Shown: positions 1-64,000 of the stretch, in pieces | Layout: every line of letters starts with the position of its first letter | How positions within the stretch are numbered: position 1 is the stretch's first letter | From: Streptomyces coryli | GTDB lineage: Bacteria; Actinomycetota; Actinomycetes; Streptomycetales; Streptomycetaceae | Reading direction: 5' to 3' | Length of the DNA stretch: 64,000 nt | Assembly (NCBI RefSeq): GCF_011044975.1 | Contig: NZ_JAAKZV010000003.1 | Span: 1 to 64,000, forward strand | Program-made: the position numbers and the translations under genes | Notes under the pieces: model-generated | Told to the model about the DNA's origin: nothing | Database searches by the model: none | The model's input: only the letters and a program-made list of their open reading frames with translations

Positions 1-36
1 CGCCCGCCCCGCGTATCCGATCACCGGAGCAGCCAC

Positions 37-1842
37 GTGCCCGTAACCCCCTTCCCGAGGCCCCGCTCGCTCACCACCACCTCCGGCGGCGCCGCCCCCG
101 ACGCGCCCGTCACCGCGACCGCCGACGCCGCGCTGCCCGCCCAGGGCTACCGGCTGCGCACCGCGCCCGACGGCATCACCATCGCCCACCGCGACGCGGC
201 CGGCCTCCGCTACGCCCTCCAGACCCTCGACCAGCTGCGCGCCGCCTCCGACTTCGCCGAGGTCGGCTACGACATCGCCGACCACCCCGACTTCCCGGTC
301 CGCGGCTTCCACCTCGACATCAGCCGGGACCGGGTGCCGACCCGCCGCACCCTGGAGCGCTGGCTCGGCATCCTCGCCCTGGCCCGCTTCAACCAGCTGG
401 AGCTGTACTGCGAGCATGTCTTCGCGTACCGCGACCACCGGCAGGTCTGGCAGGACGCCTCCCCGCTCACCGCCGAGGACCTGCGGTGGCTGGACGCCCG
501 CTGCGCGGCGCTCGGCATCGAGCTGGTGGCCAACCAGAACACCTTCGGCCACATGGAGCGCTTTCTGGCCTGCGAGCCGTACGCCCATCGCGCCGAGAAT
601 CCGGACGGCTTCGAGCGCGGCGGACGGCACCACCCGCCGAGCACGCTGGCCCCGACCGCGGAGAATGCCGCCTTCGCGACCGGGCTGCTGGAGGAGATGA
701 CCGGCCATGTCCGTAGCAAGCGCATCAATATCGGCGCGGACGAGCCCTTCGAGCTGGGCACCGGACGGTCGCGGCAGGAGGTGGAGCGGGACGGCGGCCT
801 CGGCGAGGTCTATCTCTCCTACGTGACCTCGGTGATGCGGCCGTGGCTGGAGGAGGGCTACACCGTCGAGTTCTGGGCCGACGTCTTCGGCGACCACCCC
901 GAGCTGATGGACCGGGTGCCGGCCGGTGCGGTGCCGGTGGTCTGGCAGTACGACGCGCCGGGGAGCGTGGCGGAGGTCCTTGCCGCGGACGGCGGCGAGC
1001 TGCGGGCCTGGCGAGATCTGGGTGCCGATATCGAGCGGCTGCGGGACGGTTTCCGCGGCCGGGCGAAGCTGCTGCGCGAGGCGGGCGTGCCGTTCTGGGT
1101 GGCGCCGGGCACCGGCAACTGGAACTCGATCCTCGGCCGGCTCGACAACGCGGTGGAGAACATGACCGACGCCGCGGAGGTGGGCCTGGAAACCGCGGCG
1201 GCGGGCTATCTGCTCACCTCGTGGGGCGACCACGGCATGTGGGACCCGCCGTCGGTGGCCTTCGGCCCGGCGGTCTGCGGCGGTGCGGTGAGCTGGTGTC
1301 TGGAGACCAATCGCGGCCTCGATATCGCGGGGGTGCTCAACGAGCACGTGCTGCTGGACGCGACCGGCCGCACGGGCGCCGTGCTGGATCGCCTGGGGCG
1401 GGTGGCCCGCTCCTTCGGCGTGCCGCTGCTGAATGCCTCCCCGATCGCCCGGGTGTTGTTCCCGCACGTCGGGCCGCCGCTGCCGGCGTATCCGACGCGG
1501 CAGGCGCTCGACGATGTCGCGCGCACCCTGGACCAGTGCCGCCGCGACCTCGGCGCCGCCGATCCGGCGGCGGGCGACGGCGATGTCGTACGACGTGAAC
1601 TCACCCATGCCATCGCACTGTCGCACTTCGCGGTGGAGCTGCTGCGAGCCCGCGCGGAGGCGGACGGCGGGGCGGATGCCATCGAGGCGGGGACGGCGCG
1701 GCGCCTGCTCCGCGAGCTCGAGCCGCTGCTCGCCGAGCAACGCGCGTGCTGGCTGCTGCGCTCCCGCCCCGGCGGCCTGGACGACAGCCTGGCGCGCATG
1801 GATCACGTGCGACACGAGCTGCTGAAGGCGGCGCGCGGATGA
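37..1842 (+). CDS. Glycoside hydrolase family 20, beta-N-acetylhexosaminidase-type
   Basis: Predicted exo-acting hexosaminidase that removes terminal GlcNAc/GalNAc-type residues. Residues 1-75 look like the small GH20b domain. The TIM barrel opens with RGFHLDISRDRVPT (89-102), and the catalytic Asp-Glu pair of the family is seen in NIGADEPFELG (D235, E236). The GTG start is preceded by GGAG at 26-29. Only 36 bases precede it, so an upstream start outside the window cannot be excluded. No signal peptide is visible, so a cytosolic enzyme working on imported sugars is inferred. The stop overlaps the start of the acyltransferase gene by four bases (ATGA), implying translational coupling. Exact substrate unknown. 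Confidence 0.85.
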   Translation: MPVTPFPRPRSLTTTSGGAAPDAPVTATADAALPAQGYRLRTAPDGITIAHRDAAGLRYALQTLDQLRAASDFAEVGYDIADHPDFPVRGFHLDISRDRVPTRRTLERWLGILALARFNQLELYCEHVFAYRDHRQVWQDASPLTAEDLRWLDARCAALGIELVANQNTFGHMERFLACEPYAHRAENPDGFERGGRHHPPSTLAPTAENAAFATGLLEEMTGHVRSKRINIGADEPFELGTGRSRQEVERDGGLGEVYLSYVTSVMRPWLEEGYTVEFWADVFGDHPELMDRVPAGAVPVVWQYDAPGSVAEVLAADGGELRAWRDLGADIERLRDGFRGRAKLLREAGVPFWVAPGTGNWNSILGRLDNAVENMTDAAEVGLETAAAGYLLTSWGDHGMWDPPSVAFGPAVCGGAVSWCLETNRGLDIAGVLNEHVLLDATGRTGAVLDRLGRVARSFGVPLLNASPIARVLFPHVGPPLPAYPTRQALDDVARTLDQCRRDLGAADPAAGDGDVVRRELTHAIALSHFAVELLRARAEADGGADAIEAGTARRLLRELEPLLAEQRACWLLRSRPGGLDDSLARMDHVRHELLKAARG

Positions 1843-2813
1843 CGCGGGACCCGACCTTGGAGCGCTGGCTGGACGTCCTCGGCACTCAGCCGGCGACGAC
1901 CGGCACCCCCGACCCTTCTCTGCCGACCTCCGCCGAGGTCTGGGACCGCCTGCGGCTGCTCGCCGTACCGGAAGCCGACCGGACGGCCGTCCTGACGACC
2001 CTCCCCGACCCGATACGAACGCCCACCCTGTGGCAGGCCCTGCTGCACTGCCACCGCGCGCTCTTCACGGACGCCCGGGTCAACTGGCCGAACGCCCCGT
2101 CGTCCCTCGGCGCGGCAGGCCGCTACTTCTACGTCCACCTCTACGTGCTGGCGCTGCCGCTCACCCTGGAATGGCAGCACCGCTACGGCATCCCGGCGGA
2201 CGTGACGCGGGCGACCCTCACCGACCTGGGCGCGAAACTGGTCACGCACCGCCGTGCCCACGGCACCGGAGGCCTCGACCGCCAGACATGGCTGGTCCGC
2301 CACTTCCGCGGCACGCTGCACCGGCTGGGCCGGCTGCAGTTCGAACGCACCACACTCGACGCGACGGCCTGCGGCGGCAAGGCGGAGGAGTCCGGCGGCC
2401 CGGAAGACGGCGCCCCCGTCCTCGACGTACACATCCCCGCCGACGGCCCGCTGCCCCCGGCCCACTGCGACACATCCTTCACCACCGCCCGCGACTTCTA
2501 CGCCCACCACTTCCCGGCCACCCCGTACCCGCACGCGACCTGCCACTCCTGGCTACTGGACACCCAACTAGCCGCCCACCTGCCCACGGACGCGAACATC
2601 CTCCGCTTCCAGCACCGCTTCCACCTGTTCGGCGACCGCCCGGTGTGCGACGACGACATCCTGGAATTCGTCTTCGGCACACCGCCCGGCACGGCAGACC
2701 TCACCCGCCTACCGCAGCACAGCACCCTGCAACGAGCGATCGTCGCCCAGCTGCGCTCAGGCGGCCACTGGCGGCTGGGGCATGGCTGGGCCGATCTCGG
2801 CGTCCCGGACTAG
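1839..2813 (+). CDS. Acyltransferase-domain protein (NAT_N / GNAT_C type)
   Basis: A 324-residue protein resembling the actinobacterial acyltransferase family made of an N-terminal NAT_N region (LERWLDVLG, about 6-14, onward) and a GNAT-like C-terminal half. The latter ends with a conserved-looking segment of the type LQRAIVAQLRSGGHW. The family is thought to move acyl groups, but substrates are not established. ATG at 1839 is chosen because it overlaps the GH20 stop (ATGA). A longer upstream reading frame exists only by reading through GH20 coding sequence. Coupling to the hexosaminidase suggests a linked step, for example acting on an amino sugar or glycoside; this is inference. It converges with the diiron gene, overlapping it by four bases. 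Confidence 0.75.
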   Translation: MTRDPTLERWLDVLGTQPATTGTPDPSLPTSAEVWDRLRLLAVPEADRTAVLTTLPDPIRTPTLWQALLHCHRALFTDARVNWPNAPSSLGAAGRYFYVHLYVLALPLTLEWQHRYGIPADVTRATLTDLGAKLVTHRRAHGTGGLDRQTWLVRHFRGTLHRLGRLQFERTTLDATACGGKAEESGGPEDGAPVLDVHIPADGPLPPAHCDTSFTTARDFYAHHFPATPYPHATCHSWLLDTQLAAHLPTDANILRFQHRFHLFGDRPVCDDDILEFVFGTPPGTADLTRLPQHSTLQRAIVAQLRSGGHWRLGHGWADLGVPD

Positions 2814-3811
2814 GCGGCCTTCGCCGCGCTCCCTCCGCGTCGGGCGCGGGGCTCGGACCAGATGCCGAAGGCCTTCCAGAGGCGCTTGTTGGCCCGGGTG
2901 ATCAGGCCCAGTTCCGCCATCAGGTCGCGGACCTTGCCGACCGAGTTGCGGATTTCGTCCTGGGCCTCCTGGGAGGCGTAGACCTCGCGGATGACCTCCG
3001 GTGGGATGCGGAAGCGGCGGACCATCGTGCCGGGCGGGGAGAGCATGATCCGTGCCATGACGCCGAGGATGACCGGGGTGACGAGGCCGAGGTAGCGGCG
3101 GCGGAAGGGAGCCATGCCCGGCACCCGGTGCTTCAGATAATGCCGGGCGAAGGAGATGTGCCGGGCCTCCTCCGCGATGTGGATGCGCATGATCGTCTCT
3201 TCCAGCGGGTGCTTGATGTGCCCCTCCTTGAGGGACTTGCGCTGGACGTAATCGATCGGGTCCTCACCGCCGAGCACGAAGACGAAGAACAGCTCGGTGT
3301 TGATCAGCGGGATCAGCGGCGTCACCTCGGCGATCAGCCGCAGCGAGCGCGGCATGCCGCGGATCGGCATCTTCGTCCGGTTCACGAACTCCTGGAACAT
3401 CATCCCGTGATGACATTCCTCGGTCGTCTCGTGGTAGACGTACCGGAATTCAGGGCGCCCGTTCGGCAGCCGGTACGCGTAGTTGAGCAGCCCTCGCTTC
3501 AGCAGATTCTCGAACTGCAGGCCGATCTTCATCGCCGTGGCCACCCGCCACAGCCCGATCTGCGCCTGGATCTCCGCCGGCTGCGAGCGATACCACTCGG
3601 TGCGGCCCAGCTTGTCGATGTCCGGGAGGATCCAGCGCGGGTCGTTGCGGTCGATCTGCAGCTCGGGATCGTCCCAGGCGATGTCCGCGTACGCCTCCCA
3701 GTGCTTGTCCACCGACGCCTTGTTCAGGCGCTCGATGACGCTGAGATAGGACCGCTTGTCCTTGACCTCAGTGCGAATCTCCTGGGCCAGTTCCTTGGGG
3801 GCCTGCTTCAT
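2810..3811 (-). CDS. AurF-like diiron oxygenase
   Basis: A 333-residue protein of the AurF/p-aminobenzoate N-oxygenase-like diiron family, helical bundle oxygenases. Two Glu-x-x-His style iron-binding segments are visible: TTEECHHGMMF in the middle and IAEEARHISFAR further on. A long hydrophobic helix is seen near TPVILGVMARIMLS. The start is the ATG at 3811 giving MKQAPKELAQEIR. It lies inside the upstream TetR gene (44-base overlap, different frame), so the two are probably one transcript under the palindrome at 4505-4520. The substrate is unknown; related TetR-linked diiron proteins occur with lipid or aromatic metabolism. A plain diiron ferritin-like protein is the main alternative. Confidence 0.8.
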   Translation of the reverse strand: MKQAPKELAQEIRTEVKDKRSYLSVIERLNKASVDKHWEAYADIAWDDPELQIDRNDPRWILPDIDKLGRTEWYRSQPAEIQAQIGLWRVATAMKIGLQFENLLKRGLLNYAYRLPNGRPEFRYVYHETTEECHHGMMFQEFVNRTKMPIRGMPRSLRLIAEVTPLIPLINTELFFVFVLGGEDPIDYVQRKSLKEGHIKHPLEETIMRIHIAEEARHISFARHYLKHRVPGMAPFRRRYLGLVTPVILGVMARIMLSPPGTMVRRFRIPPEVIREVYASQEAQDEIRNSVGKVRDLMAELGLITRANKRLWKAFGIWSEPRARRGGSAAKAA

Positions 3812-4475
3812 GTCGGGTGTCCCTCGCATCGGCATCGGGGTCGGGGATGAGCAGCCTGGCCAGCGACTTGAACTGGTCGTGCACCGCGCGCTGATGGCCG
3901 CTGACGTCGTCGTCGAGCGCGTTCTGGACCGACAGCCCCACGTACACCGCGTACACGGTGCGCAGCGCCGTCGGTATGGAGTCGTCGGGCAGGTGGGTAC
4001 GCGGGAAGAGCTGCTCGAAGGTGTCCAGGATGAGCTGCAGGACCCGGTCATTGAGGTCGCTGCAGAGCGCGCGCAGCTCCGCGTCGGTACGGGACGCCAC
4101 TGCCAGCTCGAGCAGCGCCCGGGCCGGGGGCGAGCGGAAGACGTCCCAGAGCAGGTCGAGCGCGCCCTCGATGTTGTGCCGCTCGGGCGGCAGCTCCGCG
4201 AAGGCCGCCTCGTAGGCCTGCCGCTGCCGCTCGAGCAGATGCTCGACGGCCGCGTCGACCAGCTCCATCTTCGTGGGGTAGTGATGCTGCTGCGCCCCCC
4301 GCGAGACGCCGGCCCGCCGCGCCACCTCGGTGGTCGAGGTCCCCGACCACCCCACCTCGGCGAGGCACTCCACGGTGGCATCGAGCAGCAGTGTCTGCGT
4401 CCGCGACCGCCGCTCCTGCTGGGTGCGCCGACCAACGGGCGCAACTTCCGTACCGCCACCGCTCGTTACGGGCAT
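3768..4475 (-). CDS. TetR family regulator of the diiron oxygenase gene
   Basis: A 235-residue TetR repressor. The N-terminal helix-turn-helix reads LLDATVECLAEVGW then TTEVARRAGVSRGAQQHHYPTK, the standard arrangement, followed by a helical ligand domain. Start taken at ATG 4475 (MPVTSGGG); an in-frame ATG 12 codons upstream would place the start inside the operator. Its 3' end overlaps the diiron oxygenase gene by 44 bases, so the repressor and oxygenase are co-transcribed. Probable autoregulation through the perfect inverted repeat 30 bases upstream. The divergent DUF488 gene may share this control. Ligand unknown. Confidence 0.88.
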   Translation of the reverse strand: MPVTSGGGTEVAPVGRRTQQERRSRTQTLLLDATVECLAEVGWSGTSTTEVARRAGVSRGAQQHHYPTKMELVDAAVEHLLERQRQAYEAAFAELPPERHNIEGALDLLWDVFRSPPARALLELAVASRTDAELRALCSDLNDRVLQLILDTFEQLFPRTHLPDDSIPTALRTVYAVYVGLSVQNALDDDVSGHQRAVHDQFKSLARLLIPDPDADARDTRHEAGPQGTGPGDSH

Positions 4476-4504
4476 GCGCACACGGTACGGCCGCAACAAA
4501 CAAG

Positions 4505-4520
4505 CATGCAAGCCTGCATG
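4505..4520. promoter_or_regulatory. Candidate TetR operator
   Basis: Perfect inverted repeat CATGCA, four-base spacer AGCC, TGCATG. It lies in the 104-base gap between the divergent TetR gene (start 4475) and DUF488 gene (start 4580). Position and symmetry fit an autoregulatory TetR site; binding itself is inferred. Confidence 0.6.
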
Positions 4521-4571
4521 TAAGTTTCTCAGGAATACGTGACACCCCGTGTCGTATATGCCTTGCGAGGC

Positions 4572-4607
4572 TGACCCGCATGACCCACATGACCCGCATG
4601 ACCGACA
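4572..4607 (+). repeat. Four tandem 9-base repeats creating three in-frame ATGs
   Basis: Four consecutive copies of TGACCCGCA or a one- to two-base variant run from 4572 to 4607. Each junction makes an ATG, giving possible starts at 4580, 4589 and 4598, all in the DUF488 frame and encoding repeated Met-Thr-Xaa. Slippage here would change only the N-terminus. Confidence 0.7.
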
Positions 4608-5092
4608 AGAGGCGCATCGTGACGATCGGCGTCTACGGCTTCACCGCCGGCGCCTTCCTCGAGAAGCTCGCCGGCGAGGGCGTGGGACTACTGCTCGACC
4701 TCCGTCAGCGCCGCGGCGTCCGGGGCCCCGAATACGCCTGGGCGAACTCGCTGCGGCTCCAGCGCGCGCTCGCCGCGGCGGACTTCGGCTATCGGCACGT
4801 AAAGGAGCTGGCGCCTACGACCGAGCTGCGCCGGCTCCAGTACCGCGAGGACGACCGCCAGGGCGTGGGCAAGCGCAACCGCAGCGCACTCGCCGACGAG
4901 TATGCCGAGCGCTACACCCGGGAAATCCTCGACCCGTTCGACCTCGGCGCTCTCGTGACGGAGCTTCCCGGGGACTCCCCCACCGCTCTCCTCTGCGTCG
5001 AGCGCGATCCTGAGGCCTGCCACCGCTCGCTGGTGACCGCGCGCCTGCGCGCCGAGCACGACCTGCCGGTCACGGACCTGCGCCCGGGGTAA
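4580..5092 (+). CDS. DUF488 family protein
   Basis: A 170-residue DUF488 protein. After a repetitive start (MTHMTRMTDKRR) it shows the family pattern IVTIGVYGFTAGAF, LLLDLRQRRG, and near the C-terminus LLCVERDPEACHRSL, the cysteine/histidine signature typical of DUF488. The biochemical function is not established for the family. ATG 4580 is preferred because GAGG sits at 4567-4570; ATGs at 4589 and 4598 are in-frame alternatives. It is divergent from the TetR/diiron pair and may be influenced by the operator in between. Confidence 0.8.
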   Translation: MTHMTRMTDKRRIVTIGVYGFTAGAFLEKLAGEGVGLLLDLRQRRGVRGPEYAWANSLRLQRALAAADFGYRHVKELAPTTELRRLQYREDDRQGVGKRNRSALADEYAERYTREILDPFDLGALVTELPGDSPTALLCVERDPEACHRSLVTARLRAEHDLPVTDLRPG

Positions 5093-5102
5093 GTCCCACC
5101 GC

Positions 5103-5912
5103 CTAGCTCGCGCGCAGGTGCCGGCCCGGCACGACCGGTGCGCTGCCCTGGAGGATCAGATCGGCGACCCGCTCCGGGTCGTCGGACATCGGCACGTGCC
5201 CGCAGCCCGGCAGCAGATGATGGTCGGCGGCGGGCAGCACCCTGCGGGCGCGCCGACGCTGGTAGCGCGGCAGGACGACATCGCGGCCCGCCCAGGCGAC
5301 GGTGACCGGCACGCCCTCCGGCATCTCCTCGTCGAACGGGGCGCCGCCCCGGGCGTAGCGGAACACGATGCCGGCCGAGCGGCGGAAGTCGCGGAAGTCG
5401 CCCAGGGCCCGCTCCGGGCTCAGCCGCGACGGCTTGGCGGCTATCCAGCTGAGCAGGACCCAGCGGCCGAACGCCGACTTCACCATCCGCGGGGCGATCG
5501 GGGCGACCAGCGTGGCGCCGGCGAGCATCGTCCCGAAGAGGCCGATGGTGTAGGAGGCGTCGAAGCGGGAGGACCAGAAGCCGGCCGGGGACAGCGCGGT
5601 GACGCTGCGCGCGCCACCCGCCGCGGCGATCTCCAGGGCGATCAGGCCGCCGAGGGAGTTGCCCGCGAAGTGCGGGCGGTCCAGCCCTTGTTCGGCGAGG
5701 AACTCGACGACCTGCGCGCGCACCGCGTCCGCGGCCGGCCGGCCGCCGGTCCGCAGCCGGCCCGACTCGCCGTGGCCCGGCAGGTCCACGACGATCACCT
5801 CGCGGTGCTCGGCCAGCCGCGCGACGACCGGCTCCCAGGCCTGCCGGCGGTGCCCGACCCCGTGCAGCAGGACCAGAGGCTCGCCGCTTCCGAAACGCTC
5901 GTGCGCCAGCAC
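5103..5912 (-). CDS. Alpha/beta hydrolase
   Basis: A 269-residue alpha/beta-hydrolase-fold enzyme. Visible elements are the oxyanion region VLLHGVGHRRQAW, the nucleophile elbow AGNSLGGLIALE (serine), an acid in VAWAGRDVVLP and the catalytic histidine in LPGCGHVPMSD. No signal peptide, so cytosolic. The start is GTG 5912, with GGGGAGG upstream on the minus strand. The substrate is not predictable; small-ester hydrolase or C-C hydrolase roles are both possible. It stands alone, convergent with DUF488, ten bases away. Confidence 0.85.
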   Translation of the reverse strand: MLAHERFGSGEPLVLLHGVGHRRQAWEPVVARLAEHREVIVVDLPGHGESGRLRTGGRPAADAVRAQVVEFLAEQGLDRPHFAGNSLGGLIALEIAAAGGARSVTALSPAGFWSSRFDASYTIGLFGTMLAGATLVAPIAPRMVKSAFGRWVLLSWIAAKPSRLSPERALGDFRDFRRSAGIVFRYARGGAPFDEEMPEGVPVTVAWAGRDVVLPRYQRRRARRVLPAADHHLLPGCGHVPMSDDPERVADLILQGSAPVVPGRHLRAS

Positions 5913-6179
5913 AAAGACCTCCCCGTCGAAAACGTACCGAGCAGTAACTCATCGAACGGCGCGAAGGTCAATGCCCCCGGGCCGGGCATCGCGGTTCCTG
6001 GTAGACCGGTGCCAATGCGGCCCCCAACGCCTGCCCGCCGTTGCGCAGTTGGCATCCGCAGATTGTTCGTCCGCCCACCTTGACAGCGGCCCTGACCCGC
6101 TCCAGCATCTCGGGTCAGTAATTAACTATCCAGTGAGTTCACTGGACGCACCTCCTCCCTCGTTCCCAGAGGAGCAGCC
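5913..6179. other. Intergenic region upstream of the shikimate operon
   Basis: A 267-base gap between the divergent hydrolase and transporter genes. It contains A/T-rich sequence TAATTAACTAT near 6119-6129, a likely -10 region, immediately followed by the 8-2-8 palindrome at 6129-6146. I see no coding region or RNA gene in the rest. Confidence 0.5.
6129..6146. promoter_or_regulatory. Candidate operator of the shikimate operon
   Basis: Perfect inverted repeat TCCAGTGA, GT, TCACTGGA. It sits 33 bases before the transporter start codon and directly after an A/T-rich promoter-like stretch, a position typical for repression. The operon-encoded TetR (10293-10958) is the obvious candidate ligand-responsive binder, but this is inference. 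I did not find a second copy upstream of the TetR gene. Confidence 0.55.
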
Positions 6180-7529
6180 GTGTCCCAACCCGCCATCCCC
6201 CAGGGCAAACCGAAGAAGGCCGCCATCGCCGCCTGGATCGGCAGCGCCCTGGAGTACTACGACTTCTTCATCTACGGCAGCGCCGCCGCGCTGGTCTTCC
6301 CCAAGGTCTTCTTCAACCCCGACGACCCGGCCACCGCGACGCTCACCTCCATGGCGACCTTCGGCGTCGCCTACGCCGCCCGCCCCGTCGGCGCCCTGTT
6401 CCTCGGGCATTTCGGCGACCGGCTGGGCCGCCGCCGGATCATGGTGGCGACCCTGGTCCTGATGGGCGTCTCGACCTTCCTCATCGGCTGCCTGCCGACG
6501 TACGCGCAGGTCGGCACCGCCGCCCCCGTGCTGCTGGTCCTGATGCGCGTGCTGCAGGGCCTCTCGGCAGCCGGCGAGCAGGCGAGCGCGAATTCCATGA
6601 CGCTGGAGCACGCCCCCGAGGACCGCCGCGGCTACTACACGAGCTTCACCCTCAACGGCACCCAGGCCGGGCAGATCCTGGCCACCGTCGTGTTCATCCC
6701 GGTCGCCGCGCTGCCCGACCACCAGCTGTACACGTGGGGCTGGCGGATCCCGTTCCTGCTCAGCTTCGTCGTGGCGGTCGTCGGTTACGTCATCCGGCGC
6801 AAGCTCGAGGAGACCCCCGTCTTCGAGCGGGCCGCCGCGAACGACGAGGTGGCCAAGCTGCCCCTGATCGACCTGCTGGTCCACCACTGGGCGGACGTGC
6901 TGCGGGTGATCGCGGCGGCGACCATCGCCACGGTCAGCACCATCTTCTCGGTGTGGGCCCTGTCGTACGCCACCAGCGACGGCGTCGGCCTCGACAAGAC
7001 GGCCATGCTGTGGGTGAACGGCCTCGCCAACGCCGTGGCGCTGCTGGCCATCCCGCTGTGGGCCACGCTGTCGGACCGGATCGGCAGAAAGCCGGTGTTC
7101 CTCTTCGGCACCCTGGGCTGCGGCGTGATGATCTTCGTCTATCTGTGGGCGATCTCCACCGGCAGCTACGCCCTGGTGTTCACCACCGGCATCCTCTTCT
7201 TCGGCGTCGTCTACAGCGCGGCGAACGGCATCTGGCCGTCGCTCTACGGCGAGATGTTCAGCACCCGCGTCCGCCTGTCCGGCATGGCCATCGGCACCCA
7301 GATCGGCTTCGCCATCGCCGGCTTCGCCGTCACCTTCGCGGCGGAGATCGACGGCAAGTCCGGGCAGAACTGGATCGGTGTCGCGGTCTTCACGGCCGCC
7401 TTCTGCGTCCTCAGCTCCATCGCCATCGCGACCGGCCGCGAGACCCACAAGGTGCCCACCGCGCAGCTCGGCGAGCGGCCCGACACCACGCCCGCCCCGA
7501 CACCCGCGGCCCGCTCGGCCGCGACCTGA
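6180..7529 (+). CDS. qsuA: MFS transporter, ShiA/QsuA-type shikimate or aromatic-acid symporter
   Basis: A 449-residue proton symporter of the metabolite:H+ symporter branch of MFS, with 12 predicted membrane segments. The opening WIGSALEYYDFFIYG and the loop LGHFGDRLGRRR are signatures of this branch, and a second loop motif SDRIGRKP follows in the C-terminal half. GTG start with AGAGGAG six to ten bases upstream. It is first in an operon with a shikimate/quinate dehydrogenase and a 3-dehydroshikimate dehydratase, as in Corynebacterium qsu genes, so shikimate (or quinate/dehydroshikimate) is the inferred substrate. Confidence 0.85.
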   Translation: MSQPAIPQGKPKKAAIAAWIGSALEYYDFFIYGSAAALVFPKVFFNPDDPATATLTSMATFGVAYAARPVGALFLGHFGDRLGRRRIMVATLVLMGVSTFLIGCLPTYAQVGTAAPVLLVLMRVLQGLSAAGEQASANSMTLEHAPEDRRGYYTSFTLNGTQAGQILATVVFIPVAALPDHQLYTWGWRIPFLLSFVVAVVGYVIRRKLEETPVFERAAANDEVAKLPLIDLLVHHWADVLRVIAAATIATVSTIFSVWALSYATSDGVGLDKTAMLWVNGLANAVALLAIPLWATLSDRIGRKPVFLFGTLGCGVMIFVYLWAISTGSYALVFTTGILFFGVVYSAANGIWPSLYGEMFSTRVRLSGMAIGTQIGFAIAGFAVTFAAEIDGKSGQNWIGVAVFTAAFCVLSSIAIATGRETHKVPTAQLGERPDTTPAPTPAARSAAT

Positions 7530-7542
7530 CGGAGACCGCCCG

Positions 7543-8409
7543 ATGACGCGTATCACCGGGGCCTCGTACCTCGCCGGCCTGATCGGCGCCGGCATCGGCC
7601 CCTCCCTCAGCCCCGCGCTGCACGAGCGCGAGGCCGACCGGCACGGCGTCCGCCTGCTCTACCGCACCATCGACATCGACGCGCTCGGCTTCGCGCCGGA
7701 GGCGGTCGGCGAGTTGGTACGGGCCGCGGGCGCGCTCGGCTTCGACGGCCTGAACATCACCCACCCGTGCAAGCAGCTGGTGATCGAGCACCTCGACGAG
7801 CTGACCCCCGAGGCCGCCGAGCTCGGCGCGGTGAACACCGTCGTCTTCCGCGACGGCCGGGCCATCGGGCACAACACCGACGTCACCGGCTTCGCCCGCT
7901 CCTTCGCCCTGGGCCTGCCCGAGGCGCCGACCCGGCGCGTGGTCCAGCTGGGCGCGGGCGGCGCCGGGGCGGCGGTGGCGCACGCGCTGCTGACCATCGG
8001 CGTGGACCGGCTGGCCGTGATCGACACCGACCGGGGCCGGGCCGAGCAGCTGACCAAGGCGCTCTGCGGCCGCTTCGGCCCCGGCCGCGCCGTCATCCCC
8101 GCGGCCGGTGCGGCCGACGAGGTCGCCCGCGCCGACGGCCTCGTCCACGCCACCCCCACCGGCATGGCCGCCCACCCCGGCCTCCCGCTGCCCGCCGAAC
8201 TGCTGCGCGCGGACCTGTGGGTGGCCGAGGTCGTCTACCGGCCGCTGGAGACCGAGCTGCTGCGCCAGGCCCGGCTGCGCGGCTGCCGCACGCTCGACGG
8301 CGGCGGCATGGCCGCCTTCCAGGCCGCCGACGCCTTCCGGCTCTTCACCGGCCTGGAACCGCACACCGAGCTGATGCTCGCCGACCTCGCCCGCGCCACG
8401 TCCCTGTGA
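7543..8409 (+). CDS. qsuD: Shikimate/quinate 5-dehydrogenase (catabolic, QsuD-type)
   Basis: A 288-residue member of the AroE family, oxidising shikimate (or quinate) to 3-dehydroshikimate (dehydroquinate) with NAD(P)+. The substrate-binding N-domain has GIGPSLSPALHE and the catalytic-lysine motif LNITHPCKQ. The Rossmann half has VQLGAGGAGAAVAHAL, and a C-terminal LDGGGMAAFQAADAFRLFTG matches the family. The sequence is closest in style to the actinobacterial catabolic QsuD enzymes rather than biosynthetic AroE. ATG 7543 has GGAG at 7531-7534. It lies between the transporter and the dehydratase with gaps of 13 and 12 bases, so one operon. Confidence 0.88.
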   Translation: MTRITGASYLAGLIGAGIGPSLSPALHEREADRHGVRLLYRTIDIDALGFAPEAVGELVRAAGALGFDGLNITHPCKQLVIEHLDELTPEAAELGAVNTVVFRDGRAIGHNTDVTGFARSFALGLPEAPTRRVVQLGAGGAGAAVAHALLTIGVDRLAVIDTDRGRAEQLTKALCGRFGPGRAVIPAAGAADEVARADGLVHATPTGMAAHPGLPLPAELLRADLWVAEVVYRPLETELLRQARLRGCRTLDGGGMAAFQAADAFRLFTGLEPHTELMLADLARATSL

Positions 8410-8421
8410 GGAGAACCAGCC

Positions 8422-10242
8422 ATGCGTAAATCCATCGCCACCGTGTCGCTCAGCGGCTCGCTGTCGGAGAAGCTCACCGCGGCCGCCGGCGCCGGCTTCG
8501 ACGGCGTGGAGATCTTCGAGAACGATCTGATCGCCAGCCCGCTCAACCCCGAGGAGGTCCGCAGGCGCGCCGCGGACCTCGGCCTGACCATCGACCTGTA
8601 CCAGCCCTTCCGCGACTTCGAGGCCGACCCGAGCGACGACGTACTGGACCGCAATCTCCGGCGCGCGGAGCGCAAGTTCGCCGTCATGGAGCGGCTCGGC
8701 GCGGATCTGCTCCTGGTCTGCTCCAGCGTCTCCCCCGCCGCGATCGACGACGACGCCCTCGCCGCCGAGCACCTGCACGCCCTCGCCGAGCGGGCGCGGC
8801 GGCACGGCATCCGGATCGCGTACGAGGCCCTGGCCTGGGGGCGGCACGTCAGCACGTACGACCACGCCTGGCGGATCGTGGAGCTGGCGGACCATCCCGC
8901 GCTCGGCACCTGCCTGGACAGCTTCCACATCCTCTCCCGGGACAGCGACCCCAAGGGGATCGAGGAGATCCCCGGCGAGAAGATCTTCTTCCTGCAGCTG
9001 GCCGACGCGCCCCGGATCGCGATGGACGTGCTGCAGTGGAGCCGCCACTACCGCTGTTTCCCCGGCCAGGGCGGCTTCGACGTCGCGGGCCTGGCGTCAC
9101 TCGCCGTGCACGCCGGCTACGCCGGGCCGCTGTCCCTCGAGGTCTTCAACGACGTCTTCCGGCAGGCCGACGCCTCCCGTACGGCCGTCGACGCGATGCG
9201 CTCGCTGCGCGCCCTGGAGGACTCGACGGGCCTCGCCCCGCTGCCCGCGCCGGTCGTCCCCGCCGGCGTCGCCTTCGCCGAGCTGGCCGTCGCGGATACG
9301 GAGCCGCTGCACGGCATGCTCGCCGCGCTCGGCTTCTCCAGGACCGGCCGGCACTCGGCGAAGCCGGTGGAGCTGTGGGAGCAGGGCGAGGCCCGGGTGC
9401 TGCTCAACACCGCGCCGTCCGCGGGCCATTCCGTTCCCTCCTCCGGCGCCGGCCGCGAAGGCCCCGCCCTGGCCGCCATCGGCCTGGAGACCGCCGACCC
9501 CACCGCTTCGGTACGGCGCGCCGAGGCGCTGCTCGCGCCCGTACTGCCGCGCCGCCGCACCGCGGGCGAGGCGCCGCTCGACGCGGTGGCCGCGCCGGAC
9601 GGAACCGAGCTGTTCTTCTGCCGCACCCGGTGGCCGGGCCACGCCACCTGGACCGACGACTTCGAGCCGGTGCCGCACGAGCCGGCCGAGCCGGTGGGCA
9701 TCTCCCGTATCGACCACATCGCGCTCACCCAGCCGTGGCACCACTTCGACGAGGCGTCCCTCTTCTACCGGAGCGTGCTGGGGCTGCACGCGGACGAGAG
9801 CCTGGACATCGCCGACCCGTATGGCCTCTTCCGCAGCCGCGCGATGGCCAACGCCGACGGCTCGCTGCGGATCGCGCTCAGCGTCGCCCCCGGCCCCGGC
9901 GACCCAGGCGTCCCGCTGCAGCACATCGCGCTCGCCACCGACGACGCGGTGGCGGCCGCCCGTCGGCTACGGGAACGGGGCGCGGCTCTGCTGCCGGTCC
10001 CCGCCAACTACTACGACGACCTGGACGCCCGCCACGAGCCGGCCCCGGCGGAGCTGGCGACGCTGCGCGAGCTCGGCATCCTCTACGACCGGGATGAATA
10101 CGGCGAGTTCCGGCACTTCTACACCGCCACTGTCGGCCGCTTCTTCTTCGAGATCGTCCAGCGCACGGGCGGCTACCGCGGTTACGGCGCCCACAACGCG
10201 ACGGTCCGGCTGGCCGCGCAGCACTCCAACGTCACCCGCTGA
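8422..10242 (+). CDS. qsuB: 3-Dehydroshikimate dehydratase, two-domain QsuB/QuiC1 type
   Basis: Converts 3-dehydroshikimate to protocatechuate. The 606 residues hold two domains: an N-terminal sugar-phosphate-isomerase-like TIM barrel (about 1-270) and a C-terminal 4-hydroxyphenylpyruvate-dioxygenase-like vicinal-oxygen-chelate domain (about 285-600). The four metal ligands known from this enzyme class are all present: E135 in IAYEALAWG, D166 in TCLDSFHILSR, Q192 in FFLQLADAP and E240 in LSLEVFND. The start MRKSIATVSLSGSLSEKL closely resembles Corynebacterium QsuB. The neighbours supply import and the preceding oxidation. No protocatechuate ring-cleavage genes occur in this window. Confidence 0.93.
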   Translation: MRKSIATVSLSGSLSEKLTAAAGAGFDGVEIFENDLIASPLNPEEVRRRAADLGLTIDLYQPFRDFEADPSDDVLDRNLRRAERKFAVMERLGADLLLVCSSVSPAAIDDDALAAEHLHALAERARRHGIRIAYEALAWGRHVSTYDHAWRIVELADHPALGTCLDSFHILSRDSDPKGIEEIPGEKIFFLQLADAPRIAMDVLQWSRHYRCFPGQGGFDVAGLASLAVHAGYAGPLSLEVFNDVFRQADASRTAVDAMRSLRALEDSTGLAPLPAPVVPAGVAFAELAVADTEPLHGMLAALGFSRTGRHSAKPVELWEQGEARVLLNTAPSAGHSVPSSGAGREGPALAAIGLETADPTASVRRAEALLAPVLPRRRTAGEAPLDAVAAPDGTELFFCRTRWPGHATWTDDFEPVPHEPAEPVGISRIDHIALTQPWHHFDEASLFYRSVLGLHADESLDIADPYGLFRSRAMANADGSLRIALSVAPGPGDPGVPLQHIALATDDAVAAARRLRERGAALLPVPANYYDDLDARHEPAPAELATLRELGILYDRDEYGEFRHFYTATVGRFFFEIVQRTGGYRGYGAHNATVRLAAQHSNVTR

Positions 10243-10292
10243 GTGCCGGAGCTAGACTGACGGCGCCGAACCGTCCCCTTTCAAGGAGCCGC

Positions 10293-10958
10293 ATGGCAGC
10301 CGCCGTCCACCCGCCGACCGGGTCAGCCAAGCGCACGCGGGATGCGGCCAGGACCCAGGCGGAGATCCTGGACGTGGCGACGGAGGTCTTCGCCCGCCAG
10401 GGCTACGCGGGCGCGCGCGTCGACGAGATAGCCGATCGCACGCGCACCACGAAGCGGATGCTCTACTACTACTTCGGCAGCAAGGAGCAGCTCTTCACGG
10501 CGGTGCTGGAGCGTGCGTACGCGGTCATCCGGCGGCAGGAGCAGGAGCTCGACGTCGAGCACCTGGATCCGGTCTCCGCGATCCGGCGGCTCGCCGAGCT
10601 CACCTTCGACCACCACGAGGCGCACCCGGACTTCATCCGCCTCGTCAGCATCGAGAACATCCACGAGGCCGCGCACATCGCCGCCTCCGAGTCGCTGAGC
10701 TCGCTCAACTCCCCCGCGATCGAGGTCATCGGCCGGATCCTCGACGAGGGCCGCACCCAGGGCGTCTTCACGGCCGACGTCGACGCCGTCGACCTGCACG
10801 CGATGATCAGCTCCTTCTGCTTCTTCCGCGTAGCCAACCGCCACACCTTCCACACCATCTTCGGCCGCGACCTGACCGCCCCGGACCGCCGCGACCACTA
10901 CCGCACGATGCTCGGCGACCTGGTCCTCGCCTACCTGGCGGAGGGCGGGAGGCCGTGA
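10293..10958 (+). CDS. TetR family regulator, probable controller of shikimate catabolism
   Basis: A 221-residue TetR protein. The DNA-binding domain is ILDVATEVFARQGYAGARV then EIADRTRTTKRMLYYYF, and the C-terminal ligand domain is of the kind seen in many aromatic-catabolism TetR proteins. It lies 50 bases after the dehydratase gene, with a possible -10 TAGACT at 10253-10258 and AAGGAG before the ATG, so it may have its own promoter. Regulation of the upstream operon via the palindrome at 6129-6146 is inferred from position only. Confidence 0.85.
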   Translation: MAAAVHPPTGSAKRTRDAARTQAEILDVATEVFARQGYAGARVDEIADRTRTTKRMLYYYFGSKEQLFTAVLERAYAVIRRQEQELDVEHLDPVSAIRRLAELTFDHHEAHPDFIRLVSIENIHEAAHIAASESLSSLNSPAIEVIGRILDEGRTQGVFTADVDAVDLHAMISSFCFFRVANRHTFHTIFGRDLTAPDRRDHYRTMLGDLVLAYLAEGGRP

Positions 10959-11035
10959 GCTGGGACGTACTCCTGGTGCCACTCCCGACGAAGCTGACGT
11001 CGGTCGGCGAGCTGGACCGGACGCTCGGCACGTAG
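10955..11035 (+). pseudogene. Truncated remnant of a small conserved actinobacterial gene
   Basis: A GTG overlapping the TetR stop (GTGA) opens a 26-codon frame, MSWDVLLVPLPTKLTSVGEL and six more residues, ending in TAG. The beginning MSWDVLL-PLP resembles the start of a widespread small Streptomyces protein family whose members are much longer (from memory, unverified). Here the frame stops early and I see no continuation in another frame, so a decayed gene fragment is the likeliest reading. A genuine 26-residue peptide is possible. Confidence 0.4.
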
Positions 11036-11040
11036 ATCTC

Positions 11041-11076
11041 TTCAAGTCTGCGGCGGTTGCGGCTATAGAGGGCGCG
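11041..11076 (+). promoter_or_regulatory. Promoter for a leaderless SDR transcript
   Basis: TTCAAG (11041-11046), a 17-base spacer and TATAGA (11064-11069) form a housekeeping-type promoter. Transcription would begin at about the GTG at 11076, and no ribosome site is present, so a leaderless mRNA is inferred. Confidence 0.5.
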
Positions 11077-11825
11077 TGGACTTTTCCGGACGCAAAGGTG
11101 TGGCGCTGGTCGCCGGTGGTACGGGTGCGATCGGGGCGGCGGTGGTGCGCACGCTCGCCCGGTACGGCAGCCAGGTGGCTTTCACGTATCGCAGCAGCGC
11201 CGAGGCCGCACGCGAGCTGGAACGGGAGTGCGGGGCCCGGGCGTTGCGGGCCGATCTCGGTGACGAGGAGGCGGCCGCCCGCGCGATCCGGGAGGCGGCG
11301 GGCGACGGTGGGCTGCACACCCTCGTCTACGCGGCGGGGCCGCACGTGCCGATGCGGCACCTCAGCGCCGTGCCGCCGTCCCGCTACCGGGAGCAGCTGC
11401 AAGCCGACGCCGTGGCCTTCTACAACCTCGTCCACCCCGCCCTCACCCCCCTCCGGGAGAGCGAAGGCAGCGTCGTCGCGGTGACCACGGCCGCCACCCA
11501 GCGCTATCCCGTACGCGACGGTCTCTCCTCCGGCGCCAAGGGCGCGGTCGAGGCCGTGGCGCGGGCGCTCGCCGCCGAGGAGGGCCGCTACGGCGTTCGC
11601 GTCAACTGTGTCGGCCCCGGCATGCTCACCGACGGCATGGCCGCCCGCCTGGTCGCGGACGGCGAACTCGACGACGCCGCACTGGCGGTGACCCGCCGCA
11701 ACATCCCGCTGCGCCGCTTCGGCTCCGCCCAGGACATCGCCGAGGCGACCGCCTTCCTGGCCTCGGACCTGGCCGGATTCATCACCGGCCAGCATCTGGC
11801 GGTGGACGGCGGTTACACGGTCTGA
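11076..11825 (+). CDS. Atypical SDR family oxidoreductase
   Basis: A 249-residue short-chain dehydrogenase/reductase fold protein. The nucleotide-binding motif AGGTGAIG (13-20) and the C-terminal ITGQHLAVDGGYTV typical of FabG-like SDRs are intact. The catalytic Tyr-x3-Lys is not: lysine 155 is preceded four residues earlier by Ser151 (SSGAK), and the usual catalytic serine position, 13 residues before, is Thr138. Classical SDR chemistry is therefore doubtful; it may bind cofactor without classical reduction or use other residues. It converges on the P450 gene with no gap (stops abut at 11825/11826). Confidence 0.82.
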   Translation: MDFSGRKGVALVAGGTGAIGAAVVRTLARYGSQVAFTYRSSAEAARELERECGARALRADLGDEEAAARAIREAAGDGGLHTLVYAAGPHVPMRHLSAVPPSRYREQLQADAVAFYNLVHPALTPLRESEGSVVAVTTAATQRYPVRDGLSSGAKGAVEAVARALAAEEGRYGVRVNCVGPGMLTDGMAARLVADGELDDAALAVTRRNIPLRRFGSAQDIAEATAFLASDLAGFITGQHLAVDGGYTV

Positions 11826-13253
11826 TCAGGCCGACTCCAGCCGCCGCAGCTCAAGTGGCAGCCCGTCGACCGGCATCGGCCCGGTCCCGTACGACAGCGG
11901 CGGCTCGTACCCGCCAGGGACGCGCCAGCGATAGCGGAGCAGCATCCGGTGCATGATCGCCTTGACCTCCATGCCGCCGAAGTACAGCCCGATGCACTTG
12001 TGCGCCCCGCCCCCGAAGGCCGACCACACATACCGGTGGGACTTGTCCTCGCGGCGCTCCTCGGCGAAGCGCTCCGGATCGAAGACGTCCGGGTCCCGCC
12101 ACCACGGCTCCATGCGCTGCGTCTGATAGATGCTCGCCAGCACCCGGGTGCCCTTGGGGATGTAATAGCCGAGGATCTCCGTGTCCTTGACCGCCTCGCG
12201 GAAGAGGCCGCCGACCGGCGCGTTGATGCGCAGCGTCTCCTTGAAGACCAGGTCGAGCAGCGGCAGCCGCAAGAGGTCGTCATAGTCGAGCGCGTCCTTG
12301 CCCAGGGCCTCGGACTCGGCCCTGACCCGCTCCTGCCACTCCGGATTGCGGCCCAGGTAGTACGCCATCATCGCGAGGGTGATCGTGCTGGTGTCGTGCG
12401 CCGCCATCATCGCGAAGATCATGTGGTTGACGATGTCGTCGTCGCCGAAGGCGTCCCCGGTCTCGCTCTCGGCCCGGCACAGCACGCTGAACAGGTCGTC
12501 GGTCTTGCTGTCGCGCTTGTCCGCCAGGCGGCTCCGGAAATACGTCTCCAGGTACCGCCGCCCGCGCAGCCCGCGCGCCCACACGCCACCCGGCACGTCG
12601 GCCCGCACGATCGCCTGCCCGCCGTGCACCGCGTCCACGAAGGCCTTGGTGAGGCGCTTGGCCTCGGCGGACCGTGGCGACGCTGACTCGCCGGCGAACA
12701 CCGCGTTCGCGATGTCGAGGGTCATCGCCTTGGCGGCGGCGTAGACCGGGAAGCGGTCGCCGGGCCGCCAGCGCTCCAGGCCCTGCTCGATGCGCGGGTT
12801 CATCGCCGCCAGATAGCCGTCCAGGCGGGGCAGCGTGAAGGCGTGCTGCATGATCCGCCGGTGGTGCAGATGCTCGGCGAAGTCCAGCAGGAGCAGCCCG
12901 CGGTGGAAGAACGCGCCGATCAGATAGCCGTAGAAGCCGGCGTTGCCGAAGGCGCGGTCGCGGTTGGCGGCCACGGTCTGGATCGCCTCCGGGCCGACGA
13001 CGCCGACCATCCGGGTGCCGAGCACCCCCGACCACGCGACCGGGCCGTAGCGCTCGTACCGCCGCCGGCTGAAGCGCAGCGAGTCGACCTGCAGGCTGAA
13101 GGTGTGGCCGACGAGCGGCGGCCCGTGGTCGCCCGGCACCGGCTTGAGGCCGGAGCCGGGCGGCGGTAACGCCAGCGGCCGGCTGCGGACCGGCAGGCGC
13201 GAGGTGACGGCGGAGGCGGCGCGGACGCCGCGATAGGCGAGCGGAGCGGTCAT
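11826..13253 (-). CDS. Cytochrome P450
   Basis: A 475-residue heme mono-oxygenase. All landmarks are present: I-helix AHDTST (285-290), the ExxR motif in KETLR (E339-R342), FDPERF (391-396) and the heme loop FGGGAHKCIG with ligand Cys420. Length and the long I-helix resemble class-II style bacterial P450s such as CYP51/CYP120 relatives. Start ATG 13253 (MTAPLAYRG) has AAGGGA upstream on the minus strand. Codon 29 is TTA (13167-13169), which in Streptomyces makes translation dependent on the bldA tRNA. No ferredoxin partner is adjacent; substrate unknown. Confidence 0.92.
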   Translation of the reverse strand: MTAPLAYRGVRAASAVTSRLPVRSRPLALPPPGSGLKPVPGDHGPPLVGHTFSLQVDSLRFSRRRYERYGPVAWSGVLGTRMVGVVGPEAIQTVAANRDRAFGNAGFYGYLIGAFFHRGLLLLDFAEHLHHRRIMQHAFTLPRLDGYLAAMNPRIEQGLERWRPGDRFPVYAAAKAMTLDIANAVFAGESASPRSAEAKRLTKAFVDAVHGGQAIVRADVPGGVWARGLRGRRYLETYFRSRLADKRDSKTDDLFSVLCRAESETGDAFGDDDIVNHMIFAMMAAHDTSTITLAMMAYYLGRNPEWQERVRAESEALGKDALDYDDLLRLPLLDLVFKETLRINAPVGGLFREAVKDTEILGYYIPKGTRVLASIYQTQRMEPWWRDPDVFDPERFAEERREDKSHRYVWSAFGGGAHKCIGLYFGGMEVKAIMHRMLLRYRWRVPGGYEPPLSYGTGPMPVDGLPLELRRLESA

Positions 13254-13304
13254 GACCGGGTCCCTTCGCTGGGGGCGGTGTGCTCCCTCCGCCGCCACCG
13301 TAGG

Positions 13305-16196
13305 TCAGCGCAGTGAAAAGGTGGAGAGGCGCAGCCCTTCGGAAAGGACGAGGTATACGGCCTGGCGGCCGGTCCCACCCGAGAGCGCGGCCGTCACCTC
13401 CGCGTACTGGTAGCGCGAGCCGGTGCTCGCCACCGTCGCCCGGCCGACCGACTTGCCGTCCGGCGCGCCCAGGCGGACCTCGAGCGTCCCCTCCCCCGAC
13501 GACTCCTTGGCGACCTGCGCCGTCAGGCGCTTCGCGCCCCCACCCAGGTCGGCGTCGTCGAACAGCAGCCACGCCCCGGCGGCTTCCGCCCCGACCGCCG
13601 TGCCGCGGGGCTTGGCCTCGTCGACCAGCCGCACGCCGTCGTAGTCGTCGAAGTTCTCCGCCCGGGTCACGCGCGACAGATCGCGCGGCGGGACGGTCTC
13701 GCCGCGTACGTCCAGCGTGGTGCGGCCGCGGATGTCCCCGGACGAGGGGCCGACCATGAGCTCGTACGTGCTGCGCTCCACCACCCACCGGGAGCGGGTG
13801 ACGTCCCAGTGCGCCAGGTCGTCGCGCGACAGCGGCAGGGTCACGGTGCGCGTCTGGCCGGGCTTCAGCGTCACCTTCCGGAACGCCTGCAGCTTCTTCC
13901 GCGGCTGCTTGACCCGCGACTCCCGCTGCCGGGTGTAGAGCTGCACGACCTCGGCGCCGGCCCGGCGCCCGGTGTTGGTGACCGCGACCTCGACGCCGTC
14001 GCGCACCGCCCGCGGGCGGCCGTAGCGGAAGGTGGTGTAGGACAGCCCGTGCCCGAACGGGTAGAGCACCTCGCCGGTGAAGTACTGGTAGGTGCGGTCG
14101 TGCTTGATGTTGTCGTACTCGAGGATCGACGGCAGGTCGTCCTCGGAGCGGTACCAGGTCTGGGTGAGCCGGCCGGACGGGTTCGCATCGCCGAAGAGGA
14201 CGTCCGCCAGCGCATTGCCGGTCTCCTGGCCCGCGTGGGTGGTCCAGAGCAGGGCCGGGGCGTGCTCCTGTTCCCAGTTCAGGGTGGTCGGGTAGTTGTT
14301 CTCCACGACCACCACGGTCTTCGGATTGGCCGCCAGCACCGCCTTGACCAGCGCCGCCTGGGTCTCCGCCAGGCCCATGACCTCGCGGTCGTCGGTCTCG
14401 CGGGAGTTGATGAACGGCATCGAGCCGACCACGACGATCGCCGTGTCCGCGGCCCGGGCCGCGGCGACCGCCTCCTCGGTGCCGTCCTTGACGACCTCGC
14501 GGGTGTAGCGGCCGGCGTCGGCGGCGGGGCCGAGGACGAGCGTGCCGTCCTCCCGCGCCCGCAGATAGACGCTGTCGCCGAACCAGTCCTCGTAGCCCGA
14601 GTACTTCAGCAGGACGGTGTCGTCGTCCTGCGCCTCGAGCTTGAACAGCTGGGAGACGAACCAGCCATTGGGCTGGTCCTGGTCGTTGAAGAACTGATTC
14701 CCCTCGGGCCCGCTGCCGTCCGGGTCGCGCATGCCGACGACCTTGCCGTTGGCGGCGGCCCGCAGCGTGACCACGCCCTGGCCCCAGCCGAAGACGTCGA
14801 AGTGCTGCGCCTCCCCGGGCTCACCCGCACGCTCCTTCAGCGCCGTCTCCGCACCGCCCGCCGTGATGTACGCGCCGGTGGCGGCGTTCTTCAGCGCGAT
14901 CCGGTCGACGCCTTCGTACGCGGTGACGGTCGCACCCGCGCCGAGCCGCTCGGCGATGCCCTCCTTCGGGGTCACCTTGTACGGCAGCTCACCGGAGTAC
15001 CAGTCGGCGTAGAGGGTGTCGGCCAGCGGCCCGACGACGGCCACCTTCCGCAGCGCCGCTGCGTTCAGCGGCAGCGCGCCGCCGGCGTTCTTCAGCAGCA
15101 CGATCGCCTCGGTGGCGGCGCGGCGGGCGAGCTTGCGGTGCGCCGGGCTGTCGATGACGGACTTGTCGATGTGTCCGTACGGGCCGCCGTCCTCGTCGAA
15201 GTCGCCGAGCCGGTCGCGGATGTCCAGGACGTGCCCGACGGCCGTGTCGATGTCGGACTCCTCCAACAGGCCCTTCTCCAGCGCCTCATTGATCGCGGCG
15301 ATGGTCTTCGACGGGTCCGTGTCGTCCGTGGTGAAGCTGTCGAGGCCCGCCTTGAGGATCGCGGCGTCCGCCTCGGCCAGGGTGTCGAAGTACTTCTGCG
15401 AGCCGGTGGCCGGCAGATTGTTGGGCGCCCAGGCGTCGGTGACGTTCAGCAGCGCCCGGTCGGTCCAGGTGCGCACCGAGTTGTTCAGGTCGGTGACCGT
15501 GCAGGGGCGGCCGTTGACCAGGTTGTACGCGGTCATCACGCCGCACGCGACGTCGGCGGAGATGGCCGCCTTGTACGCCGGTTCCTCGTACTCCTTGTAC
15601 ACCCGCGGCCGGATGTCCGAGGACGTCCGGTCGCGCCTGACCTCGTTGTTGTTGGCCAGGTAGTGCTTCACCAGCGGGGCCGTCTTGAGGTGGTCGGGGT
15701 CGCCGCCGCTGAGGCCCTTCGCGTACGCGGTCGACATGACGCCGGTCAGGTGCGGGTCCTCGGAGTAGCCCTCTTCGTTACGGCCCCAGCGCGGGTCGCG
15801 CAGCAGCTGCACGGTCGGCGACCACACGTTCAGGCCCCAGCCCTTCGGCCGCTCCTGCTGCAGGCCGCGGACCTCGTCGCCGACGGCGGAGCCGACCTGT
15901 TCGATCAGGGCCGGGTTCCAGGTGGAGGCGAGGCCGATCGCCTGCGGGAAGACGGTGGCCTTGCCCAGCCAGGCGAGGCCGTGCAGGGCCTCGGTGCCGG
16001 TGCGGAAGGCCTTCATGCCGAGCCGCGGTATCGCCGGCTGCCACTGGTGCAGCAGCGAGATCTTCTCGTCAAGGGTGAGCTTGCCGAGTAATTCCGCCGC
16101 CCGCCGCCTGGCAGTCGGGGCGGCGGCCGCGGGTCTCGCCATGGCGGCCGTCAGCATCGCGGCCACGGGCAGGGACAGGACCGTTCTACGCTTCAT
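13305..16196 (-). CDS. Secreted GH3 beta-glycosidase (beta-glucosidase/xylosidase type)
   Basis: A 963-residue exported GH3 enzyme removing terminal beta-linked glucose or xylose. A signal peptide covers about residues 1-26. GH3 N-domain follows, with the nucleophile Asp254 in NVTDAWAPNN. The C-domain is interrupted by a ~130-residue beta-trefoil-like insert (about 455-590), then resumes at TAIVVVGSMPF. A fibronectin-III-like domain follows, and a C-terminal carbohydrate-binding-like beta domain ends the protein. Start overlaps the GH31 stop (ATGA). Codon 36 is TTA (16089-16091), a bldA-type codon. A palindrome at 16220-16233 lies just upstream. The context suggests xyloglucan or xylo-oligosaccharides. 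Confidence 0.88.
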   Translation of the reverse strand: MKRRTVLSLPVAAMLTAAMARPAAAAPTARRRAAELLGKLTLDEKISLLHQWQPAIPRLGMKAFRTGTEALHGLAWLGKATVFPQAIGLASTWNPALIEQVGSAVGDEVRGLQQERPKGWGLNVWSPTVQLLRDPRWGRNEEGYSEDPHLTGVMSTAYAKGLSGGDPDHLKTAPLVKHYLANNNEVRRDRTSSDIRPRVYKEYEEPAYKAAISADVACGVMTAYNLVNGRPCTVTDLNNSVRTWTDRALLNVTDAWAPNNLPATGSQKYFDTLAEADAAILKAGLDSFTTDDTDPSKTIAAINEALEKGLLEESDIDTAVGHVLDIRDRLGDFDEDGGPYGHIDKSVIDSPAHRKLARRAATEAIVLLKNAGGALPLNAAALRKVAVVGPLADTLYADWYSGELPYKVTPKEGIAERLGAGATVTAYEGVDRIALKNAATGAYITAGGAETALKERAGEPGEAQHFDVFGWGQGVVTLRAAANGKVVGMRDPDGSGPEGNQFFNDQDQPNGWFVSQLFKLEAQDDDTVLLKYSGYEDWFGDSVYLRAREDGTLVLGPAADAGRYTREVVKDGTEEAVAAARAADTAIVVVGSMPFINSRETDDREVMGLAETQAALVKAVLAANPKTVVVVENNYPTTLNWEQEHAPALLWTTHAGQETGNALADVLFGDANPSGRLTQTWYRSEDDLPSILEYDNIKHDRTYQYFTGEVLYPFGHGLSYTTFRYGRPRAVRDGVEVAVTNTGRRAGAEVVQLYTRQRESRVKQPRKKLQAFRKVTLKPGQTRTVTLPLSRDDLAHWDVTRSRWVVERSTYELMVGPSSGDIRGRTTLDVRGETVPPRDLSRVTRAENFDDYDGVRLVDEAKPRGTAVGAEAAGAWLLFDDADLGGGAKRLTAQVAKESSGEGTLEVRLGAPDGKSVGRATVASTGSRYQYAEVTAALSGGTGRQAVYLVLSEGLRLSTFSLR

Positions 16197-18472
16197 TGAC
16201 GCGTCTCCTTGCGGTCTGATCGAATCGCTTCGACGTGGGACGTTCCTGCTTCCGCGCGCACCGTCGTGCCGCCGGCCGGCTCCAGCGCCCACGGGCGGCT
16301 CGCGTCGCCGGCCGTGGCCCGTACCGTCGCGCCCTCGCACGCGACGGTGAAGGCGACGCCGCCCACGGTCAGTTCCACCCGGTCGCCGTCAGCCGGCTCG
16401 TATGCGCGCAGCGTGACGCCGTCCGCGTAGTCGTAGTCCGGCCGGTCGTCCACGGCCCCGATGGGCAGCACCGCGCCCTGCCGGACGAGCACCGGCGCGC
16501 TGTCGAAGCCGTGCCGCTCCTTCACCCAGCGCGGACCCCCCACCTGGTGGCCGGCCAGCAGGTGCGTCCAGGTGCCCTCGGGGACGTAATACGAGACCTC
16601 GCCGTCGTCCGAGAACACCGGCGCCACCAGCAGATCCGGGCCGAGCATGTACTGCCGCTCCAGGTGCGTGCACGCCGGGTCGTCCGGGAACTCCAGCACC
16701 ATCGACCGCATCATCGGCACGCCCTCGGCGTGCGCCTGGCGGGAGACCGCGTCGAGGTACGGCATCAGCCGCAGCTTCAGCTTGGTGAAGCGCCGCAGCA
16801 CGTCCACGGCCTCCTCGTCGAAGAGCCACGGCACCCGGTACGAGGACGAGCCGTGCAGCCGGGAGTGCGAGGACAGCAGCCCGAAGGCGATCCAGCGCTT
16901 GAACAGCGCGGGCGACGGGGTGCCCTCGAAGCCGCCGATGTCGTGGCTCCAGTAGCCGAACCCGGACATGCCGAGCGAGAGCCCGCCGCGCAGCGACTCG
17001 GCCATCGACTCGTACGTGGCCTCGCAGTCGCCGCCCCAGTGCACGGGGAACTGCTGGCTGCCGGTGGTCGCCGAGCGGGCGAAGACCACGGCCTCACCCT
17101 CGCCGCGCTGCTTCTTCAGGACGTCGAAGACGGTCCGGTTGTAGAGGTACGTGTAGTAGTTGTGCATCCGCTCCGGGTCCGAGCCGTCGTGGTACGCCAC
17201 GTCCGTGGGCACCCGCTCGCCGAAGTCGGTCTTGAAGCAGTCGACGCCCATCTCCAGCAGCGCCTCGAGCTTGCCCGCGTACCAGGCCCGCGCCTCGGGG
17301 TTGGTGAAGTCCACCAGCGCCATGCCCGGCTGCCACAGGTCCCACTGCCACACCCCGCCGTCGGGCTTTCGCAGCAGATAGCCGCGCGCGCGGCCCTCGG
17401 CGAAGAGCGGGGAGCGCTGCGCGATGTACGGGTTGATCCACACGCAGATGCGCAGGCCCTTGTCCTTCAGCCGGGCGAGCATGCCCGCCGGATCGGGGAA
17501 GACCCGCGGATCCCAGGTGAAGTCGCACCAGTTGAACTCGCGCATCCAGAAGCAGTCGAAGTGGAAGACGGACAGCGGCAGATCGCGCTCGGCCATCCCG
17601 TCGATGAAGGACGTCACCGTCTCCTCGTCGTAGGAGGTGGTGAACGATGTCGACAGCCACAGCCCGAACGACCACGCGGGCGGCAGTGCTGGCCGCCCGG
17701 TGAGCGCGGTGTACTTGCGCAGGATCTCCTTCGGCGTCGGCCCGTGGATGACGTAGTACGTCAGCTCCTGGTCCTCGACGCTGAACTGCACCCGCGAGAC
17801 CGCCTCCGAGCCGGCCTCGAACGACACCCGGCCCGGATGATCGACGAAGACGCCGTAGCCCGCGTCGGTCAGGTAGAACGGCACGTTCTTGTACGCCTGC
17901 TCGGTGGCCGTGCCACCGTCGGCGTTCCAGATGTCCACCACCTGGCCGTTCTTGACCAGCGGCCCGAACCGCTCGCCGAGCCCGTACACGCTGGTGCCGA
18001 CGGTGAGCTCCAGCTGCTCGCGCATGTAGTGCTCGCCGCCGTCGGTCTGCATGATGCCCATGGCCTTCGGCCCCGACGACGTCAGCGGCCGCCCGTCCGT
18101 GGTGCGGAAGTCGAGCTGCCACGGCCCGCCGCGCGCCACCCGCACCACGAGGCTGCCCGCGGTGAGCTGCGCGTGCTCCTCGTCGTACGACACCTGCGCG
18201 GGCCCCTCGCCCGCGGCGAAGCCGAAGTGCGGGCCGCGGTCCACTTCGCCGTCGAAGTGGGTCAGCGTCACTCCGATCACGTCGGGCATCGGCGAGTGGC
18301 ACCGGACCGTCATGACCGGGCCCTTGAGCAGGTCGCCGCGGTGCCGGATGGGCTGGGTGGGGGCGTGGATCTCGAGCGTGCCGGCGTCGGTGCCGGTCAC
18401 GTCGAGGACCTCGACCGGGTAGGCGGCGCGGATGCCTTTGCGCAGCATCCAGTAGCCGTCGGTGAACTTCAT
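16193..18472 (-). CDS. yicI: Alpha-xylosidase, GH31 (YicI-type)
   Basis: A 759-residue cytosolic GH31 enzyme that releases alpha-xylose, for example from isoprimeverose and xyloglucan oligosaccharides. The catalytic nucleophile Asp416 sits in CFKTDFGER and the acid/base Asp482 in HWGGDCEAT, the same residue numbers I recall for E. coli YicI. The start MKFTDGYWMLRKGIRAAYPVE in slightly shorter form is family-typical. AAGGACA precedes ATG 18472. The gene lies between the permease genes and the GH3 gene, with four-base overlap to the latter, so uptake and intracellular trimming appear coupled. Confidence 0.93.
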   Translation of the reverse strand: MKFTDGYWMLRKGIRAAYPVEVLDVTGTDAGTLEIHAPTQPIRHRGDLLKGPVMTVRCHSPMPDVIGVTLTHFDGEVDRGPHFGFAAGEGPAQVSYDEEHAQLTAGSLVVRVARGGPWQLDFRTTDGRPLTSSGPKAMGIMQTDGGEHYMREQLELTVGTSVYGLGERFGPLVKNGQVVDIWNADGGTATEQAYKNVPFYLTDAGYGVFVDHPGRVSFEAGSEAVSRVQFSVEDQELTYYVIHGPTPKEILRKYTALTGRPALPPAWSFGLWLSTSFTTSYDEETVTSFIDGMAERDLPLSVFHFDCFWMREFNWCDFTWDPRVFPDPAGMLARLKDKGLRICVWINPYIAQRSPLFAEGRARGYLLRKPDGGVWQWDLWQPGMALVDFTNPEARAWYAGKLEALLEMGVDCFKTDFGERVPTDVAYHDGSDPERMHNYYTYLYNRTVFDVLKKQRGEGEAVVFARSATTGSQQFPVHWGGDCEATYESMAESLRGGLSLGMSGFGYWSHDIGGFEGTPSPALFKRWIAFGLLSSHSRLHGSSSYRVPWLFDEEAVDVLRRFTKLKLRLMPYLDAVSRQAHAEGVPMMRSMVLEFPDDPACTHLERQYMLGPDLLVAPVFSDDGEVSYYVPEGTWTHLLAGHQVGGPRWVKERHGFDSAPVLVRQGAVLPIGAVDDRPDYDYADGVTLRAYEPADGDRVELTVGGVAFTVACEGATVRATAGDASRPWALEPAGGTTVRAEAGTSHVEAIRSDRKETRQ
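16220..16233. promoter_or_regulatory. Second LacI-type operator-like palindrome, inside the GH31 3' end
   Basis: TCGAATCGCTTCGA differs by one base from the perfect palindrome before the binding-protein gene (21546-21561). It lies 24 bases upstream of the GH3 start, inside the last codons of the alpha-xylosidase. It could be a roadblock or internal operator of the same regulator, or a coincidence. Confidence 0.4.
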
Positions 18473-18490
18473 TTGCGGCTGTCCTTCGGG

Positions 18491-19312
18491 TTATTTGACC
18501 GCGCCCGCGGCGATACCGCGGGTCAGTGTCCGCTGGAAGATCAGGAAGAAGGCGATGCTGGGCAGCACGCCGAGCAGCGCGGCGGCGTTCGTCATCGTGG
18601 CGTCCATGTCCCGCTGGCCCTGCAGCACTCCGAGGGCGACGGAGACGGTCTGGACGTCGTTCGAGACGAGCATGACCAGCGGCAGCAGGAACTCGTTCCA
18701 GGTCCAGATGAAGAACAGCACCATCAGCACGCCGATGGTCGGCCGGCTCACCGGCACCACGACCCGCCACAGCACCTGGCTCTTGGTGGCCCCGTCGATC
18801 CGGGCGGCCTCGATGATCTCCCGCGGGAAGCCGGAGAGGACGGAGGAGAGCAGATAGGTGCCGAAGGCGGACTGGACGACGGTGAAGACGATGATGACGC
18901 TGAGCCGGGTGTCGTAGAGGCCGACCTCCTTGGAGAGGTAGTAGACCGGGTAGACCAGGGACTCCTGCGGCAGCATGTTCGCGAGCACGAAGAAGGCGAG
19001 CACCCACGGGCGGCCCTTGATCCGGCCGATGCCGATGGCGTACGCGCTGAGGATGGACAGGACGACCGCGAGCACCGCCACCGAGCCGGAGATCAGCACG
19101 GAGTTCCACAGCTTCTCGCCGAAGTTCACCCGCTCCCAGAAGTCGGCGAGGCCGTCCAGGTACAGGCCGTCGGGGAGGCTGAGCGGACCGTCGGCGGAGT
19201 ACTCGTCCGGCGACTTCACCGCATTCATGGCCACGACCACGAACGGCAGCACCATGAAGAGCGCGCCGAGCGCCAGCGCCGCGAGCACGGGGTATTTCCT
19301 GACGGCGGTCAT
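18491..19312 (-). CDS. Carbohydrate ABC transporter permease, MalG type
   Basis: A 273-residue inner-membrane permease with about six membrane spans. The EAA loop that docks the ATPase is seen as EAARIDGATKSQVLWRVVVP. The carbohydrate-uptake family 1 ending TRGIAAGAVK is typical of MalG-like subunits. The start ATG 19312 shares its first base with the stop of the MalF-type gene (TGATG). No ATPase gene is in this operon. Actinobacteria commonly use the shared MsiK ATPase for such systems, which is assumed here. Confidence 0.9.
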   Translation of the reverse strand: MTAVRKYPVLAALALGALFMVLPFVVVAMNAVKSPDEYSADGPLSLPDGLYLDGLADFWERVNFGEKLWNSVLISGSVAVLAVVLSILSAYAIGIGRIKGRPWVLAFFVLANMLPQESLVYPVYYLSKEVGLYDTRLSVIIVFTVVQSAFGTYLLSSVLSGFPREIIEAARIDGATKSQVLWRVVVPVSRPTIGVLMVLFFIWTWNEFLLPLVMLVSNDVQTVSVALGVLQGQRDMDATMTNAAALLGVLPSIAFFLIFQRTLTRGIAAGAVK

Positions 19313-20220
19313 CAGGCCTCGTCCTCCGCTCGGGTCTGCAGACGGAGCGCCACGACGGCCAGCACCATGATCAGGACGGTGAGGACGGTCGAGATGGCGG
19401 CTCCGTACGATGCCTGGAAGTTCTCGAAGAAGTTCTGGTACGCGAAGTAGGAGGGCACGTTCGTCGCCCCGCCGGGCCCGCCGCCGGTGAGCACGTACAC
19501 CATGCCGAAGACCTTCAGCGCGGCGATCGTGCACCACAGCAGCACCACGGCGATCTCAGGGCGCAGCTGCGGCAGCGTGACGTGCCAGAACCTGCGCCAC
19601 CAGCCGGCGCCGTCCAGCTCCGCCGCCTCGTGCAGCGCCGGATCGAGGCGCTGCAGCCCGGACATGAAGATGACCAGCGGGAAGCCGATCTGCACCCAGA
19701 CCATGACCGCCATGACGCTGTACAGCGCCCAGTTCGGGTCGCCGAGCCAGTCCTGCTGCAGGCTGTCGAGGCCGACGGCGCCGAGCAGTTCGTTCAGCGA
19801 GCCGTTCTCGGGGGCGAGGATCCAGCTCCAGACGATGCCGGCGACGGCGATCGGCAGCACCTGCGGCAGGTAGAAGCAGGCCCGCAGGGTCGCCGCCCAG
19901 CGGGTGCCGGCGTGCTTGGCCACGACGTCGAAGAGCGCGGAGGCGAGGACGAGGCCGATGGCGGTGGGCACCACCGCCATCGCCACGACCATCGCCAGGC
20001 TGTGCCGGAAGGACTCCCAGAAGTCCTCGTCACCGAGGAGCTTTTCGTAGTTCTCCAGGCCGGTGAACTCCGGGGTGCCGACGCCGGACCAGTCGGTGAA
20101 GCTGATCCCGGTGTTCATGACGAACGGCACCACGATGACGACGAGGAACGCGAGCCCGCCGGGGACCAGATAGAGCGCGTACGAGCCCTCGGCGCGGGGG
20201 CGGCTGTTGTGACCCCTCAC
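19312..20220 (-). CDS. Carbohydrate ABC transporter permease, MalF type
   Basis: A 302-residue permease with about six membrane spans. The EAA loop reads EAAELDGAGWWRRFWHVTLP, and the VLTGGGPGGAT segment is characteristic of the sugar-permease family. The GTG start at 20220 (VRGHNSRPRAEG) overlaps the binding-protein stop (GTGA). A longer in-frame reading frame extends back into that gene and is not needed. It functions with the MalG-type subunit and the lipoprotein 20217-21515. Confidence 0.9.
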   Translation of the reverse strand: MRGHNSRPRAEGSYALYLVPGGLAFLVVIVVPFVMNTGISFTDWSGVGTPEFTGLENYEKLLGDEDFWESFRHSLAMVVAMAVVPTAIGLVLASALFDVVAKHAGTRWAATLRACFYLPQVLPIAVAGIVWSWILAPENGSLNELLGAVGLDSLQQDWLGDPNWALYSVMAVMVWVQIGFPLVIFMSGLQRLDPALHEAAELDGAGWWRRFWHVTLPQLRPEIAVVLLWCTIAALKVFGMVYVLTGGGPGGATNVPSYFAYQNFFENFQASYGAAISTVLTVLIMVLAVVALRLQTRAEDEA

Positions 20221-21515
20221 TCCTGCAGCACATTCTCGTCGTACTCGGCCTGCAGCGACTTGAGTACGGCCGCCGGCTTCGCGCTCTGGGTGATCAGCTT
20301 CTGCACCTCGGAGGCGAGGGTGTCGTAGAAGCCGTTGGCGGGCCAGTCCGGGTAATAGGCGAGGCCGTCGTTCCCCGCCAGCTCGTCGTAGCGCTCGATG
20401 AGCTTCTTGGACCGCGGCTCGGTGATGGCGGAGGCGTCGGCGGCGACCGGCACCCCGCCGGCGTTGCCGAGGGTGTTCTGGATCTTCTTCTTCATCGTGA
20501 TGTCGATGAAGTCGTAGGCCAGTTCCTTGTTGTCGGCGCCCTCGGGTACGACCCAGAGGTTGCCGCCGGAGCCGAGCGTCTGCTTGCTCTCCGGCCACAT
20601 GAAGGTGTCCCAGTCGAACTTCTTGATCTCGGCGTCGAAGCGGCCGAACCACCAGCTGCCGGAGAAGAACATCGGGTGCTTGCCCTGCATGAAGGAGACG
20701 CCGGTGTCCTCGGCCTTCAGCCCGCTGGAGTTCTTGGCGATGTAGCCCTTGTCGACCCAGTCGGCGAAGGTCTCGGCGGCGTAGGTCCAGGCCTCGTCGG
20801 AGAAGTCGGTCTTGCCCTTCATCTGGTACGACTCGGCCCAGGAGCGGTCGGCCTGGGAGAGGGCGAGCTGGTAGACGTACTGCTGGGCGACGTACTCGGC
20901 GCCGCCGTTGGCGAACGGGGTGAGCCCGGCCTTCTTGAAGGCGGCGAGGGCCGTCTCGAGCTCGGCGACGGTGGTGGGCACCTTGACGTCGTGCTCTTTG
21001 AAGAGGTCCTTGTTGTAGTAGACCATCGTGTACTCGGCGTAGTTGGGCACGCCGTACCAGTTGCCCGAGCCCATCACGCCGTTCTTGTCGTAGCGGCTGG
21101 TGGTGGCGACGGTCGGCGGTATCGCCTTGTCCCAGCCGCGCTTCTTCGCCTCGCCGGTGAGGTCGGTGAGGAGCTGCCGCTTGGAGAGCTGGCCGGTGGT
21201 GGCGTTGCCCTTGTTGTACTCCAGCAGGTCGGGCGCCTCGTCGGAGTTGAGCACCTGCGGGGCGGTCTTCTGGATCTGCTCGAAGCCCTTCGACTCGAAC
21301 TCGACCTTCACGTCCGGATGCTGCTTCTTGAACTCCGCGATGGCCTGGGTCCAGGCCTTGCCCATCGCGCTGTCCGGCGTCTCGTAGTGCCAGAGCCGCA
21401 GCGTGTCGCCGGACCCTGCGTCATCCGAGTCCCCACATGCGGCGAGCGTGCTCAGCCAGAGGGTCCCCGCCAGGGCGGCGGCCAGCAGCCGCGCCCTTCT
21501 CCGTACCTTCAACAT
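20217..21515 (-). CDS. Sugar ABC transporter substrate-binding lipoprotein
   Basis: A 432-residue extracellular binding protein of the MalE-like class. The N-terminus has positive residues, a hydrophobic run and a lipobox LAAC (cysteine near residue 27), followed by an acidic/serine-rich linker. The mature domain shows family features such as KPAFAN-like GLTPFANGG and GKHPMFFSGSWW. First gene of the operon with two permeases, GH31 and GH3, suggesting a xylo-oligosaccharide or xyloglucan-fragment ligand. CGGAGG precedes the ATG. Expression is probably controlled by the palindrome 31 bases upstream. Confidence 0.9.
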   Translation of the reverse strand: MLKVRRRARLLAAALAGTLWLSTLAACGDSDDAGSGDTLRLWHYETPDSAMGKAWTQAIAEFKKQHPDVKVEFESKGFEQIQKTAPQVLNSDEAPDLLEYNKGNATTGQLSKRQLLTDLTGEAKKRGWDKAIPPTVATTSRYDKNGVMGSGNWYGVPNYAEYTMVYYNKDLFKEHDVKVPTTVAELETALAAFKKAGLTPFANGGAEYVAQQYVYQLALSQADRSWAESYQMKGKTDFSDEAWTYAAETFADWVDKGYIAKNSSGLKAEDTGVSFMQGKHPMFFSGSWWFGRFDAEIKKFDWDTFMWPESKQTLGSGGNLWVVPEGADNKELAYDFIDITMKKKIQNTLGNAGGVPVAADASAITEPRSKKLIERYDELAGNDGLAYYPDWPANGFYDTLASEVQKLITQSAKPAAVLKSLQAEYDENVLQE

Positions 21516-21545
21516 CGACTGCCTCCGGGTGAGTTGGCTATGTTT

Positions 21546-21561
21546 GTCGAAGCGCTTCGAC
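21546..21561. promoter_or_regulatory. LacI-family operator before the glycan operon
   Basis: GTCGAAGCGCTTCGAC is a perfect 16-base palindrome with the central CG and half-site form typical of LacI-family operators. The flanks TTT and AAA add partial symmetry. It lies 31 bases upstream of the binding-protein start on the minus strand. No LacI-family gene is in the window, so the regulator is encoded elsewhere. Confidence 0.7.
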
Positions 21562-21637
21562 GAAAGTTAGGGATGTGCCGGAGGTAAGTCAATGCTGTTA
21601 ACAAAACGAGTGGGGTGAGCGCCTCTGGGGTCTGGCG

Positions 21638-22345
21638 TCAGACGGCGGCTTGGGGCTGCGCCGGGCTGAGATAGTGCACGGCGGTCCGGTCCGAGTGGGG
21701 CGCGAGCAGGTCCTGCAGCTCGCTCGCGGCCGTCTTCAGGAGGTGGCCGTCACGCTCGGCGTGGAGCGTCTCGAGGACGAAGGCGACGTGGGTGGCGTCC
21801 TCGGTGACGCGGGTGCGGTGGGCGTCGCGGTGATTCCAGTGGCGGGTCAGGACGCCACCGTCATCGGCGTAGATGACCTCGCCGGGCTTGGGGTGCTCGA
21901 CGGTGTCCGGCTCGCCGAGCGGGGTGAACGCCTCGCTGCCGTCCGCGTACCGGATGACGACGTCGCCGCTGACCTGCTCCAGGTCGAAGGCCCCGGCCGG
22001 CAGCCCGTGGCGGACGGACACGGCGTTGTACGAGTCCACCGCCGGGCTGATGCGCGGCAGCGCGCCCTTCTTGGCGAGGCGGCGGCCCAGCGCGTCGACG
22101 CTGGGGCGGATGCGGCGCGGGTTGGTGCCGAAGGAGCGGTACGCGGTGTGCCACGCCTCGATGCGCGGATCACTCTCGTCCGCGGGCTGCCAGCTGCCAT
22201 CGGCCAGCTGCCCCTCCAGCTCCGCCACGGCGGCGACGGTGCCGGGCCACGGCTCGTGTCCGCGCAGACCGGCGGCGGTGACGACGGCGATGAGCGTGCC
22301 GGGGAACGCCTCGGCGACGGCGGGGGTCAGGTGGAAGGCGGGCAT
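21638..22345 (-). CDS. B3/B4 tRNA-binding-domain protein
   Basis: A 235-residue protein of the B3/B4 family, the fold of the phenylalanyl-tRNA synthetase beta-subunit editing domain. Typical elements are WHTAYRSFGTNPRRIRPSVDALGRR and SPAVDSYNAVSVRHGLPAGAFD. Free-standing members probably edit or bind mischarged tRNA or an amino-acid-like substrate, but individual roles are unproven. It is a single gene, minus strand, transcribed towards the glycan operon's promoter; no obvious partner. Confidence 0.85.
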   Translation of the reverse strand: MPAFHLTPAVAEAFPGTLIAVVTAAGLRGHEPWPGTVAAVAELEGQLADGSWQPADESDPRIEAWHTAYRSFGTNPRRIRPSVDALGRRLAKKGALPRISPAVDSYNAVSVRHGLPAGAFDLEQVSGDVVIRYADGSEAFTPLGEPDTVEHPKPGEVIYADDGGVLTRHWNHRDAHRTRVTEDATHVAFVLETLHAERDGHLLKTAASELQDLLAPHSDRTAVHYLSPAQPQAAV

Positions 22346-22434
22346 GGGCGGTTCCGTTCAATGCTCGGGACCGCGGGCGGCGCGGTCTGGACTCCGCACA
22401 CCTATCACGGCTCCGGCCGTTGCCGTCCGCCGGC

Positions 22435-22947
22435 TCAGCTCTCTTCTGAGACCGCCGCCTGCGGCCGGTAGAAGGCCGCCAGCAGCGCCGCCGTGCCCAC
22501 CACTCCCCCGCCGAGCGCGATGCCCGCGCCCGCCCAGCCCACGACCGCGATGTCCGCGGCCTCGTCGATGGATGCCGCCCCCGGGCCGAAGGCGGCGAGC
22601 GCGATCGCCACCAGCGACAGCACCAGCACGTACTCGTAGCCGTCCTTGAAGACGAAGAAGCCGTTACGGCGGTGCGCCAGCAGTCCCGCCACCAGCATCA
22701 CGCCCACCACAGCCGCGCAAGCCAGCGGCGTGCCGAGGCCGAGGATCAGCAGCGCACCCGCGCCGAGTTCGGTGAGCACGCTGAACCACGCCTGCAGCCG
22801 GGGCCGGGTGAGCCCGAGCCCGCCGAACCAGCCCGCCGTGCCGTCGATGCCGCCCTTGCCCCGCCAGTGGTTCCAGCCGTGGAGCAGCATCACCACGCCC
22901 AGGCCAAGACGGACCAGCAGCAGGGCCCAGTTCTCCGCGTCGGACAC
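22435..22947 (-). CDS. DoxX family membrane protein
   Basis: A 170-residue membrane protein with four hydrophobic spans. The opening LLLVRLGLGVVMLLHGWNHW and the middle LTELGAGALLILGLGTPLA are characteristic of DoxX. The family is linked to respiratory or redox membrane complexes, with no fixed activity. The GTG at 22947 is chosen over ATGs 11-20 codons upstream because GAGGAGAGG stands about eight bases before it. No associated partner genes. Confidence 0.85.
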   Translation of the reverse strand: MSDAENWALLLVRLGLGVVMLLHGWNHWRGKGGIDGTAGWFGGLGLTRPRLQAWFSVLTELGAGALLILGLGTPLACAAVVGVMLVAGLLAHRRNGFFVFKDGYEYVLVLSLVAIALAAFGPGAASIDEAADIAVVGWAGAGIALGGGVVGTAALLAAFYRPQAAVSEES

Positions 22948-23058
22948 GGCGACATCCTCTCCTCGGAACAGCCGGGCCATTGCGCCACACTCACACGCAA
23001 TCATCAAGAGACAGGCGCCCGCGAATCTGGATCAAGCCGTGGGTCCCGTCCGCCCCGC

Positions 23059-26000
23059 TCAGGCGTTGAAGCGATACGCCCCGGCCCGGGCGCGGTACAC
23101 CCGGTAAGCCGCACCCCCCGCCGTGGCCTCACGGACGAACGCCACGCCCCGCGGCGCACTCACGGACTCGCCTCGCGTCGGCACCCAGATCTCCGCGTCG
23201 GTGTTGTACGGGACGGTGACCGCCAGCTCGATCCTGCCGTCCTTCCGCCGCCACCACTCCGAGGACACCCGCCCCCGGACCGTATCGATCGAGGCGGCGA
23301 CGTGGTCGAGGGTCGCCGGCGACAGGTCGGTGTCCGAAGGGGACTTCGGGACGCGGCTGTTGACCGCGACCGCCGGGATGTACGGACGGATCCGCAGCGC
23401 CGCGTAGGCGGGCTCGGTGGGCCGGATGCCCGCCAGGCTCTGGTAGAACCACGTGGCCACGTTCGAGCGGTAGTGATGGTTCACCGACGCCGAGTTCGTC
23501 CAGCTCTCCCACAGGGAGGTGGCGCCCTGCGCGATCTGGTCCACGTAGCCGGGCGGCCCGGTCTGGGTGATGGCCTTCAGCGCGATGTCCGTATAGCCGT
23601 AGTCGCTGAGGATGTTGAACTCATAGCGCGAGCCGTACATATCGCTCTGGATGTGATGGTCCGCGGCCACCAGCCGGTCGGCGAGCAGCTTCGCCAGCGC
23701 CTTCCGGTTCTCCGCGACCGGCTTCGCGCCGGCGACGTACCGGGGATCGTCCGGGCTCAGGTCCGAGCCGGGGACCAGGTCGAAGGCGATGGCCATGGCG
23801 TTCTCGCTGGAGATGCTGCCCTTGGTGAAGTGCCCGGCGGAGGCGTCCCAGTAGTTCTCGATGAACGCCTTGCGCAGGGTCCGCGCCAGCCGCGCGTAGT
23901 GCGCCGCGCGGGCGGTGCGTCCCAGCCGCCGCCCGACCGTGTCCATGTAGTCGCAGAAGTGGATGTAGAAGGCCAGGCTGATGACGGCGTTGCTGCCGGG
24001 GTTCTCGGCGCCGGAGTAGGCGCCGAGGGCCGCCTCGAAGCGGTAGTTGTCCGTGGCGGTGAACAGCGTCTCGTAGTACGTCAGCAGCCGGTCCTGATGC
24101 TCGTAGAGCTCGGCGAACAGGCTGCTGTTGCCGTAATAGGTGTGCAGCTCGGCCGGCATGACGAAGTACGCGGAATCCCAGGCGGGCACGGCCTTCCAGG
24201 TGAAGTTCCAGCCGGGCGTGCGGTCGTAGCCGTAGCCGCCCTTGGCCGCGGGCAGGATCATCGGCAGCTGGCCGGTGGAGATCTGCCCGTCGGGGAAGCC
24301 GCGCAGATACGCGGTGAAGGCGGCGTTCACGTCCCACGTCAGCGACTGCGACTCGGAGCTGGCCATCGCGTCGCCGGTCCAGCCGTTCTTCTCCCGGGAC
24401 GGGGTGTCGGTGGGCTTCTGCACCAGGTTGTTCTGCTCGGCCCACTCCAGGTTGCGCTGGATGCGGTTGATCAGTGCATTGCCGGTGGTGAAGGTGCCGG
24501 TGCGGGCGAAGCCGGAGCGGGCGACGTCGATGGTGAAGGCGTCGGCGTCGCGGGCCAGTTCGGGCTTGCGGCCGAGGACCGCCTCGAGGTTACGGATCTC
24601 CAGGTAGCGCGCGCCGACGTGGCTGAACTGCTGCTCCCAGGTCTGATGCGAGCGGCGGCCGAGGGTGTAGTAGTGCGTCTCGAGGTTGGCGTCGTGATGG
24701 AAGTTCTCCTCGATCAGCGTGTACGGGGACGCGGCCGTGCCGTCGCCGCCGGTCAGCCGATTGCTCGCCCGGATCCGCAGCGTCAGGCCCTCCTTGTCGG
24801 GACGCACGCCGCGCAGCGCCACGCGGACGAAACCGCTCACGATCTGGCCGTAGTCCGCCAGCCACACGCCGGAGCCGGGCGCCGTCTCTTTGAGCGAGAC
24901 CGGCCGCAACCGCTCGCCGACCAGGACCGGTTCGGCCTCATGGGCGCGTACGACGGCCGGGGCGAAGCCGTCCGGCACCCGGGTGGCGGGCAGCATGCCG
25001 TGATGCTTCGGGGACGGGCCGGAGCAGCTGCCCGGCGGAATGAGCACCGTGGCCGGCTGCCACGCGCGGCCGGTGCGGTGGCCGGCCGAGCGCCACTCCC
25101 CCAGCGCCTCGGCCCGGCGGGCGTCGTACTTCTCGCCCGAGTAGACCGAGTCGAAGGTCGTCGGCCCGTCCGCCGTATGCCAGTCGCGGTCGGTGACCAG
25201 CGTGGTCGAGTCGCCGTCGGTATACGTGACGACCAGCTTGGCGCGCATCCGGGGCGGCCCGGCGTACGGGGCGAGCTGCCAGTACCACTCCTGCGGGGTG
25301 GTGACGCCGTACCAGCCGCGGCCGAGCTCCGCGCCGACGACGTTGCGCCCGGTGCGCAGCAGCCGGGTGACGTCGAAGGTGTCGTACAGGATCGTGCGGT
25401 CATAGGTGGTGTGGTCGGTGAGGAGGCGGGGGACGTTGGCCCCCTCCGCCGCCGCTTGCTTGCCGTCGACGGTGATCGGGTCGCCGTTCACGGTGAAGGT
25501 GACGTTGCCGGCCGCGCTCAGATGGAGGCGGGCGCGGGCGATGCGCTTGCCGGGCAGGGTGAAGGAACGGCGCAGCAGCGGCGCCGGGTTGGCGATGGGC
25601 AGTACGACGTTCTTGGCGGGCACCCGCTGGGAGCCGGGGATGAAGGTCAGGCCTTCAGGGGTGCCGATACCGGACTCGAAGGGGTTGGCGCCGGTGGTGA
25701 GGTCGGCCGCGAAGTCGGCGGCGCCGGTGCCGGTCACCTCCACCGAGCGGATGGTCGCGTCGCTGGGGCCGAAGCCGAAGGACCCGTGGCGGCGTATCTG
25801 ATCGCCGGTGAGGGTGCGGCGGTCGACCTCGACGCCGTTGATCCGGGTGGTGACGGTGAGGCCGCGGGCCTCGACCTCGACGGTGTGGTCGCGGGCGGCC
25901 CAGATGTCGGCCGTGAGGCCCGCGGCGGCGGGCAGCGGGACGGTGGCGACGGGGACGGTGCGGGTGCCGCTCGCGGTCGGGTTGGTCTCGCTCTGCGGGT

Positions 26001-26733
26001 CGTAGTGATCGACACCCCAGTCCGGCTCCGAGGCGCCGTCGTCCACCCAGGTGTTGCCCGCGTAGTGCCGCGTCCTCATCACCAGCCGCAGCTCGCCGTC
26101 GACGCGCTGGATGGTCCAGTCGAGCGCCTCTCCCCAGGTCTTGCCGATGGGCTCGGCGCGCAGCAGCAGCGAGAGACCGGTGCCGGGGTCCTTGCCGCCG
26201 CGGAAGACGACCGTCGCGGTGAGGTCCTTCCAGTCGTGATCCTGCGGCTGCCGCCCCCCGATCCATTCGGCGCCCGCCCAGTCGTCCTCCCCCTTCAGCA
26301 GCCCGGTCTCCCACCGCGCGGTCTCGCTCCAGCCTCCGCGCTCCCCGCTCTCGTCCCACGTCCGCACCCGCCAGTGGTACGGCTGCTCGGAGCGCAACGC
26401 ACCGCCGCCGTACGGCACTTCGATGCTGTCGGCGCCCGCGACCTTGCCGCTGCGCCAGACGTCCGCCTTGCCGGGCGCGGTCCCCACCTCGATCTCGTAC
26501 GCGGTCTGCCGCCCGGCCCGCGGCACCCAGCTGAACGCCGGGGCCCGCTCCGTACCCAGCGGCGCGATCCGCGACCCGACCTGCAGATCCCGCGGCGCGG
26601 ACCTCCCGGCCGTGCCCAGAGCCGCCGCGACCTCCGGCCGGCCCGCGAGCGGGACCGCCGCCCCGGCCGCCGCTGCGGTCACGACGCCGAGCAGGTGGCG
26701 ACGGCTCAGGGCGCTGCTTTGCTCCTCGGGCAC
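23059..26733 (-). CDS. Secreted alpha-L-rhamnosidase, GH78
   Basis: A 1224-residue exported enzyme releasing alpha-L-rhamnose from plant glycosides or rhamnogalacturonan-type polymers. A twin-arginine signal is seen (SRRHLLGV then a hydrophobic run). An N-terminal fibronectin-like domain, an inserted beta-sandwich segment (about 150-350), the N-terminal rhamnosidase domain and the alpha/alpha barrel follow. The family motif DTPSREKNGWTGDAM lies around residue 777. A C-terminal beta domain ends the protein. A LacI-like palindrome at 26764-26775 precedes the gene. It lies next to alpha-xylosidase and apiose-type genes, supporting plant-glycan use. Confidence 0.93.
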   Translation of the reverse strand: MPEEQSSALSRRHLLGVVTAAAAGAAVPLAGRPEVAAALGTAGRSAPRDLQVGSRIAPLGTERAPAFSWVPRAGRQTAYEIEVGTAPGKADVWRSGKVAGADSIEVPYGGGALRSEQPYHWRVRTWDESGERGGWSETARWETGLLKGEDDWAGAEWIGGRQPQDHDWKDLTATVVFRGGKDPGTGLSLLLRAEPIGKTWGEALDWTIQRVDGELRLVMRTRHYAGNTWVDDGASEPDWGVDHYDPQSETNPTASGTRTVPVATVPLPAAAGLTADIWAARDHTVEVEARGLTVTTRINGVEVDRRTLTGDQIRRHGSFGFGPSDATIRSVEVTGTGAADFAADLTTGANPFESGIGTPEGLTFIPGSQRVPAKNVVLPIANPAPLLRRSFTLPGKRIARARLHLSAAGNVTFTVNGDPITVDGKQAAAEGANVPRLLTDHTTYDRTILYDTFDVTRLLRTGRNVVGAELGRGWYGVTTPQEWYWQLAPYAGPPRMRAKLVVTYTDGDSTTLVTDRDWHTADGPTTFDSVYSGEKYDARRAEALGEWRSAGHRTGRAWQPATVLIPPGSCSGPSPKHHGMLPATRVPDGFAPAVVRAHEAEPVLVGERLRPVSLKETAPGSGVWLADYGQIVSGFVRVALRGVRPDKEGLTLRIRASNRLTGGDGTAASPYTLIEENFHHDANLETHYYTLGRRSHQTWEQQFSHVGARYLEIRNLEAVLGRKPELARDADAFTIDVARSGFARTGTFTTGNALINRIQRNLEWAEQNNLVQKPTDTPSREKNGWTGDAMASSESQSLTWDVNAAFTAYLRGFPDGQISTGQLPMILPAAKGGYGYDRTPGWNFTWKAVPAWDSAYFVMPAELHTYYGNSSLFAELYEHQDRLLTYYETLFTATDNYRFEAALGAYSGAENPGSNAVISLAFYIHFCDYMDTVGRRLGRTARAAHYARLARTLRKAFIENYWDASAGHFTKGSISSENAMAIAFDLVPGSDLSPDDPRYVAGAKPVAENRKALAKLLADRLVAADHHIQSDMYGSRYEFNILSDYGYTDIALKAITQTGPPGYVDQIAQGATSLWESWTNSASVNHHYRSNVATWFYQSLAGIRPTEPAYAALRIRPYIPAVAVNSRVPKSPSDTDLSPATLDHVAASIDTVRGRVSSEWWRRKDGRIELAVTVPYNTDAEIWVPTRGESVSAPRGVAFVREATAGGAAYRVYRARAGAYRFNA

Positions 26734-26763
26734 GGCTCGGGTTCCTCTCGTCGACAGCTGGCA

Positions 26764-26775
26764 TGAATCGTTTCA
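26764..26775. promoter_or_regulatory. LacI-like operator upstream of the rhamnosidase
   Basis: TGAATCGTTTCA is an 11-of-12-type imperfect palindrome around a central CG, the common LacI-family layout TGAAACG. It is 31 bases before the GH78 start codon. The sequence differs from the operator at 21546, so a separate rhamnose-responsive LacI-type regulator is inferred. Confidence 0.45.
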
Positions 26776-26843
26776 ATCACCGGCATTCGGCGACTTTACG
26801 GGCCGCGCGGAACCAAGGGCAATGGTCCGGACGGGAGTTGCCC

Positions 26844-28442
26844 TCACCTGACGGTGATCACCACGCGCTGATACGACGTCAGCGACGGCTCGCCGTCGTC
26901 GGCGACCTCGACGATGGCGTGGATCGTCTGGCCGCGCTTGGCATCCCTGGGCACTTCGAGCGTCGCGCGTGCCGAGTCCGACCGGCCGATGTCCACCGCC
27001 TTCGGGTAGCTCCCGGCCTCCCGGTACTGCCACCACCGGTAGCTGAGCGCATCGCCGTCCGGGTCGGTCGCCCGTGCGTGGAGATCGACGCGCTGCCCCG
27101 GCCGGGCGGTCACGTCGCGGCGCCCCCGCACCGACACCTCCGGATGGTGATTGGCATCGTCGTAATCGGGCGTCACCGTCCACCGCAGCCGCGCGGCGAA
27201 GTCCTGCTGGGCGTCGCCGAACCACCGCTGTGCCGCATAGTCGGGCGGGGTGTCACCATCGGCGTCGCGGTCGGCGACACCCTCGCTGCTCCACTCCGAC
27301 GGGTCGTCGGGGTTCCGCTCAAGGCGTCCGCCCCAGCCGCCGTAGCCCGGGTGTTCACGGCTGCGCAGGCCGTTGTCGAGCAGGCTGAGGAAGGTCGAGG
27401 TGTCGCCCTCGGAGATCCAGGAGCCCTGCTGCTGCGGCGGCGTCCAGACGAGATAGCCCCGCGCGCGCAGCTCCTCCGTCGTCAGGCCCGCGAAGCCGAA
27501 GTGGTCGAAGATGTCGCCCTTCACCATCTGCTTGCCGTCGCCCCAGACCCGGTAGAAGTCGCCGAACGGGCCCACGCCGGAGACGTTCTTCCGGGTCCAG
27601 TCCGCGGTGAGGTACTTGGCGTGCCCGGGCAGCGCGACATCGCGGGCGCCGTAGCCCCAGGTGTCCGTCGACGCCTGCCGCAGCTCGATGCCGGGCCAGC
27701 TCACCGAGATGTAGTCGCGGTAGCTGTAGTCCTGGGTGCCGAAGGAGACGATGACGGCCTTCTCGGTGACCTTGCGCTGGATGGCCGGCCAGCGCGGGGT
27801 GCCCTGGTATTCGAGCTGGATCGACTTCAGGGCGCGGGCGATGGTGCTGGGTCCGCCCCAGGCCATCAGGTAGACGGGACCGCCCTCGTCGTCGAGGAGC
27901 ACGTCCTTGATCCGGTCCGAGCCGGGCGAGTCGCCGGAGAGCGAGATGTCGCTGTCGAACTGGACGTTGCCGACCTTGATCCGGGAGCGCAGGTAGTCCG
28001 GCGTCGGGTAGCCGGGGTCGTGGGTCTTGAGGTTGCCGTACGCCTTCGCGTACCGGTCGACGGCGTCGTGGATGAACCGCTCGTCCTCGGACCAGCGCCA
28101 TGAGGTGCACGGGCACAGTCCGCTGAGGCCGAAGCGGTCGTACTCGCGGCCCGGCTGCCACCACTTGGTGCCCTTGCCGTCGCCCTTCCAGTGGAACTGG
28201 CTGCTGGCGTAGATGATGCCCTCGGTGTCGAAGTCACTGCTGTGGAGCAGATATCGGACCAGGGAGTTCGAGTCGTCCAGCTCCGGGTCGGTGGTCACGA
28301 TGGTCCGCGGTCGGTGGTCGCCCTGCGCGGGGGCGGGCGTCGGGGGCTTCGCCGCCGCGGCGGACGGTTCGGTGGTGCCGAGTGTCAGTACGGCGAGGAG
28401 CGCGGCCGCCGCGGCCGCACCTCGCGTTTTCCCGGTTGCCAT
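26844..28442 (-). CDS. Secreted DUF1593 protein (nucleoside-hydrolase-like, cellulose-binding type)
   Basis: A 532-residue secreted protein. After a signal peptide (about 1-30) comes a DUF1593 domain, related to nucleoside hydrolases, with the start TIVTTDPELDDSNSLVRYLL (Asp-rich, like the calcium-binding DxD of nucleoside hydrolases) and YLMAWGGPSTIARAL. The C-terminal ~90 residues (HHPEVSVRGRRDVTARPGQ) form the Ig-like domain found in proteins annotated as cellulose-binding. Marine homologues are linked to polysaccharide degradation; the reaction is not known. Transcribed divergently from the apiose-type operon. Confidence 0.85.
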   Translation of the reverse strand: MATGKTRGAAAAAALLAVLTLGTTEPSAAAAKPPTPAPAQGDHRPRTIVTTDPELDDSNSLVRYLLHSSDFDTEGIIYASSQFHWKGDGKGTKWWQPGREYDRFGLSGLCPCTSWRWSEDERFIHDAVDRYAKAYGNLKTHDPGYPTPDYLRSRIKVGNVQFDSDISLSGDSPGSDRIKDVLLDDEGGPVYLMAWGGPSTIARALKSIQLEYQGTPRWPAIQRKVTEKAVIVSFGTQDYSYRDYISVSWPGIELRQASTDTWGYGARDVALPGHAKYLTADWTRKNVSGVGPFGDFYRVWGDGKQMVKGDIFDHFGFAGLTTEELRARGYLVWTPPQQQGSWISEGDTSTFLSLLDNGLRSREHPGYGGWGGRLERNPDDPSEWSSEGVADRDADGDTPPDYAAQRWFGDAQQDFAARLRWTVTPDYDDANHHPEVSVRGRRDVTARPGQRVDLHARATDPDGDALSYRWWQYREAGSYPKAVDIGRSDSARATLEVPRDAKRGQTIHAIVEVADDGEPSLTSYQRVVITVR

Positions 28443-28489
28443 CCCGTTCCTCCGCTCTCCGGGGCGTGCTCGCGCGCACCCGATGAATA

Positions 28490-28514
28490 GAAATGCATCA
28501 GCGCATTGAAATGC
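28490..28514. promoter_or_regulatory. Three GAAATGC-type half-sites between divergent sugar genes
   Basis: GAAATGC occurs at 28490-28496 and again, in the same direction, at 28508-28514, 18 bases on. Between them GCATT (28503-28507) is the inverted form, making AATGC-N6-GCATT with the first copy. The cluster lies in the 198-base divergent region between the DUF1593 gene and the sugar operon and is a candidate binding site for the operon's SorC-type regulator. Confidence 0.4.
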
Positions 28515-28604
28515 CTCGGCGGATTCTGGGAGGGATGTGTGCCGCTGTCAACGGGTCCGGCACGAGCGGCGGTTGATCGCAACCGGCTTCACGATGCACG
28601 GGTC

Positions 28605-28641
28605 TTGACGCGGCCCGGCACCCGTTCGTAGCTTCGAGGCA
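28605..28641 (+). promoter_or_regulatory. Promoter of the apiose-type operon, leaderless
   Basis: TTGACG (28605-28610), an 18-base spacer and TAGCTT (28629-28634). The predicted start point coincides with the ATG at 28641, and only weak GAGG lies two bases before it, so the first gene is probably translated from a leaderless mRNA. Confidence 0.55.
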
Positions 28642-29678
28642 TGTCGAGTCAACAGCGAATGGATATGCGCCAGATGAGCGGCAACGAACCCGTCTACGGC
28701 GCCGGCGTCTGGCACTTCGCCACCTACGTCGACCGCTACGCCACCGACGGATACGGCGAGCCGCGCACCGTCCTCGACGGCATCGCGCTCGCCGGATCCG
28801 TGGGTGACCTGTCGGTTCTCGACCTCAACTGGCCGTTTCCACCAGGGGACATCAGCACAGCCGAGGTGAAGAAGGCGCTCGACGAACACCGGCTGCGCGC
28901 GATCGCCCTGACGCCCGAGATCTACACCGGCCGCTTCGCCCGCGGCGGCTTCACCAACCCCGATCCCGCCGTGCGCACCGAGGCGATCGAACTCGTCGCC
29001 GCCGCCGCGGAGGTCGGCCGCGAGCTGGGCGTCGACTACATCAAGCTCTGGCCGGGCCAGGACGGCTACGACTACCCCTTCCAGGCCGACTACGCCGACC
29101 TGTGGGGCAAGACCACCGGCGCGCTGCGCGAACTCGCCCAGGCTTTCCCCGACCTGAAGTTCGCCATCGAGTACAAGCCGCGCGAGCCGCGCAACCGGAT
29201 GATCCTGTCCTCCGTCGCCCGCACCCTGCTGGCCATCCAGGAGACGGGCGCGGACAACGTCGGCGTGCTGCTGGACTTCGGCCATTCGCTCTACGGCGGC
29301 GAGACCCCGGCCGAGGCCGCGCGGATGGCGATCGCCCACGACCGGCTGTTCGCCATCGACGTCAATGACAACTTCCGCGGCTGGGACGACGACATGGTCG
29401 TCGGCTCGGTGCATCTGCTGGAGACGTTCGAGTTCTTCTTCGCGCTGCACGACGCCGGGTGGGAGGGCGTGTGGCAGCTCGATCAGTTCCCGTTCCGGGA
29501 GGACCCGGTCGAGGCGGCCCGCGCGGGCATCCGCACGATGCGCGCCTTCCATCGGGCGCTCAGCTACCTCGACCGCGACCAGCTCGCCGACGCCCAGGCG
29601 CGGCAGGACGCCCTGGCCGCGCAGCGGATCGCGAAGCGGGCGCTGTTCCGCGCGCTCGCGGAGAGCGAGACCGCGTGA
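28641..29678 (+). CDS. Sugar isomerase/epimerase, xylose-isomerase-like TIM barrel (candidate D-apiose isomerase)
   Basis: A 345-residue TIM-barrel isomerase of the AP endonuclease/xylose-isomerase-like superfamily. Metal-site strands are seen as FAIEYKPREPRN, VGVLLDFGHS, FAIDVNDNFRGWDDD and GVWQLDQFPF. It opens an operon containing a split transketolase, an FGGY kinase and a ribose-type ABC transporter. In the D-apiose transketolase route an isomerase of this fold makes apulose, so that role is inferred. Other ketose/aldose isomerisations are possible. Four-base overlap with the next gene (GTGA). Starts at codons 8, 10 or 13 are alternatives. Confidence 0.8.
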   Translation: MSSQQRMDMRQMSGNEPVYGAGVWHFATYVDRYATDGYGEPRTVLDGIALAGSVGDLSVLDLNWPFPPGDISTAEVKKALDEHRLRAIALTPEIYTGRFARGGFTNPDPAVRTEAIELVAAAAEVGRELGVDYIKLWPGQDGYDYPFQADYADLWGKTTGALRELAQAFPDLKFAIEYKPREPRNRMILSSVARTLLAIQETGADNVGVLLDFGHSLYGGETPAEAARMAIAHDRLFAIDVNDNFRGWDDDMVVGSVHLLETFEFFFALHDAGWEGVWQLDQFPFREDPVEAARAGIRTMRAFHRALSYLDRDQLADAQARQDALAAQRIAKRALFRALAESETA

Positions 29679-30583
29679 CCGCCATCGTGGACGTACCCCC
29701 GCCGCTGCTGCCCGACGAGGCCGCGGCCCAGGCCTACCGCGAGCGCAGCGCGCGGCTGCGGGAAGCGCCGCCGGGCGCCGCCGCCGACGAGCTCGCGGAG
29801 ATCTCCACGGCGGTACGGCGGGACATCCTCACCACCATCCAGGCGGCCGGCATGGGGCACGTCGGCGGGGACCTGTCGGTGACCGACCTGCTGGTCACCG
29901 CGCTGTGGGGGACGCTGCGGGTGCATCCCGCGGACCCCGGCCACCCGGGGCGCGACCGCCTCGTGCTCAGCAAGGGCCACTGCGCCGCCGCCCTGTACTC
30001 GGCGCTGGCCTCCTGCGGCTTCTTCCCGCAGGCCCGGCTGCGCGAGTTCATGGCGCCGCTCTCCCCGCTCAACGGCCATCCCGCCCGGCTCAAGGTGCCC
30101 GGCGTGGAGACCAGTACCGGACCGCTCGGACACGGGCTGCCCGTCGCCGCGGGCTGCGCGCTCGGGGCCAGGCTGCGGGACGAGCCGTGGCGGACCCTCG
30201 TGGTGCTCGGCGACGGCGAGATACAGGAGGGCAGCAACTGGGAGGCCGCCATGACCGCCGCCCACCACGGGCTCGCCAACCTGACCGCGGTGGTGGACCG
30301 CAACCGGCTGCAGCAGGGCGACCGCACGGAGGACACCAAGTCGCTCGAACCGCTGGACGCGAAATGGGCGAGCTTCGGCTGGGAGGTGCGGGTCATCGAC
30401 GGCCACGACCACAAGGCGATCAAGGAGGCGTACGGGCCGTCCACCACCGGGCGGCCGGTCGCGGTGATCGCCAACACCGTGAAGGGCAAGGGAGTTTCGT
30501 TCATGGAGGACCGGGTCGAGTGGCATCACAAGGTGCCCACCGACGAGCAGGTCCGCCGCGCGCTCGAGGAGCTGAGCCGATGA
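29675..30583 (+). CDS. Transketolase N-terminal (TPP-binding) subunit, AptA-like
   Basis: A 302-residue half-transketolase carrying the thiamine-diphosphate-binding domain: GHVGGDLSVTDLL, LSKGHCAAALY, TGPLGHGLPVAAG, and the TPP motif GDGEIQEGSNWEAAM to VVDRNRLQQ. The pyrimidine domain is encoded by the next gene, so the enzyme is a two-subunit transketolase. Such split forms occur as apulose-4-phosphate transketolase in D-apiose catabolism; other split transketolases act on ordinary pentose phosphates or sulfosugars. GTG start overlaps the preceding stop, and its own stop overlaps the next ATG. Confidence 0.9.
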   Translation: MTAIVDVPPPLLPDEAAAQAYRERSARLREAPPGAAADELAEISTAVRRDILTTIQAAGMGHVGGDLSVTDLLVTALWGTLRVHPADPGHPGRDRLVLSKGHCAAALYSALASCGFFPQARLREFMAPLSPLNGHPARLKVPGVETSTGPLGHGLPVAAGCALGARLRDEPWRTLVVLGDGEIQEGSNWEAAMTAAHHGLANLTAVVDRNRLQQGDRTEDTKSLEPLDAKWASFGWEVRVIDGHDHKAIKEAYGPSTTGRPVAVIANTVKGKGVSFMEDRVEWHHKVPTDEQVRRALEELSR

Positions 30584-31536
30584 CCTCGCAGGCCACCGCG
30601 GCGCCCACCTTCGACTGCCGGGCGGACTTCGCCGCCGAGCTGGCCGAGCTGGCCCGCGCCGACGACCGCATCGTGGCGGTGTGCAATGACTCCGTCGGCT
30701 CCAGCAATCTCGTCGCCTTCCGGGAGGAGTTCCCCACCCGGCTGGTCAACGTCGGCATCGCCGAGCAGGACCTGGTCGGCGTCGCGGCCGGACTCGCCAA
30801 CGCCGGGTTCATCCCCTTCGCCTCGGCCGCGGCGCCCTTCCTGACCGGCCGCGCCCTGGAGCAGATCAAGGCCGACATCGCCTACAGCCACCGGCACGTC
30901 GTGCTGTGCGGCCAGAGCCCCGGCATGGCGTACGGCGCGCTCGGCCCCACGCACCACGCGGTGGAGGACATCTCCTGGATGCGCGCGGTGCCGGGGCTCG
31001 ACATCATCGTGCCCGCCGACCCGGCGCAGACCCGCGCCGCGGTGCGGTGGGCCGCCGAGTCGGGGCGGCCCACGTATCTGCGGGTGCCGCGCTTCAAGGT
31101 GCCCGCCGTCACCCCGGACGACGCGCCGTTCGAGGCGGGCCGGGCCGTACGCCTCGCCGAGGGCGGCGATGTCACGCTGATCGCGGTGGGGACGATGGTC
31201 TCGCGGGCCCTGGACGCTGCCGAACTCCTGCGCAACGAGGGCGTGTCGGCACGGGTGCTGAACATGACGTTCGTCGAGCCGCTGGACGTCGCCGCCGTGG
31301 TGGCCGCCGCCGCGGAGACCGGCGCCATCGTCACCGCGGAGGAGGGGCTGCTCTCCGGCGGCCTCGGCGCGGCCGTCGCCAAGGTCGTGGCCGAGCAGCA
31401 GCCGGTGCCGGTACGGATGGTCGGCGTACCCGCCTTCGCACCCACCGGCGGCACCTCCTTCCTGCTCGACCACTTCGGCCTGAACGCCGCCGGCATCGCC
31501 GACGCCGCCCGTACGGTCCTCGGGCGGACCCGATGA
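30580..31536 (+). CDS. Transketolase C-terminal (pyrimidine-binding) subunit, AptB-like
   Basis: A 318-residue partner of the preceding TPP subunit. It contains the pyrimidine domain with the catalytic glutamate in NVGIAEQDLVGVAAGLA, a GALGPTHHAVEDISWMRAVP segment, and the C-terminal transketolase domain (VTLIAVGTMVSRALDAAELL). Start ATG 30580 overlaps the stop of subunit one (ATGA), fitting equimolar synthesis. In the inferred apiose route the pair would transfer a two-carbon unit from apulose 4-phosphate to glyceraldehyde 3-phosphate. Confidence 0.9.
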   Translation: MTSQATAAPTFDCRADFAAELAELARADDRIVAVCNDSVGSSNLVAFREEFPTRLVNVGIAEQDLVGVAAGLANAGFIPFASAAAPFLTGRALEQIKADIAYSHRHVVLCGQSPGMAYGALGPTHHAVEDISWMRAVPGLDIIVPADPAQTRAAVRWAAESGRPTYLRVPRFKVPAVTPDDAPFEAGRAVRLAEGGDVTLIAVGTMVSRALDAAELLRNEGVSARVLNMTFVEPLDVAAVVAAAAETGAIVTAEEGLLSGGLGAAVAKVVAEQQPVPVRMVGVPAFAPTGGTSFLLDHFGLNAAGIADAARTVLGRTR

Positions 31537-32999
31537 GGCCGCTGCTGCTCGCCGTGGACCAGGGCACCAGCGCCACCAAGGCGCTGCTGCTCGACGACGC
31601 GGGTGAGGTCGTGGCCCGGGCGTCCGCGCCGTTGTCCCAGACCCACCCGGAGCCCGGCCTGGTCGAACAGGACGCGCAGGAGCTCCTGGACGGCGTGCGC
31701 ACCGCGGTCGCGGACTGCATGAAGGGCGTCGAGCCCGCCGCTGTGGCCGGGGTCGCGCTGAGCACCCAGCGCGAGTCGGCCGTGCTGTGGGACGCCGCTA
31801 CGGGGCAGCCCGTAGCGCCCCTGGTCAGCTGGCAGGACCAGCGCGGCGGCGAGCGGATGGCGCAACTGGCGGACGCCGGCGAGGAGATCCGGCGGCGTAC
31901 CGGTCTTCCGCTCGACCCGATGTTCTCCGCGCTGAAGATGGCCGCGCTGCTCGACGAGCACGATCCCGCCCGGCGGCGCAGCGCCACCGGCGAGCTGCGT
32001 CTCGGCACCGTCGACGCCTTCCTGCTGTACGCGCTCACCGGGAACCTCGTCACCGAGATCGGCAACGCCTCCAGGACCCAGCTGCTCAACCTCGCCACCG
32101 GCGACTGGGACGACGAACTCCTCGGCCTCTTCGACGTGCCGCCCACAGCCCTGGGACGGGTCGTTCCGTCCGACGGCCCCTTCGGCGAACTGCGGGGCCT
32201 CGACCCACTGCTCGACGGCACCCCGGTCCTCGCCGTGCTCGGCGACTCGCACGCGGCCCTGTTCGCGCACGCGGGCTGGCGGCCCGGCGTCGTCAAGGTC
32301 ACGTACGGCACCGGCTCGTCGGCCATGACGGCGGCCGAGTCGCCCCGCCCGTCCGAGGGGCTGTGCGGCACGATCGCCTGGGCGCACGGCGGCCGGACCA
32401 CATATGCGCACGAGGCCAACATCCGCTCCACCGGACGCACGCTGACCTGGCTCGCGGAGCTGCTCGGCACCGGGCCGGAGGAGCTGCTCGAGCTGGCGGC
32501 GGGCGCGGACGCCGGTGACGTAAGCCTGATCCCGGCCTTCGGCGGCCTCGGCGCGCCCTGGTGGGACGCGCACGCCGTGCCGGTGCTGGCCGGCTTCGAC
32601 CTGGGTACGGGCCGCGGGCAACTGGCGCGCGCCGCGCTGGAGTCCGTCGCCCACCAGGTGGCGGATGTGCTCGCGGCGCTGCCGGGGGTGCGGCAGGTCG
32701 TCGCCGACGGCGGGCTGAGCCGCAGCGACGCGCTGATGCAGCTCCAGGCCGACGTCGCGGCCGTCGACGTGCTCCGTACGGACCACCACGAACTCTCTGC
32801 CGCGGGCGCCGCCCGGCTCGCCGGCCTCGGCCTCGGGCTGTGGACGGCCAACGGGCTCGAGAGTCGCGCGGACGACGGAATGCGGGCCTTCACACCCACC
32901 TGGGACGACGCCCGGCGCCGCGGCGCGCTCGCGCGCTGGCACCGCCGGCTCGCGGCCGCCCGCGACCTCGGGCAACGCGACAAGCAGGAGACACCATGA
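31533..32999 (+). CDS. FGGY family carbohydrate kinase (candidate apulose kinase)
   Basis: A 488-residue kinase of the FGGY/xylulokinase family that phosphorylates a ketose or polyol with ATP. The actin-like ATPase fold is marked by LLLAVDQGTSATKALLLDD (phosphate loop), VTYGTGSSAM, and VVADGGLSRSDALMQLQAD near the end. With a TIM-barrel isomerase upstream and a split transketolase beside it, phosphorylation of apulose is the best-supported guess; xylulose or another ketose is the alternative. Overlaps neighbours by four bases on both sides. Confidence 0.88.
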   Translation: MRPLLLAVDQGTSATKALLLDDAGEVVARASAPLSQTHPEPGLVEQDAQELLDGVRTAVADCMKGVEPAAVAGVALSTQRESAVLWDAATGQPVAPLVSWQDQRGGERMAQLADAGEEIRRRTGLPLDPMFSALKMAALLDEHDPARRRSATGELRLGTVDAFLLYALTGNLVTEIGNASRTQLLNLATGDWDDELLGLFDVPPTALGRVVPSDGPFGELRGLDPLLDGTPVLAVLGDSHAALFAHAGWRPGVVKVTYGTGSSAMTAAESPRPSEGLCGTIAWAHGGRTTYAHEANIRSTGRTLTWLAELLGTGPEELLELAAGADAGDVSLIPAFGGLGAPWWDAHAVPVLAGFDLGTGRGQLARAALESVAHQVADVLAALPGVRQVVADGGLSRSDALMQLQADVAAVDVLRTDHHELSAAGAARLAGLGLGLWTANGLESRADDGMRAFTPTWDDARRRGALARWHRRLAAARDLGQRDKQETP

Positions 33000-33661
33000 C
33001 GACACCGGACCCACCACGCGCGGCGGTCGGCCGCTTCCGGCTGACCCTCGGCCGCGGCTCCCTCCTCGCCGCCGTGCTGCTCGCGATCGCGATCGCGACG
33101 ACCACGACGTATCGCTCGGACAGCGAGGCGAAGGCCGGCGCCAAGCCCGCGTTCGACCCGGCGAAGTACGCGGCCAAGACGTACGGGCCGAAGGTCGTGC
33201 CCGCCATCAAGAAGGACGCCGTGGACCTCGCCACCCTGCACAAGGCGCTCACGGACGACCCCAACGCCGCGGGCAAGCGCTACGGCCACCGGGCCGGCGC
33301 CGGCGCGTACAGCTATGCCGTCACCCTCACCGGCACCGCCGGCACGGCGCGCGGCGGGCTGCTGCCGGTCACCGTGGCCGGGCTCGGCAAGGACACCCGG
33401 GTCTCGGTGCAGATCGGCCCGGCGGTCAGCGGCACGGCGCTGCGCGACGCGGCCGGGTTCATCAAGTTCAGCCAGTTCGTCAATCAGGTCGACTACGCCG
33501 ACGCCGCGACCGCACTGAACGCCCGGGTGAAGAGCCAGGTGCTCAAGGGCTTCGACGCCGCGGCGGCCAAGGGCGACAAGCTCACCGTCACCGGCGCCAT
33601 GACCCCGCTCACCCCCGACGTCCTCACCATCACGCCCATCGCGATCGAAGAGGCGTCATGA
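32996..33661 (+). CDS. DUF2291 family periplasmic-type protein linked to sugar ABC transporters
   Basis: A 221-residue protein with one N-terminal membrane anchor (about 22-36, SLLAAVLLAIAIATT) and an extracytoplasmic domain of the DUF2291 type, seen in FIKFSQFVNQVDYADAATALN and LTVTGAMTPL. DUF2291 genes recur next to ribose-type sugar transporters, which is the arrangement here: kinase before, RbsA-type ATPase after, with four-base overlaps. It may be an accessory lipoprotein-like component of uptake; function unproven. Confidence 0.82.
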   Translation: MTTPDPPRAAVGRFRLTLGRGSLLAAVLLAIAIATTTTYRSDSEAKAGAKPAFDPAKYAAKTYGPKVVPAIKKDAVDLATLHKALTDDPNAAGKRYGHRAGAGAYSYAVTLTGTAGTARGGLLPVTVAGLGKDTRVSVQIGPAVSGTALRDAAGFIKFSQFVNQVDYADAATALNARVKSQVLKGFDAAAAKGDKLTVTGAMTPLTPDVLTITPIAIEEAS

Positions 33662-35199
33662 CGGCGGCCCCGCCCGTCCTGCGCGCCGCGGACGTCACCA
33701 AGGTGTACGGCGGCACGCACGCGCTCAGGGGCGTCTCGCTCGACATCGCGGCCGGCCGCACCACCGCGGTCTTCGGCGAGAACGGCGCCGGCAAGTCGAC
33801 CCTGATGAAGATCCTCAGCGGGGTCGAGCCGCCCAGTACCGGACACATCGAACTCGACGGCCGCACCGTGGCGTTCGGCGCCGCCCGGCAGGCCGCCGAC
33901 CACGGCATCTCGATCATCCACCAGGAGCTCAGCCTCTGCCCCAACCTGAGCATCCAGGACAATCTCTTCCTCGGCCGCGAGCACACCCGCGGCGGCGGCG
34001 CCCTCCTGGACCGCGCCGGCCAGAAGGATCTCGCGCGCCGGGCCCTGGACCGGCTCGACGGCACCATCGACCCCGAAGTCCCGGTGGGCGACCTCCGCCT
34101 GGGGCAGCAGCAGCTGGTCGAGATCGCCCGCGCGCTGCTGCAGGACGCCCGCGTGCTGATCATGGACGAGCCGACTTCCGCGCTCAGCGCACCCGAGGTG
34201 GAGGTCCTCTTCCGGGTCATCCGCGAACTCAAGGCCACCGGCGTCGCCATCGTCTACATCTCGCACCACCTGGAGGAGGCCCTGGCGATCGCCGACGACG
34301 TGGCCGTGCTGCGCGACGGCAGCATGGTCGCCGCCGCCCGCGCCGCCGACGTCGACCTGGCCTGGATCGTCCGTACCATGGTCGGCCGCGATCAGGACGA
34401 CCTCTTCCCGGACCGCGCGCCCACCCTCGGCGAGCCCGCGCTGGAGATCGAAGGGCTGTCCGTCGCCGACCCAGCCACCCCCGGCCGGCTCGCCGTCCAC
34501 GACATCTCGACGACCGTACGGGCCGGCGAAACCGTCGGCATCTACGGCCTGATGGGCAGCGGCCGCACCGAACTGCTCGAGTGCCTGGCCGGCCGGCTGC
34601 CCGCCGCCTCGGGCACGGTCCGGCTGCACGGCGAGCCGCTCACCGGCGACGTCCGGCGGCGCATCCGCACCGGCGTGGTGCTCGTCCCCGAGGACCGGCA
34701 GCGCGATGGCCTCGTTCAGTCCATGACGGTGGGCCAGAACCTGTCGCTGGCCTCGGTCCCCCGGTTCGTACGCCGGCTGCTGGTGCACCGCGGGACGGAG
34801 CGCGACGCCGTGGACGCCATGATCACCGACGTCACGGTCAAGACCCCCGGCGCCGACGCGCCCATCGGCTCGCTCAGCGGCGGCAATCAGCAGAAGGTCG
34901 TCATCGGCAAGGCGCTGCTGACCGGCCCCCGCGTGCTGTTGCTGGACGAGCCGTCGCGCGGCGTGGACGTCGGCGCCAAGGCCGATGTCTTCGCGCTCAT
35001 GGCCCAGCAGGCGGAGCGCGGCCTGGCCGTGCTGTTCACCACCTCCGAGCCGGAGGAAGCCCTGCACATCCCCGACCGGCTGCTGATCGTCGCCCGCGGG
35101 CGGCTGATCGCCGACCTGCGCCCCGGCGAGCTCACCCGCGACCGCCTGATGAGCCTGGCCGACGGAGCCGCACCGAGTGAAGAGGCACCACATGACTGA
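33658..35199 (+). CDS. Sugar ABC transporter ATPase, RbsA type (double cassette)
   Basis: A 513-residue ATPase with two nucleotide-binding domains. Cassette one has Walker A GENGAGKSTLMK, the Q-loop IHQELSLC, signature LRLGQQQLVEIARAL and Walker B LIMDEPTS. Cassette two has the degenerate P-loop GLMGSGRTELLE, signature LSGGNQQKVVIGKAL and Walker B LLLDEPSRG. This degenerate second P-loop is normal for RbsA/XylG/MglA proteins. It powers the permease that follows (8-base overlap) with binding protein 36373-37350. Confidence 0.93.
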   Translation: MTAAPPVLRAADVTKVYGGTHALRGVSLDIAAGRTTAVFGENGAGKSTLMKILSGVEPPSTGHIELDGRTVAFGAARQAADHGISIIHQELSLCPNLSIQDNLFLGREHTRGGGALLDRAGQKDLARRALDRLDGTIDPEVPVGDLRLGQQQLVEIARALLQDARVLIMDEPTSALSAPEVEVLFRVIRELKATGVAIVYISHHLEEALAIADDVAVLRDGSMVAAARAADVDLAWIVRTMVGRDQDDLFPDRAPTLGEPALEIEGLSVADPATPGRLAVHDISTTVRAGETVGIYGLMGSGRTELLECLAGRLPAASGTVRLHGEPLTGDVRRRIRTGVVLVPEDRQRDGLVQSMTVGQNLSLASVPRFVRRLLVHRGTERDAVDAMITDVTVKTPGADAPIGSLSGGNQQKVVIGKALLTGPRVLLLDEPSRGVDVGAKADVFALMAQQAERGLAVLFTTSEPEEALHIPDRLLIVARGRLIADLRPGELTRDRLMSLADGAAPSEEAPHD

Positions 35200-36328
35200 C
35201 ACCCTGGCCAAGGACCACGAGGTCGTACTCCAGCAGCGCCGGGACGCGGCCACCCAGGCCCGGCGGCTGAAGACCCTCGAATCGCTCTTCGAGCTGCGCG
35301 CCTTCATCGCGCTCGGCGTGCTCATCGTCGTCTTCAGCCTGCTGTCCGACTCGTTCCTTACGGTCGACAACGTCATCACCATGACCAAGCACGTCGCCAT
35401 CAACGCGGTGCTCGCCCTGGGCATGCTGCTGGTCATCCTGAAAGGCGGCATCGACCTCTCGGTCGGCTCCACCGTCGGCCTCTCCGGAGTCATCGCCGGC
35501 GAGCTGCTGCAGGGCCTGCACATCGGCTTCCTCGACGCCGTCGCGTATCCGCAGGTCTGGGCCGTGATCGTGCTGTGCATCGCGGTGGGCGCGGTGGTCG
35601 GCGCGGTCAACGGCCTGCTCATCACCCGCCTCAACGTGGCCCCGTTCATCGCCACCCTCGGCATGCTCTACATGGCCCGCGCCGCCGCCATGCTGATCTC
35701 CGGCGGCACCACCTACCCCGACCTGGCGGGCGACCCGGCCACCAACAACACCGGCTTCGGCTGGCTCGGCGAGGGCCGGCCGCTCGGCCTCCCCGTCGCT
35801 GTCTGGATCATGATCGTGCTGGCCGGACTCGTCACGCTGCTGCTGCGCTCGACGCCCTTCGGCCGCTGGCTCTACGCGACCGGCGGTAACGAGCGCGCCA
35901 CTCAGCTCAGCGGTGTCCCGGTCAAGCGGGTCAAGGTGACCGTGTACGTGATCTCGGGCGCCTGCGCGGCGATGTCCGGGCTCATCATCGCCTCCGAGCT
36001 GACCTCGGCCGCGCCGCAGGCCGGCGAGACCTTCGAGCTGAACGCCATCGCGGCCGTCGTCATCGGCGGCGCCGCGCTCTCCGGCGGCCGCGGCAATGTG
36101 CGCGGCACGCTGGTCGGCGCCTTCGTCATCGGCTTTCTCGCGGACGGCCTGGTCATTCTCGGCGTCTCGACCTTCTGGCAGATGCTCATCAAGGGCGCCG
36201 TGATCGTCCTCGCCGTCGTGCTCGACCAGAGCCAGCAGCGCTTCCAGCGGAACCGGGCCGCCGCGTCCGCCATCGCCGCCGAGCACGAGGACTCGGAGGC
36301 TCCGCCGACTGCGCCGGCGAAAGCCTGA
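35192..36328 (+). CDS. Sugar ABC transporter permease, RbsC type
   Basis: A 378-residue membrane permease with about ten spans. Family markers are GGIDLSVGSTVGLSGVIAG, NGLLITRLNVAPFIATLGM, YATGGNERATQLSGV and GGAALSGGRGNVRGTLVGA. ATG 35192 is chosen for AGAGG six bases upstream; a GTG at 35177 is the alternative. The extended acidic/alanine C-terminus is unusual but harmless-looking. It works with the double-cassette ATPase and the following lipoprotein. Confidence 0.93.
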   Translation: MTDTLAKDHEVVLQQRRDAATQARRLKTLESLFELRAFIALGVLIVVFSLLSDSFLTVDNVITMTKHVAINAVLALGMLLVILKGGIDLSVGSTVGLSGVIAGELLQGLHIGFLDAVAYPQVWAVIVLCIAVGAVVGAVNGLLITRLNVAPFIATLGMLYMARAAAMLISGGTTYPDLAGDPATNNTGFGWLGEGRPLGLPVAVWIMIVLAGLVTLLLRSTPFGRWLYATGGNERATQLSGVPVKRVKVTVYVISGACAAMSGLIIASELTSAAPQAGETFELNAIAAVVIGGAALSGGRGNVRGTLVGAFVIGFLADGLVILGVSTFWQMLIKGAVIVLAVVLDQSQQRFQRNRAAASAIAAEHEDSEAPPTAPAKA

Positions 36329-36363
36329 AGTCCCGAGTCCCCACCATCCGACCCGCAACCTAG

Positions 36364-37350
<987 letters not shown>

Positions 37351-37361
37351 CGCCGAATCCG

Positions 37362-37386
37362 CTGCCGGTAGTGTGCAGCCCGGCAG
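37362..37386 (+). terminator. Weak hairpin between the binding protein and regulator genes
   Basis: CTGCCGG (37362-37368), an 11-base loop and CCGGCAG (37380-37386), 11 bases after the lipoprotein stop. No U-run follows. It may attenuate read-through into the regulator; the loop also contains TAGTGT, which could be a -10 element for it. Confidence 0.4.
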
Positions 37387-37410
37387 GGACCCGTAACGCC
37401 GGAATCGACA

Positions 37411-38394
37411 ATGGATGGAGGTACGGTGGCGGCTTCGTCGTCCACTCCGAGCCCTGATCACATGCGGCTCCTGGTCAAGGTGGCCCGCATGTACCACGAG
37501 CGTGGGGTGCGGCAGCCGGAGATCGCGGCGCATCTCCACATGTCCCAGCCGCGGGTGTCGCGTCTGCTGAAGGAGGCGGTCGACCGCGGCGTCGTCCGCA
37601 CCGTGGTCGTCTCCCCCGAGGGCGTGCACGCCGAGCTCGAGGACGCCCTCATCGAGCGCTACGGGCTGCGCGACGTGCTGGTGGTCGAGGTGGAGAGCGC
37701 GGTGTCAGACGTCATCCCCGCGCTCGCCGCCGCCACCGCCACCTATCTGGACGCCACCCTCGCCACCGGCGACGTCATCGGCGTCTCCTCCTGGAGCGCG
37801 ACCCTCCTGGAATCGGTCAACGTCATGCGCGCCAGGACGTCGACCACGGCCCAGGAGGTGGTCCAGGTCATCGGCGGCGCCGGCAGCCCCGAGGTCCAGC
37901 TGCACGCCACCCGGCTCACCAGCCGCCTCGCCGAACTCACCGGCGCCCAGCCGGTGTTCGCCCCGTCCGCCGCCCTGGTCGGCAGCCGCGAACTGCGCGA
38001 CCTGCTCTGGCGCGAGCCGGCCATGGCCGAAGCCATGCGCGCCTGGTCCCGCATCACTGTGGCCCTCCTCGGCATCGGCACCCTCGCCCCGTCCCCGCTG
38101 CTCCGCCGCTCGGGCAACGCCATCACAGCCGCCGACCAGACCCAGCTCACCAAGCTCGGCGCCGTCGGCGATGTCTGCGCCCGCTACTTCGACGCCACCG
38201 GCAACCTCGTCGACGCCCCCTTCAACGACCGCATCATCGGCATCGACCCGGACCACCTCCGCGCAGTCGACCGCCGCATCGGCGTCGCCGGCGGCCCGGA
38301 CAAAGTGGCAGCAATCCGCGGCGCGGTCGCAGGCGGCTGGATCAACACCCTCATCACCGACGCGGAGGTGGCCCGCCAACTGCTGCGCGACTGA
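37411..38394 (+). CDS. SorC/DeoR-type sugar-binding transcriptional regulator
   Basis: A 327-residue regulator. The N-terminal helix-turn-helix reads VARMYHERGVRQPEIAAHL with recognition helix SQPRVSRLLKEAV. The rest is the SorC-type sugar-phosphate-binding domain (GDVIGVSSWSATLLESV, VQVIGGAGSPEVQ, GIGTLAPSPLLR, RVIGIDPDHLRAVDRRIGVAGG-like). Such proteins sense phosphorylated sugars and control adjacent catabolic operons. A GTG at 37426 preceded by GGAGG is an alternative start. Candidate sites are the GAAATGC repeats at 28490-28514. Confidence 0.88.
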   Translation: MDGGTVAASSSTPSPDHMRLLVKVARMYHERGVRQPEIAAHLHMSQPRVSRLLKEAVDRGVVRTVVVSPEGVHAELEDALIERYGLRDVLVVEVESAVSDVIPALAAATATYLDATLATGDVIGVSSWSATLLESVNVMRARTSTTAQEVVQVIGGAGSPEVQLHATRLTSRLAELTGAQPVFAPSAALVGSRELRDLLWREPAMAEAMRAWSRITVALLGIGTLAPSPLLRRSGNAITAADQTQLTKLGAVGDVCARYFDATGNLVDAPFNDRIIGIDPDHLRAVDRRIGVAGGPDKVAAIRGAVAGGWINTLITDAEVARQLLRD

Positions 38395-38406
38395 GGTGCG
38401 CGGTGG

Positions 38407-38892
38407 TCACGGCCGCGGCTTGAGGATCACGACCGGGATTTCCCGCTCGGTCCAGGCCTGGTAGTTGTCGAAGTCGGCGTACGCCGCCGTGGCCAGGGAC
38501 CAGAGACGGGGGCGGTCCTCCGGCTCGGCGACCTCCGCGCGTACCGGCCTGCGGTTCGCCTTGATCTGGAGGTGCGTGTCCGGGGCGGCGCGCAGGTTGT
38601 GGAACCACTGCGGGTGTCGCGGCCGGCCGCCCTGTGAGGCGATGACGATGATGTTGTCGCCGTCGGTGACGTAGAGCAGCGGGGTCGTGAAGACCTTGCC
38701 GGTCTTACGGCCCCGGTGCTCCAGCAGCAGCACCGGCACGGGCTTGCGGAAGCCGGCGCCGACCCGCCACTTCCCGCCCAGCCTGCCGCGCGTTCGCCGG
38801 TAGAACCACACCTGGGTCCGCGACATGTACTTCATGATCTTCGGGAGAAGTGCGGAGTCGAGCTGGGCCGGGCGGGGACGGGACGCGGGCAT
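38407..38892 (-). CDS. Deazaflavin (F420)-dependent nitroreductase-family protein, Ddn-like
   Basis: A 161-residue single-domain split-barrel protein of the Ddn/DUF385 family. Diagnostic segments are VPVLLLEHRGRKTGKVFTTPL and VIASQGGRPRHPQWFHNLRA, the F420-binding stretch, then ANRRPVRAEVAEPEDRPRLW. These enzymes use reduced F420 to reduce quinones or unsaturated lactones and nitro compounds. ATG 38892 (MPASRPRPAQ) has GGAG seven bases upstream; an earlier in-frame start exists. Single gene, convergent with the SorC regulator. Confidence 0.88.
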   Translation of the reverse strand: MPASRPRPAQLDSALLPKIMKYMSRTQVWFYRRTRGRLGGKWRVGAGFRKPVPVLLLEHRGRKTGKVFTTPLLYVTDGDNIIVIASQGGRPRHPQWFHNLRAAPDTHLQIKANRRPVRAEVAEPEDRPRLWSLATAAYADFDNYQAWTEREIPVVILKPRP

Positions 38893-38978
38893 GGAGAGGC
38901 TCCGATCATCGCGTTTGCGGAGCATCTTGGCCGCAGGCCCTGTCGATCACAAGGGACAGGTGCCCTCTTGACCCGACT

Positions 38979-39000
38979 GTTTGACTCTGTACCGTCAAAC
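38979..39000. promoter_or_regulatory. Inverted repeat in a divergent promoter region
   Basis: GTTTGAC (38979-38985) and its exact inverse GTCAAAC (38994-39000) are separated by eight bases, in the 147-base gap between the Ddn-like gene and the TAT-signal gene. A TTGACC stands at 38968-38973. A regulator-binding site or promoter overlap is possible. Confidence 0.35.
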
Positions 39001-39039
39001 GCTGAACGGCATCGCCCCACCGTTGCCCAGGAGGATGAC

Positions 39040-39282
39040 GTGTCCGCTCGTCCCAGCAGACGGGGCTTTCTCGGCGCCGCCGCCGCTCTCGGCACCGCCG
39101 CCGCCCTGCCCGTCATATGTTCCGGACCCTCGTACGCCGCGGGAGCCGAACTCCCCGTCGTCACCAACCGCCGCCATCCCGCGGCCCACTTCGCTCCCGG
39201 CACCGAATCAGAGCCCGGCGCCGAGCCGCTGAACGCCTCCGTGGCCTGCGGGCTGCACGGCCGCCGGGAGGGGATCGGCTGA
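39040..39282 (+). CDS. Short TAT-signal-bearing protein upstream of the amidase
   Basis: An 80-residue product. It begins with a strong twin-arginine signal (SRRGFLGAAAALGTAAALPV, then an AYA-type cleavage region SYAAG) followed by about 45 residues with no domain I recognise. GTG 39040 has AGGAGG at 39029-39034. Its TGA overlaps the amidase ATG (TGATG) in a different frame. Either a small exported peptide translated together with the amidase, or the detached signal region of a formerly single secreted amidase separated by a frameshift near 39280. Confidence 0.6.
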   Translation: MSARPSRRGFLGAAAALGTAAALPVICSGPSYAAGAELPVVTNRRHPAAHFAPGTESEPGAEPLNASVACGLHGRREGIG

Positions 39283-39800
39283 TGGCCACCTTCGTCACCC
39301 GCGCCGAATGGGGCGCCCGCCCGCCGACGAACATCAACAACAACATCACGCCGGAGAACGGCGGCGTGACCATCCACCACTACAGCGGCACCAAGTGGGC
39401 GGCCGCGGACCACGCCGAGTGCGCGGGCCAGGTCCGCGCCGTGCAGAACGACCACATGGACAGCAACGGCTGGGCCGACATCGCCTACAGCCATCTCACC
39501 TGCGTCCACGGCTACGTCTTCGAGGGCCGCGGCGAAGGCCGCCGCACCGCCGCCAACGGCACCGACCCCGGCAACCAGAACTGGTACGCGGTCTGCGGCC
39601 TCGTCGGCGGCACCACGCAGGACTACGACACCATCACCGCGGAACTCGTCGACGGCTTCCACCACGCCATCGGCCGCCTGCGCGAGCAGGGCGGCGCGGC
39701 GACCGGCCTCAACGGCCACCGCGACCACCTGGCCACCGAATGCCCCGGCGAGAAGCTCTACGCCATGGTCCAGGACGGCAGCCTCGAGCCGCCGGCCTGA
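39282..39800 (+). CDS. Peptidoglycan-recognition-type N-acetylmuramoyl-L-alanine amidase
   Basis: A 172-residue amidase-2/PGRP domain protein that cleaves the muramoyl-alanine bond of peptidoglycan. The fold opens FVTRAEWGARPPT; zinc ligands are the histidine in VTIHHYSGT, the histidine in LNGHRDHL and the cysteine in ATECPGEKLY. It has no signal peptide of its own, whereas the overlapping upstream frame is a TAT signal. If both are one mutated gene the product here would stay in the cytosol. Phage-endolysin-like amidases of the same length also lack signals. Confidence 0.85.
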   Translation: MATFVTRAEWGARPPTNINNNITPENGGVTIHHYSGTKWAAADHAECAGQVRAVQNDHMDSNGWADIAYSHLTCVHGYVFEGRGEGRRTAANGTDPGNQNWYAVCGLVGGTTQDYDTITAELVDGFHHAIGRLREQGGAATGLNGHRDHLATECPGEKLYAMVQDGSLEPPA

Positions 39801-39881
39801 GCGCTGCCCGGCGCCTTACGCGACGCGGCGTTCTCTGCCAGAGTCCCTTCCGTTGCTGTGCGTTGACGTGAGGGGGACGCC

Positions 39882-41267
39882 ATGCCAGGCGGTTTCGACA
39901 TCAGCACCAAGGCCCTGCGGGATGAGCTCGACGGCCCGCTGCTGCTGCCCGGGGACGACGGATACGACGAGGCGCGGGCGGTCTGGAACGCCATGGTCGA
40001 CCGCCGGCCGCGCCTCGTCGCGCGCTGCGCGAACACCGCCGACGTCGCGGCGGCGATCCGCTTCGGCAGGACGCACGACCTCGAGATCGGCGTGCGCTGC
40101 GGCGGGCACGGCATTCTGGGGGCGGCCGTCCCCGAGGACGGTCTGATGATCGACCTCACGCCGATGGGCGCGGTCCGGGTCGATCCGCGAGCCCGCCGGG
40201 CGCGGGTGCAGGGCGGTGCCCTGCTGGGCGCGCTCGACGTGGCCTCGCAGGCGCACGGCCTGGCCACCACCGCAGGGAACGTCTCGCACACCGGCGTCGG
40301 CGGTCTCACCCTCGGCGGCGGGATGGGCTGGCTGGCGAGACAGCACGGCCTCTCCTGCGACAACGTCGTCTCCTTCGAGGTCGTGACGGCGGAGGGCCGC
40401 AGAGTCCAGGCCAACGCCGAGGACAACCCCGAGCTGTACTGGGGGCTGCGCGGCGGCGGCGGGAACTTCGGGGTCGTCACCGACTTCGAGTTCGCGCTGC
40501 ACCCCGAAGCGGGCCGCACCCTGCTCGCGGACTTCTTCTTCGAACTCGACGACGCCCCGGCCGCCTTCCGCGGCTGGCGCGACCTCAACGCCACCGCGCC
40601 TCGCCAGGCCACCTTCACCGCATGGGTCGGCGACAAGGACGGCCGCCCGCAGGCCAGTGTCGGCCTGGTCTGGGTGGGCGACCCGGACGAGGGGCGCAAG
40701 CTGCTGCCCGCGCTACGGGCGCTGGGCCGCCCGGCCGCGGAGAGCGTCAGGGAGCTGACGTATCTCGAACTGCAGACGATGGACGACAGCGTCGAGGGCC
40801 ACACCTTCCGCCGGTACTGGAAGGGCCAGTACTTCAGCGAGCTGTCCGACGCCGCGATCGAGGCGTTCCTGCTGCGCGGCACGCCCGACGGCCGCGGCGA
40901 GGGGTTGCCGGCCGCGAGCCTGCAGGCCTACGGCGGCGCCATCGCGGCCGTACCGGTCGCGGACACCGCGTTCAGCCAGCGCGACGCGCTCTTCGAGTTC
41001 GTCGCCGCCGCCCGCTGGGACGACCCGGCCGAGGACGAGGCCCGGATGGCCGCGGCCCGCCGCTACGGCCGCGCGCTGAGCCCCTTCGCCAGCGGCGCGT
41101 ACGTCAACGTGCTCGCCGACGAGGGCAGCGCCGGCGTCCGGAGCGCGTACCGCACGGAACAACTCGCGCGGCTCACCGCCCTGAAGGACGCCTGGGACCC
41201 GGACAACGTCTTCCACCTCAACCACAACATCCGGCCTTCCAGGGCAACACCCGGCGGCCCCGCTTAG
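39882..41267 (+). CDS. FAD-linked oxidase, berberine-bridge type with single covalent FAD link
   Basis: A 461-residue FAD-dependent oxidase of the VAO/BBE class. FAD-binding PCMH domain: the covalent-link histidine H76 in RCGGHGILG. The position that supplies the second (cysteinyl) link in bicovalent members is Val134 in AGNVSHTGVGG, so only one covalent bond is expected. The C-terminal BBE segment DPDNVFHLNHNIRP is complete. No signal peptide. It probably oxidises an alcohol or a natural-product intermediate. Followed after ten bases by a gamma-carbonic-anhydrase-like gene. Confidence 0.88.
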   Translation: MPGGFDISTKALRDELDGPLLLPGDDGYDEARAVWNAMVDRRPRLVARCANTADVAAAIRFGRTHDLEIGVRCGGHGILGAAVPEDGLMIDLTPMGAVRVDPRARRARVQGGALLGALDVASQAHGLATTAGNVSHTGVGGLTLGGGMGWLARQHGLSCDNVVSFEVVTAEGRRVQANAEDNPELYWGLRGGGGNFGVVTDFEFALHPEAGRTLLADFFFELDDAPAAFRGWRDLNATAPRQATFTAWVGDKDGRPQASVGLVWVGDPDEGRKLLPALRALGRPAAESVRELTYLELQTMDDSVEGHTFRRYWKGQYFSELSDAAIEAFLLRGTPDGRGEGLPAASLQAYGGAIAAVPVADTAFSQRDALFEFVAAARWDDPAEDEARMAAARRYGRALSPFASGAYVNVLADEGSAGVRSAYRTEQLARLTALKDAWDPDNVFHLNHNIRPSRATPGGPA

Positions 41268-41277
41268 GCTCGGCGGC

Positions 41278-41886
41278 ATGTTGATCGAACACCGCGGCAA
41301 GCAGCCCGTAGTCCCCGAATCCGCCTATGTCGCCCCCTCCGCGGTCCTCTGCGGCGAGGTCGTGCTGGGCGAACGCGCCCGCATCCTGCACGGCGCGGTG
41401 CTGACCGCGGAGGACGGCGCCGTACGCACCGGGGCGGACGTGGTCGTCATGGAGAACGCCCTGATCCGGGGCCGCGCCGACCACCCGGCGACGCTGGGCG
41501 ACGCGGTTCTCGTCGGCCCGCACGCGCACGTCAACGGCGCCACCGTCGAGGACGAGGTCTTCATCGCCACCGGCGTGTCGGTCTTCCCCGGCGCGGTGGC
41601 CGGGACGGGCTCGGAACTGCGTATCAACAGCATCCTGCACGTCAACTCCCGGCTGCTCCCGGACACCGTCCTCCCGATCGGCTGGATCGCCGCCGGGGAC
41701 CCGGCCGAGCTGTTCTCCCCCGACCGGCACCCCGAACTCTGGGAGAAGCAACGCCCCCTGGACTTCCCCGGCACCGTCTACGGCGTCCCCCGCGACACCC
41801 CGATGCGCACGATCATGGCCCGCCAGACCGACTTCTACGCCGCCCACCGGGACGACCGCCCCGTCGACGGTCCGCCCCGGCCTTGA
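41278..41886 (+). CDS. Gamma carbonic anhydrase-like left-handed beta-helix protein
   Basis: A 202-residue hexapeptide-repeat protein. Repeats of the type V-x-x-x-A run from about 18 to 135 (APSAVLCGEVVLGERARILHG in short). A metal-site histidine pair is seen in LVGPHAHVNGA. The C-terminal helix region includes RQTDFYAAHRDD. Members of this family include gamma carbonic anhydrases and acyltransferases; without partner proteins the activity is uncertain. Ten bases after the FAD oxidase gene, so possibly co-transcribed. Confidence 0.8.
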   Translation: MLIEHRGKQPVVPESAYVAPSAVLCGEVVLGERARILHGAVLTAEDGAVRTGADVVVMENALIRGRADHPATLGDAVLVGPHAHVNGATVEDEVFIATGVSVFPGAVAGTGSELRINSILHVNSRLLPDTVLPIGWIAAGDPAELFSPDRHPELWEKQRPLDFPGTVYGVPRDTPMRTIMARQTDFYAAHRDDRPVDGPPRP

Positions 41887-41916
41887 GGAGCAGCCCCCCA
41901 CATAGAGGAGATGTCT

Positions 41917-43518
41917 GTGACACCGTTCGACTACGTCATCGTCGGCGCGGGCCCGGCCGGGTGTGTGCTCGCCAACCGGCTCTCCGCGGATCCCGGGATC
42001 AGCGTGCTGCTGATAGAGGCCGGCGGCCCGGATACGAACCCGCTCATCTCGGTACCCCAGGGATACGCCCAGTTGCTGGGTGATCCGGACACCGCCTGGC
42101 ACTATCCCACCCGCCCCTTCGGACCGGCGAAGCAGACCGACGTCTGGGTGCGCGGCAAGACGCTGGGCGGGTCGAGCGCGGTCAACGGCATGATCTACAA
42201 CCGCGGCAACCGCGCGGACTACGACGAGTGGGAGCGCCTCGGCAACCCCGGGTGGGGCTGGGACGACGTGCTCCCGGTCTTCCGGACGATCGAGGACCAC
42301 TCGCTCGGTGCCTCCGCCCTGCGCGGCGCGGACGGCCCGCTGCAGGTGTCGACCGGCGACGGTGGCGACGCCTTGCTCGAGGACGTACTCACCGCCGGCG
42401 GCCAACTCGGCTGGCGGCGGATGCGGGATCTGAACGAGACCGACGAGGAACGCCTCGGCTACGCGACCGCGACCATCCGCGACGGCCGGCGCGTCACCGC
42501 GGCCACCGCGTTCCTCCACCCGGTCACGGACCGTCCCAACCTGAGCGTCTGGCCCGAGACGGTCGTCGACCGCGTGCTGATCGAGGGCGGACGCGCGGTC
42601 GGAGTCCGGGGCCGCCAACGCGGGCAGGACGTCGAGGCCCGCGCCGGCCGCGAGGTGATCCTGGCCGCCGGCGCCATCGCCACGCCCAAGATCCTCCAGC
42701 TCTCCGGCGTCGGCCCCGCGGTCGCGCTGCGGGCCGCCGGCGTCGACGTGGTGGTGGACAGCCCGAACGTGGGAGCGCGGATGCGCGAACACCGCGTTTT
42801 CCTGCTGCAGTTCCGGCTCGCCGAGGACCTCGGCTACAACAAGATGCTCGGCACGGAGGAAGGCCTCCGGGACGTCACCGCGCAGTACCAGGCGAACGCT
42901 GACGGACCGCTGGCGGCGCCGTCGTTCGAGATCGCCGGTTTCTTCAAGACCCATCCGGAACTCGATCGCCCCGACGCCCAGTTCCAGATCGCTCCGGTGT
43001 CGTTCAGGCCGCCCGCACCCGGTGAAGCCGTCCAGGTGGAGCGCGAGCCGGGCATGTGCTGCGTGGCCTATCTCCTCCGCCCCGACAGCGAAGGCAGCAT
43101 CCGCATCACGGCCGCGGGCCCCGACGCTCCGCTGGACATCGACCCCAACTTCTTCGCCACCGAGCACGACCGCACCACAGCCGTCGGCGTCCTGCGCGGC
43201 ATCCGCCGCCTGTTCGCCGCCGAGCCGCTGGCCCAGCGGATCGCGCACGAGACGATGCCCGGGCCCGGCGTACGCACGGACCAGGAGATCATCGACGCCG
43301 CGCTCACCATGGGCAGTACCGGCTTCCACGCCATCGGAACCTGCGCCATGGGCCCGGACGACACCGACGTCCTCGACCCCCGACTGCGCGTACGCGGCGT
43401 GCCCCAACTCCGCGTCGTGGACGCCTCGGCGTTCCCCACCATGATCTCCGGCAATCTCAACGGCCCGGTCTCGGCCCTGGCGTGGCATGCCGCCGACCTC
43501 ATCCTCCAGGACGCCTGA
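41917..43518 (+). CDS. GMC family oxidoreductase (choline dehydrogenase/alcohol oxidase type)
   Basis: A 533-residue FAD-dependent alcohol dehydrogenase/oxidase. The N-terminal ADP-binding motif VIVGAGPAGCVLANRL, the GMC signature GKTLGGSSAVNGMIYNRG, and the active-site histidine in STGFHAIGTCAMG (about residue 471) are all present. The second catalytic position is asparagine in GNLNGPVSAL. GTG 41917 is chosen because AGAGGAG ends six bases before it; ATG 41911 abuts the ribosome site. Substrate unknown. Confidence 0.9.
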   Translation: MTPFDYVIVGAGPAGCVLANRLSADPGISVLLIEAGGPDTNPLISVPQGYAQLLGDPDTAWHYPTRPFGPAKQTDVWVRGKTLGGSSAVNGMIYNRGNRADYDEWERLGNPGWGWDDVLPVFRTIEDHSLGASALRGADGPLQVSTGDGGDALLEDVLTAGGQLGWRRMRDLNETDEERLGYATATIRDGRRVTAATAFLHPVTDRPNLSVWPETVVDRVLIEGGRAVGVRGRQRGQDVEARAGREVILAAGAIATPKILQLSGVGPAVALRAAGVDVVVDSPNVGARMREHRVFLLQFRLAEDLGYNKMLGTEEGLRDVTAQYQANADGPLAAPSFEIAGFFKTHPELDRPDAQFQIAPVSFRPPAPGEAVQVEREPGMCCVAYLLRPDSEGSIRITAAGPDAPLDIDPNFFATEHDRTTAVGVLRGIRRLFAAEPLAQRIAHETMPGPGVRTDQEIIDAALTMGSTGFHAIGTCAMGPDDTDVLDPRLRVRGVPQLRVVDASAFPTMISGNLNGPVSALAWHAADLILQDA

Positions 43519-43530
43519 TAGGAAGCCTGC

Positions 43531-44073
43531 ATGCTCAGAGGCAACAAGATCGGGCTCCGGGCCCGGCACGACGACGACATACCGATCCTGCGGACCGAGC
43601 TCTACGACGACGTGGTCAACGCCGCCCGGGCCGAAGGCGCGCCGTGGCGGCCGATCACGCCGGGGTCGAGCGATCCGCGGCTCGTGGTGGACGACAAGGA
43701 CGCGGGCAAGGTCCCGTTCTCTGTGGTGGAGCTGGAGACCAACACCCTGGTCGGCACCGCGACGTTCTGGGGCATCGACACCCACCACCGGTCCGCGCAC
43801 ATCGGCCTCGGCCTGCTGCCGTCCACCCGCGGCAAGGGCTACGGCACCGACGTCGTCGCGGTGCTGTGCCATTACGGCTTTGTCGTCCGCGGCCTGCACC
43901 GGCTGCAGATCGAGACGCTGTCGGACAACGTCGCGATGCTGCGCTCCGCCGAGCGCAACGGCTTCGTCCGCGAGGGCGTGCTGCGCTCCGCGACCTGGGT
44001 GATGGGCCGGTTCATGGACTCGGTGCTGCTCGGCCTGCTCGCCGAGGACTGGAAGCCGGACACGACGGCGTAG
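43531..44073 (+). CDS. GNAT N-acetyltransferase, RimJ/RimL type
   Basis: A 180-residue acetyltransferase. Begins IGLRARHDDDIPIL and carries the acetyl-CoA loop LLPSTRGKGYGTDVVAVL, followed by LHRLQIETLSDNVAMLRSAERNGF, the usual C-terminal half of ribosomal-protein-type GNATs. Twelve bases after the GMC gene, likely co-transcribed and ended by the hairpin at 44084-44111. Target (N-terminal amine, antibiotic or small molecule) unknown. Confidence 0.88.
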   Translation: MLRGNKIGLRARHDDDIPILRTELYDDVVNAARAEGAPWRPITPGSSDPRLVVDDKDAGKVPFSVVELETNTLVGTATFWGIDTHHRSAHIGLGLLPSTRGKGYGTDVVAVLCHYGFVVRGLHRLQIETLSDNVAMLRSAERNGFVREGVLRSATWVMGRFMDSVLLGLLAEDWKPDTTA

Positions 44074-44083
44074 CAGCTCCGTT

Positions 44084-44111
44084 CCGCCCGCGGCAACAGT
44101 CCCGCGGGCGG
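44084..44111 (+). terminator. Strong hairpin after the GNAT gene
   Basis: CCGCCCGCGG (44084-44093), an eight-base loop and CCGCGGGCGG (44102-44111): a perfect ten-pair stem 10 bases after the stop codon. No U-tract, as is common for actinobacterial terminators. Confidence 0.65.
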
Positions 44112-44203
44112 TACGGGGCCCGGTGACTGTGGACGCGCTCACCATGTCGGCCCCTCCGCACCGCCTCCTACGGTGTCTCATCCCCCCACCTAGGAGGTCT
44201 CCT

Positions 44204-45181
44204 GTGCGCACGTACGCACTGCTCGCCATCGCGGCGGCGCTGGCCGCGCTCGCCACCCTGGTCATCCCGTCGTCAAGGGCAAGCGCGGCGGTCACCCTGG
44301 AAAAGGTCGCCGACTTCGGCGCCAATCCGGGTGCCTTGAACATGTACGTCTACAAGCCGTCGTCGGCGCCCGCCAACGCGCCGGTCGTGGTGGCACTGCA
44401 CGGCTGCACCCAGAACGCGCAGGGCTACGCCGACCACTCCGGGCTCCCGGAGATGGCCGACAAGCACGGCTTCCTCGTGGTCTTCGCCGAGACCACGTCG
44501 TCCAACAACCTCAACAAGTGCTTCAACTGGTTCCAGACCGCCGACATCCGGCACGGCCAGGGCGAGGCCGCCTCGATCGCGCAGATGGTCGCCCACGCCG
44601 GCGCGGCGTACGGCGCGGACACCGGCAAGGCGTACGTCACCGGACTGTCGGCGGGCGGCGCGATGACGGCGGTGATGCTCGCCGCCTACCCGGACGTGTT
44701 CAAGGCGGGCGCCGTGGTGGCCGGGCTGCCGTACGACTGCAGCGCGGTCTCGTCCCCGTATACGTGCATGAGCCCGGGGACCGACAAGACCCCGGAGGCG
44801 TGGGCGCAGCAGGTCAAGGACGGCTATCCCGGCTACTCGGGGGCCTATCCGCGGGTCGCGATCTGGCACGGCGACAACGACACCACGGTGGTGCCGAAGA
44901 ACGCGGATGAGCTGCGCGACCAGTGGACGGCGGTGCACGGCACCGACCAGACGCCGGACAAGACAGCCACGATCGGGCCGAACAGAACCCAGCGCGAGCA
45001 GTATCTGGCCCAGGACGGCAGCGTCGCGGTGGAGGTCGACAAGGTGCCCGGCATCAGTCACGGCACCCCGGTGGACCCGGGCTCCGGCGAGCAGCAGTGC
45101 GGGACGGCCGGGGCGTACTTCCTCGACTCGATCTGCTCCAGCCACTTCATTACCGAGTTCTTCGGGCTGCAGGGCGGCTGA
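44204..45181 (+). CDS. Secreted PHB-depolymerase-family esterase (CE1-like)
   Basis: A 325-residue exported esterase. Signal peptide about 1-29 (VRTYALLAIAAALAALATL, ASA). Catalytic serine S149 in VTGLSAGGAM, aspartate in IWHGDNDTTV and histidine in VPGISHGTPV. The region VALHGCTQNAQGYADHSG is characteristic of PHB depolymerase/feruloyl-esterase-like proteins. GTG 44204 has a perfect AGGAGG (44192-44197) upstream, so the longer frame from 44123 is rejected. Substrate could be polyhydroxyalkanoate oligomers or acyl/feruloyl groups on xylan, the latter fitting the glycan genes in the window. Confidence 0.88.
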   Translation: MRTYALLAIAAALAALATLVIPSSRASAAVTLEKVADFGANPGALNMYVYKPSSAPANAPVVVALHGCTQNAQGYADHSGLPEMADKHGFLVVFAETTSSNNLNKCFNWFQTADIRHGQGEAASIAQMVAHAGAAYGADTGKAYVTGLSAGGAMTAVMLAAYPDVFKAGAVVAGLPYDCSAVSSPYTCMSPGTDKTPEAWAQQVKDGYPGYSGAYPRVAIWHGDNDTTVVPKNADELRDQWTAVHGTDQTPDKTATIGPNRTQREQYLAQDGSVAVEVDKVPGISHGTPVDPGSGEQQCGTAGAYFLDSICSSHFITEFFGLQGG

Positions 45182-45865
45182 TCAGCCGAGCAGGCCGGTG
45201 AGCACGCGACGTACCAAACGCTCGAAAAGATCCTCGACGGGAGGGGCGGCCGCCGCGTCGGCCATCGTCGCCGCGAGCACCGGATGGTCGCCCGCGGCGG
45301 CCGCCTGGGCGAGATAGGCGGCCTGGGCCGCGCGGCGGCCGGTGTCGGCGCGGCGGCCCTGCAGTTCGGTGCGGGCGAAGACCGTGACCTGGGCGTTCAG
45401 CAGCCCGATGGCTTCGAGCTTGGCCCCTCCCGACAGAGGCGCGGGCTCCAGTGCGCGCAGCGCGTACTCGAGATAGTCCAGGCCGCGCGGGCCGAGGCGC
45501 AGCGGCTCGGGCGGGATGTCGAGCGCCCAGGGGTGCCGCAGCTGCGCCGTCTTGGTGCGTACGGCCAGGGACAGCAGGTCCTCGACGGGGTCCCCGGTCA
45601 GCGGGACGCCGAGGTCGACCTCCCCCGCGACCTCGTCGCTCATCAGGTCCAGGAGGTCGTCACGCCCTGCGACGTACCGGTACAGGGACGCCGGGCCGGT
45701 GCCCAGCTTGCCGGCCACCCGGCGCATCGAGACGGCGGCGAGCCCGTCGGCGTCGGCCAGCTCGATCGCGGCGGCGGTGATCCGCGCGCGGCTGTACCCG
45801 CCGGCGGGGCCGCGCGCGCCGCGCTCGGGGCGCGTCCATACCGTCACCGGCTCCTCAGCGTTCAT
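45182..45865 (-). CDS. TetR family regulator
   Basis: A 227-residue TetR repressor with a leading tail then ITAAAIELADADGLAAVSM and RRVAGKLGTGPASLYRYVAGR as the DNA-binding domain; the C-terminal part is of the TetR_C type seen with TetR proteins of the tetracycline-repressor style. Divergent from an alpha/beta hydrolase, with a symmetric operator between them (45879-45903). It therefore probably represses the hydrolase and itself. Its stop abuts the esterase stop. Confidence 0.88.
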   Translation of the reverse strand: MNAEEPVTVWTRPERGARGPAGGYSRARITAAAIELADADGLAAVSMRRVAGKLGTGPASLYRYVAGRDDLLDLMSDEVAGEVDLGVPLTGDPVEDLLSLAVRTKTAQLRHPWALDIPPEPLRLGPRGLDYLEYALRALEPAPLSGGAKLEAIGLLNAQVTVFARTELQGRRADTGRRAAQAAYLAQAAAAGDHPVLAATMADAAAAPPVEDLFERLVRRVLTGLLG

Positions 45866-45878
45866 GCCGTACACTCTA

Positions 45879-45903
45879 ATAGTGCGAACGCCATTCGCAG
45901 TAT
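45879..45903. promoter_or_regulatory. Operator between TetR and alpha/beta hydrolase genes
   Basis: Core TGCGAA (45883-45888), five bases CGCCA, TTCGCA (45894-45899), with further matching bases ATA and TAT at the outer edges. Centred in the 57-base divergent gap, 18 bases from the TetR start and 24 from the hydrolase start. Confidence 0.65.
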
Positions 45904-45922
45904 CTGGGAAGGGAAAAGGATC

Positions 45923-46867
45923 ATGAGCACTCCGTCGACATCGCGGTGGACACCGGTCGCCTGGGCCAGAAACGGGCAGGTGCAGCTCGCCTACGACCGG
46001 TGGCAGCCGGAAGCCGGCGGCGAGCCGCTCCTGATCGTCTCCGGCCTGGGCGCCTCCCGCCGGATGATCCCGGACGGGCTGTGCGCGGAGCTGGCCGCGC
46101 GCGGCTTCGCCGTGGCCCGCTACGACAACCGGGACGCCGGCGAGTCCACCCACCTGCCGCCCACCGCCACCAGCAACCCGATCACGTCGCTCTTCCGCAA
46201 GCGCGGCGAGGCGTACACGGCCGAGGACATGGCGGACGACGCGATCTCCGTGCTCGACGCCCTGGGCTGGGAGTCCGCGCATCTCTTCGGCCAGTCGCTC
46301 GGCGGCGCCGTGGCCCAGCGCATCGCGCTGCGGCACCCCGGTCGGGTACGCACCCTGACCTCGATGTCCGCGATCCCCGGGGACGCGGCGGGGATGGGCA
46401 CGCTGAAGTACATCCGGACGGGCACGCTCAGCAAGTTCGCCCGCCTGAAGTTCCCCGACACCCGGGAGGGCACGGTCGAGGCCGGGGTCGCCATCCAGCG
46501 GCTGCTCGCCTCGCCGAACCACCCCTTCGACGAGGCGGCGGCTCGCGAGACGGCCGAGCGCGTCGCCGACAGCGGCCTGCACGACGCGAAGGCGCAGAGC
46601 CGCCAGATCGGCGCCCAGTGGCACGGCCCGAAGATCACCGAGATCACGGTGCCCACGCTGGTGCTGCACGGCGCGGACGACCCCCTGATCAAGCCCACCG
46701 GCGGCAGGCGCACCGCCGCCCGTATCCCCGGCGCCCGCCTGCGGATCCTCCCCGGCGTCGGCCACGACCTCCCCGATTCGGCCTGGAAGGACATCGCCGA
46801 CGCCATCGGCGAACTGACCGCCGGGGCGGCCGACGGCAAGCCGGGCACGAACGCGCCCGCCGCCTGA
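45923..46867 (+). CDS. Alpha/beta hydrolase under TetR control
   Basis: A 314-residue alpha/beta hydrolase. Nucleophile elbow LFGQSLGGAVAQRIAL (serine), an aspartate region YDNRDAGESTH early in the fold and LHGADDPLIKP, and the histidine in ILPGVGHDLPDSAW. It resembles the aclacinomycin-methylesterase/epoxide-hydrolase-like group rather than lipases. No signal peptide. GGAAAAGGA precedes the ATG. Divergent TetR and its operator suggest induction by the substrate or a related xenobiotic. Confidence 0.85.
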   Translation: MSTPSTSRWTPVAWARNGQVQLAYDRWQPEAGGEPLLIVSGLGASRRMIPDGLCAELAARGFAVARYDNRDAGESTHLPPTATSNPITSLFRKRGEAYTAEDMADDAISVLDALGWESAHLFGQSLGGAVAQRIALRHPGRVRTLTSMSAIPGDAAGMGTLKYIRTGTLSKFARLKFPDTREGTVEAGVAIQRLLASPNHPFDEAAARETAERVADSGLHDAKAQSRQIGAQWHGPKITEITVPTLVLHGADDPLIKPTGGRRTAARIPGARLRILPGVGHDLPDSAWKDIADAIGELTAGAADGKPGTNAPAA

Positions 46868-46876
46868 GCCACCAGG

Positions 46877-47914
46877 TCAGACCCCGGGGATCTCCCGCGC
46901 CCGGAACGCCTTGCGCACCGCGTCCGCCGCCTTCTCCCCGTACATCTCCGCCGCGGTCGCGATGGTGGCCCGCGCCGCGGCGGTGAAGCTGGTGTCGGGT
47001 GCGAAGTCGAACTGGGCGTTGATGATGATGCGGTCGGCGGCGCGGGCACCCAGCGCCCCGCGGATGTCGTAGAGCGCCCGGGACCAGATCTGGCCGTCCG
47101 CGTGCACCTGGCCGACCCGGTCCCCGTACACCTTGTTCCCGTCCACCCGGCGCAGGCAGTGCGGCGCGGTGCTCGTGTACGAGACGGCGTCCCAGTCGGC
47201 GACGCAGGCCAGGTCGGCCTTGCGCGGCCAGCCGTACCGCTGGTCGGCGAAGTCGCCGACGGTGACGGCCAGATAGTCCCCGAAGGCCTCCCCGATCGAA
47301 CCGGCCTCCACGCTGGTGCCGTATCCCGGCACCTGAGCGTGGTGCACGGCGTGCCCGTACTCGTGCACGATCACCTCGGCGTCCTCGGCGTCGTCCACGC
47401 CGCCCTTGCCGAGGCGGATCTCGGCCTTCTTGTCGGTGAAGAAGGAGTTGTCGGCGCCCCACTGATTGATCCGCATCGGCTGCTGCCGGTCATTGACCCC
47501 GGGCAGCTCGCTGCCGAAGCCCAGGCCCTGCAGATACTCCTGCGCCTCGTTGACCCAGAAATACGTCATGACCTGCTCGAACTGGTCGGCGCTGCGGGTG
47601 TAGTCGAACCGGCCGTCATCGCCGGCAGTGGCGGATTTGCCGGTGTCGGAGACCACGCTCACCCACTTGCCGTGCAGTTCACCGCTGCCGTCGAGATTGC
47701 GGATCGGCGCCTCGGCGTAGTCGGAGGGCCGCACCGCGGCATCGGAGTCCTTCTGGTCGGTGAGGGTCTGGGTGCCGGAGGACTGCACCGGGTTGACCAT
47801 GAAGACCCGCCCGGTCGGGTCGGCGGCGGCGGCCGAGGCGGGCGCCGAGGCCAGCGAGCCGAGCGTGGCCAGCGCCACGGATGTGATGCAAACGGTGAGC
47901 AGACGGCGGGACAT
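46877..47914 (-). CDS. Secreted gluzincin-type zinc metalloprotease
   Basis: A 345-residue exported metalloprotease. Signal peptide about 1-31. The zinc motif HEYGH (184-188) is followed 25 residues after the first histidine by the third-ligand glutamate E209 in GSIGEAFGDYLA, the gluzincin arrangement of M4/M36-like peptidases. A short N-terminal region replaces the long FTP/PepSY propeptides of thermolysin relatives. GGGAGG lies before ATG 47914. Single gene, convergent with the hydrolase at nine bases. Confidence 0.87.
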   Translation of the reverse strand: MSRRLLTVCITSVALATLGSLASAPASAAAADPTGRVFMVNPVQSSGTQTLTDQKDSDAAVRPSDYAEAPIRNLDGSGELHGKWVSVVSDTGKSATAGDDGRFDYTRSADQFEQVMTYFWVNEAQEYLQGLGFGSELPGVNDRQQPMRINQWGADNSFFTDKKAEIRLGKGGVDDAEDAEVIVHEYGHAVHHAQVPGYGTSVEAGSIGEAFGDYLAVTVGDFADQRYGWPRKADLACVADWDAVSYTSTAPHCLRRVDGNKVYGDRVGQVHADGQIWSRALYDIRGALGARAADRIIINAQFDFAPDTSFTAAARATIATAAEMYGEKAADAVRKAFRAREIPGV

Positions 47915-47972
47915 GCGTCCTCCCGGATGGGTGTCAGTGCTGCGACGGCATCCGTGGGGGGCCGCCACAGGA

Positions 47973-48010
47973 TGACGCACTCCGGTCCCGTACGGCTAGC
48001 ATGCGGCGCA
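47973..48010 (+). promoter_or_regulatory. Possible promoter giving a leaderless VOC-protein mRNA
   Basis: TAGCAT (47997-48002) is a good actinobacterial -10; a weaker TGACGC (47973-47978) stands upstream. The transcript would begin near the ATG at 48010, and no ribosome site precedes either candidate start codon. Confidence 0.35.
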
Positions 48011-48447
48011 TGGCCATCAGACTTGAGAACGTGGGCATCGCCGTCCGCGACCTCGAAGCGGCGATCTCCTTCTTCACCGACCTCGGCCTGACGGTCCTCG
48101 GCCGGGACACGGTCAGCGGTGAGTGGACCGACACCGCGGTCGGCCTCGACGGCAATCACGCCAGGATCGCGATGCTCCAGACGCCGGACGGCCAGGGCCG
48201 CCTCGAGCTCTTCGAGTACATCCACCCCGAGGCGATCGAGACGGAGCCCACGCTTCCGAACGAGATCGGCATGCACCGCGTCGCCTTCGCGGTCGACGAC
48301 CTCGACCAGGCCCTCGAGACGGCCGCCAGGCACGGATGCCGGCCGCTTCGCGGGGTGGCGACGTACCAGGACGTCTACAAGCTCACGTACGTCCGCGGCC
48401 CCAGCGGCATCCTGGTGATGCTCGCCGAGGAACTGAAGAAGAACTGA
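48010..48447 (+). CDS. VOC (glyoxalase/bleomycin-resistance) family protein
   Basis: A 145-residue vicinal-oxygen-chelate protein with two beta-alpha-beta-beta-beta modules: LENVGIAVRDLEAAISFF and GMHRVAFAVDDLDQALETA. Metal-ligand-like residues are E in RLELFEYI and H in the second module. Family members include lactoylglutathione lyases, dioxygenases and resistance proteins; I cannot assign one. ATG 48010 (MAIRLENVG) is favoured; an in-frame ATG three codons upstream (48001) lies in the -10 element. Confidence 0.8.
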   Translation: MAIRLENVGIAVRDLEAAISFFTDLGLTVLGRDTVSGEWTDTAVGLDGNHARIAMLQTPDGQGRLELFEYIHPEAIETEPTLPNEIGMHRVAFAVDDLDQALETAARHGCRPLRGVATYQDVYKLTYVRGPSGILVMLAEELKKN

Positions 48448-48523
48448 AGGGCCGATGAGTTTTGCCGCCCGTCTCCGTCTACCTTGACGAAGACGACGAG
48501 ATCTCCTGAAAAGGCGGCATCCC

Positions 48524-48796
48524 ATGCTGGACAAGAAGTTCACCGCGACCCTGCGGAAAAGCCCGAACAAAGGCGGCTGGACCTACGTCGTGTGGCCGGA
48601 GGCGGCGGAGTTCTTCGGGACCCGCGGCCTGGTGAAGGTACGGGGCACGATCGACGGCCACCCGTTCCGCAGTTCCTTCATGGCCCTCGGCGACGGCACG
48701 CACAAGCTGCCGGTGAAGGCGGATGTGCGCAAGGCGATCGGCAAGGAGGAGGGGGACACCGTGACCGTCCTCCTGGAGGAGCGCGTGGACTCCTGA
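48524..48796 (+). CDS. DUF1905 family protein
   Basis: A 90-residue single-domain DUF1905 protein, a small beta-barrel. The sequence [37 protein letters not shown] and [20 protein letters not shown] is typical over the full length. The molecular role of the family is unknown; it often precedes a YdeI-type helical segment, which is absent here. AAGGCGG precedes the ATG. Convergent with the HATPase gene. Confidence 0.88.
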
Positions 48797-48818
48797 GGGC
48801 GCGCCGCCCGAGCGACCG

Positions 48819-49259
48819 TCACCAGGGCAGAAAGGCGTGCACCGATTTCCCGTCGGGCTCGGCGACGACATAGCTGTTGCTCGCCAGCAGGCGGATCAGA
48901 TTCCAGCCGATGCCGCCTTTCCCGAATCGGTCCATGGGGCGGAGCCTGGGGAATTCAGGGCTCGTGTCCCGGACGGTGATATGGACGGCGTCCCCGGGAT
49001 CACGGAGGGTGAGGACGAAGGGTCCGGGAGCGTGCCGCACGCTGTTCGCGGCGAGCTCGCTGACCACGAGGAGCACGTCATCCACGGCCGCCCGCGAGTT
49101 GGGCGGCCGGGCCCGCTTCAGGTCGGCGAGGAAGGTCTCGGCCACGTCCCGCGCACGGCTCACACAGCAGGTGCCGCCCGCGAAGTGCGTCACCATCAGC
49201 TCGCCCTGCATCGCGGCCAGCAGGACCTCACCCTCGTCCCGGTTCCTTGACCCGCCCAC
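48819..49259 (-). CDS. Serine-protein-kinase-type ATP-binding regulator (RsbW-like HATPase)
   Basis: A 146-residue HATPase_c_2 protein of the anti-sigma-factor kinase class. N-box LLVVSELAANSVRHAPGP, D-box-like VRDTSPEFPR and G-box GKGGIGWNLIRLLA are visible. Such proteins bind sigma factors or phosphorylate STAS antagonists in stress and development. The STAS gene lies 90 bases upstream on the same strand, but no sigma factor is adjacent. GTG 49259 has AGGAGAG seven bases upstream. Confidence 0.88.
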   Translation of the reverse strand: MGGSRNRDEGEVLLAAMQGELMVTHFAGGTCCVSRARDVAETFLADLKRARPPNSRAAVDDVLLVVSELAANSVRHAPGPFVLTLRDPGDAVHITVRDTSPEFPRLRPMDRFGKGGIGWNLIRLLASNSYVVAEPDGKSVHAFLPW

Positions 49260-49349
49260 GTCGAATCTCTCCTAGTGCCGCTGTCACCTGATCTATTGCG
49301 GCGTTTGCCCCGCCTTTCCGCAGACATACATCCCGTCCCCCGGACGGGC

Positions 49350-49754
49350 TCAGCGCTCCTGCTGAGGGGCCGGCGGCCAGGCCGGCCGGTCGTCCTCCGG
49401 GACGTTCTGCAGCGCTTCCTTTACGGCGGTGTGCGCCGGCAGCAGCGCCGCGCTGCCGGTCAGTTCCAGCAGCTGCGAGAGCCTGCTGCCGGCGCCGGCC
49501 AGCAGCAGGGTCCCGCCGCGGCGGTCGAGGATCCAGTGCAGTCCCAGCAGGCAGTTCAGGCCGCGGGAGTCGCAGAACGCGAGGGCCGTGACGTCGAGGA
49601 CGACGTAGCGGCGGCCCTCCGCCACCGCCGATCCCATGGTGACGAGGAAGTCCCGCTCGGAGTGATGGTCCAGCTGCCCGGAGACGCGCAGGACCGCGCA
49701 CCCGTCACTGCTGGCCAGGCCGGATACGCTCAAGTGGCGACGCTGAACGGTCAT
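49350..49754 (-). CDS. STAS-domain anti-sigma factor antagonist
   Basis: A 134-residue STAS protein. The phosphorylatable serine region is ALAFCDSRGLNCLLGLHWIL (S63), the usual DSxG form, preceded by LRVSGQLDHHSERDFL. It would be controlled by phosphorylation and release a sigma factor from an RsbW-like kinase. GGGAGG five bases before ATG 49754. The following gene on the same strand is an RsbW-like kinase, a plausible partner. The proline-rich tail is extra. Confidence 0.88.
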   Translation of the reverse strand: MTVQRRHLSVSGLASSDGCAVLRVSGQLDHHSERDFLVTMGSAVAEGRRYVVLDVTALAFCDSRGLNCLLGLHWILDRRGGTLLLAGAGSRLSQLLELTGSAALLPAHTAVKEALQNVPEDDRPAWPPAPQQER

Positions 49755-49791
49755 CGCGGCCTCCCTTCGGTGCCGTTGCGAAGCCGGCCCC

Positions 49792-49804
49792 GGGTCAGTG
49801 ACCC
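49792..49804. promoter_or_regulatory. Palindrome upstream of the STAS gene
   Basis: GGGTCA, G, TGACCC: a perfect 13-base palindrome, framed by GGCCC and GGGCC that extend a possible hairpin. It lies 38 bases before the STAS start and 68 bases after the serine-hydrolase stop, so it could be an operator or the terminator of the upstream gene. Confidence 0.4.
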
Positions 49805-49871
49805 TGACGGGCCCCTTGCCCCCATACGTTTGCCCGCGTCGCGCCGCCGTGCCCATATCCGGCCGTTCCGG

Positions 49872-51038
49872 CTAGGACAGCGCCGTCTCGACCGCCGCCT
49901 GGATGTCGTCGCTCTGCGCGTCCGAGCTGCCCGGACCGAGGTTCACCATGACCGTGGCCGCCTTGCCGTCGAGGGTGACGCCGGCGGCCGTCTCGTAACC
50001 GAGGAAGTCGCCGGTGTGCCCCCAGTAGACGCCGCCGCCGGGCAGCGGCTTGCTCTCCAGGCCGAGGCCGTACGCACGGCCGTCAGAGCCGCCGGTCGGG
50101 CGGGTCGTCATCATCTCCTTGAGCTGCGCCGGGGGCAGCAGCCTGCCGCCCACCAGCGCGCTCATGAACCGGTTGATGTCGGTGCCGCTGGAGATGATCC
50201 CGCCGGCCGTGCCGCCGACCGTGGGGTTGATCGCGGTGATGTCCAGCAGCGGCGCGTCCGGGCCCGGCTGCGCGTAACCGCGCGGATGCGGGCCGGGGAT
50301 CGCCGGGTCGTCGTCCGGGTACGACGTCCCCCGCAGGTGCAGCGGCTCGACGATGCGGCGCTGCAGCTCCTCGCCGTACGAGCGGCCGGTCACCTTCTCG
50401 ATGATCATCCCGGCCAGCAGATAGCCGGTGTTGCAGTACTTCCAGCCGGTGCCGGGCTTGAACGTCGGCGGGTGGGCGAGCGCCAGCTTCACCAGGTCCC
50501 GGGGGTCGCGGTCGGCCATCGGGTCCTGGACGACATCCTGCGGCTTCAGGTAGGCCAGGAAGTCGGGCAGCCCGCTGGTGTGCTGCAGCATCTGCCGAAT
50601 GGTGATCCTGCGCCCGTCGTTGCCGTTGCCGCGGACGACGCCGGGCAGATAGCGCTCCACCGGCGCGTCGAGGTCGACCCGCCCCTCCCCCGCCAGCTGC
50701 AGCATCATCGTCGCGGTGAACGTCTTGGTCATGCTGCCGATCCGGAACCTGCTGTCGCGGTGCACCGGCGTGCGGCTCTCGATGTCCGCGACGCCGCTGG
50801 TCAGTACTCTGCTGCGGTGCCGGTCGCGCACCTCGGCGAGCGCTCCGGGTGCGCCGTCGACCGTGGTCAGCCGGTGCAGCAGGGCACGCAGCCGCGCGTC
50901 GTCCGCGTGGGACGGGGATTCGGCGGCGGTTTTCGCGGCGGGAGTCGCGGTGGCGGTGGCCGGCAGTACGCCGCCCACGACACCGATCGCCACGGCCAGT
51001 GTGAGTGCGCCACCCAGGGCACGCTTGTGCTTCATCAC
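49872..51038 (-). CDS. Secreted serine hydrolase, class C beta-lactamase/DD-peptidase fold
   Basis: A 388-residue exported serine hydrolase. Signal peptide about 1-32. Active-site motifs: SxxK as S102-MT-K105 in RIGSMTKTFT, YxN as YCN in GWKYCNTGYLL, and HTG in VYWGHTGDFLG in place of KTG, common in D-alanyl-D-alanine carboxypeptidases and esterases of this fold. A peptidoglycan or D-amino-acid peptide substrate is likely; antibiotic hydrolysis is not implied. GTG 51038 or ATG 51035 may start the protein. Confidence 0.87.
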   Translation of the reverse strand: MMKHKRALGGALTLAVAIGVVGGVLPATATATPAAKTAAESPSHADDARLRALLHRLTTVDGAPGALAEVRDRHRSRVLTSGVADIESRTPVHRDSRFRIGSMTKTFTATMMLQLAGEGRVDLDAPVERYLPGVVRGNGNDGRRITIRQMLQHTSGLPDFLAYLKPQDVVQDPMADRDPRDLVKLALAHPPTFKPGTGWKYCNTGYLLAGMIIEKVTGRSYGEELQRRIVEPLHLRGTSYPDDDPAIPGPHPRGYAQPGPDAPLLDITAINPTVGGTAGGIISSGTDINRFMSALVGGRLLPPAQLKEMMTTRPTGGSDGRAYGLGLESKPLPGGGVYWGHTGDFLGYETAAGVTLDGKAATVMVNLGPGSSDAQSDDIQAAVETALS

Positions 51039-51133
51039 CGTTGCACGTCCTTGATCGTCAGGGTTGTCAACTGCCCTCCACGATCCCTGTGGTGACGCGC
51101 CGGAGCGATGGGGCGATCATCCGGATCGATGGT

Positions 51134-51145
51134 GGGGTTAACCCC
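51134..51145. promoter_or_regulatory. Palindrome GGGGTTAACCCC upstream of the kinase-like gene
   Basis: Perfect 12-base palindrome 31 bases before the ATG at 51176. It overlaps the expected -35 position of the -10 element TAGGGT (51163-51168), so it could be an operator. The transcript would start near the ATG, making another leaderless mRNA. Confidence 0.45.
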
Positions 51146-51175
51146 TCCCCCGCGCGTCTGCCTAGGGTGGAGGGC

Positions 51176-51703
51176 ATGCGGATCATCCTGGTGAGCGGCC
51201 CCTCGGGCTCGGGGAAGACGACCGTCGCGCGCATCCTGGCCGAGAGCCGGCTCTCCCCCGCCGTGCATCTGCACACGGACGACTTCTACGCGGCGATCAA
51301 GCAGGGCGCGCTGGCGCCGTACCTGCCGGAGGCCCAGGCGCAGAACGAGACCGTCACCGGCGTGATCGCCCGGGCCGCCGCCGGCTACGCCGCGGGCGGC
51401 TACCACACCGTGGTGGACGGGGTCGTCGGCCCGTGGTTCCTGGAGGCGTACGAGCGGGCGGCGAAGGCCGCGGGCGTCGGCCTGACGTATGTGGTGCTCC
51501 GCCCCGACCGCGAGACGGCGCTGCGGCGCGGCACGTCCCGCTCCCAGCACCCGCTCACCGACCGCGAGATCCTCGCCCGGATCTACGACGGCTTCGCCGA
51601 CCTCGGCCCGTACGAGGCGAACGTCCTCGACTCCACCGGACTCACCGCGCCGGAGACCGCGGACGCCGTGCTCACCAACGGCTATGTCCTGTATGGCCCA
51701 TAG
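51176..51703 (+). CDS. P-loop kinase/ATPase, uridine-kinase-like
   Basis: A 175-residue P-loop NTPase. Walker A GPSGSGKTT (8-16), a DDFY motif (HLHTDDFYAAI) typical of small-molecule kinases, and an arginine-rich lid GTSRSQHPLTDREI. It resembles nucleoside/chloramphenicol-phosphotransferase-like kinases. Substrate unknown. ATG 51176 is chosen; a longer frame back to 51005 would cross the promoter and palindrome. Possibly translated without a leader, although GGAGGG lies close by. Confidence 0.82.
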   Translation: MRIILVSGPSGSGKTTVARILAESRLSPAVHLHTDDFYAAIKQGALAPYLPEAQAQNETVTGVIARAAAGYAAGGYHTVVDGVVGPWFLEAYERAAKAAGVGLTYVVLRPDRETALRRGTSRSQHPLTDREILARIYDGFADLGPYEANVLDSTGLTAPETADAVLTNGYVLYGP

Positions 51704-51802
51704 ACTCCCTTTCGCTCGCGCGGTCTCGTAAGGCGTGTCAGATACCCGCTCCGGCTTCGTCGGCCGACGTCAGGCACCGGTCGGCGGGATGACGAGGCAG
51801 CG

Positions 51803-52390
51803 ATGACCGAGGGCCCCGGTAGGACCCGGCTGCTGTGGCGCCGGCGGCGGCACCCGCTCAGCAGGCGCATTGATGTCGCCGAGGCGTGGATTGTGCTGAT
51901 CGCCGGGGTGCTGCTGGTCATCGGCAGCCCGCTGCTGGGCGTGGCCTCCGGTGCGGTCTACCACCAGGATCTGGTCCGGCAGCGCCACGAGCGGCTGCCG
52001 ACCGCCGCGGTGCTGCTCGAGGACGCCGACCGCCCTGCGTCGCAGGTGACGGAGGAGTATCCGAGCTCCTCGCACAGCACCCGCGTGCGTGCCGAGGTGC
52101 GCTGGACGGATGCCGCGGGCGTCGAGCGTACGGGCAAGACCCAGGTGCGGGCGGGGTTACGGGCAGGCGCGAGCGCGACGATCTGGACCGCCGACGGGGG
52201 GCGGCACGCCGTCCCCGCACCGCCCACCCCCGGGCAGGCGGTGACGCGCGGGATCACCCTGGGCGTGTGCGTCGCGCTGATGTACGCGCTGCTGCTCGTG
52301 CTGGTCCTGGTGACCGTCCGCCTGAGTCTCGAGCGCCGGCGAGCCGACTGGTGGGAGCGGGAGTGGGCGCGCGTCGGCGGTACGTGCTAG
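51803..52390 (+). CDS. Rv1733c family membrane protein
   Basis: A 195-residue protein with two membrane helices (about 29-51 and 151-175) enclosing an extracytoplasmic domain that begins AVYHQDLVRQRHERLPTAAVLLED. This layout is that of M. tuberculosis Rv1733c, a dormancy-associated protein of unknown function. Codon 119 is TTA (52157-52159), a bldA-type rare codon. Its stop overlaps the stop of the convergent membrane protein by four bases. No TCACCC-type motif precedes it. Confidence 0.85.
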   Translation: MTEGPGRTRLLWRRRRHPLSRRIDVAEAWIVLIAGVLLVIGSPLLGVASGAVYHQDLVRQRHERLPTAAVLLEDADRPASQVTEEYPSSSHSTRVRAEVRWTDAAGVERTGKTQVRAGLRAGASATIWTADGGRHAVPAPPTPGQAVTRGITLGVCVALMYALLLVLVLVTVRLSLERRRADWWEREWARVGGTC

Positions 52391-52899
52391 CCGTGCGTCA
52401 GGGACTTGAAGTTCGCCAGCACGGCGCCGATGACCGCTGCCCCGGCGCCGGCCAGCAGGGCGCTCTTGCGGGTCCGGCCGGCCAGGCCGCCCGCCGTGCT
52501 GCAGAAGCCGAAGAGGAGGGCCAGCGTCACCCAGCGGGACAGCGTCAGGGCCCGTTCCTCGGAAAGGACTCCGAAGCCGGCCAGCAGCAGGAAGCACAGC
52601 GGCGCGGGCGCGGCCATGAAGGCGCCCGCGCCTTCGGTCAGGGCTTTTGCCCGCTCGGCGCGCGTGAGCGGCCGGCCGCGCTCCACCTCCTGACCGATCG
52701 CCGTGGCGAACCCTTCCGCGAGCACGATTCCGGTGACCGTGGCCGCGAGCAGCGACGCGGCCTCGAACGCCGGCGGCGGATGCTCTTCCAGGGCGAGCAG
52801 GAGCGCCAGGACCACGATGCAGCCGTACACGCCGCGGGCGGCGATCAGCCCGCCCTTGGCCACGGAGAGCCGCCGTGGTGTCCGAAGCCGATGCGTCAC
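52387..52899 (-). CDS. Integral membrane protein of unknown function
   Basis: A 170-residue hydrophobic protein with about five predicted spans (for example GVYGCIVVLALLLAL, AASLLAATVTGIVLAEG, APLCFLLLAGFGVLS, WVTLALLFGFC, AVIGAVLANF). I do not recognise a family. The GTG start 52899 overlaps the stop of the 497-residue membrane protein upstream (GTGA), so the two are translationally coupled and probably work together. The operon promoter is in the 54390-54546 region. Confidence 0.75.
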   Translation of the reverse strand: MTHRLRTPRRLSVAKGGLIAARGVYGCIVVLALLLALEEHPPPAFEAASLLAATVTGIVLAEGFATAIGQEVERGRPLTRAERAKALTEGAGAFMAAPAPLCFLLLAGFGVLSEERALTLSRWVTLALLFGFCSTAGGLAGRTRKSALLAGAGAAVIGAVLANFKSLTHG

Positions 52900-54389
52900 C
52901 CCGGGGCCCCGGTGACCGCCGCCTTCGCGGACTGACCCGAGGTCGGCTCCGCCTCCGCTTCCTCCTGCTCGGCCTGCCCGTTCTCCGTCGGCTCGGCCCC
53001 GGCGTGCTGCCCGTCGGCCGGGGCCCCCGATCGCGCGAGTACGGTGACGAGCACCTCGTATCCGAGCAGCAGCACCGCCACCACCAGCAGAGCGGTCCAG
53101 GTGGTCAGCGCCAGCGCCACGATCGCGGCGAGCACCGCGCCCGCGATGCGCAGCCCGTCGACGTACCGGCGGATCCAGGCCCTGAGGGCCGTGCTGCCCG
53201 CGACCTGGCGGGTGGCCCGCGCCGTCAGCCGGCCGGTGGCCCTGGCGCCCTGCACCGTGTAGCGGCGCAGGCCGACGGGCAGCCGGCCGGGGCCGACCAG
53301 ATACGCGAGTACGGCCAGGGCGATGCCGAGCCAGAGCAGCTGGTCGCCGCGTTCGCGCAAGGTGGTGAAGAGCGTGTACATCGCGGATCGCGCGCCGTCC
53401 TCGTAGACGCCTCCCGGCAGCTCGCGGAGGACCTGGTCCTTCACCGCGCGCAGGATGCTCGTGAGCACGGTTACGGAGATCACCAGCGCGAGTCCGAGCT
53501 GGAGCACCGTCCGGCGGCGGTTCGGCGAGACCCACAGGGCGATGCCGAGGAGCACGAGGGTGCCGATCACCAGTCCCAGCACGCCGCGCTTGAAGAGCAG
53601 CACCGCGTCCTGCAGTTGACCGAGCTTGTCGCGGTCGTACAGGGTGATCTTCCCGAAGTCGGCGGGCAGCGAGACCCCGAGGGCGCTCTCGATCTTGTCG
53701 TGCAGACCCGGCGGGATCTCTCCCGAGCCGATGGCCGGCAGGTCGAGGTCCTTGCCGAAGAGCGTGGGCAGTTGGCTCTCGAGCACGTTCAGCACGTCGT
53801 TCATCAGGGGCAGCAGATTCAGCGTCACCGTGCTGCCCTGGACCGACACGTTGTCGTTGCGGTCCTCCAGCACCGCGACGATACGCGCGTGTGCGGTGCG
53901 GTTCGCCTTCTCCCAGAGCTGCTGGAATTCGTCGGTCTTCAGCAGCGCGGAGACCTTGTCCCTGACGAAGTCCCGCACCGCCCCGCTGACCGGCGCGGCG
54001 AGGAACCCGGCCTTCGGCGGCAGGGCTTCGGCCAGCCGGTCCTCGACGTCCACCGCGGTGAAGATCTGCTCGGTGACCAGCTTGGTCACCGCCGCGTTGA
54101 CCGCCGGCTCCTCCGGCATCGGTCCGACGGTGGCCACCCACCGGTCGGTGTTCAGCGTCGTCCGCGCGCCCCATACGCCGATCACCGAAGCGACCGTGCA
54201 GAAGCCGACGACGGCGATCAGCAGAGCGGCGATGGTCCTACGGATCGCGAGCCCGAGCCCGTGCCGCCGGGTGCGTGCCGCTGATTCGGCGCGCAGCGCG
54301 GCCACCTCCGCCCGCAGCCGGTCAAGTTCGCCCTGGCCATTGCCCGGGCTCGTCGGCGGGATCGGCCCGCTGGTTTCGGGTGCTGCCAT
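52896..54389 (-). CDS. Large membrane protein with extracytoplasmic domain
   Basis: A 497-residue membrane protein I cannot assign to a named family. A short coiled-coil-like start (ELDRLRAEVAALRAESA, 21-37) precedes one membrane helix (about 50-73). A ~210-residue external domain follows (RWVATVGPMPEEPAVNAAV ... SLPADFGKITLYD). Then come four or five helices (for example LGLVIGTLVLLGIALWV and GLALVISVTVLTSILRA). The tail is glutamate-rich. GGGGGAG precedes ATG 54389. It shares a divergent promoter region, containing a TCACCC-N5-GGGTGA site, with the DUF6325 gene. Confidence 0.78.
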   Translation of the reverse strand: MAAPETSGPIPPTSPGNGQGELDRLRAEVAALRAESAARTRRHGLGLAIRRTIAALLIAVVGFCTVASVIGVWGARTTLNTDRWVATVGPMPEEPAVNAAVTKLVTEQIFTAVDVEDRLAEALPPKAGFLAAPVSGAVRDFVRDKVSALLKTDEFQQLWEKANRTAHARIVAVLEDRNDNVSVQGSTVTLNLLPLMNDVLNVLESQLPTLFGKDLDLPAIGSGEIPPGLHDKIESALGVSLPADFGKITLYDRDKLGQLQDAVLLFKRGVLGLVIGTLVLLGIALWVSPNRRRTVLQLGLALVISVTVLTSILRAVKDQVLRELPGGVYEDGARSAMYTLFTTLRERGDQLLWLGIALAVLAYLVGPGRLPVGLRRYTVQGARATGRLTARATRQVAGSTALRAWIRRYVDGLRIAGAVLAAIVALALTTWTALLVVAVLLLGYEVLVTVLARSGAPADGQHAGAEPTENGQAEQEEAEAEPTSGQSAKAAVTGAPG

Positions 54390-54471
54390 GACTCCCCCTC
54401 GGCCGGGGCGCCGCGCGGCTGTGCCCTTGCGGCGCTGCGGCCCACCCTCGGACCTGGCGGCCCGTCGCCCA

Positions 54472-54488
54472 TCACCCTTTCCGGGTGA
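54472..54488. promoter_or_regulatory. Conserved inverted repeat, site 1 (perfect)
   Basis: TCACCC, TTTCC, GGGTGA in the divergent gap between genes starting at 54389 and 54547. Same half-sites and five-base spacer as at 56069 and 57067. Centre is 67 bases from the DUF6325 start and 91 from the other. Confidence 0.65.
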
Positions 54489-54546
54489 CGCGCCGCGGGC
54501 CGCCGTCCGACTGGATGGACAGCAGTGCCGAGCGGAAGGAGACATC

Positions 54547-55101
54547 ATGATCAAGATCGGTCCGGTACAGATGCTGGCGGTCGAGTTCGGGCCCGACGCA
54601 CAGTTCGAAGGGAAGATCATCCGCGAGCTGGAGAGCCTCGAGCGCTTCGGCTTCATCCGGGTCATCGATCTGCTCTTCGTGCTCAAGCAGGAGGACGGCA
54701 CCCTGATGGCCCGCGACTACCAGGCGGAAGGCCTGGGAAGCACCATCGCCGCGCTGCTCGGCCTCGGTGAACGGACGCGTCAAGAGGTCGCGGAGCTCGA
54801 GCAGATGGCGGACGAGGGCTACCCCTTCGGGCTGACCGGAGACGACATCAAGGAGATGGGCAACGACCTCAAGCCGGGCGCCGCCGCGGGATACGTCCTG
54901 CTCGAGCACGTGTGGGCGAGGACGCTGCGGCGGCTGATCCGCGAAGCGGGCGGCGTGCCCACCGCGGAGGGGTTCCTCACCCCGGACACGCTCGGACCGG
55001 TGGCCTCCGAGGTCGCGCAGGCCGTGCTCGCACTCGACGCGATGACCGCCGAGGAGTCGTCCGGAGGTCTCGCGGCCAGGCGGCTGGGGAAATCGACCTG
55101 A
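54547..55101 (+). CDS. DUF6325 family protein
   Basis: A 184-residue protein of the DUF6325 type. The N-terminal ferredoxin-like half reads IGPVQMLAVEFGPDAQFEGK and FIRVIDLLFVLKQEDGTLMA. The C-terminal half is helical and ends in an Ala-rich segment of the form VAQAVLALDAMTAEE. The family has no known reaction and is seen with actinobacterial stress or gas-vesicle-like gene groups. GGAAGGAG precedes the ATG at the usual distance. Monocistronic, ended by the hairpin at 55112-55164. Confidence 0.82.
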   Translation: MIKIGPVQMLAVEFGPDAQFEGKIIRELESLERFGFIRVIDLLFVLKQEDGTLMARDYQAEGLGSTIAALLGLGERTRQEVAELEQMADEGYPFGLTGDDIKEMGNDLKPGAAAGYVLLEHVWARTLRRLIREAGGVPTAEGFLTPDTLGPVASEVAQAVLALDAMTAEESSGGLAARRLGKST

Positions 55102-55111
55102 CCCAGGCCTT

Positions 55112-55164
55112 CCCGGAGCCTGTTCCGCCGGCAGCGCAGTGGGGCCGGGCCGGCAGGCTCCGGG
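55112..55164. terminator. Bidirectional terminator between convergent genes
   Basis: CCCGGAGCCTG (55112-55122) and its exact inverse CAGGCTCCGGG (55154-55164) form an eleven-pair stem; the 31-base loop contains further GCCGG/CCGGC pairing. It fills the 90-base gap between the DUF6325 and LuxR stops. Confidence 0.75.
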
Positions 55165-55191
55165 ACGAAGTCCGGGAACGCACCCCCTTGT

Positions 55192-55692
55192 TCACTCGAG
55201 CCGGAGTCCGCGGGCGCGGCGGACGGCGGCCTCCCGGGTGGTGACGTCCAGCTTCCGGTAGATGGCACGCACATGGCTCTTGACCGTATTCACCGACAGG
55301 TACAGCGCGTCGCCGATCTCCCGCAGCGACTGCTCGCTCGACAGGTGCCGCAGCACGATGGCTTCCCGCTCGGTGAGCGGCGGGGCGGGCTCCGGCCGGT
55401 GCGAGCCGCGCCCCGCCCGCGCCGTCCGCGGCAGACCGTAGTCGGCCGAAGCCAGGATCGCGGCGGACTCGTCCAGCAACAGCTCGGTGAGGCGTGGATC
55501 GCGGATCACATGGGCGGCGTCGCAGAGCGTGTCGGCGAACGAGGACACGAACAGGGACACCACCGCCTCCGCGGTGAACGGGTCGCAGCCGAGCGCGCTG
55601 AGCTCGCTGCGCAGGGTGTCCGCGCGCCCGGGGCCGGGAGAACTGAGCGCCGGCCGCGCCTGCCGTAACGGACGGACGAATGGTGCAGGCAT
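55192..55692 (-). CDS. LuxR-type transcriptional regulator with early TTA codon
   Basis: A 166-residue regulator. The C-terminal ~65 residues are a complete LuxR/NarL helix-turn-helix: PPLTEREAIVLRHLSSEQSL, EIGDALYLSVNTVKSHVRAIYRKLDV. The N-terminal ~90 residues are helical with no receiver or sensor domain I recognise. Start ATG 55692 (MPAPFVRPL), GGAGGGGG upstream. Codon 9 is TTA (55666-55668), so translation should depend on the bldA tRNA in Streptomyces. It lies among the genes carrying the TCACCC-N5-GGGTGA motif and is the only DNA-binding protein there. Confidence 0.87.
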   Translation of the reverse strand: MPAPFVRPLRQARPALSSPGPGRADTLRSELSALGCDPFTAEAVVSLFVSSFADTLCDAAHVIRDPRLTELLLDESAAILASADYGLPRTARAGRGSHRPEPAPPLTEREAIVLRHLSSEQSLREIGDALYLSVNTVKSHVRAIYRKLDVTTREAAVRRARGLRLE

Positions 55693-55752
55693 GTGCTCAC
55701 CCCCTCCTGGGGACTGTCGCATATGCATCTTCCGCCCGCCGCGGCGCGGCCG

Positions 55753-55772
55753 ATAGGGCCTAATTGCCCTAT
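55753..55772. promoter_or_regulatory. Inverted repeat ATAGGGC-N6-GCCCTAT before the LuxR gene
   Basis: ATAGGGC (55753-55759), CTAATT, GCCCTAT (55766-55772), exact inverse halves. It overlaps the end of the 78-residue gene and lies 61 bases before the LuxR start. It could be that gene's terminator or an autoregulatory operator. Confidence 0.5.
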
Positions 55773-56005
55773 TCGCTCTCCTGATTGGGTCTGCCGCCGG
55801 GCAGCCGGCGCACTTCGACAAGCTCCAGGCCGAGAGACTGGATGCGGTCCAGGATCCCGTACAGCGCCGCCTGGTCCAGAGGGCTGCCGCGCAGCACGGT
55901 CTCCGCCGGATGAACCGTGATGGTCAGCTCGCTGAACGCTTCTTCCAGCGCCCCGACCACCCGTCCGTTGATCCGGATCTCGAAGCCGCTTCCGGGTGCG
56001 ACCAT
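55769..56005 (-). CDS. Small conserved protein of unknown function
   Basis: A 78-residue acidic protein (FEIRINGRVVGALEEAF, LTITVHPAETVLRG, AALYGILDRIQSLGLELVEV) predicted as a compact beta-alpha domain. I do not recognise a named family, although similar short proteins occur beside stress genes in Streptomyces (memory, unverified). GAGGTGACGCC before the ATG supports translation. Divergent from the 154-residue membrane protein, with site 2 of the shared motif in between. LuxR gene follows downstream on the same strand. Confidence 0.65.
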   Translation of the reverse strand: MVAPGSGFEIRINGRVVGALEEAFSELTITVHPAETVLRGSPLDQAALYGILDRIQSLGLELVEVRRLPGGRPNQESE

Positions 56006-56068
56006 GGCGTCACCTCGTTCGGGCTGGTGGACGTGCCCGAATCCTCCGTCGCGGCCGGGCGGAATACA

Positions 56069-56085
56069 TCACCCCGTGTGGGTGA
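56069..56085. promoter_or_regulatory. Conserved inverted repeat, site 2 (perfect)
   Basis: TCACCC, CGTGT, GGGTGA, centred between divergent genes starting at 56005 and 56142, 72 and 65 bases from the centre respectively. Confidence 0.65.
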
Positions 56086-56141
56086 GTACGAACCGGGGTG
56101 CCGCGCAGGATGCTCCAACTCCCGTAGAGGAGGAGCCAGAA

Positions 56142-56606
56142 ATGACTGATCAGACTTCACCGGAACGGTCCGCCGGAAGCGTGGCGCCGCCCCGCGCGGC
56201 GGAAGTGGAGAGTGGGCCGAATCCCGTGGCCGTCGGCTTCTCGGTGCTTGCCGGCAGCATGATGTTGCTGACCGGCATCTACCACGCCATCGTCGGGCTG
56301 GCCGCGATCATCGACGACAAGTTCTTCGTCGCCACGGCCAACTACAGCTTCGAGTTCGATACGACCACATGGGGATGGCTGCAGCTCATCTCCGGGCTCG
56401 TCCTCGTCGTTACGGCGGGCGGCATCTTCGGCGGCCATACCTGGGCACGCGTCGTCGGCATCGCCGTCGCGGGGCTGAGCGCCGTCGAGAGCTTCTTCTT
56501 CATCCCGTACCACCCGGTGTGGGCGATCCTGATCATCGCCTTCGACGTGGTGGCGATCTGGGCGCTCTCGGTGTACGGCAGCAACGGCCGGCCGCGGCAG
56601 GGGTGA
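56142..56606 (+). CDS. DUF7144-type four-helix membrane protein
   Basis: A 154-residue membrane protein with four spans: VAVGFSVLAGSMMLLTGIYH, WGWLQLISGLVLVVTAGG, ARVVGIAVAGLSAVESFFF, WAILIIAFDVVAIWALSVY (each cut to its core). A DDKFFVATANYSFEFDTTTW loop follows span one. This corresponds to the DUF7144 family. AGAGGAGGAG lies upstream of ATG 56142. Function unknown; probable envelope or stress protein under the shared motif. Confidence 0.82.
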   Translation: MTDQTSPERSAGSVAPPRAAEVESGPNPVAVGFSVLAGSMMLLTGIYHAIVGLAAIIDDKFFVATANYSFEFDTTTWGWLQLISGLVLVVTAGGIFGGHTWARVVGIAVAGLSAVESFFFIPYHPVWAILIIAFDVVAIWALSVYGSNGRPRQG

Positions 56607-56625
56607 ACCGGGCCGGCCGGCAGCC

Positions 56626-57009
56626 CTACATGGAGAGCACCTTGGTCTTCGCCTGCAGATACTCCTGATCCGTCAGCGCACCGGTCTGGCGGAGCTCGGC
56701 GAGCTGGGAAAGCTGCCTCGTTTCGCCGTTCCCCGCGCCCGCCGGGCCGCCGTGCCCGAACCGGTCGTCGCGCGCCTGCGCGGCACGCATCTCCCGCTCG
56801 TTCATCGCGTGACTGCGGACGACGAGGTAGGCGAAGACGCCGACGAAGGGCAGCACGATGACGCAGACCAGCCAGCCGGTCTTCGCCCAGCCGCTCAGGT
56901 CGTAGCTGCGGAAGATGTCGACGATCGTCTTGAACACCAGCACCAGCCACAGCACCCAGAGGAAGAACCACAGCATGGTCAGAAACACGTTCAGCAGCGG
57001 ATAGTCCAT
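56626..57009 (-). CDS. Membrane protein with PLDc_N and SHOCT domains
   Basis: A 127-residue protein. The N-terminal PLDc_N region has two spans (NVFLTMLWFFLWVLWLVLVF; TGWLVCVIVLPFVGVFAYLV). A C-terminal SHOCT motif LAELRQTGALTDQEYLQAK follows a Gly-rich linker. Small proteins like this are common in stress-induced groups and may tether or oligomerise membrane partners. Divergent from the DUF2252 gene, with site 3 of the shared motif between. Convergent with the DUF7144 gene at 19 bases. Confidence 0.85.
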   Translation of the reverse strand: MDYPLLNVFLTMLWFFLWVLWLVLVFKTIVDIFRSYDLSGWAKTGWLVCVIVLPFVGVFAYLVVRSHAMNEREMRAAQARDDRFGHGGPAGAGNGETRQLSQLAELRQTGALTDQEYLQAKTKVLSM

Positions 57010-57066
57010 TGCCGCCTCCCAGGTAGTCGATGAGGTGCACGGTGACCCCCACCGCGGGGCGTCACA

Positions 57067-57083
57067 TCACCCGGCGGGGGTGA
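57067..57083. promoter_or_regulatory. Conserved inverted repeat, site 3 (perfect)
   Basis: TCACCC, GGCGG, GGGTGA, extended by A and T on the outer edges. It lies in the 150-base divergent gap, 66 bases from the SHOCT gene start (57009) and 85 from the DUF2252 start (57160). Confidence 0.65.
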
Positions 57084-57159
57084 TGCCCGCCCGCCGCATC
57101 CGCACGAGTGTTGGTGACCCTGCGCGAAGAGCGGTGCGCCGGAGGAGGAGGGCCTGACG

Positions 57160-58563
57160 ATGACCGGAAGCCGGACAGTGCATCTCACCCCGGAGGAGCG
57201 GGCTGCCCGCGGGAAGGCGGCGCGCGGCCCGGTGCCCCGCTCCGCGCACGCCGAGTTCACGCCGCCACCGGATCGCGCCGATCCCGTGAGCCTGCTCGAG
57301 GCGCAGTCGGCGACCCGGGTGCAGGAGCTGATCCCGGTGCGTTACGGGCGGATGCTGGAGTCGCCGTTCCGGTTCTACCGGGGCGCCGCCGCCATCATGG
57401 CCGCCGATCTGGCCCGCACCCCCAGCACGGGCATCCGGGCGCAGCTGTGCGGCGACGCGCACCTGCTCAACTTCCGGCTGCTGGCCTCCGCCGAGCGCCA
57501 TCTGATGTTCGACATCAACGACTTCGACGAGACGCTCCCCGGCCCCTGGGAATGGGACGTCAAGCGGCTCGCGGCGAGCCTGGCCATGGCCGGCCGCAGC
57601 AACGGCTTCACCGACGCGGAACGGTCGGGCGTGGTGCGCGCGGCCGTCGGCTCGTACCGGACCTGGATGGGCCGCTTCGCCGGCATGCGCAATCTCGAGG
57701 TCTGGTACGCGCGGATCGACGCCGACGAGCTCTACCGGACCCTCACCGAGCGCAGCGAGGAGGGGGTGACCGCGCGGACGTCCCGGTCCCTGGCCAAGGC
57801 ACGCGGCAAGGACCATCTGCACGCCTTCGAGAAGCTCACCCACCTCGTCAAGGGAGAGCGCAGGATCACTCCCGACCATCCGCTGATCACCCCGATCGAT
57901 GTCCTGCTCCCGGATGCCGAGCGGGCCTCGCTGGAGGAGCAGATGCGCCGGCTGGTCGACCAGTACGGCGAAAGCCTGCCGTCGGACCGCCGGGCGCTGC
58001 TGCGGCAGTTCCGGCTGGTGGACATGGCCCGCAAGGTCGTCGGCGTCGGCAGTGTGGGCACCCGCTGCTGGATCATTCTGATGCTCGGCCGCGATGATCA
58101 CGATCCGCTGCTGCTGCAGGCCAAGGAAGCCCAGAACTCCGTCCTCGCCGAGTACGCGGGACCGAGCGAGTTCGAGAGCCAGGGGCAGCGTGTCGTCGCC
58201 GGTCAGCGGCTGATGCAGGCCTCGAGCGACATCCTGCTCGGCTGGGAGCGCACCGAGGGGATCGACGGCCGCGAACGCGACTTCTACGTCCGGCAGTTGC
58301 ACGACTGGAAGGGCATCGCGCTGGTCGATTCCATGAAGCCGCCCACCCTGAAGCTCTTCGGCCGGGTCTGCGGCGCCAGCCTGGCCCGGGCGCACGCCCG
58401 GTCAGGAGACCGCATCGCCATCGCCGCCTATCTCGGTCGCGGGGACGCCTTCGACCTCGCCCTGGCGGAGTTCGCCGAGGCCTACGCGGATCAGAACGAG
58501 CGCGACTTCGACGCCCTGGGCGCGGCGGTGCGCAGTGGGAGGGTGAGGGCAGGACAGCTGTAG
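57160..58563 (+). CDS. DUF2252 family kinase-like protein
   Basis: A 467-residue DUF2252 protein with a probable protein-kinase/aminoglycoside-phosphotransferase-like fold. Motifs include FYRGAAAIMAADLA, the Brenner-like CGDAHLLNFRLLAS and the metal-site-like FDINDFDETLPGPWEWDVKRL broken here at 20. VGSVGTRCWIILMLGRDD and KGIALVDSM follow. The substrate is unknown; members occur in many actinobacteria. Monocistronic, with site 3 upstream. Confidence 0.88.
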   Translation: MTGSRTVHLTPEERAARGKAARGPVPRSAHAEFTPPPDRADPVSLLEAQSATRVQELIPVRYGRMLESPFRFYRGAAAIMAADLARTPSTGIRAQLCGDAHLLNFRLLASAERHLMFDINDFDETLPGPWEWDVKRLAASLAMAGRSNGFTDAERSGVVRAAVGSYRTWMGRFAGMRNLEVWYARIDADELYRTLTERSEEGVTARTSRSLAKARGKDHLHAFEKLTHLVKGERRITPDHPLITPIDVLLPDAERASLEEQMRRLVDQYGESLPSDRRALLRQFRLVDMARKVVGVGSVGTRCWIILMLGRDDHDPLLLQAKEAQNSVLAEYAGPSEFESQGQRVVAGQRLMQASSDILLGWERTEGIDGRERDFYVRQLHDWKGIALVDSMKPPTLKLFGRVCGASLARAHARSGDRIAIAAYLGRGDAFDLALAEFAEAYADQNERDFDALGAAVRSGRVRAGQL

Positions 58564-58579
58564 CGCGGCCCGGCCGCCG

Positions 58580-59023
58580 TCACTTCATGCCCCAGTCGTA
58601 CAGGACCACGGTGCGCACGAGCCGGTCCTGGACCGAGGCGTTGCGGCGGTCGACCAGCACCCAGGCGAGGCCCAGCGGAAAGAGGACGCACAGCACGGCG
58701 CGCAGCGCCGACCTGCCGATGCTCAGCGGACGCCCGGAGGCGCCCACCAAGCGCAGTCCTGCGACCTGCTTGCCCGCCGTGCGGCCCGCCATCGCCCCGC
58801 CGACCGTGAGATAGCCGACGCAGACGAGGTAACCGCCCACGACGGCACCGGGCCGTGAGATCCGCGGCAGCTCGAACGCGGGACCGGTCAGCAGGAAGTC
58901 CGCCAGGCCGTACGCCAGCAGGGCAGCACCGCAGATCGCGCCGACCAGCGCCAGATCGATCAGATCCGCCGCCGCCCGGGAGGCGATTCCGGCCCGTTGC
59001 CCCTGGACGGCCGGCGGCGTCAT
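58580..59023 (-). CDS. RDD family membrane protein
   Basis: A 147-residue RDD protein with three spans. ASRAAADLIDLALVGAIC carries the Arg-Asp pattern at the N-terminus; then VVGGYLVCVGYLTVGGAMAG, GRTAGKQVAGLRLV and VLVDRRNASVQDRLVRTVVL, the conserved closing segment. RDD proteins are proposed ion exchangers or accessory membrane proteins. Start ATG 59023 overlaps the stop of the repeat protein (ATGA). Last gene of a three-gene operon. Confidence 0.88.
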   Translation of the reverse strand: MTPPAVQGQRAGIASRAAADLIDLALVGAICGAALLAYGLADFLLTGPAFELPRISRPGAVVGGYLVCVGYLTVGGAMAGRTAGKQVAGLRLVGASGRPLSIGRSALRAVLCVLFPLGLAWVLVDRRNASVQDRLVRTVVLYDWGMK

Positions 59024-59817
59024 GACTCCTCCGCCAGCGGCGCGGGACCGGTCGTGTCCCGCACCGCCGACCGGTTCAGGAGCCGGTCCGCGACCCGGCT
59101 CAGGAACCGGTCCGCGCTCACCCCTCGGTCCCGGAAGGCGTCCACCGCCTCGACCGTCATGGTGCCGCTGGACTCCCGTACGATCCGCGAGAAGTCGATC
59201 TCGTCGAGCACCCGCTGCACGAGGTCCGCGAGATCGAGGCGGTCGATCACCGCGTCGATGTCCGCGCGCGCGACGATCGTATTCACGTCGATCCGTGCCG
59301 CGACGCGATCCACGTCCACGCGTGCGGCGATACGGTCGACGTCGATCCGTTCCGCGGCCCGGTTCATGTCGAGCCGCCCGGCCGCGCGATCGAGGTCGAT
59401 GCGTTCCGCGACACCGTTGAGGTCGACTTCGTCGAGTACCGCGATGGTCGCGTCCCGGACCAGCGCCCGTACGAACTCCTCGGCCGCCGCCCGGTTGCGG
59501 AGCTGCTCGGCCCGGCCGCGCTCGCCCCACCGCGCCACCAAGGGCTGCGCCACGAATCCGGCCAGCGGGCTCAGCCGTGCACCGGCCCCTCTCACCACCC
59601 GCAGCGAGTGCCGCTGGGCCGCGAGCCCCAGCCCGACGGCCGACCACGACACCAGGTGCAGCAGATCCGCGGGCCCGTCCCGGGCCGGCTCTCCGGAATC
59701 CGCAGGGTCCAGCAGCCGCCGCACGACGGAGGCACCGAGCCCGGCCAGGCCGAGCACCACCCGCGATGCCTGCACCACCAAGTCGTCATGGCCGCTTTCC
59801 GGCCCGGCTGCGTCCAT
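59020..59817 (-). CDS. Membrane-associated protein with nine-residue tandem repeats
   Basis: A 265-residue protein. The N-terminal half has hydrophobic segments (VLGLAGLGASVVRRLL; LLHLVSWSAVGLGLA). Residues 131-202 are eight uninterrupted nine-residue repeats of the form (I/V/L)D(L/V/M)(D/N)R(A/V/I)AxR, e.g. IDLDRAAGR, LDMNRAAER, IDVDRIAAR, VDVDRVAAR. I do not recognise a named family, although similar repeats occur in actinobacterial membrane operons (memory). It overlaps the RDD gene (ATGA) and follows the DUF6069 gene by five bases, so these three probably function together. Confidence 0.75.
   Translation of the reverse strand: MDAAGPESGHDDLVVQASRVVLGLAGLGASVVRRLLDPADSGEPARDGPADLLHLVSWSAVGLGLAAQRHSLRVVRGAGARLSPLAGFVAQPLVARWGERGRAEQLRNRAAAEEFVRALVRDATIAVLDEVDLNGVAERIDLDRAAGRLDMNRAAERIDVDRIAARVDVDRVAARIDVNTIVARADIDAVIDRLDLADLVQRVLDEIDFSRIVRESSGTMTVEAVDAFRDRGVSADRFLSRVADRLLNRSAVRDTTGPAPLAEES
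59212..59427 (-). repeat. Coding tandem repeat, eight 27-base units
   Basis: Eight degenerate 27-base units encoding the nine-residue repeats of the preceding entry, with GCGATC/GTCGAC-rich recurring words. The units are diverged at the DNA level, so the array looks old and selected at protein level. Confidence 0.7.
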
Positions 59818-59822
59818 TCACA

Positions 59823-60317
59823 TCAAGTCCGGGGCTGGGTGCGCTGCTCGGTACGGGGCTGCAGGGCCGAATAGCCGATCTGCGGAAGCAGGATCACGAT
59901 GACGAGCCCCACCGCCAGATTGATGAGCGCGGTGGCCCACTGGGTGGCCGGCTTCGCGTCCGTGGTGAAGGGCACGACGGCGAAGATCAGTGTCGTCAGT
60001 CCGATGATCCACGAGAAGAAGCCCAGCGGCTGCGGCGTGAGCGCGACCAGGATCTGCAGGATCAGGGTGGCGATGATCGCGGCGAGCGCGGCCGTGACCA
60101 CATAAGCGGTCGTGCTCGAGTCGCCGAACGCCCCCTCCGTATTGCGGGCGAGCAGCGCGACGTCGAACACTCCCCGGGCGATGAGCACGCCGACCAGCGC
60201 CACCAGTGCGGCGACCACGGCGGTGGCCAGGCCGCCTCCCCAGAGCCGGCCCGCGTCGACTGCGGGCTTCTCGGCCATGGCCGGTGGTGGGCCCTGCTGG
60301 TTCGTCGGTCCGTCCAT
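59823..60317 (-). CDS. DUF6069 family membrane protein
   Basis: A 164-residue protein with four membrane spans: LATAVVAALVALVGVLIARG, YVVTAALAAIIATLILQIL, FFSWIIGLTTLIFAVVPF and ATALINLAVGLVIVILLPQ (cores). The 'VFDVALL' and 'GAFGDSSTTAY' segments are typical of DUF6069. Function unknown. First gene of the DUF6069-repeat protein-RDD operon. A one-mismatch copy of the TCACCC-N5-GGGTGA motif lies 67 bases upstream, at the end of the brkB-like gene. Confidence 0.85.
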   Translation of the reverse strand: MDGPTNQQGPPPAMAEKPAVDAGRLWGGGLATAVVAALVALVGVLIARGVFDVALLARNTEGAFGDSSTTAYVVTAALAAIIATLILQILVALTPQPLGFFSWIIGLTTLIFAVVPFTTDAKPATQWATALINLAVGLVIVILLPQIGYSALQPRTEQRTQPRT

Positions 60318-60383
60318 CGTGGACTTCCTCTCACGGGGGGTGGTGGTATCCCGCGATGGTGCTGCGCCCGCGCCGGGTCCACC

Positions 60384-60400
60384 TCATCCGTCGTGGGTGA
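60384..60400. promoter_or_regulatory. Conserved inverted repeat, site 4 (one mismatch)
   Basis: On the plus strand TCATCC, GTCGT, GGGTGA. It overlaps the last codons of the YihY/BrkB gene and is 67-83 bases upstream of the DUF6069 start, the same spacing as the perfect sites to their genes. Confidence 0.45.
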
Positions 60401-61349
60401 TATCGAAGGCGACGCTGACGCGCTGGCCGGGCAGTCGTTCCTGTTCCCGGGCCAGCAGGGTGAGCGCCTTCTCGTCGGCGGGGGTGGGTTCGTCGTGCCA
60501 GAGGCTGCGCGGACAGAGCCGGAAGGCCCGTACGGCCGATATCTCGCCGCTGAAGACCAGTGCCTGGCTGACGATGTACAGCAACGCGAAGATCCCGACG
60601 ACGGTCGCGAAGCTGCCGTAAACGGGCCCGGACCGGGCGATCAGCAAGGGCAGCAGCGAGGCGCTCACCTCCAGCGTGGCGGTCATCACGAGGGTGGCCG
60701 CCAGCGCCCCGTCCCAGATCTGGCGGACCGGGCGCGGCCTCGCGGTCAGGAGCTTGTGCGCCAGGACCAGGACGATAAAGATCACGGTGAAGGTGCCGAC
60801 GGCGCTGCCCAGCCGCTGCTTCCACGCCGGATGCAGCAACTCGCTGGACAGCGCCGCGAGTCCGGCCGCGATGAAGGCGCCGAGGAGCGTCACGAGCTGG
60901 GTGAGCAGCACCCGGCCGTACCGGCTCGGCAGGGCCGGGCGGTCGCGATACGGCACGGACCAGATCCGGTTGAGCGCGTTGGACCCGGCCAATACGCCAC
61001 CGGTGCCGGACCACAGCAGGCCGAGGCCGCCGACGAGCAAGGGGATGCCGCTCGGCGGGAGCTGGTGGAATGCCTGCTCCACGTCCGTTCGCAGCGAATG
61101 CGGTACAAGCTCGGTGACCAGGTCCTCGCGCAGGGCCGGATGCGCTCTGAGCACCTCGGTGAGGATGCCGACGGCGAACAGCAGCAGGGGGAAGAGGCTG
61201 AGGAAGCCGTAATACGTGAGGAGCGCCGCGAGTTTGCCCCCGTTGTCGTCGGAGTACTTCCGCAGCACCGCGTACGGAAAGCCGAGCGCCCGGTGGCGCT
61301 GCTGCACCCGGTCGACGCGGTGCCAGGTTCGGTCCAGGCGGTCAGGCAC
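60384..61349 (-). CDS. YihY/BrkB family inner-membrane protein
   Basis: A 321-residue membrane protein of the YihY/BrkB family with about six spans. Markers are LAALLTYYGFLSLFPLLLFA, GLGLLWSGTGGVLAGSNALN and the late span YIVSQALVFSGEISAVRAF. The family is implicated in envelope transport; earlier names as ribonuclease BN were in error. GTG 61349 is chosen for an eight-base overlap with the preceding gene; an ATG at 61406 is possible but lies 65 bases inside that gene. Confidence 0.87.
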   Translation of the reverse strand: MPDRLDRTWHRVDRVQQRHRALGFPYAVLRKYSDDNGGKLAALLTYYGFLSLFPLLLFAVGILTEVLRAHPALREDLVTELVPHSLRTDVEQAFHQLPPSGIPLLVGGLGLLWSGTGGVLAGSNALNRIWSVPYRDRPALPSRYGRVLLTQLVTLLGAFIAAGLAALSSELLHPAWKQRLGSAVGTFTVIFIVLVLAHKLLTARPRPVRQIWDGALAATLVMTATLEVSASLLPLLIARSGPVYGSFATVVGIFALLYIVSQALVFSGEISAVRAFRLCPRSLWHDEPTPADEKALTLLAREQERLPGQRVSVAFDITHDG

Positions 61350-61620
61350 GCCGTGTGCGCTGCCGCGCACCGGCTCCCCAGTGGCCGACGTCGAGCAGCA
61401 GGGCAATGGCCACCCAGGCCCATTCCCAGTCGGTCAGGCCGAGGCCCGACTGATGGAGGAGCACGTACACCAGGGTCCCCAAGGGGAAGAACAAGAAACC
61501 GAGCACTGGCCAGGCCCAGCTGCTGAAGGCGTCGTCGACCGCGTTCGGCCGGGCCATCCAGAAGATGAGCAGGGCGAGCCTCGGAAACAGTGCGGCGAAG
61601 AGCACGAACACACAGCCCAT
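61342..61620 (-). CDS. Small three-span membrane protein
   Basis: A 92-residue hydrophobic protein: VLFAALFPRLALLIFWM, then AFSSWAWPVLGFLFFPLGTL and a last span WAWVAIALLLDVGHW. I recognise no specific named family, although similar small proteins are common in actinobacteria. It lies 22 bases after the AI-2E-type gene and overlaps the BrkB-like gene by eight bases, so it is part of a three-gene operon. AGGAATCC-like sequence precedes the ATG. Confidence 0.75.
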   Translation of the reverse strand: MGCVFVLFAALFPRLALLIFWMARPNAVDDAFSSWAWPVLGFLFFPLGTLVYVLLHQSGLGLTDWEWAWVAIALLLDVGHWGAGARQRTRRA

Positions 61621-61642
61621 CGTGGATTCCTCCGGTCGCGCT

Positions 61643-62698
61643 TCAGGGTCGTTGAGGCGGGCTGTCGTGGCTGCTCGCCTGCCGGATCAGCCGTCGGATG
61701 TCCAGGACGATCGCGGTCAGCGGCGCGGCCATCATGACCCCGGCGACGCCGGCGAACACGCCGGCCGCGACCGTCGCGAGCAGCACCACGAGCGGGTGCA
61801 TGCGGAGTGCGGCGCCGAGGGCGAATGGCTGGATCATGTTCTGCAGGGCCCCGTTGGCCAGCAGCACGATCAGCAGCATCCAGATCGCCGTGGTGGTCCC
61901 GCCGGAGCCGAGCGCGAGGAGGACGGCGAAGGCACCGGACACGAGCGCCCCGATGTACGGGACGTAGGCCAGGATGAAGGTCAGCACGGCGATCGCCAGG
62001 ACGGACTCCACCTGGAGGATGAGCGCCCCCACGGCGGTCAGGACGGCGTTCACCAGGCCGATCAGGGTCATCCCTGCGAAGTAGCGGCGGACGAGCGCCG
62101 CCGAGCGGGTGACGGCCTGGTCGGCGAGCGGCGGCCGCAGCGGTATCACCTGGACGACCGTCTTCCGTACCGCTCCCGCGTCCTTGAGCAGGAAGAACAA
62201 CATGTACAGGCCCAGCGTGCAGCCGAGGACGAGCTGGAGCGTGGCGGCCGCGCCGTCGGCCAGCCCGCTGAGCATCGCCGAGAGCACGGTGGGCGCGGCC
62301 TTCTCGATGGCTTGGTGGACGTCCGTGGCCTGCTGCTCGCCGATGCCCAGATCGCCCGCGGTCTCGGCCAGGTTGGTGCCGGCCTCGTCCAGCATGGCGC
62401 CGATGTCGTCGGTCTGGTCGACCAGCCCGGCCACGAACACGATGGCGGAGAAGAGGAGGATGCCGATCACCAGCAGGCAGCCCAGCAGCGCGCCTGCCGC
62501 CCTGGGGACGCGCCGGGCCGCGAGCGCGTCCACGAGCGGCAGCAGCACGGTGGCGAGGGCGGCGGCGATGACCAACGGGAGCAGCAGCGGCCGGAGCACG
62601 GTCAGGATGAAGAGCACGAGGCCGCTCGCGGCCACCAGCCCGGTGAACATCCAGGCCGCGGTGCCCGCGGTGTTCAGACGGCCGGGTGCTCCACGCAT
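61643..62698 (-). CDS. AI-2E transporter family protein
   Basis: A 351-residue membrane protein with about eight spans. PLLLPLVIAAALATVLLPLV, ILAYVPYIGALVSGAFAV, and FALGAALRMHPLVVLLATVA are diagnostic of PF01594-type permeases. Members export small molecules or exchange Na+/H+; autoinducer export is proven for few. ATG 62698 (MRGAPGRLN) is used. A degenerate copy of the shared inverted repeat lies at 62735-62751, 37 bases upstream. Confidence 0.88.
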   Translation of the reverse strand: MRGAPGRLNTAGTAAWMFTGLVAASGLVLFILTVLRPLLLPLVIAAALATVLLPLVDALAARRVPRAAGALLGCLLVIGILLFSAIVFVAGLVDQTDDIGAMLDEAGTNLAETAGDLGIGEQQATDVHQAIEKAAPTVLSAMLSGLADGAAATLQLVLGCTLGLYMLFFLLKDAGAVRKTVVQVIPLRPPLADQAVTRSAALVRRYFAGMTLIGLVNAVLTAVGALILQVESVLAIAVLTFILAYVPYIGALVSGAFAVLLALGSGGTTTAIWMLLIVLLANGALQNMIQPFALGAALRMHPLVVLLATVAAGVFAGVAGVMMAAPLTAIVLDIRRLIRQASSHDSPPQRP

Positions 62699-62734
62699 GC
62701 CCGCCAGGATCCGTGGCCGCCGGTGCTCCCGGCA

Positions 62735-62751
62735 TCCTCCCTGACGGGTGA
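62735..62751. promoter_or_regulatory. Conserved inverted repeat, site 5 (one perfect half)
   Basis: TCCTCC, CTGAC, GGGTGA. One half-site is exact, the other has one mismatch to TCACCC at position three plus one at four. It stands in the 67-base gap before the AI-2E-type operon. Confidence 0.35.
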
Positions 62752-62765
62752 TAGCGGAGGGCCGG

Positions 62766-63317
62766 TCACTCCTCGGCGGCGCCGTCCGCCCGCCGGCGCA
62801 GGCCGCGCTTGACGGCATCGAGCACTATCTGGACGACCAGCCCGAGCACGACGAGGTTGCCCAGCATCTGCACCATGGTCAGGATGCGTGCCGGATCCGA
62901 GCGCGGAACGATGTCGCCGAAGCCGACGGTGGCGAACACGGTGATCGTGAAGTACAGCGCGTCCGTCCGGGACATGCGCTCGGAGAACGCGCTCGGATCG
63001 CTGTCACCCATCAGGAAATAGGCCGCGGCGAACAGCACCAGGAACGCGGGGACAGCCAGCGCGAGCGTCTCGATGGCGCGCAGCCGCGGATACGGGGACC
63101 GGCTGATCGCGCGCGTCTGCCACGCGATGATCCCGGCGAGCAGCAGCAGTCCACCGCCGAGCATGAGCGCGGTGCCGGCGGTGAACCGATCGGCCGACGG
63201 TGCCGCGAAGTAGAGGCCGAGGATGCAGGTGACGGTCAGCGCCGGGCGCAGTACCGCGCGCCGGAGCAGCCGGCGCCGGGATGCTCGCGGCAGGTCCTCG
63301 TACCGCGCCTCCGTCAT
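62766..63317 (-). CDS. Two-TM potassium channel family protein
   Basis: A 183-residue ion channel subunit. Two leading spans (ALTVTCILGLYFAAP; LMLGGGLLLLAGIIAW) precede a pore module: span AVPAFLVLFAAAYFL, pore helix TDALYFTITVF, selectivity filter ATVGFGDIVP, and span LGNLVVLGLVVQIVLDAV. The filter TVGFG indicates K+ selectivity. No RCK regulatory domain. ATG 63317 overlaps the stop of the upstream flippase-like gene (ATGA). Confidence 0.9.
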   Translation of the reverse strand: MTEARYEDLPRASRRRLLRRAVLRPALTVTCILGLYFAAPSADRFTAGTALMLGGGLLLLAGIIAWQTRAISRSPYPRLRAIETLALAVPAFLVLFAAAYFLMGDSDPSAFSERMSRTDALYFTITVFATVGFGDIVPRSDPARILTMVQMLGNLVVLGLVVQIVLDAVKRGLRRRADGAAEE

Positions 63318-64000
63318 GCCGCACCGCCGCTCTCCACCGACTTGGTGCGCCGCGCGTTCGCCGTGCGGCCGAGGTGCCGGGCCAGGATGGGCCAGCACAC
63401 CAGGCCGATGAGGATCGGGCCGAGGTAGGAGAACAGCCGGAAGACGAACACTCCGGCGACGATTTCGTTCTCGGCGGCGCCCTGCGAGGCGTACAGCAGG
63501 GCCGAGATGTACAGCGTTTCCGTCACGCCGATGCCGCCCGGAGTTATCTGGACAATAGTGGCAAGATGGACGATAGCGTACACCGCGAAGATCTCGATGG
63601 GCATGAGGAGGCCGCGCTCCGCGCTGACCGAGCGCAGCGCCACCAGCAGGATCAGGAATACGGTGAGCTCCTTGGCCACCACCACCGCGGTGAGGCGGCC
63701 CCAGTGGCGGCGGACCACGCTGAGCGCGTCGGTCCTGAGCCGGACGACTCCCGTGCCCACGTCCACGGACCCGGGCCGCTTCACGACCTCGAGCCCCCAT
63801 TTCACCGCCCGGTTGGCGATGGCCCCGGCCCGGTACGCGGTGTCCTCGCGGCGCATCACGAAGGTGATCAGGCCGAGTCCGAGGAGGGTGCCGACCAGGC
63901 CGATGAGGGTCAGCCAGAGCACCCGCGACGGGATCGAGTCCTGGAAGGCGAGCAGAGTGATCGCGATGCTGGGCAGCAGCATCAGAACGGCGCTGTTCCA
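63314..64000 (-). CDS. Lysylphosphatidylglycerol-synthase/flippase-like membrane protein (partial)
   Basis: C-terminal ~228 residues of a multi-span protein; the frame is open to the window edge, where WNSAVLMLLP precedes the first internal Met. Elements are VYAIVHLATIVQITPGGIGVT (20 shown) followed by a span ending GPILIGLVCWPILARHLG. The ITPGGIGVTE segment is the signature of LPG-synthase transmembrane/UPF0104 flippases, which move lipids or decaprenyl-linked sugars. The N-terminus is outside the window. Overlaps the K+-channel gene by four bases. Confidence 0.8.
   Translation of the reverse strand, partial: WNSAVLMLLPSIAITLLAFQDSIPSRVLWLTLIGLVGTLLGLGLITFVMRREDTAYRAGAIANRAVKWGLEVVKRPGSVDVGTGVVRLRTDALSVVRRHWGRLTAVVVAKELTVFLILLVALRSVSAERGLLMPIEIFAVYAIVHLATIVQITPGGIGVTETLYISALLYASQGAAENEIVAGVFVFRLFSYLGPILIGLVCWPILARHLGRTANARRTKSVESGGAA

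Follow-up and report, generated by a model that had tools for sequence, protein, structure and literature searches.

Along the 64-kb stretch of the Streptomyces coryli genome analyzed here (the window), the inverted repeat TCACCC-N5-GGGTGA recurs at gene starts, which raises the question whether these repeats are operators of one regulon and, if so, which type of regulator reads them. A site is defined as this inverted repeat with the half-site RGRTGA. The three exact and two degenerate sites listed by the initial annotation were recovered by motif search (Table 1), and its further statements—one exact site in each of three divergent gaps, and centers lying 45–91 bases from the start codons at all five sites—agree with the coordinates. 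Operator 4 begins (60384) on the BrkB stop codon. Matches with up to two mismatches number 10 in the window compared with 4.2 expected, and 10 were reached in 2 of 100 shuffles, which is weak evidence of an excess when taken alone. A matrix built from 80 sites of relatives—with the window excluded, and all sites chosen as differing from the reported consensus at one position at most—returns the five reported sites as its top five matches in the 64 kb, all of them at gene starts. At the matrix score of the site at 54472, 0.017 matches per 64 kb are expected and two observed; at that of 60384, 0.017 and three; and at that of 62735, 0.23 and five. An average Streptomyces genome contains one to six exact pairs for any given spacer, as would suit an origin by chance or by coding or RBS-related sequence bias, but this origin is hardly credible for five best matches that all lie at gene starts and are kept in front of homologous genes in several orders.

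Table 1. Predicted operators, -10-like hexamers, and genes of the window
Feature	Position	Strand	Remarks
Operator 1, TCACCC-TTTCC-GGGTGA, exact	54472..54488	.	divergent gap DUF6325 (+) / DUFA (-)
Operator 2, TCACCC-CGTGT-GGGTGA, exact	56069..56085	.	divergent gap p78-LuxR(S) genes (-) / DUF7144 (+)
Operator 3, TCACCC-GGCGG-GGGTGA, exact	57067..57083	.	divergent gap SHOCT (-) / DUF2252 (+)
Operator 4, TCATCC-GTCGT-GGGTGA, one mismatch	60384..60400	.	upstream of DUF6069-repeat protein-RDD genes (-)
Operator 5, TCCTCC-CTGAC-GGGTGA, degenerate, two mismatches, one perfect half	62735..62751	.	upstream of AI-2E-p92-BrkB genes (-)
-10-like hexamer GAGGGT for DUFA	54444..54449	-	
-10-like hexamer GAGGAT for p78	56041..56046	-	
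-10-like hexamer GATGCT for DUF7144	56109..56114	+	alternative CAGGAT at 56106-56111
-10-like hexamer CACCGT for SHOCT	57039..57044	-	
-10-like hexamer GAGTGT for DUF2252	57106..57111	+	
-10-like hexamer CACCAT for DUF6069	60356..60361	-	
-10-like hexamer GATCCT for AI-2E	62706..62711	-	mRNA would be nearly leaderless
DUFA, 497 aa	52896..54389	-	no Pfam or NCBIfam match; homologues in relatives
DUF6325-type protein	54547..55101	+	no Pfam or NCBIfam match; homologue H32 annotated DUF6325
Short LuxR-type protein S, 166 aa	55192..55692	-	N-terminal helices and GerE HTH; LAL gene adjoins S in relatives
p78, small unannotated protein	55769..56005	-	frequent companion of LAL genes in Actinomycetota
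DUF7144 protein	56142..56606	+	
SHOCT protein	56626..57009	-	Pfam SHOCT 26.1 bits, below cut-off 27
DUF2252 protein	57160..58563	+	
RDD protein	58580..59023	-	
Nine-residue repeat protein	59020..59817	-	repeat spotted by eye in translation
DUF6069 protein	59823..60317	-	
BrkB/YihY protein	60384..61406	-	
AI-2E family transporter	61643..62698	-	

Conservation upstream of orthologues, the check named by the initial annotation, is seen in the loci of relatives. Across several orders, the sites are kept upstream of homologues, and in Streptomyces, Nonomuraea, Planobispora, and Georgenia they stand in front of the same gene families, close to genes for LALs—large MalT-like LuxR regulators with a putative ATPase part and a C-terminal LuxR HTH, here of the types LAL-A and LAL-C. 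The relatives were found via a DUFA alignment; a DUF7144 query (8-mer method) yielded none. An N5 site with 0–1 mismatch occupies the DUF6325/DUFA gap in loci L034, L035, L038, L104, L105, L106, and L109 and the p78-S/DUF7144 gap in L034, L036, L038, L042, and L103–L107, and an N5 site lies in the SHOCT/DUF2252 gap in L034 and L100. AI-2E homologues have exact upstream sites in L007, L037, and L039, and the repeat-protein homologue of L034 adjoins RDD and has a site with one mismatch 58 bp upstream. Loci L041, L104, L106, L107, and L109 hold one-mismatch sites only. As to the spacer, 18 relatives' loci, selected by protein homology and independent of the motif, contain 26 exact N5 sites (29 with the window included) and no exact N4 site. 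The 13 LAL-C loci contain 23 exact N5 sites, but these are no independent test of the spacer because N5 sites led to the choice of 12 of the 13. Among one-mismatch N5 sites (n = 83), the half-site variant AGGTGA occurs 39 times and GGATGA—half of Operator 4 and second commonest one-mismatch variant in relatives—17 times, as against 5 of 43 for nine other spacers pooled. The sequences compared throughout this analysis are related, so that p-values overstate.

Genome-wide frequency, which the initial annotation had proposed as a check, does not serve as a signal: in a set of 150 Streptomyces genomes, N4 and N6 spacers each account for more exact pairs than N5 does, and because of this excess whole-genome frequency is insensitive as a test. 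N5 pairs stand out by location only, not by number. The 17 LAL-bearing Streptomyces genomes with complete site lists contain 52 exact N5 sites, of which 25, spread over 14 genomes, are no more than 20 kb from a LAL gene, with 0.24 expected (21 of 47 when the seed genome G001 is left out); the corresponding figure for exact N6 pairs is 1 of 45 (12 genomes). The genomes with no exact site near a LAL gene are G027, G048, and G108, the last on a short contig. The other 27 N5 sites lie far from LAL genes; 17 loci covering 18 of them were read, and in nine of these loci a crude test puts the site within a stop-to-stop frame. Plausible far-off sites occur at second DUF7144-SHOCT loci (L164, L170) and at a Na/H exchanger gene (L167). 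Exact N5 pairs average 2.88 in the 64 genomes with a LAL match and 1.19 in the 86 without, the LAL search at E ≤ 1e-60 including paralogues, and N6 pairs show no enrichment in LAL genomes (2.47 versus 2.91).

Another LuxR-type HTH belongs to BldM. The Group I operator of this transcriptional activator in S. venezuelae, TCACcCgnncGgGTGA, is the closest described consensus and has both half-sites, TCACCC and GGGTGA, in common with the present sites (PMC4125116, in the part consulted). The initial view that no described Streptomyces regulator has this consensus stands insofar as no description of an N5 regulon was found in the literature searched, but needs amending for BldM, whose spacer is one base shorter. 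Membership of the sites in the BldM regulon is very improbable. Exact N4 pairs are somewhat commoner in LAL genomes (5.63 versus 4.58 without a LAL match, two-sided p 0.019), as such membership might predict, yet BldM reads a 6-4-6 arrangement at developmental genes, no exact N4 site occurs in the 18 homology-chosen loci, and N4 pairs, present in 147 of 150 Streptomyces genomes, were never near a LAL gene among the 30 listed (7 genomes). BldM—an atypical response regulator and not a LAL—was rejected as the regulator on spacer and place.

The LALs near sites have a DNA-binding helix in common, and their frames span 767–929 aa in most loci examined, with a split over two frames in L038. The GerE HTH scores 50.6 and 50.8 bits in the LALs of L034 and L091 (cut-off 23.5), and AAA_16 reaches 29.5 and 32.0 bits in two LALs (cut-off 32.6); in L091 only, AAA_22 scores 28.3 (cut-off 27) and TPR_MalT 44.5 (cut-off 45). 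LAL-A and LAL-C match the model of MalT, regulator of the E. coli maltose regulon, but with 221 and 276 bits two LALs remain under its NCBIfam equivalog cut-off of 537 bits. The MalT box GGA[TG]GA fits the half-site variant GGATGA (PMC9628970, in part); the commonest half-site here, however, is GGGTGA, arranged as an inverted repeat with a 5-base spacer, and the LALs here differ from MalT further in a small partner gene, p78, and in targets that are membrane proteins and proteins of unknown function. Activation would be a further likeness to MalT. LAL regulators are numerous in actinomycetes, with 14 in S. coelicolor (PMC3282765, in part).

The region downstream of the sites speaks to the mode of action. 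The pattern A-nnn-T, with A at +22 to +25, occurs in 91 of all 138 site–gene pairs, the first test having covered 48 hand-picked pairs; eleven other offsets give 2–11. The fit is poor for DUF6325 promoters (4 of 14), and the pattern is absent at the expected offset from all five kch promoters. Site-to-start distances are 56–57 bp in 8 of 34 DUF7144 pairs, 58–70 in 12 of 14 DUF6325 pairs, and 55–72 in 18 of 37 p78 pairs. A -10-like element at a fixed offset would place the operator near -43, which argues for class II activation, in which the operator characteristically overlaps the -35 region at a constant position around -41 to -43 and is accompanied by a -10 element. Palindromes in divergent gaps are also common for repressors, and the predicted operator position overlaps the -35 region. 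Operators of a repressor are nevertheless a rather improbable reading, since a -10-like element at a single fixed distance is required by activators and not by repressors. MalT, too, is an activator, but the LAL SCO6993 is titled a negative regulator (both PMC9628970, in part), and the argument from MalT is therefore not decisive.

We consider it likely that the N5 palindromes are operators at which MalT-like LALs (LAL-A/LAL-C) perform class II activation. Centered near -43, a dimer or a subunit pair of an oligomer would replace the -35 element, and the bound LAL would recruit RNA polymerase to the -10 hexamer, which spans +23 to +28 as counted from the site edge. Since the operator is palindromic, one site could act on the genes to either side of a divergent gap, and perhaps one palindrome drives activation in both directions. 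The regulon proposed by the initial annotation gains from the conserved sites at homologues near LAL genes, and to it a candidate regulator type is now added; the "stress/envelope" label is a guess drawn from gene content.

In the window itself, tblastn with five LAL proteins and one S protein found no LAL, the sole match being the HTH of S. In relatives, a LAL gene adjoins S (L034, L036, L038, L103–L107, L109, L149), whereas in the window 90 bp separate S and DUF6325. A window without a LAL gene where relatives have one, with the short LuxR gene kept, suggests that the regulator is here unlinked or replaced: The role may fall to protein S or to an unlinked LAL, the arrangement seen in S. fumigatiscleroticus. 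A LAL lost from this strain, with S—itself under Operator 2—regulating the sites, is possible but unlikely. The helices are alike (SVNTVKSH in S, SVNTVKTH in LAL-A), S and the sites were retained while the adjoining LAL gene is missing, and the perfect palindromes suggest some binder still under selection; yet LAL-C loci have N5 sites without a type-S gene, the helix varies among other S proteins (SYNTVK, SHNTVK), and a LAL may be encoded elsewhere in the genome, for which G002, where contig C1 carries the site and contig C6 LAL-A, is a precedent. The structure model of S (mean pLDDT 72, 4 sequences) predicts three N-terminal helices and an HTH; a structure search gave nothing at E ≤ 0.001, and LuxR/NarL-type proteins came closest. 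For p78, the model (mean pLDDT 72, 6 sequences) predicts the order strand–helix–strand–strand–helix–strand, and a PDB search gave no match at E ≤ 0.001. A wider scheme is doubtful: MalT-like ATPases across the actinobacteria would read one half-site two ways—as N5 palindromes firing divergent effector promoters both ways and as a zero-spacer palindrome, TCACCCGGGTGA, at their own promoter—with p78 as dedicated small partner and, in this strain, the sensor ATPase dropped and replaced by the HTH-only S.

The proposed LAL activation by way of LuxR-like binding would have a counterpart in IniR of mycobacteria (cell-envelope stress, trehalose), in which a MalT-like ATPase is joined to a LuxR-like DNA-binding part and which activates iniBAC; IniR is said to control iniBAC only, and neither "palindrome" nor "inverted repeat" occurs in the text consulted (PMC5760070, in part). 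At E ≤ 0.001, the IniR model matches protein S weakly and the LALs not at all. By analogy with MalT and IniR, a small molecule may be sensed by the ATPase/TPR part. Streptomyces SCO0877, SCO7173, and SCO6993 are LALs of the same protein class; in the parts of PMC3282765 and PMC9628970 consulted, no operator consensus was found for them, and that of SCO6993 "could not be predicted" (PMC9628970). The mutagenesis primer ends of SCO0877 and SCO7173 match nothing closely in the 20 LAL loci compared; identity with either is not supported, the best matches having 13–20 mismatches of 39 bases, taken for chance. No operator consensus for such a LAL regulon was found in the literature examined, nor a published description of this regulon in the literature searched, most of it consulted in part.

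Consensus, spacing, and promoter geometry together make the regulon readable from any genome and give the DUF7144, DUF6325, DUF2252, SHOCT, DUF6069, and p78 families of unknown function a common context. If the proposal is true, a dozen genes of unknown function, several of them for membrane proteins, would be joined in one testable regulon, and the search for its signal would be reducible to a reporter assay.

The initial annotation had placed three exact 6-5-6 palindromes of the form TCACCC-N5-GGGTGA and two weaker copies in the window, and all five are found at the coordinates it had claimed. Counted by mismatches only (≤2 mismatches), the excess is modest: 10 matches against 4.2 expected, with at least 10 in 2 of 100 shuffles. 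When the whole 64 kb is scored with a matrix built on 80 of the relatives' sites, exactly these five take ranks 1 to 5. The expectation per 64 kb is 0.017 hits at the score of the 54472 or 60384 site and 0.23 for the score of 62735. The window's own sites had no part in this matrix, but the motif did, since the training sites were picked within one mismatch of the consensus.

Conservation of the sites upstream of orthologues, proposed as a check in the initial annotation, holds in Streptomyces flavofungini (L034), where homologues have 48–89% identity and exact sites occupy the DUF2252|SHOCT, DUF7144|p78, and DUF6325|DUFA gaps as in the window (p78 is a small protein, DUFA one of 497 residues). 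Alignment of DUFA from the window and Nonomuraea gerenzanensis leads to nine loci in Streptomyces, Planobispora, Nonomuraea, Actinoplanes, and Georgenia. These nine genomes carry 2–9 exact sites each—the reversed control pattern is missing from all of them—and the Actinoplanes DUFA locus lacks an exact site. In N. gerenzanensis, five exact and five one-mismatch sites fall within 40.5 kb that also encode several of the window's families; loci L041, L104, L106, L107, and L109 have sites with one mismatch only. The 3.1 Mb record of Embleya NBC_00896 features two exact sites, one approximately 255 bp upstream of a gene for a LAL (large MalT-like LuxR regulator), with DUF6325 and DUFA homologues 12–13 kb away; four other plasmid records (0.5–5.7 Mb) have no exact site.

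The sites are linked to LAL genes. In the Streptomyces clusters L034, L036, and L038, a gene of the LAL-A class adjoins a short LuxR gene; its frame is broken in L038 and measures 829 and 767 aa in the other two. At E ≤ 1e-60, a threshold that includes paralogues, LAL-A has matches in 64 of 150 Streptomyces genomes—8 at 50–100% identity, the others at 33–42%. The exact-motif search over the same 150 genomes is complete for 30, 17 of them with a LAL match. Here, 25 of 52 exact N5 sites (14 of the 17 genomes; four sites from the seed genome) lie within 20 kb of a LAL gene against 0.24 expected, 23 within 6 kb. The spacer controls give 0 of 30 for N4 (7 genomes) and 1 of 45 for N6 (12 genomes; one G029 site not listed). 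Mean counts in LAL genomes versus others are 2.88 and 1.19 for N5, 2.47 and 2.91 for N6, and 5.63 and 4.58 for N4, which is hence also slightly raised; the relatives' sequences share ancestry and are not independent in such counts. About half of the exact N5 sites in LAL genomes are located elsewhere, and in 9 of 17 such loci examined the site falls inside a stop-to-stop frame. In three Streptomyces genomes, the palindrome sits inside similar reading frames, presumably of a CDP-alcohol phosphatidyltransferase, and looks to be outside the regulon.

A second class, LAL-C, occurs in 13 loci built from the same families: DUF7144 and SHOCT, DUF2252 or an ion channel, p78, and the LAL. Its HTH is 69–80% identical to that of LAL-A, and the helix SVNTVKTHLKS is nearly unchanged. 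No gene of the type of S, the window's short LuxR protein, is found in these 13 loci, which leaves the LAL as the common factor. In three Streptosporangiaceae loci (L037, L007, and L039), a second LAL, type B, adjoins LAL-A; its HTH resembles that of S, as though S had arisen from LAL-B by reduction. In Actinoplanes (L053, G008:C38), an exact N5 site has the end of a LAL gene and a DUF308 (HdeD-like) gene as neighbours, possibly a further LAL–target pair.

By spacer length, the 19 group-A loci (the window plus 18 by homology) have 29 exact N5 sites, 26 without the window, and no N4. The 13 LAL-C loci have 23 and none; only group A minus the window is a fair test, because 12 of the 13 were chosen for N5 sites seen there. 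The exception is the zero-spacer palindrome TCACCCGGGTGA, with 16 copies in 11 group-A loci, in all of them upstream of the LAL-A gene, single or paired, with the apparent start of that gene approximately 80–130 bp further on. The window has no copy; autoregulation of LAL-A by this element is a guess. Among 83 one-mismatch N5 sites, GGGTGA is replaced by AGGTGA in 39 and by GGATGA in 17, against 5 of 43 for these variants at nine other spacers, so that the half-site is about RGRTGA. The GGATGA variant fits the MalT box, given as GGA[TG]GA in PMC9628970, as would be expected of a MalT-like binder.

Coordinates of the palindromes and associated features
Feature	Locus	Position(s)
Exact N5 palindromes	window	54472; 56069; 57067
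Weaker N5 copies	window	60384; 62735
p78 gene	window	55769-56005 (-)
Interval S to DUF6325	window	55102-55191
TCACCCGGGTGA	L007	10931/10959
TCACCCGGGTGA	L034	8733/8753
TCACCCGGGTGA	L036	8991/9008
TCACCCGGGTGA	L037	4102
TCACCCGGGTGA	L038	8734
TCACCCGGGTGA	L039	4650/4678
TCACCCGGGTGA	L103	10177/10194
TCACCCGGGTGA	L105	16159
TCACCCGGGTGA	L106	9568
TCACCCGGGTGA	L107	11510
TCACCCGGGTGA	L109	6988
Exact N5 within frame	L163	2019
Exact N5 within frame	L168	1997
Exact N5 within frame	L045	1501

Promoter geometry was judged from 138 site–gene pairs (site with 0–1 mismatch, start codon of a listed family within 260 bp). A-nnn-T, with its A between +22 and +25 relative to the site edge, occurs in 91 pairs against 2–11 at eleven other offsets, and T stands at +28 in 73. 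Site sides without a listed gene have it in 59 of 148 against 4–14 at other offsets, perhaps because of other genes starting there. We read this element (GAGGAT, CACCAT, and GATGCT) as a putative −10 element. The usual distance from −10 to the transcription start is 6–7 bases, which would centre the operator near −43—the position of a class II activator. A fitting element is present at seven of eight window promoters, the misfit being DUF6325 (CTGGAT). It flanks the palindrome on both sides in two of the three divergent gaps and on the DUFA side only in the third; hence, one operator may drive both divergent genes.

The initial statement that no described Streptomyces regulator has this consensus is literally true, but the BldM consensus is just one base away: according to PMC4125116 (also cited in PMC8914203), BldM Group I sites have the same half-sites with a spacer of four bases instead of five. 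Of 150 Streptomyces genomes, 147 contain exact N4 pairs. The motif, written out in five forms, gave no match in the open-access literature. The nearest regulators are MalT, IniR (PMC5760070), and Streptomyces LALs (PMC3282765 and PMC9628970).

In relatives, the LAL adjoins the S gene; in the window, 90 bp separate S from DUF6325, and no LAL gene is found within the 64 kb. An unlinked LAL possibly serves the window's sites, since in Streptomyces fumigatiscleroticus the DUF6325|DUFA site and LAL-A are on different contigs. Alternatively, S itself may be the binder, as its helix is one residue apart from that of LAL-A in SVNTVK[S/T]H. That the palindromes are intact suggests that a binder, whether an unlinked LAL or S, is still present in this strain.

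The protein p78 belongs to a small unannotated family; of 346 Actinomycetota genomes sampled, 47 have homologues. The best 30 loci (L118–L147), part of which duplicate loci of other sets, have a MalT-like LAL match within approximately 1.5 kb in 21 cases and 11 exact N5 sites in nine loci, every other spacer from 0 to 20 occurring at most once. Among the 21 more distant loci (L127–L147), 18 lack an N5 site at ≤1 mismatch, and most of the HTHs observed in this set carry a different helix. A role of p78 as co-regulator is possible.

In relatives, exact sites also lie near genes for a P-type ATPase, amino acid and sulphate permeases, an Na/H exchanger, PPK2 (behind a DUF7144 gene), a DUF308 protein (in Actinoplanes, beside a LAL), and cytochrome bd subunit I together with a pyridine nucleotide-disulphide oxidoreductase. 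Many of these genes encode membrane or energy proteins, and it is a fair guess, rather than a result, that the putative regulon would act in envelope or ion/energy stress.
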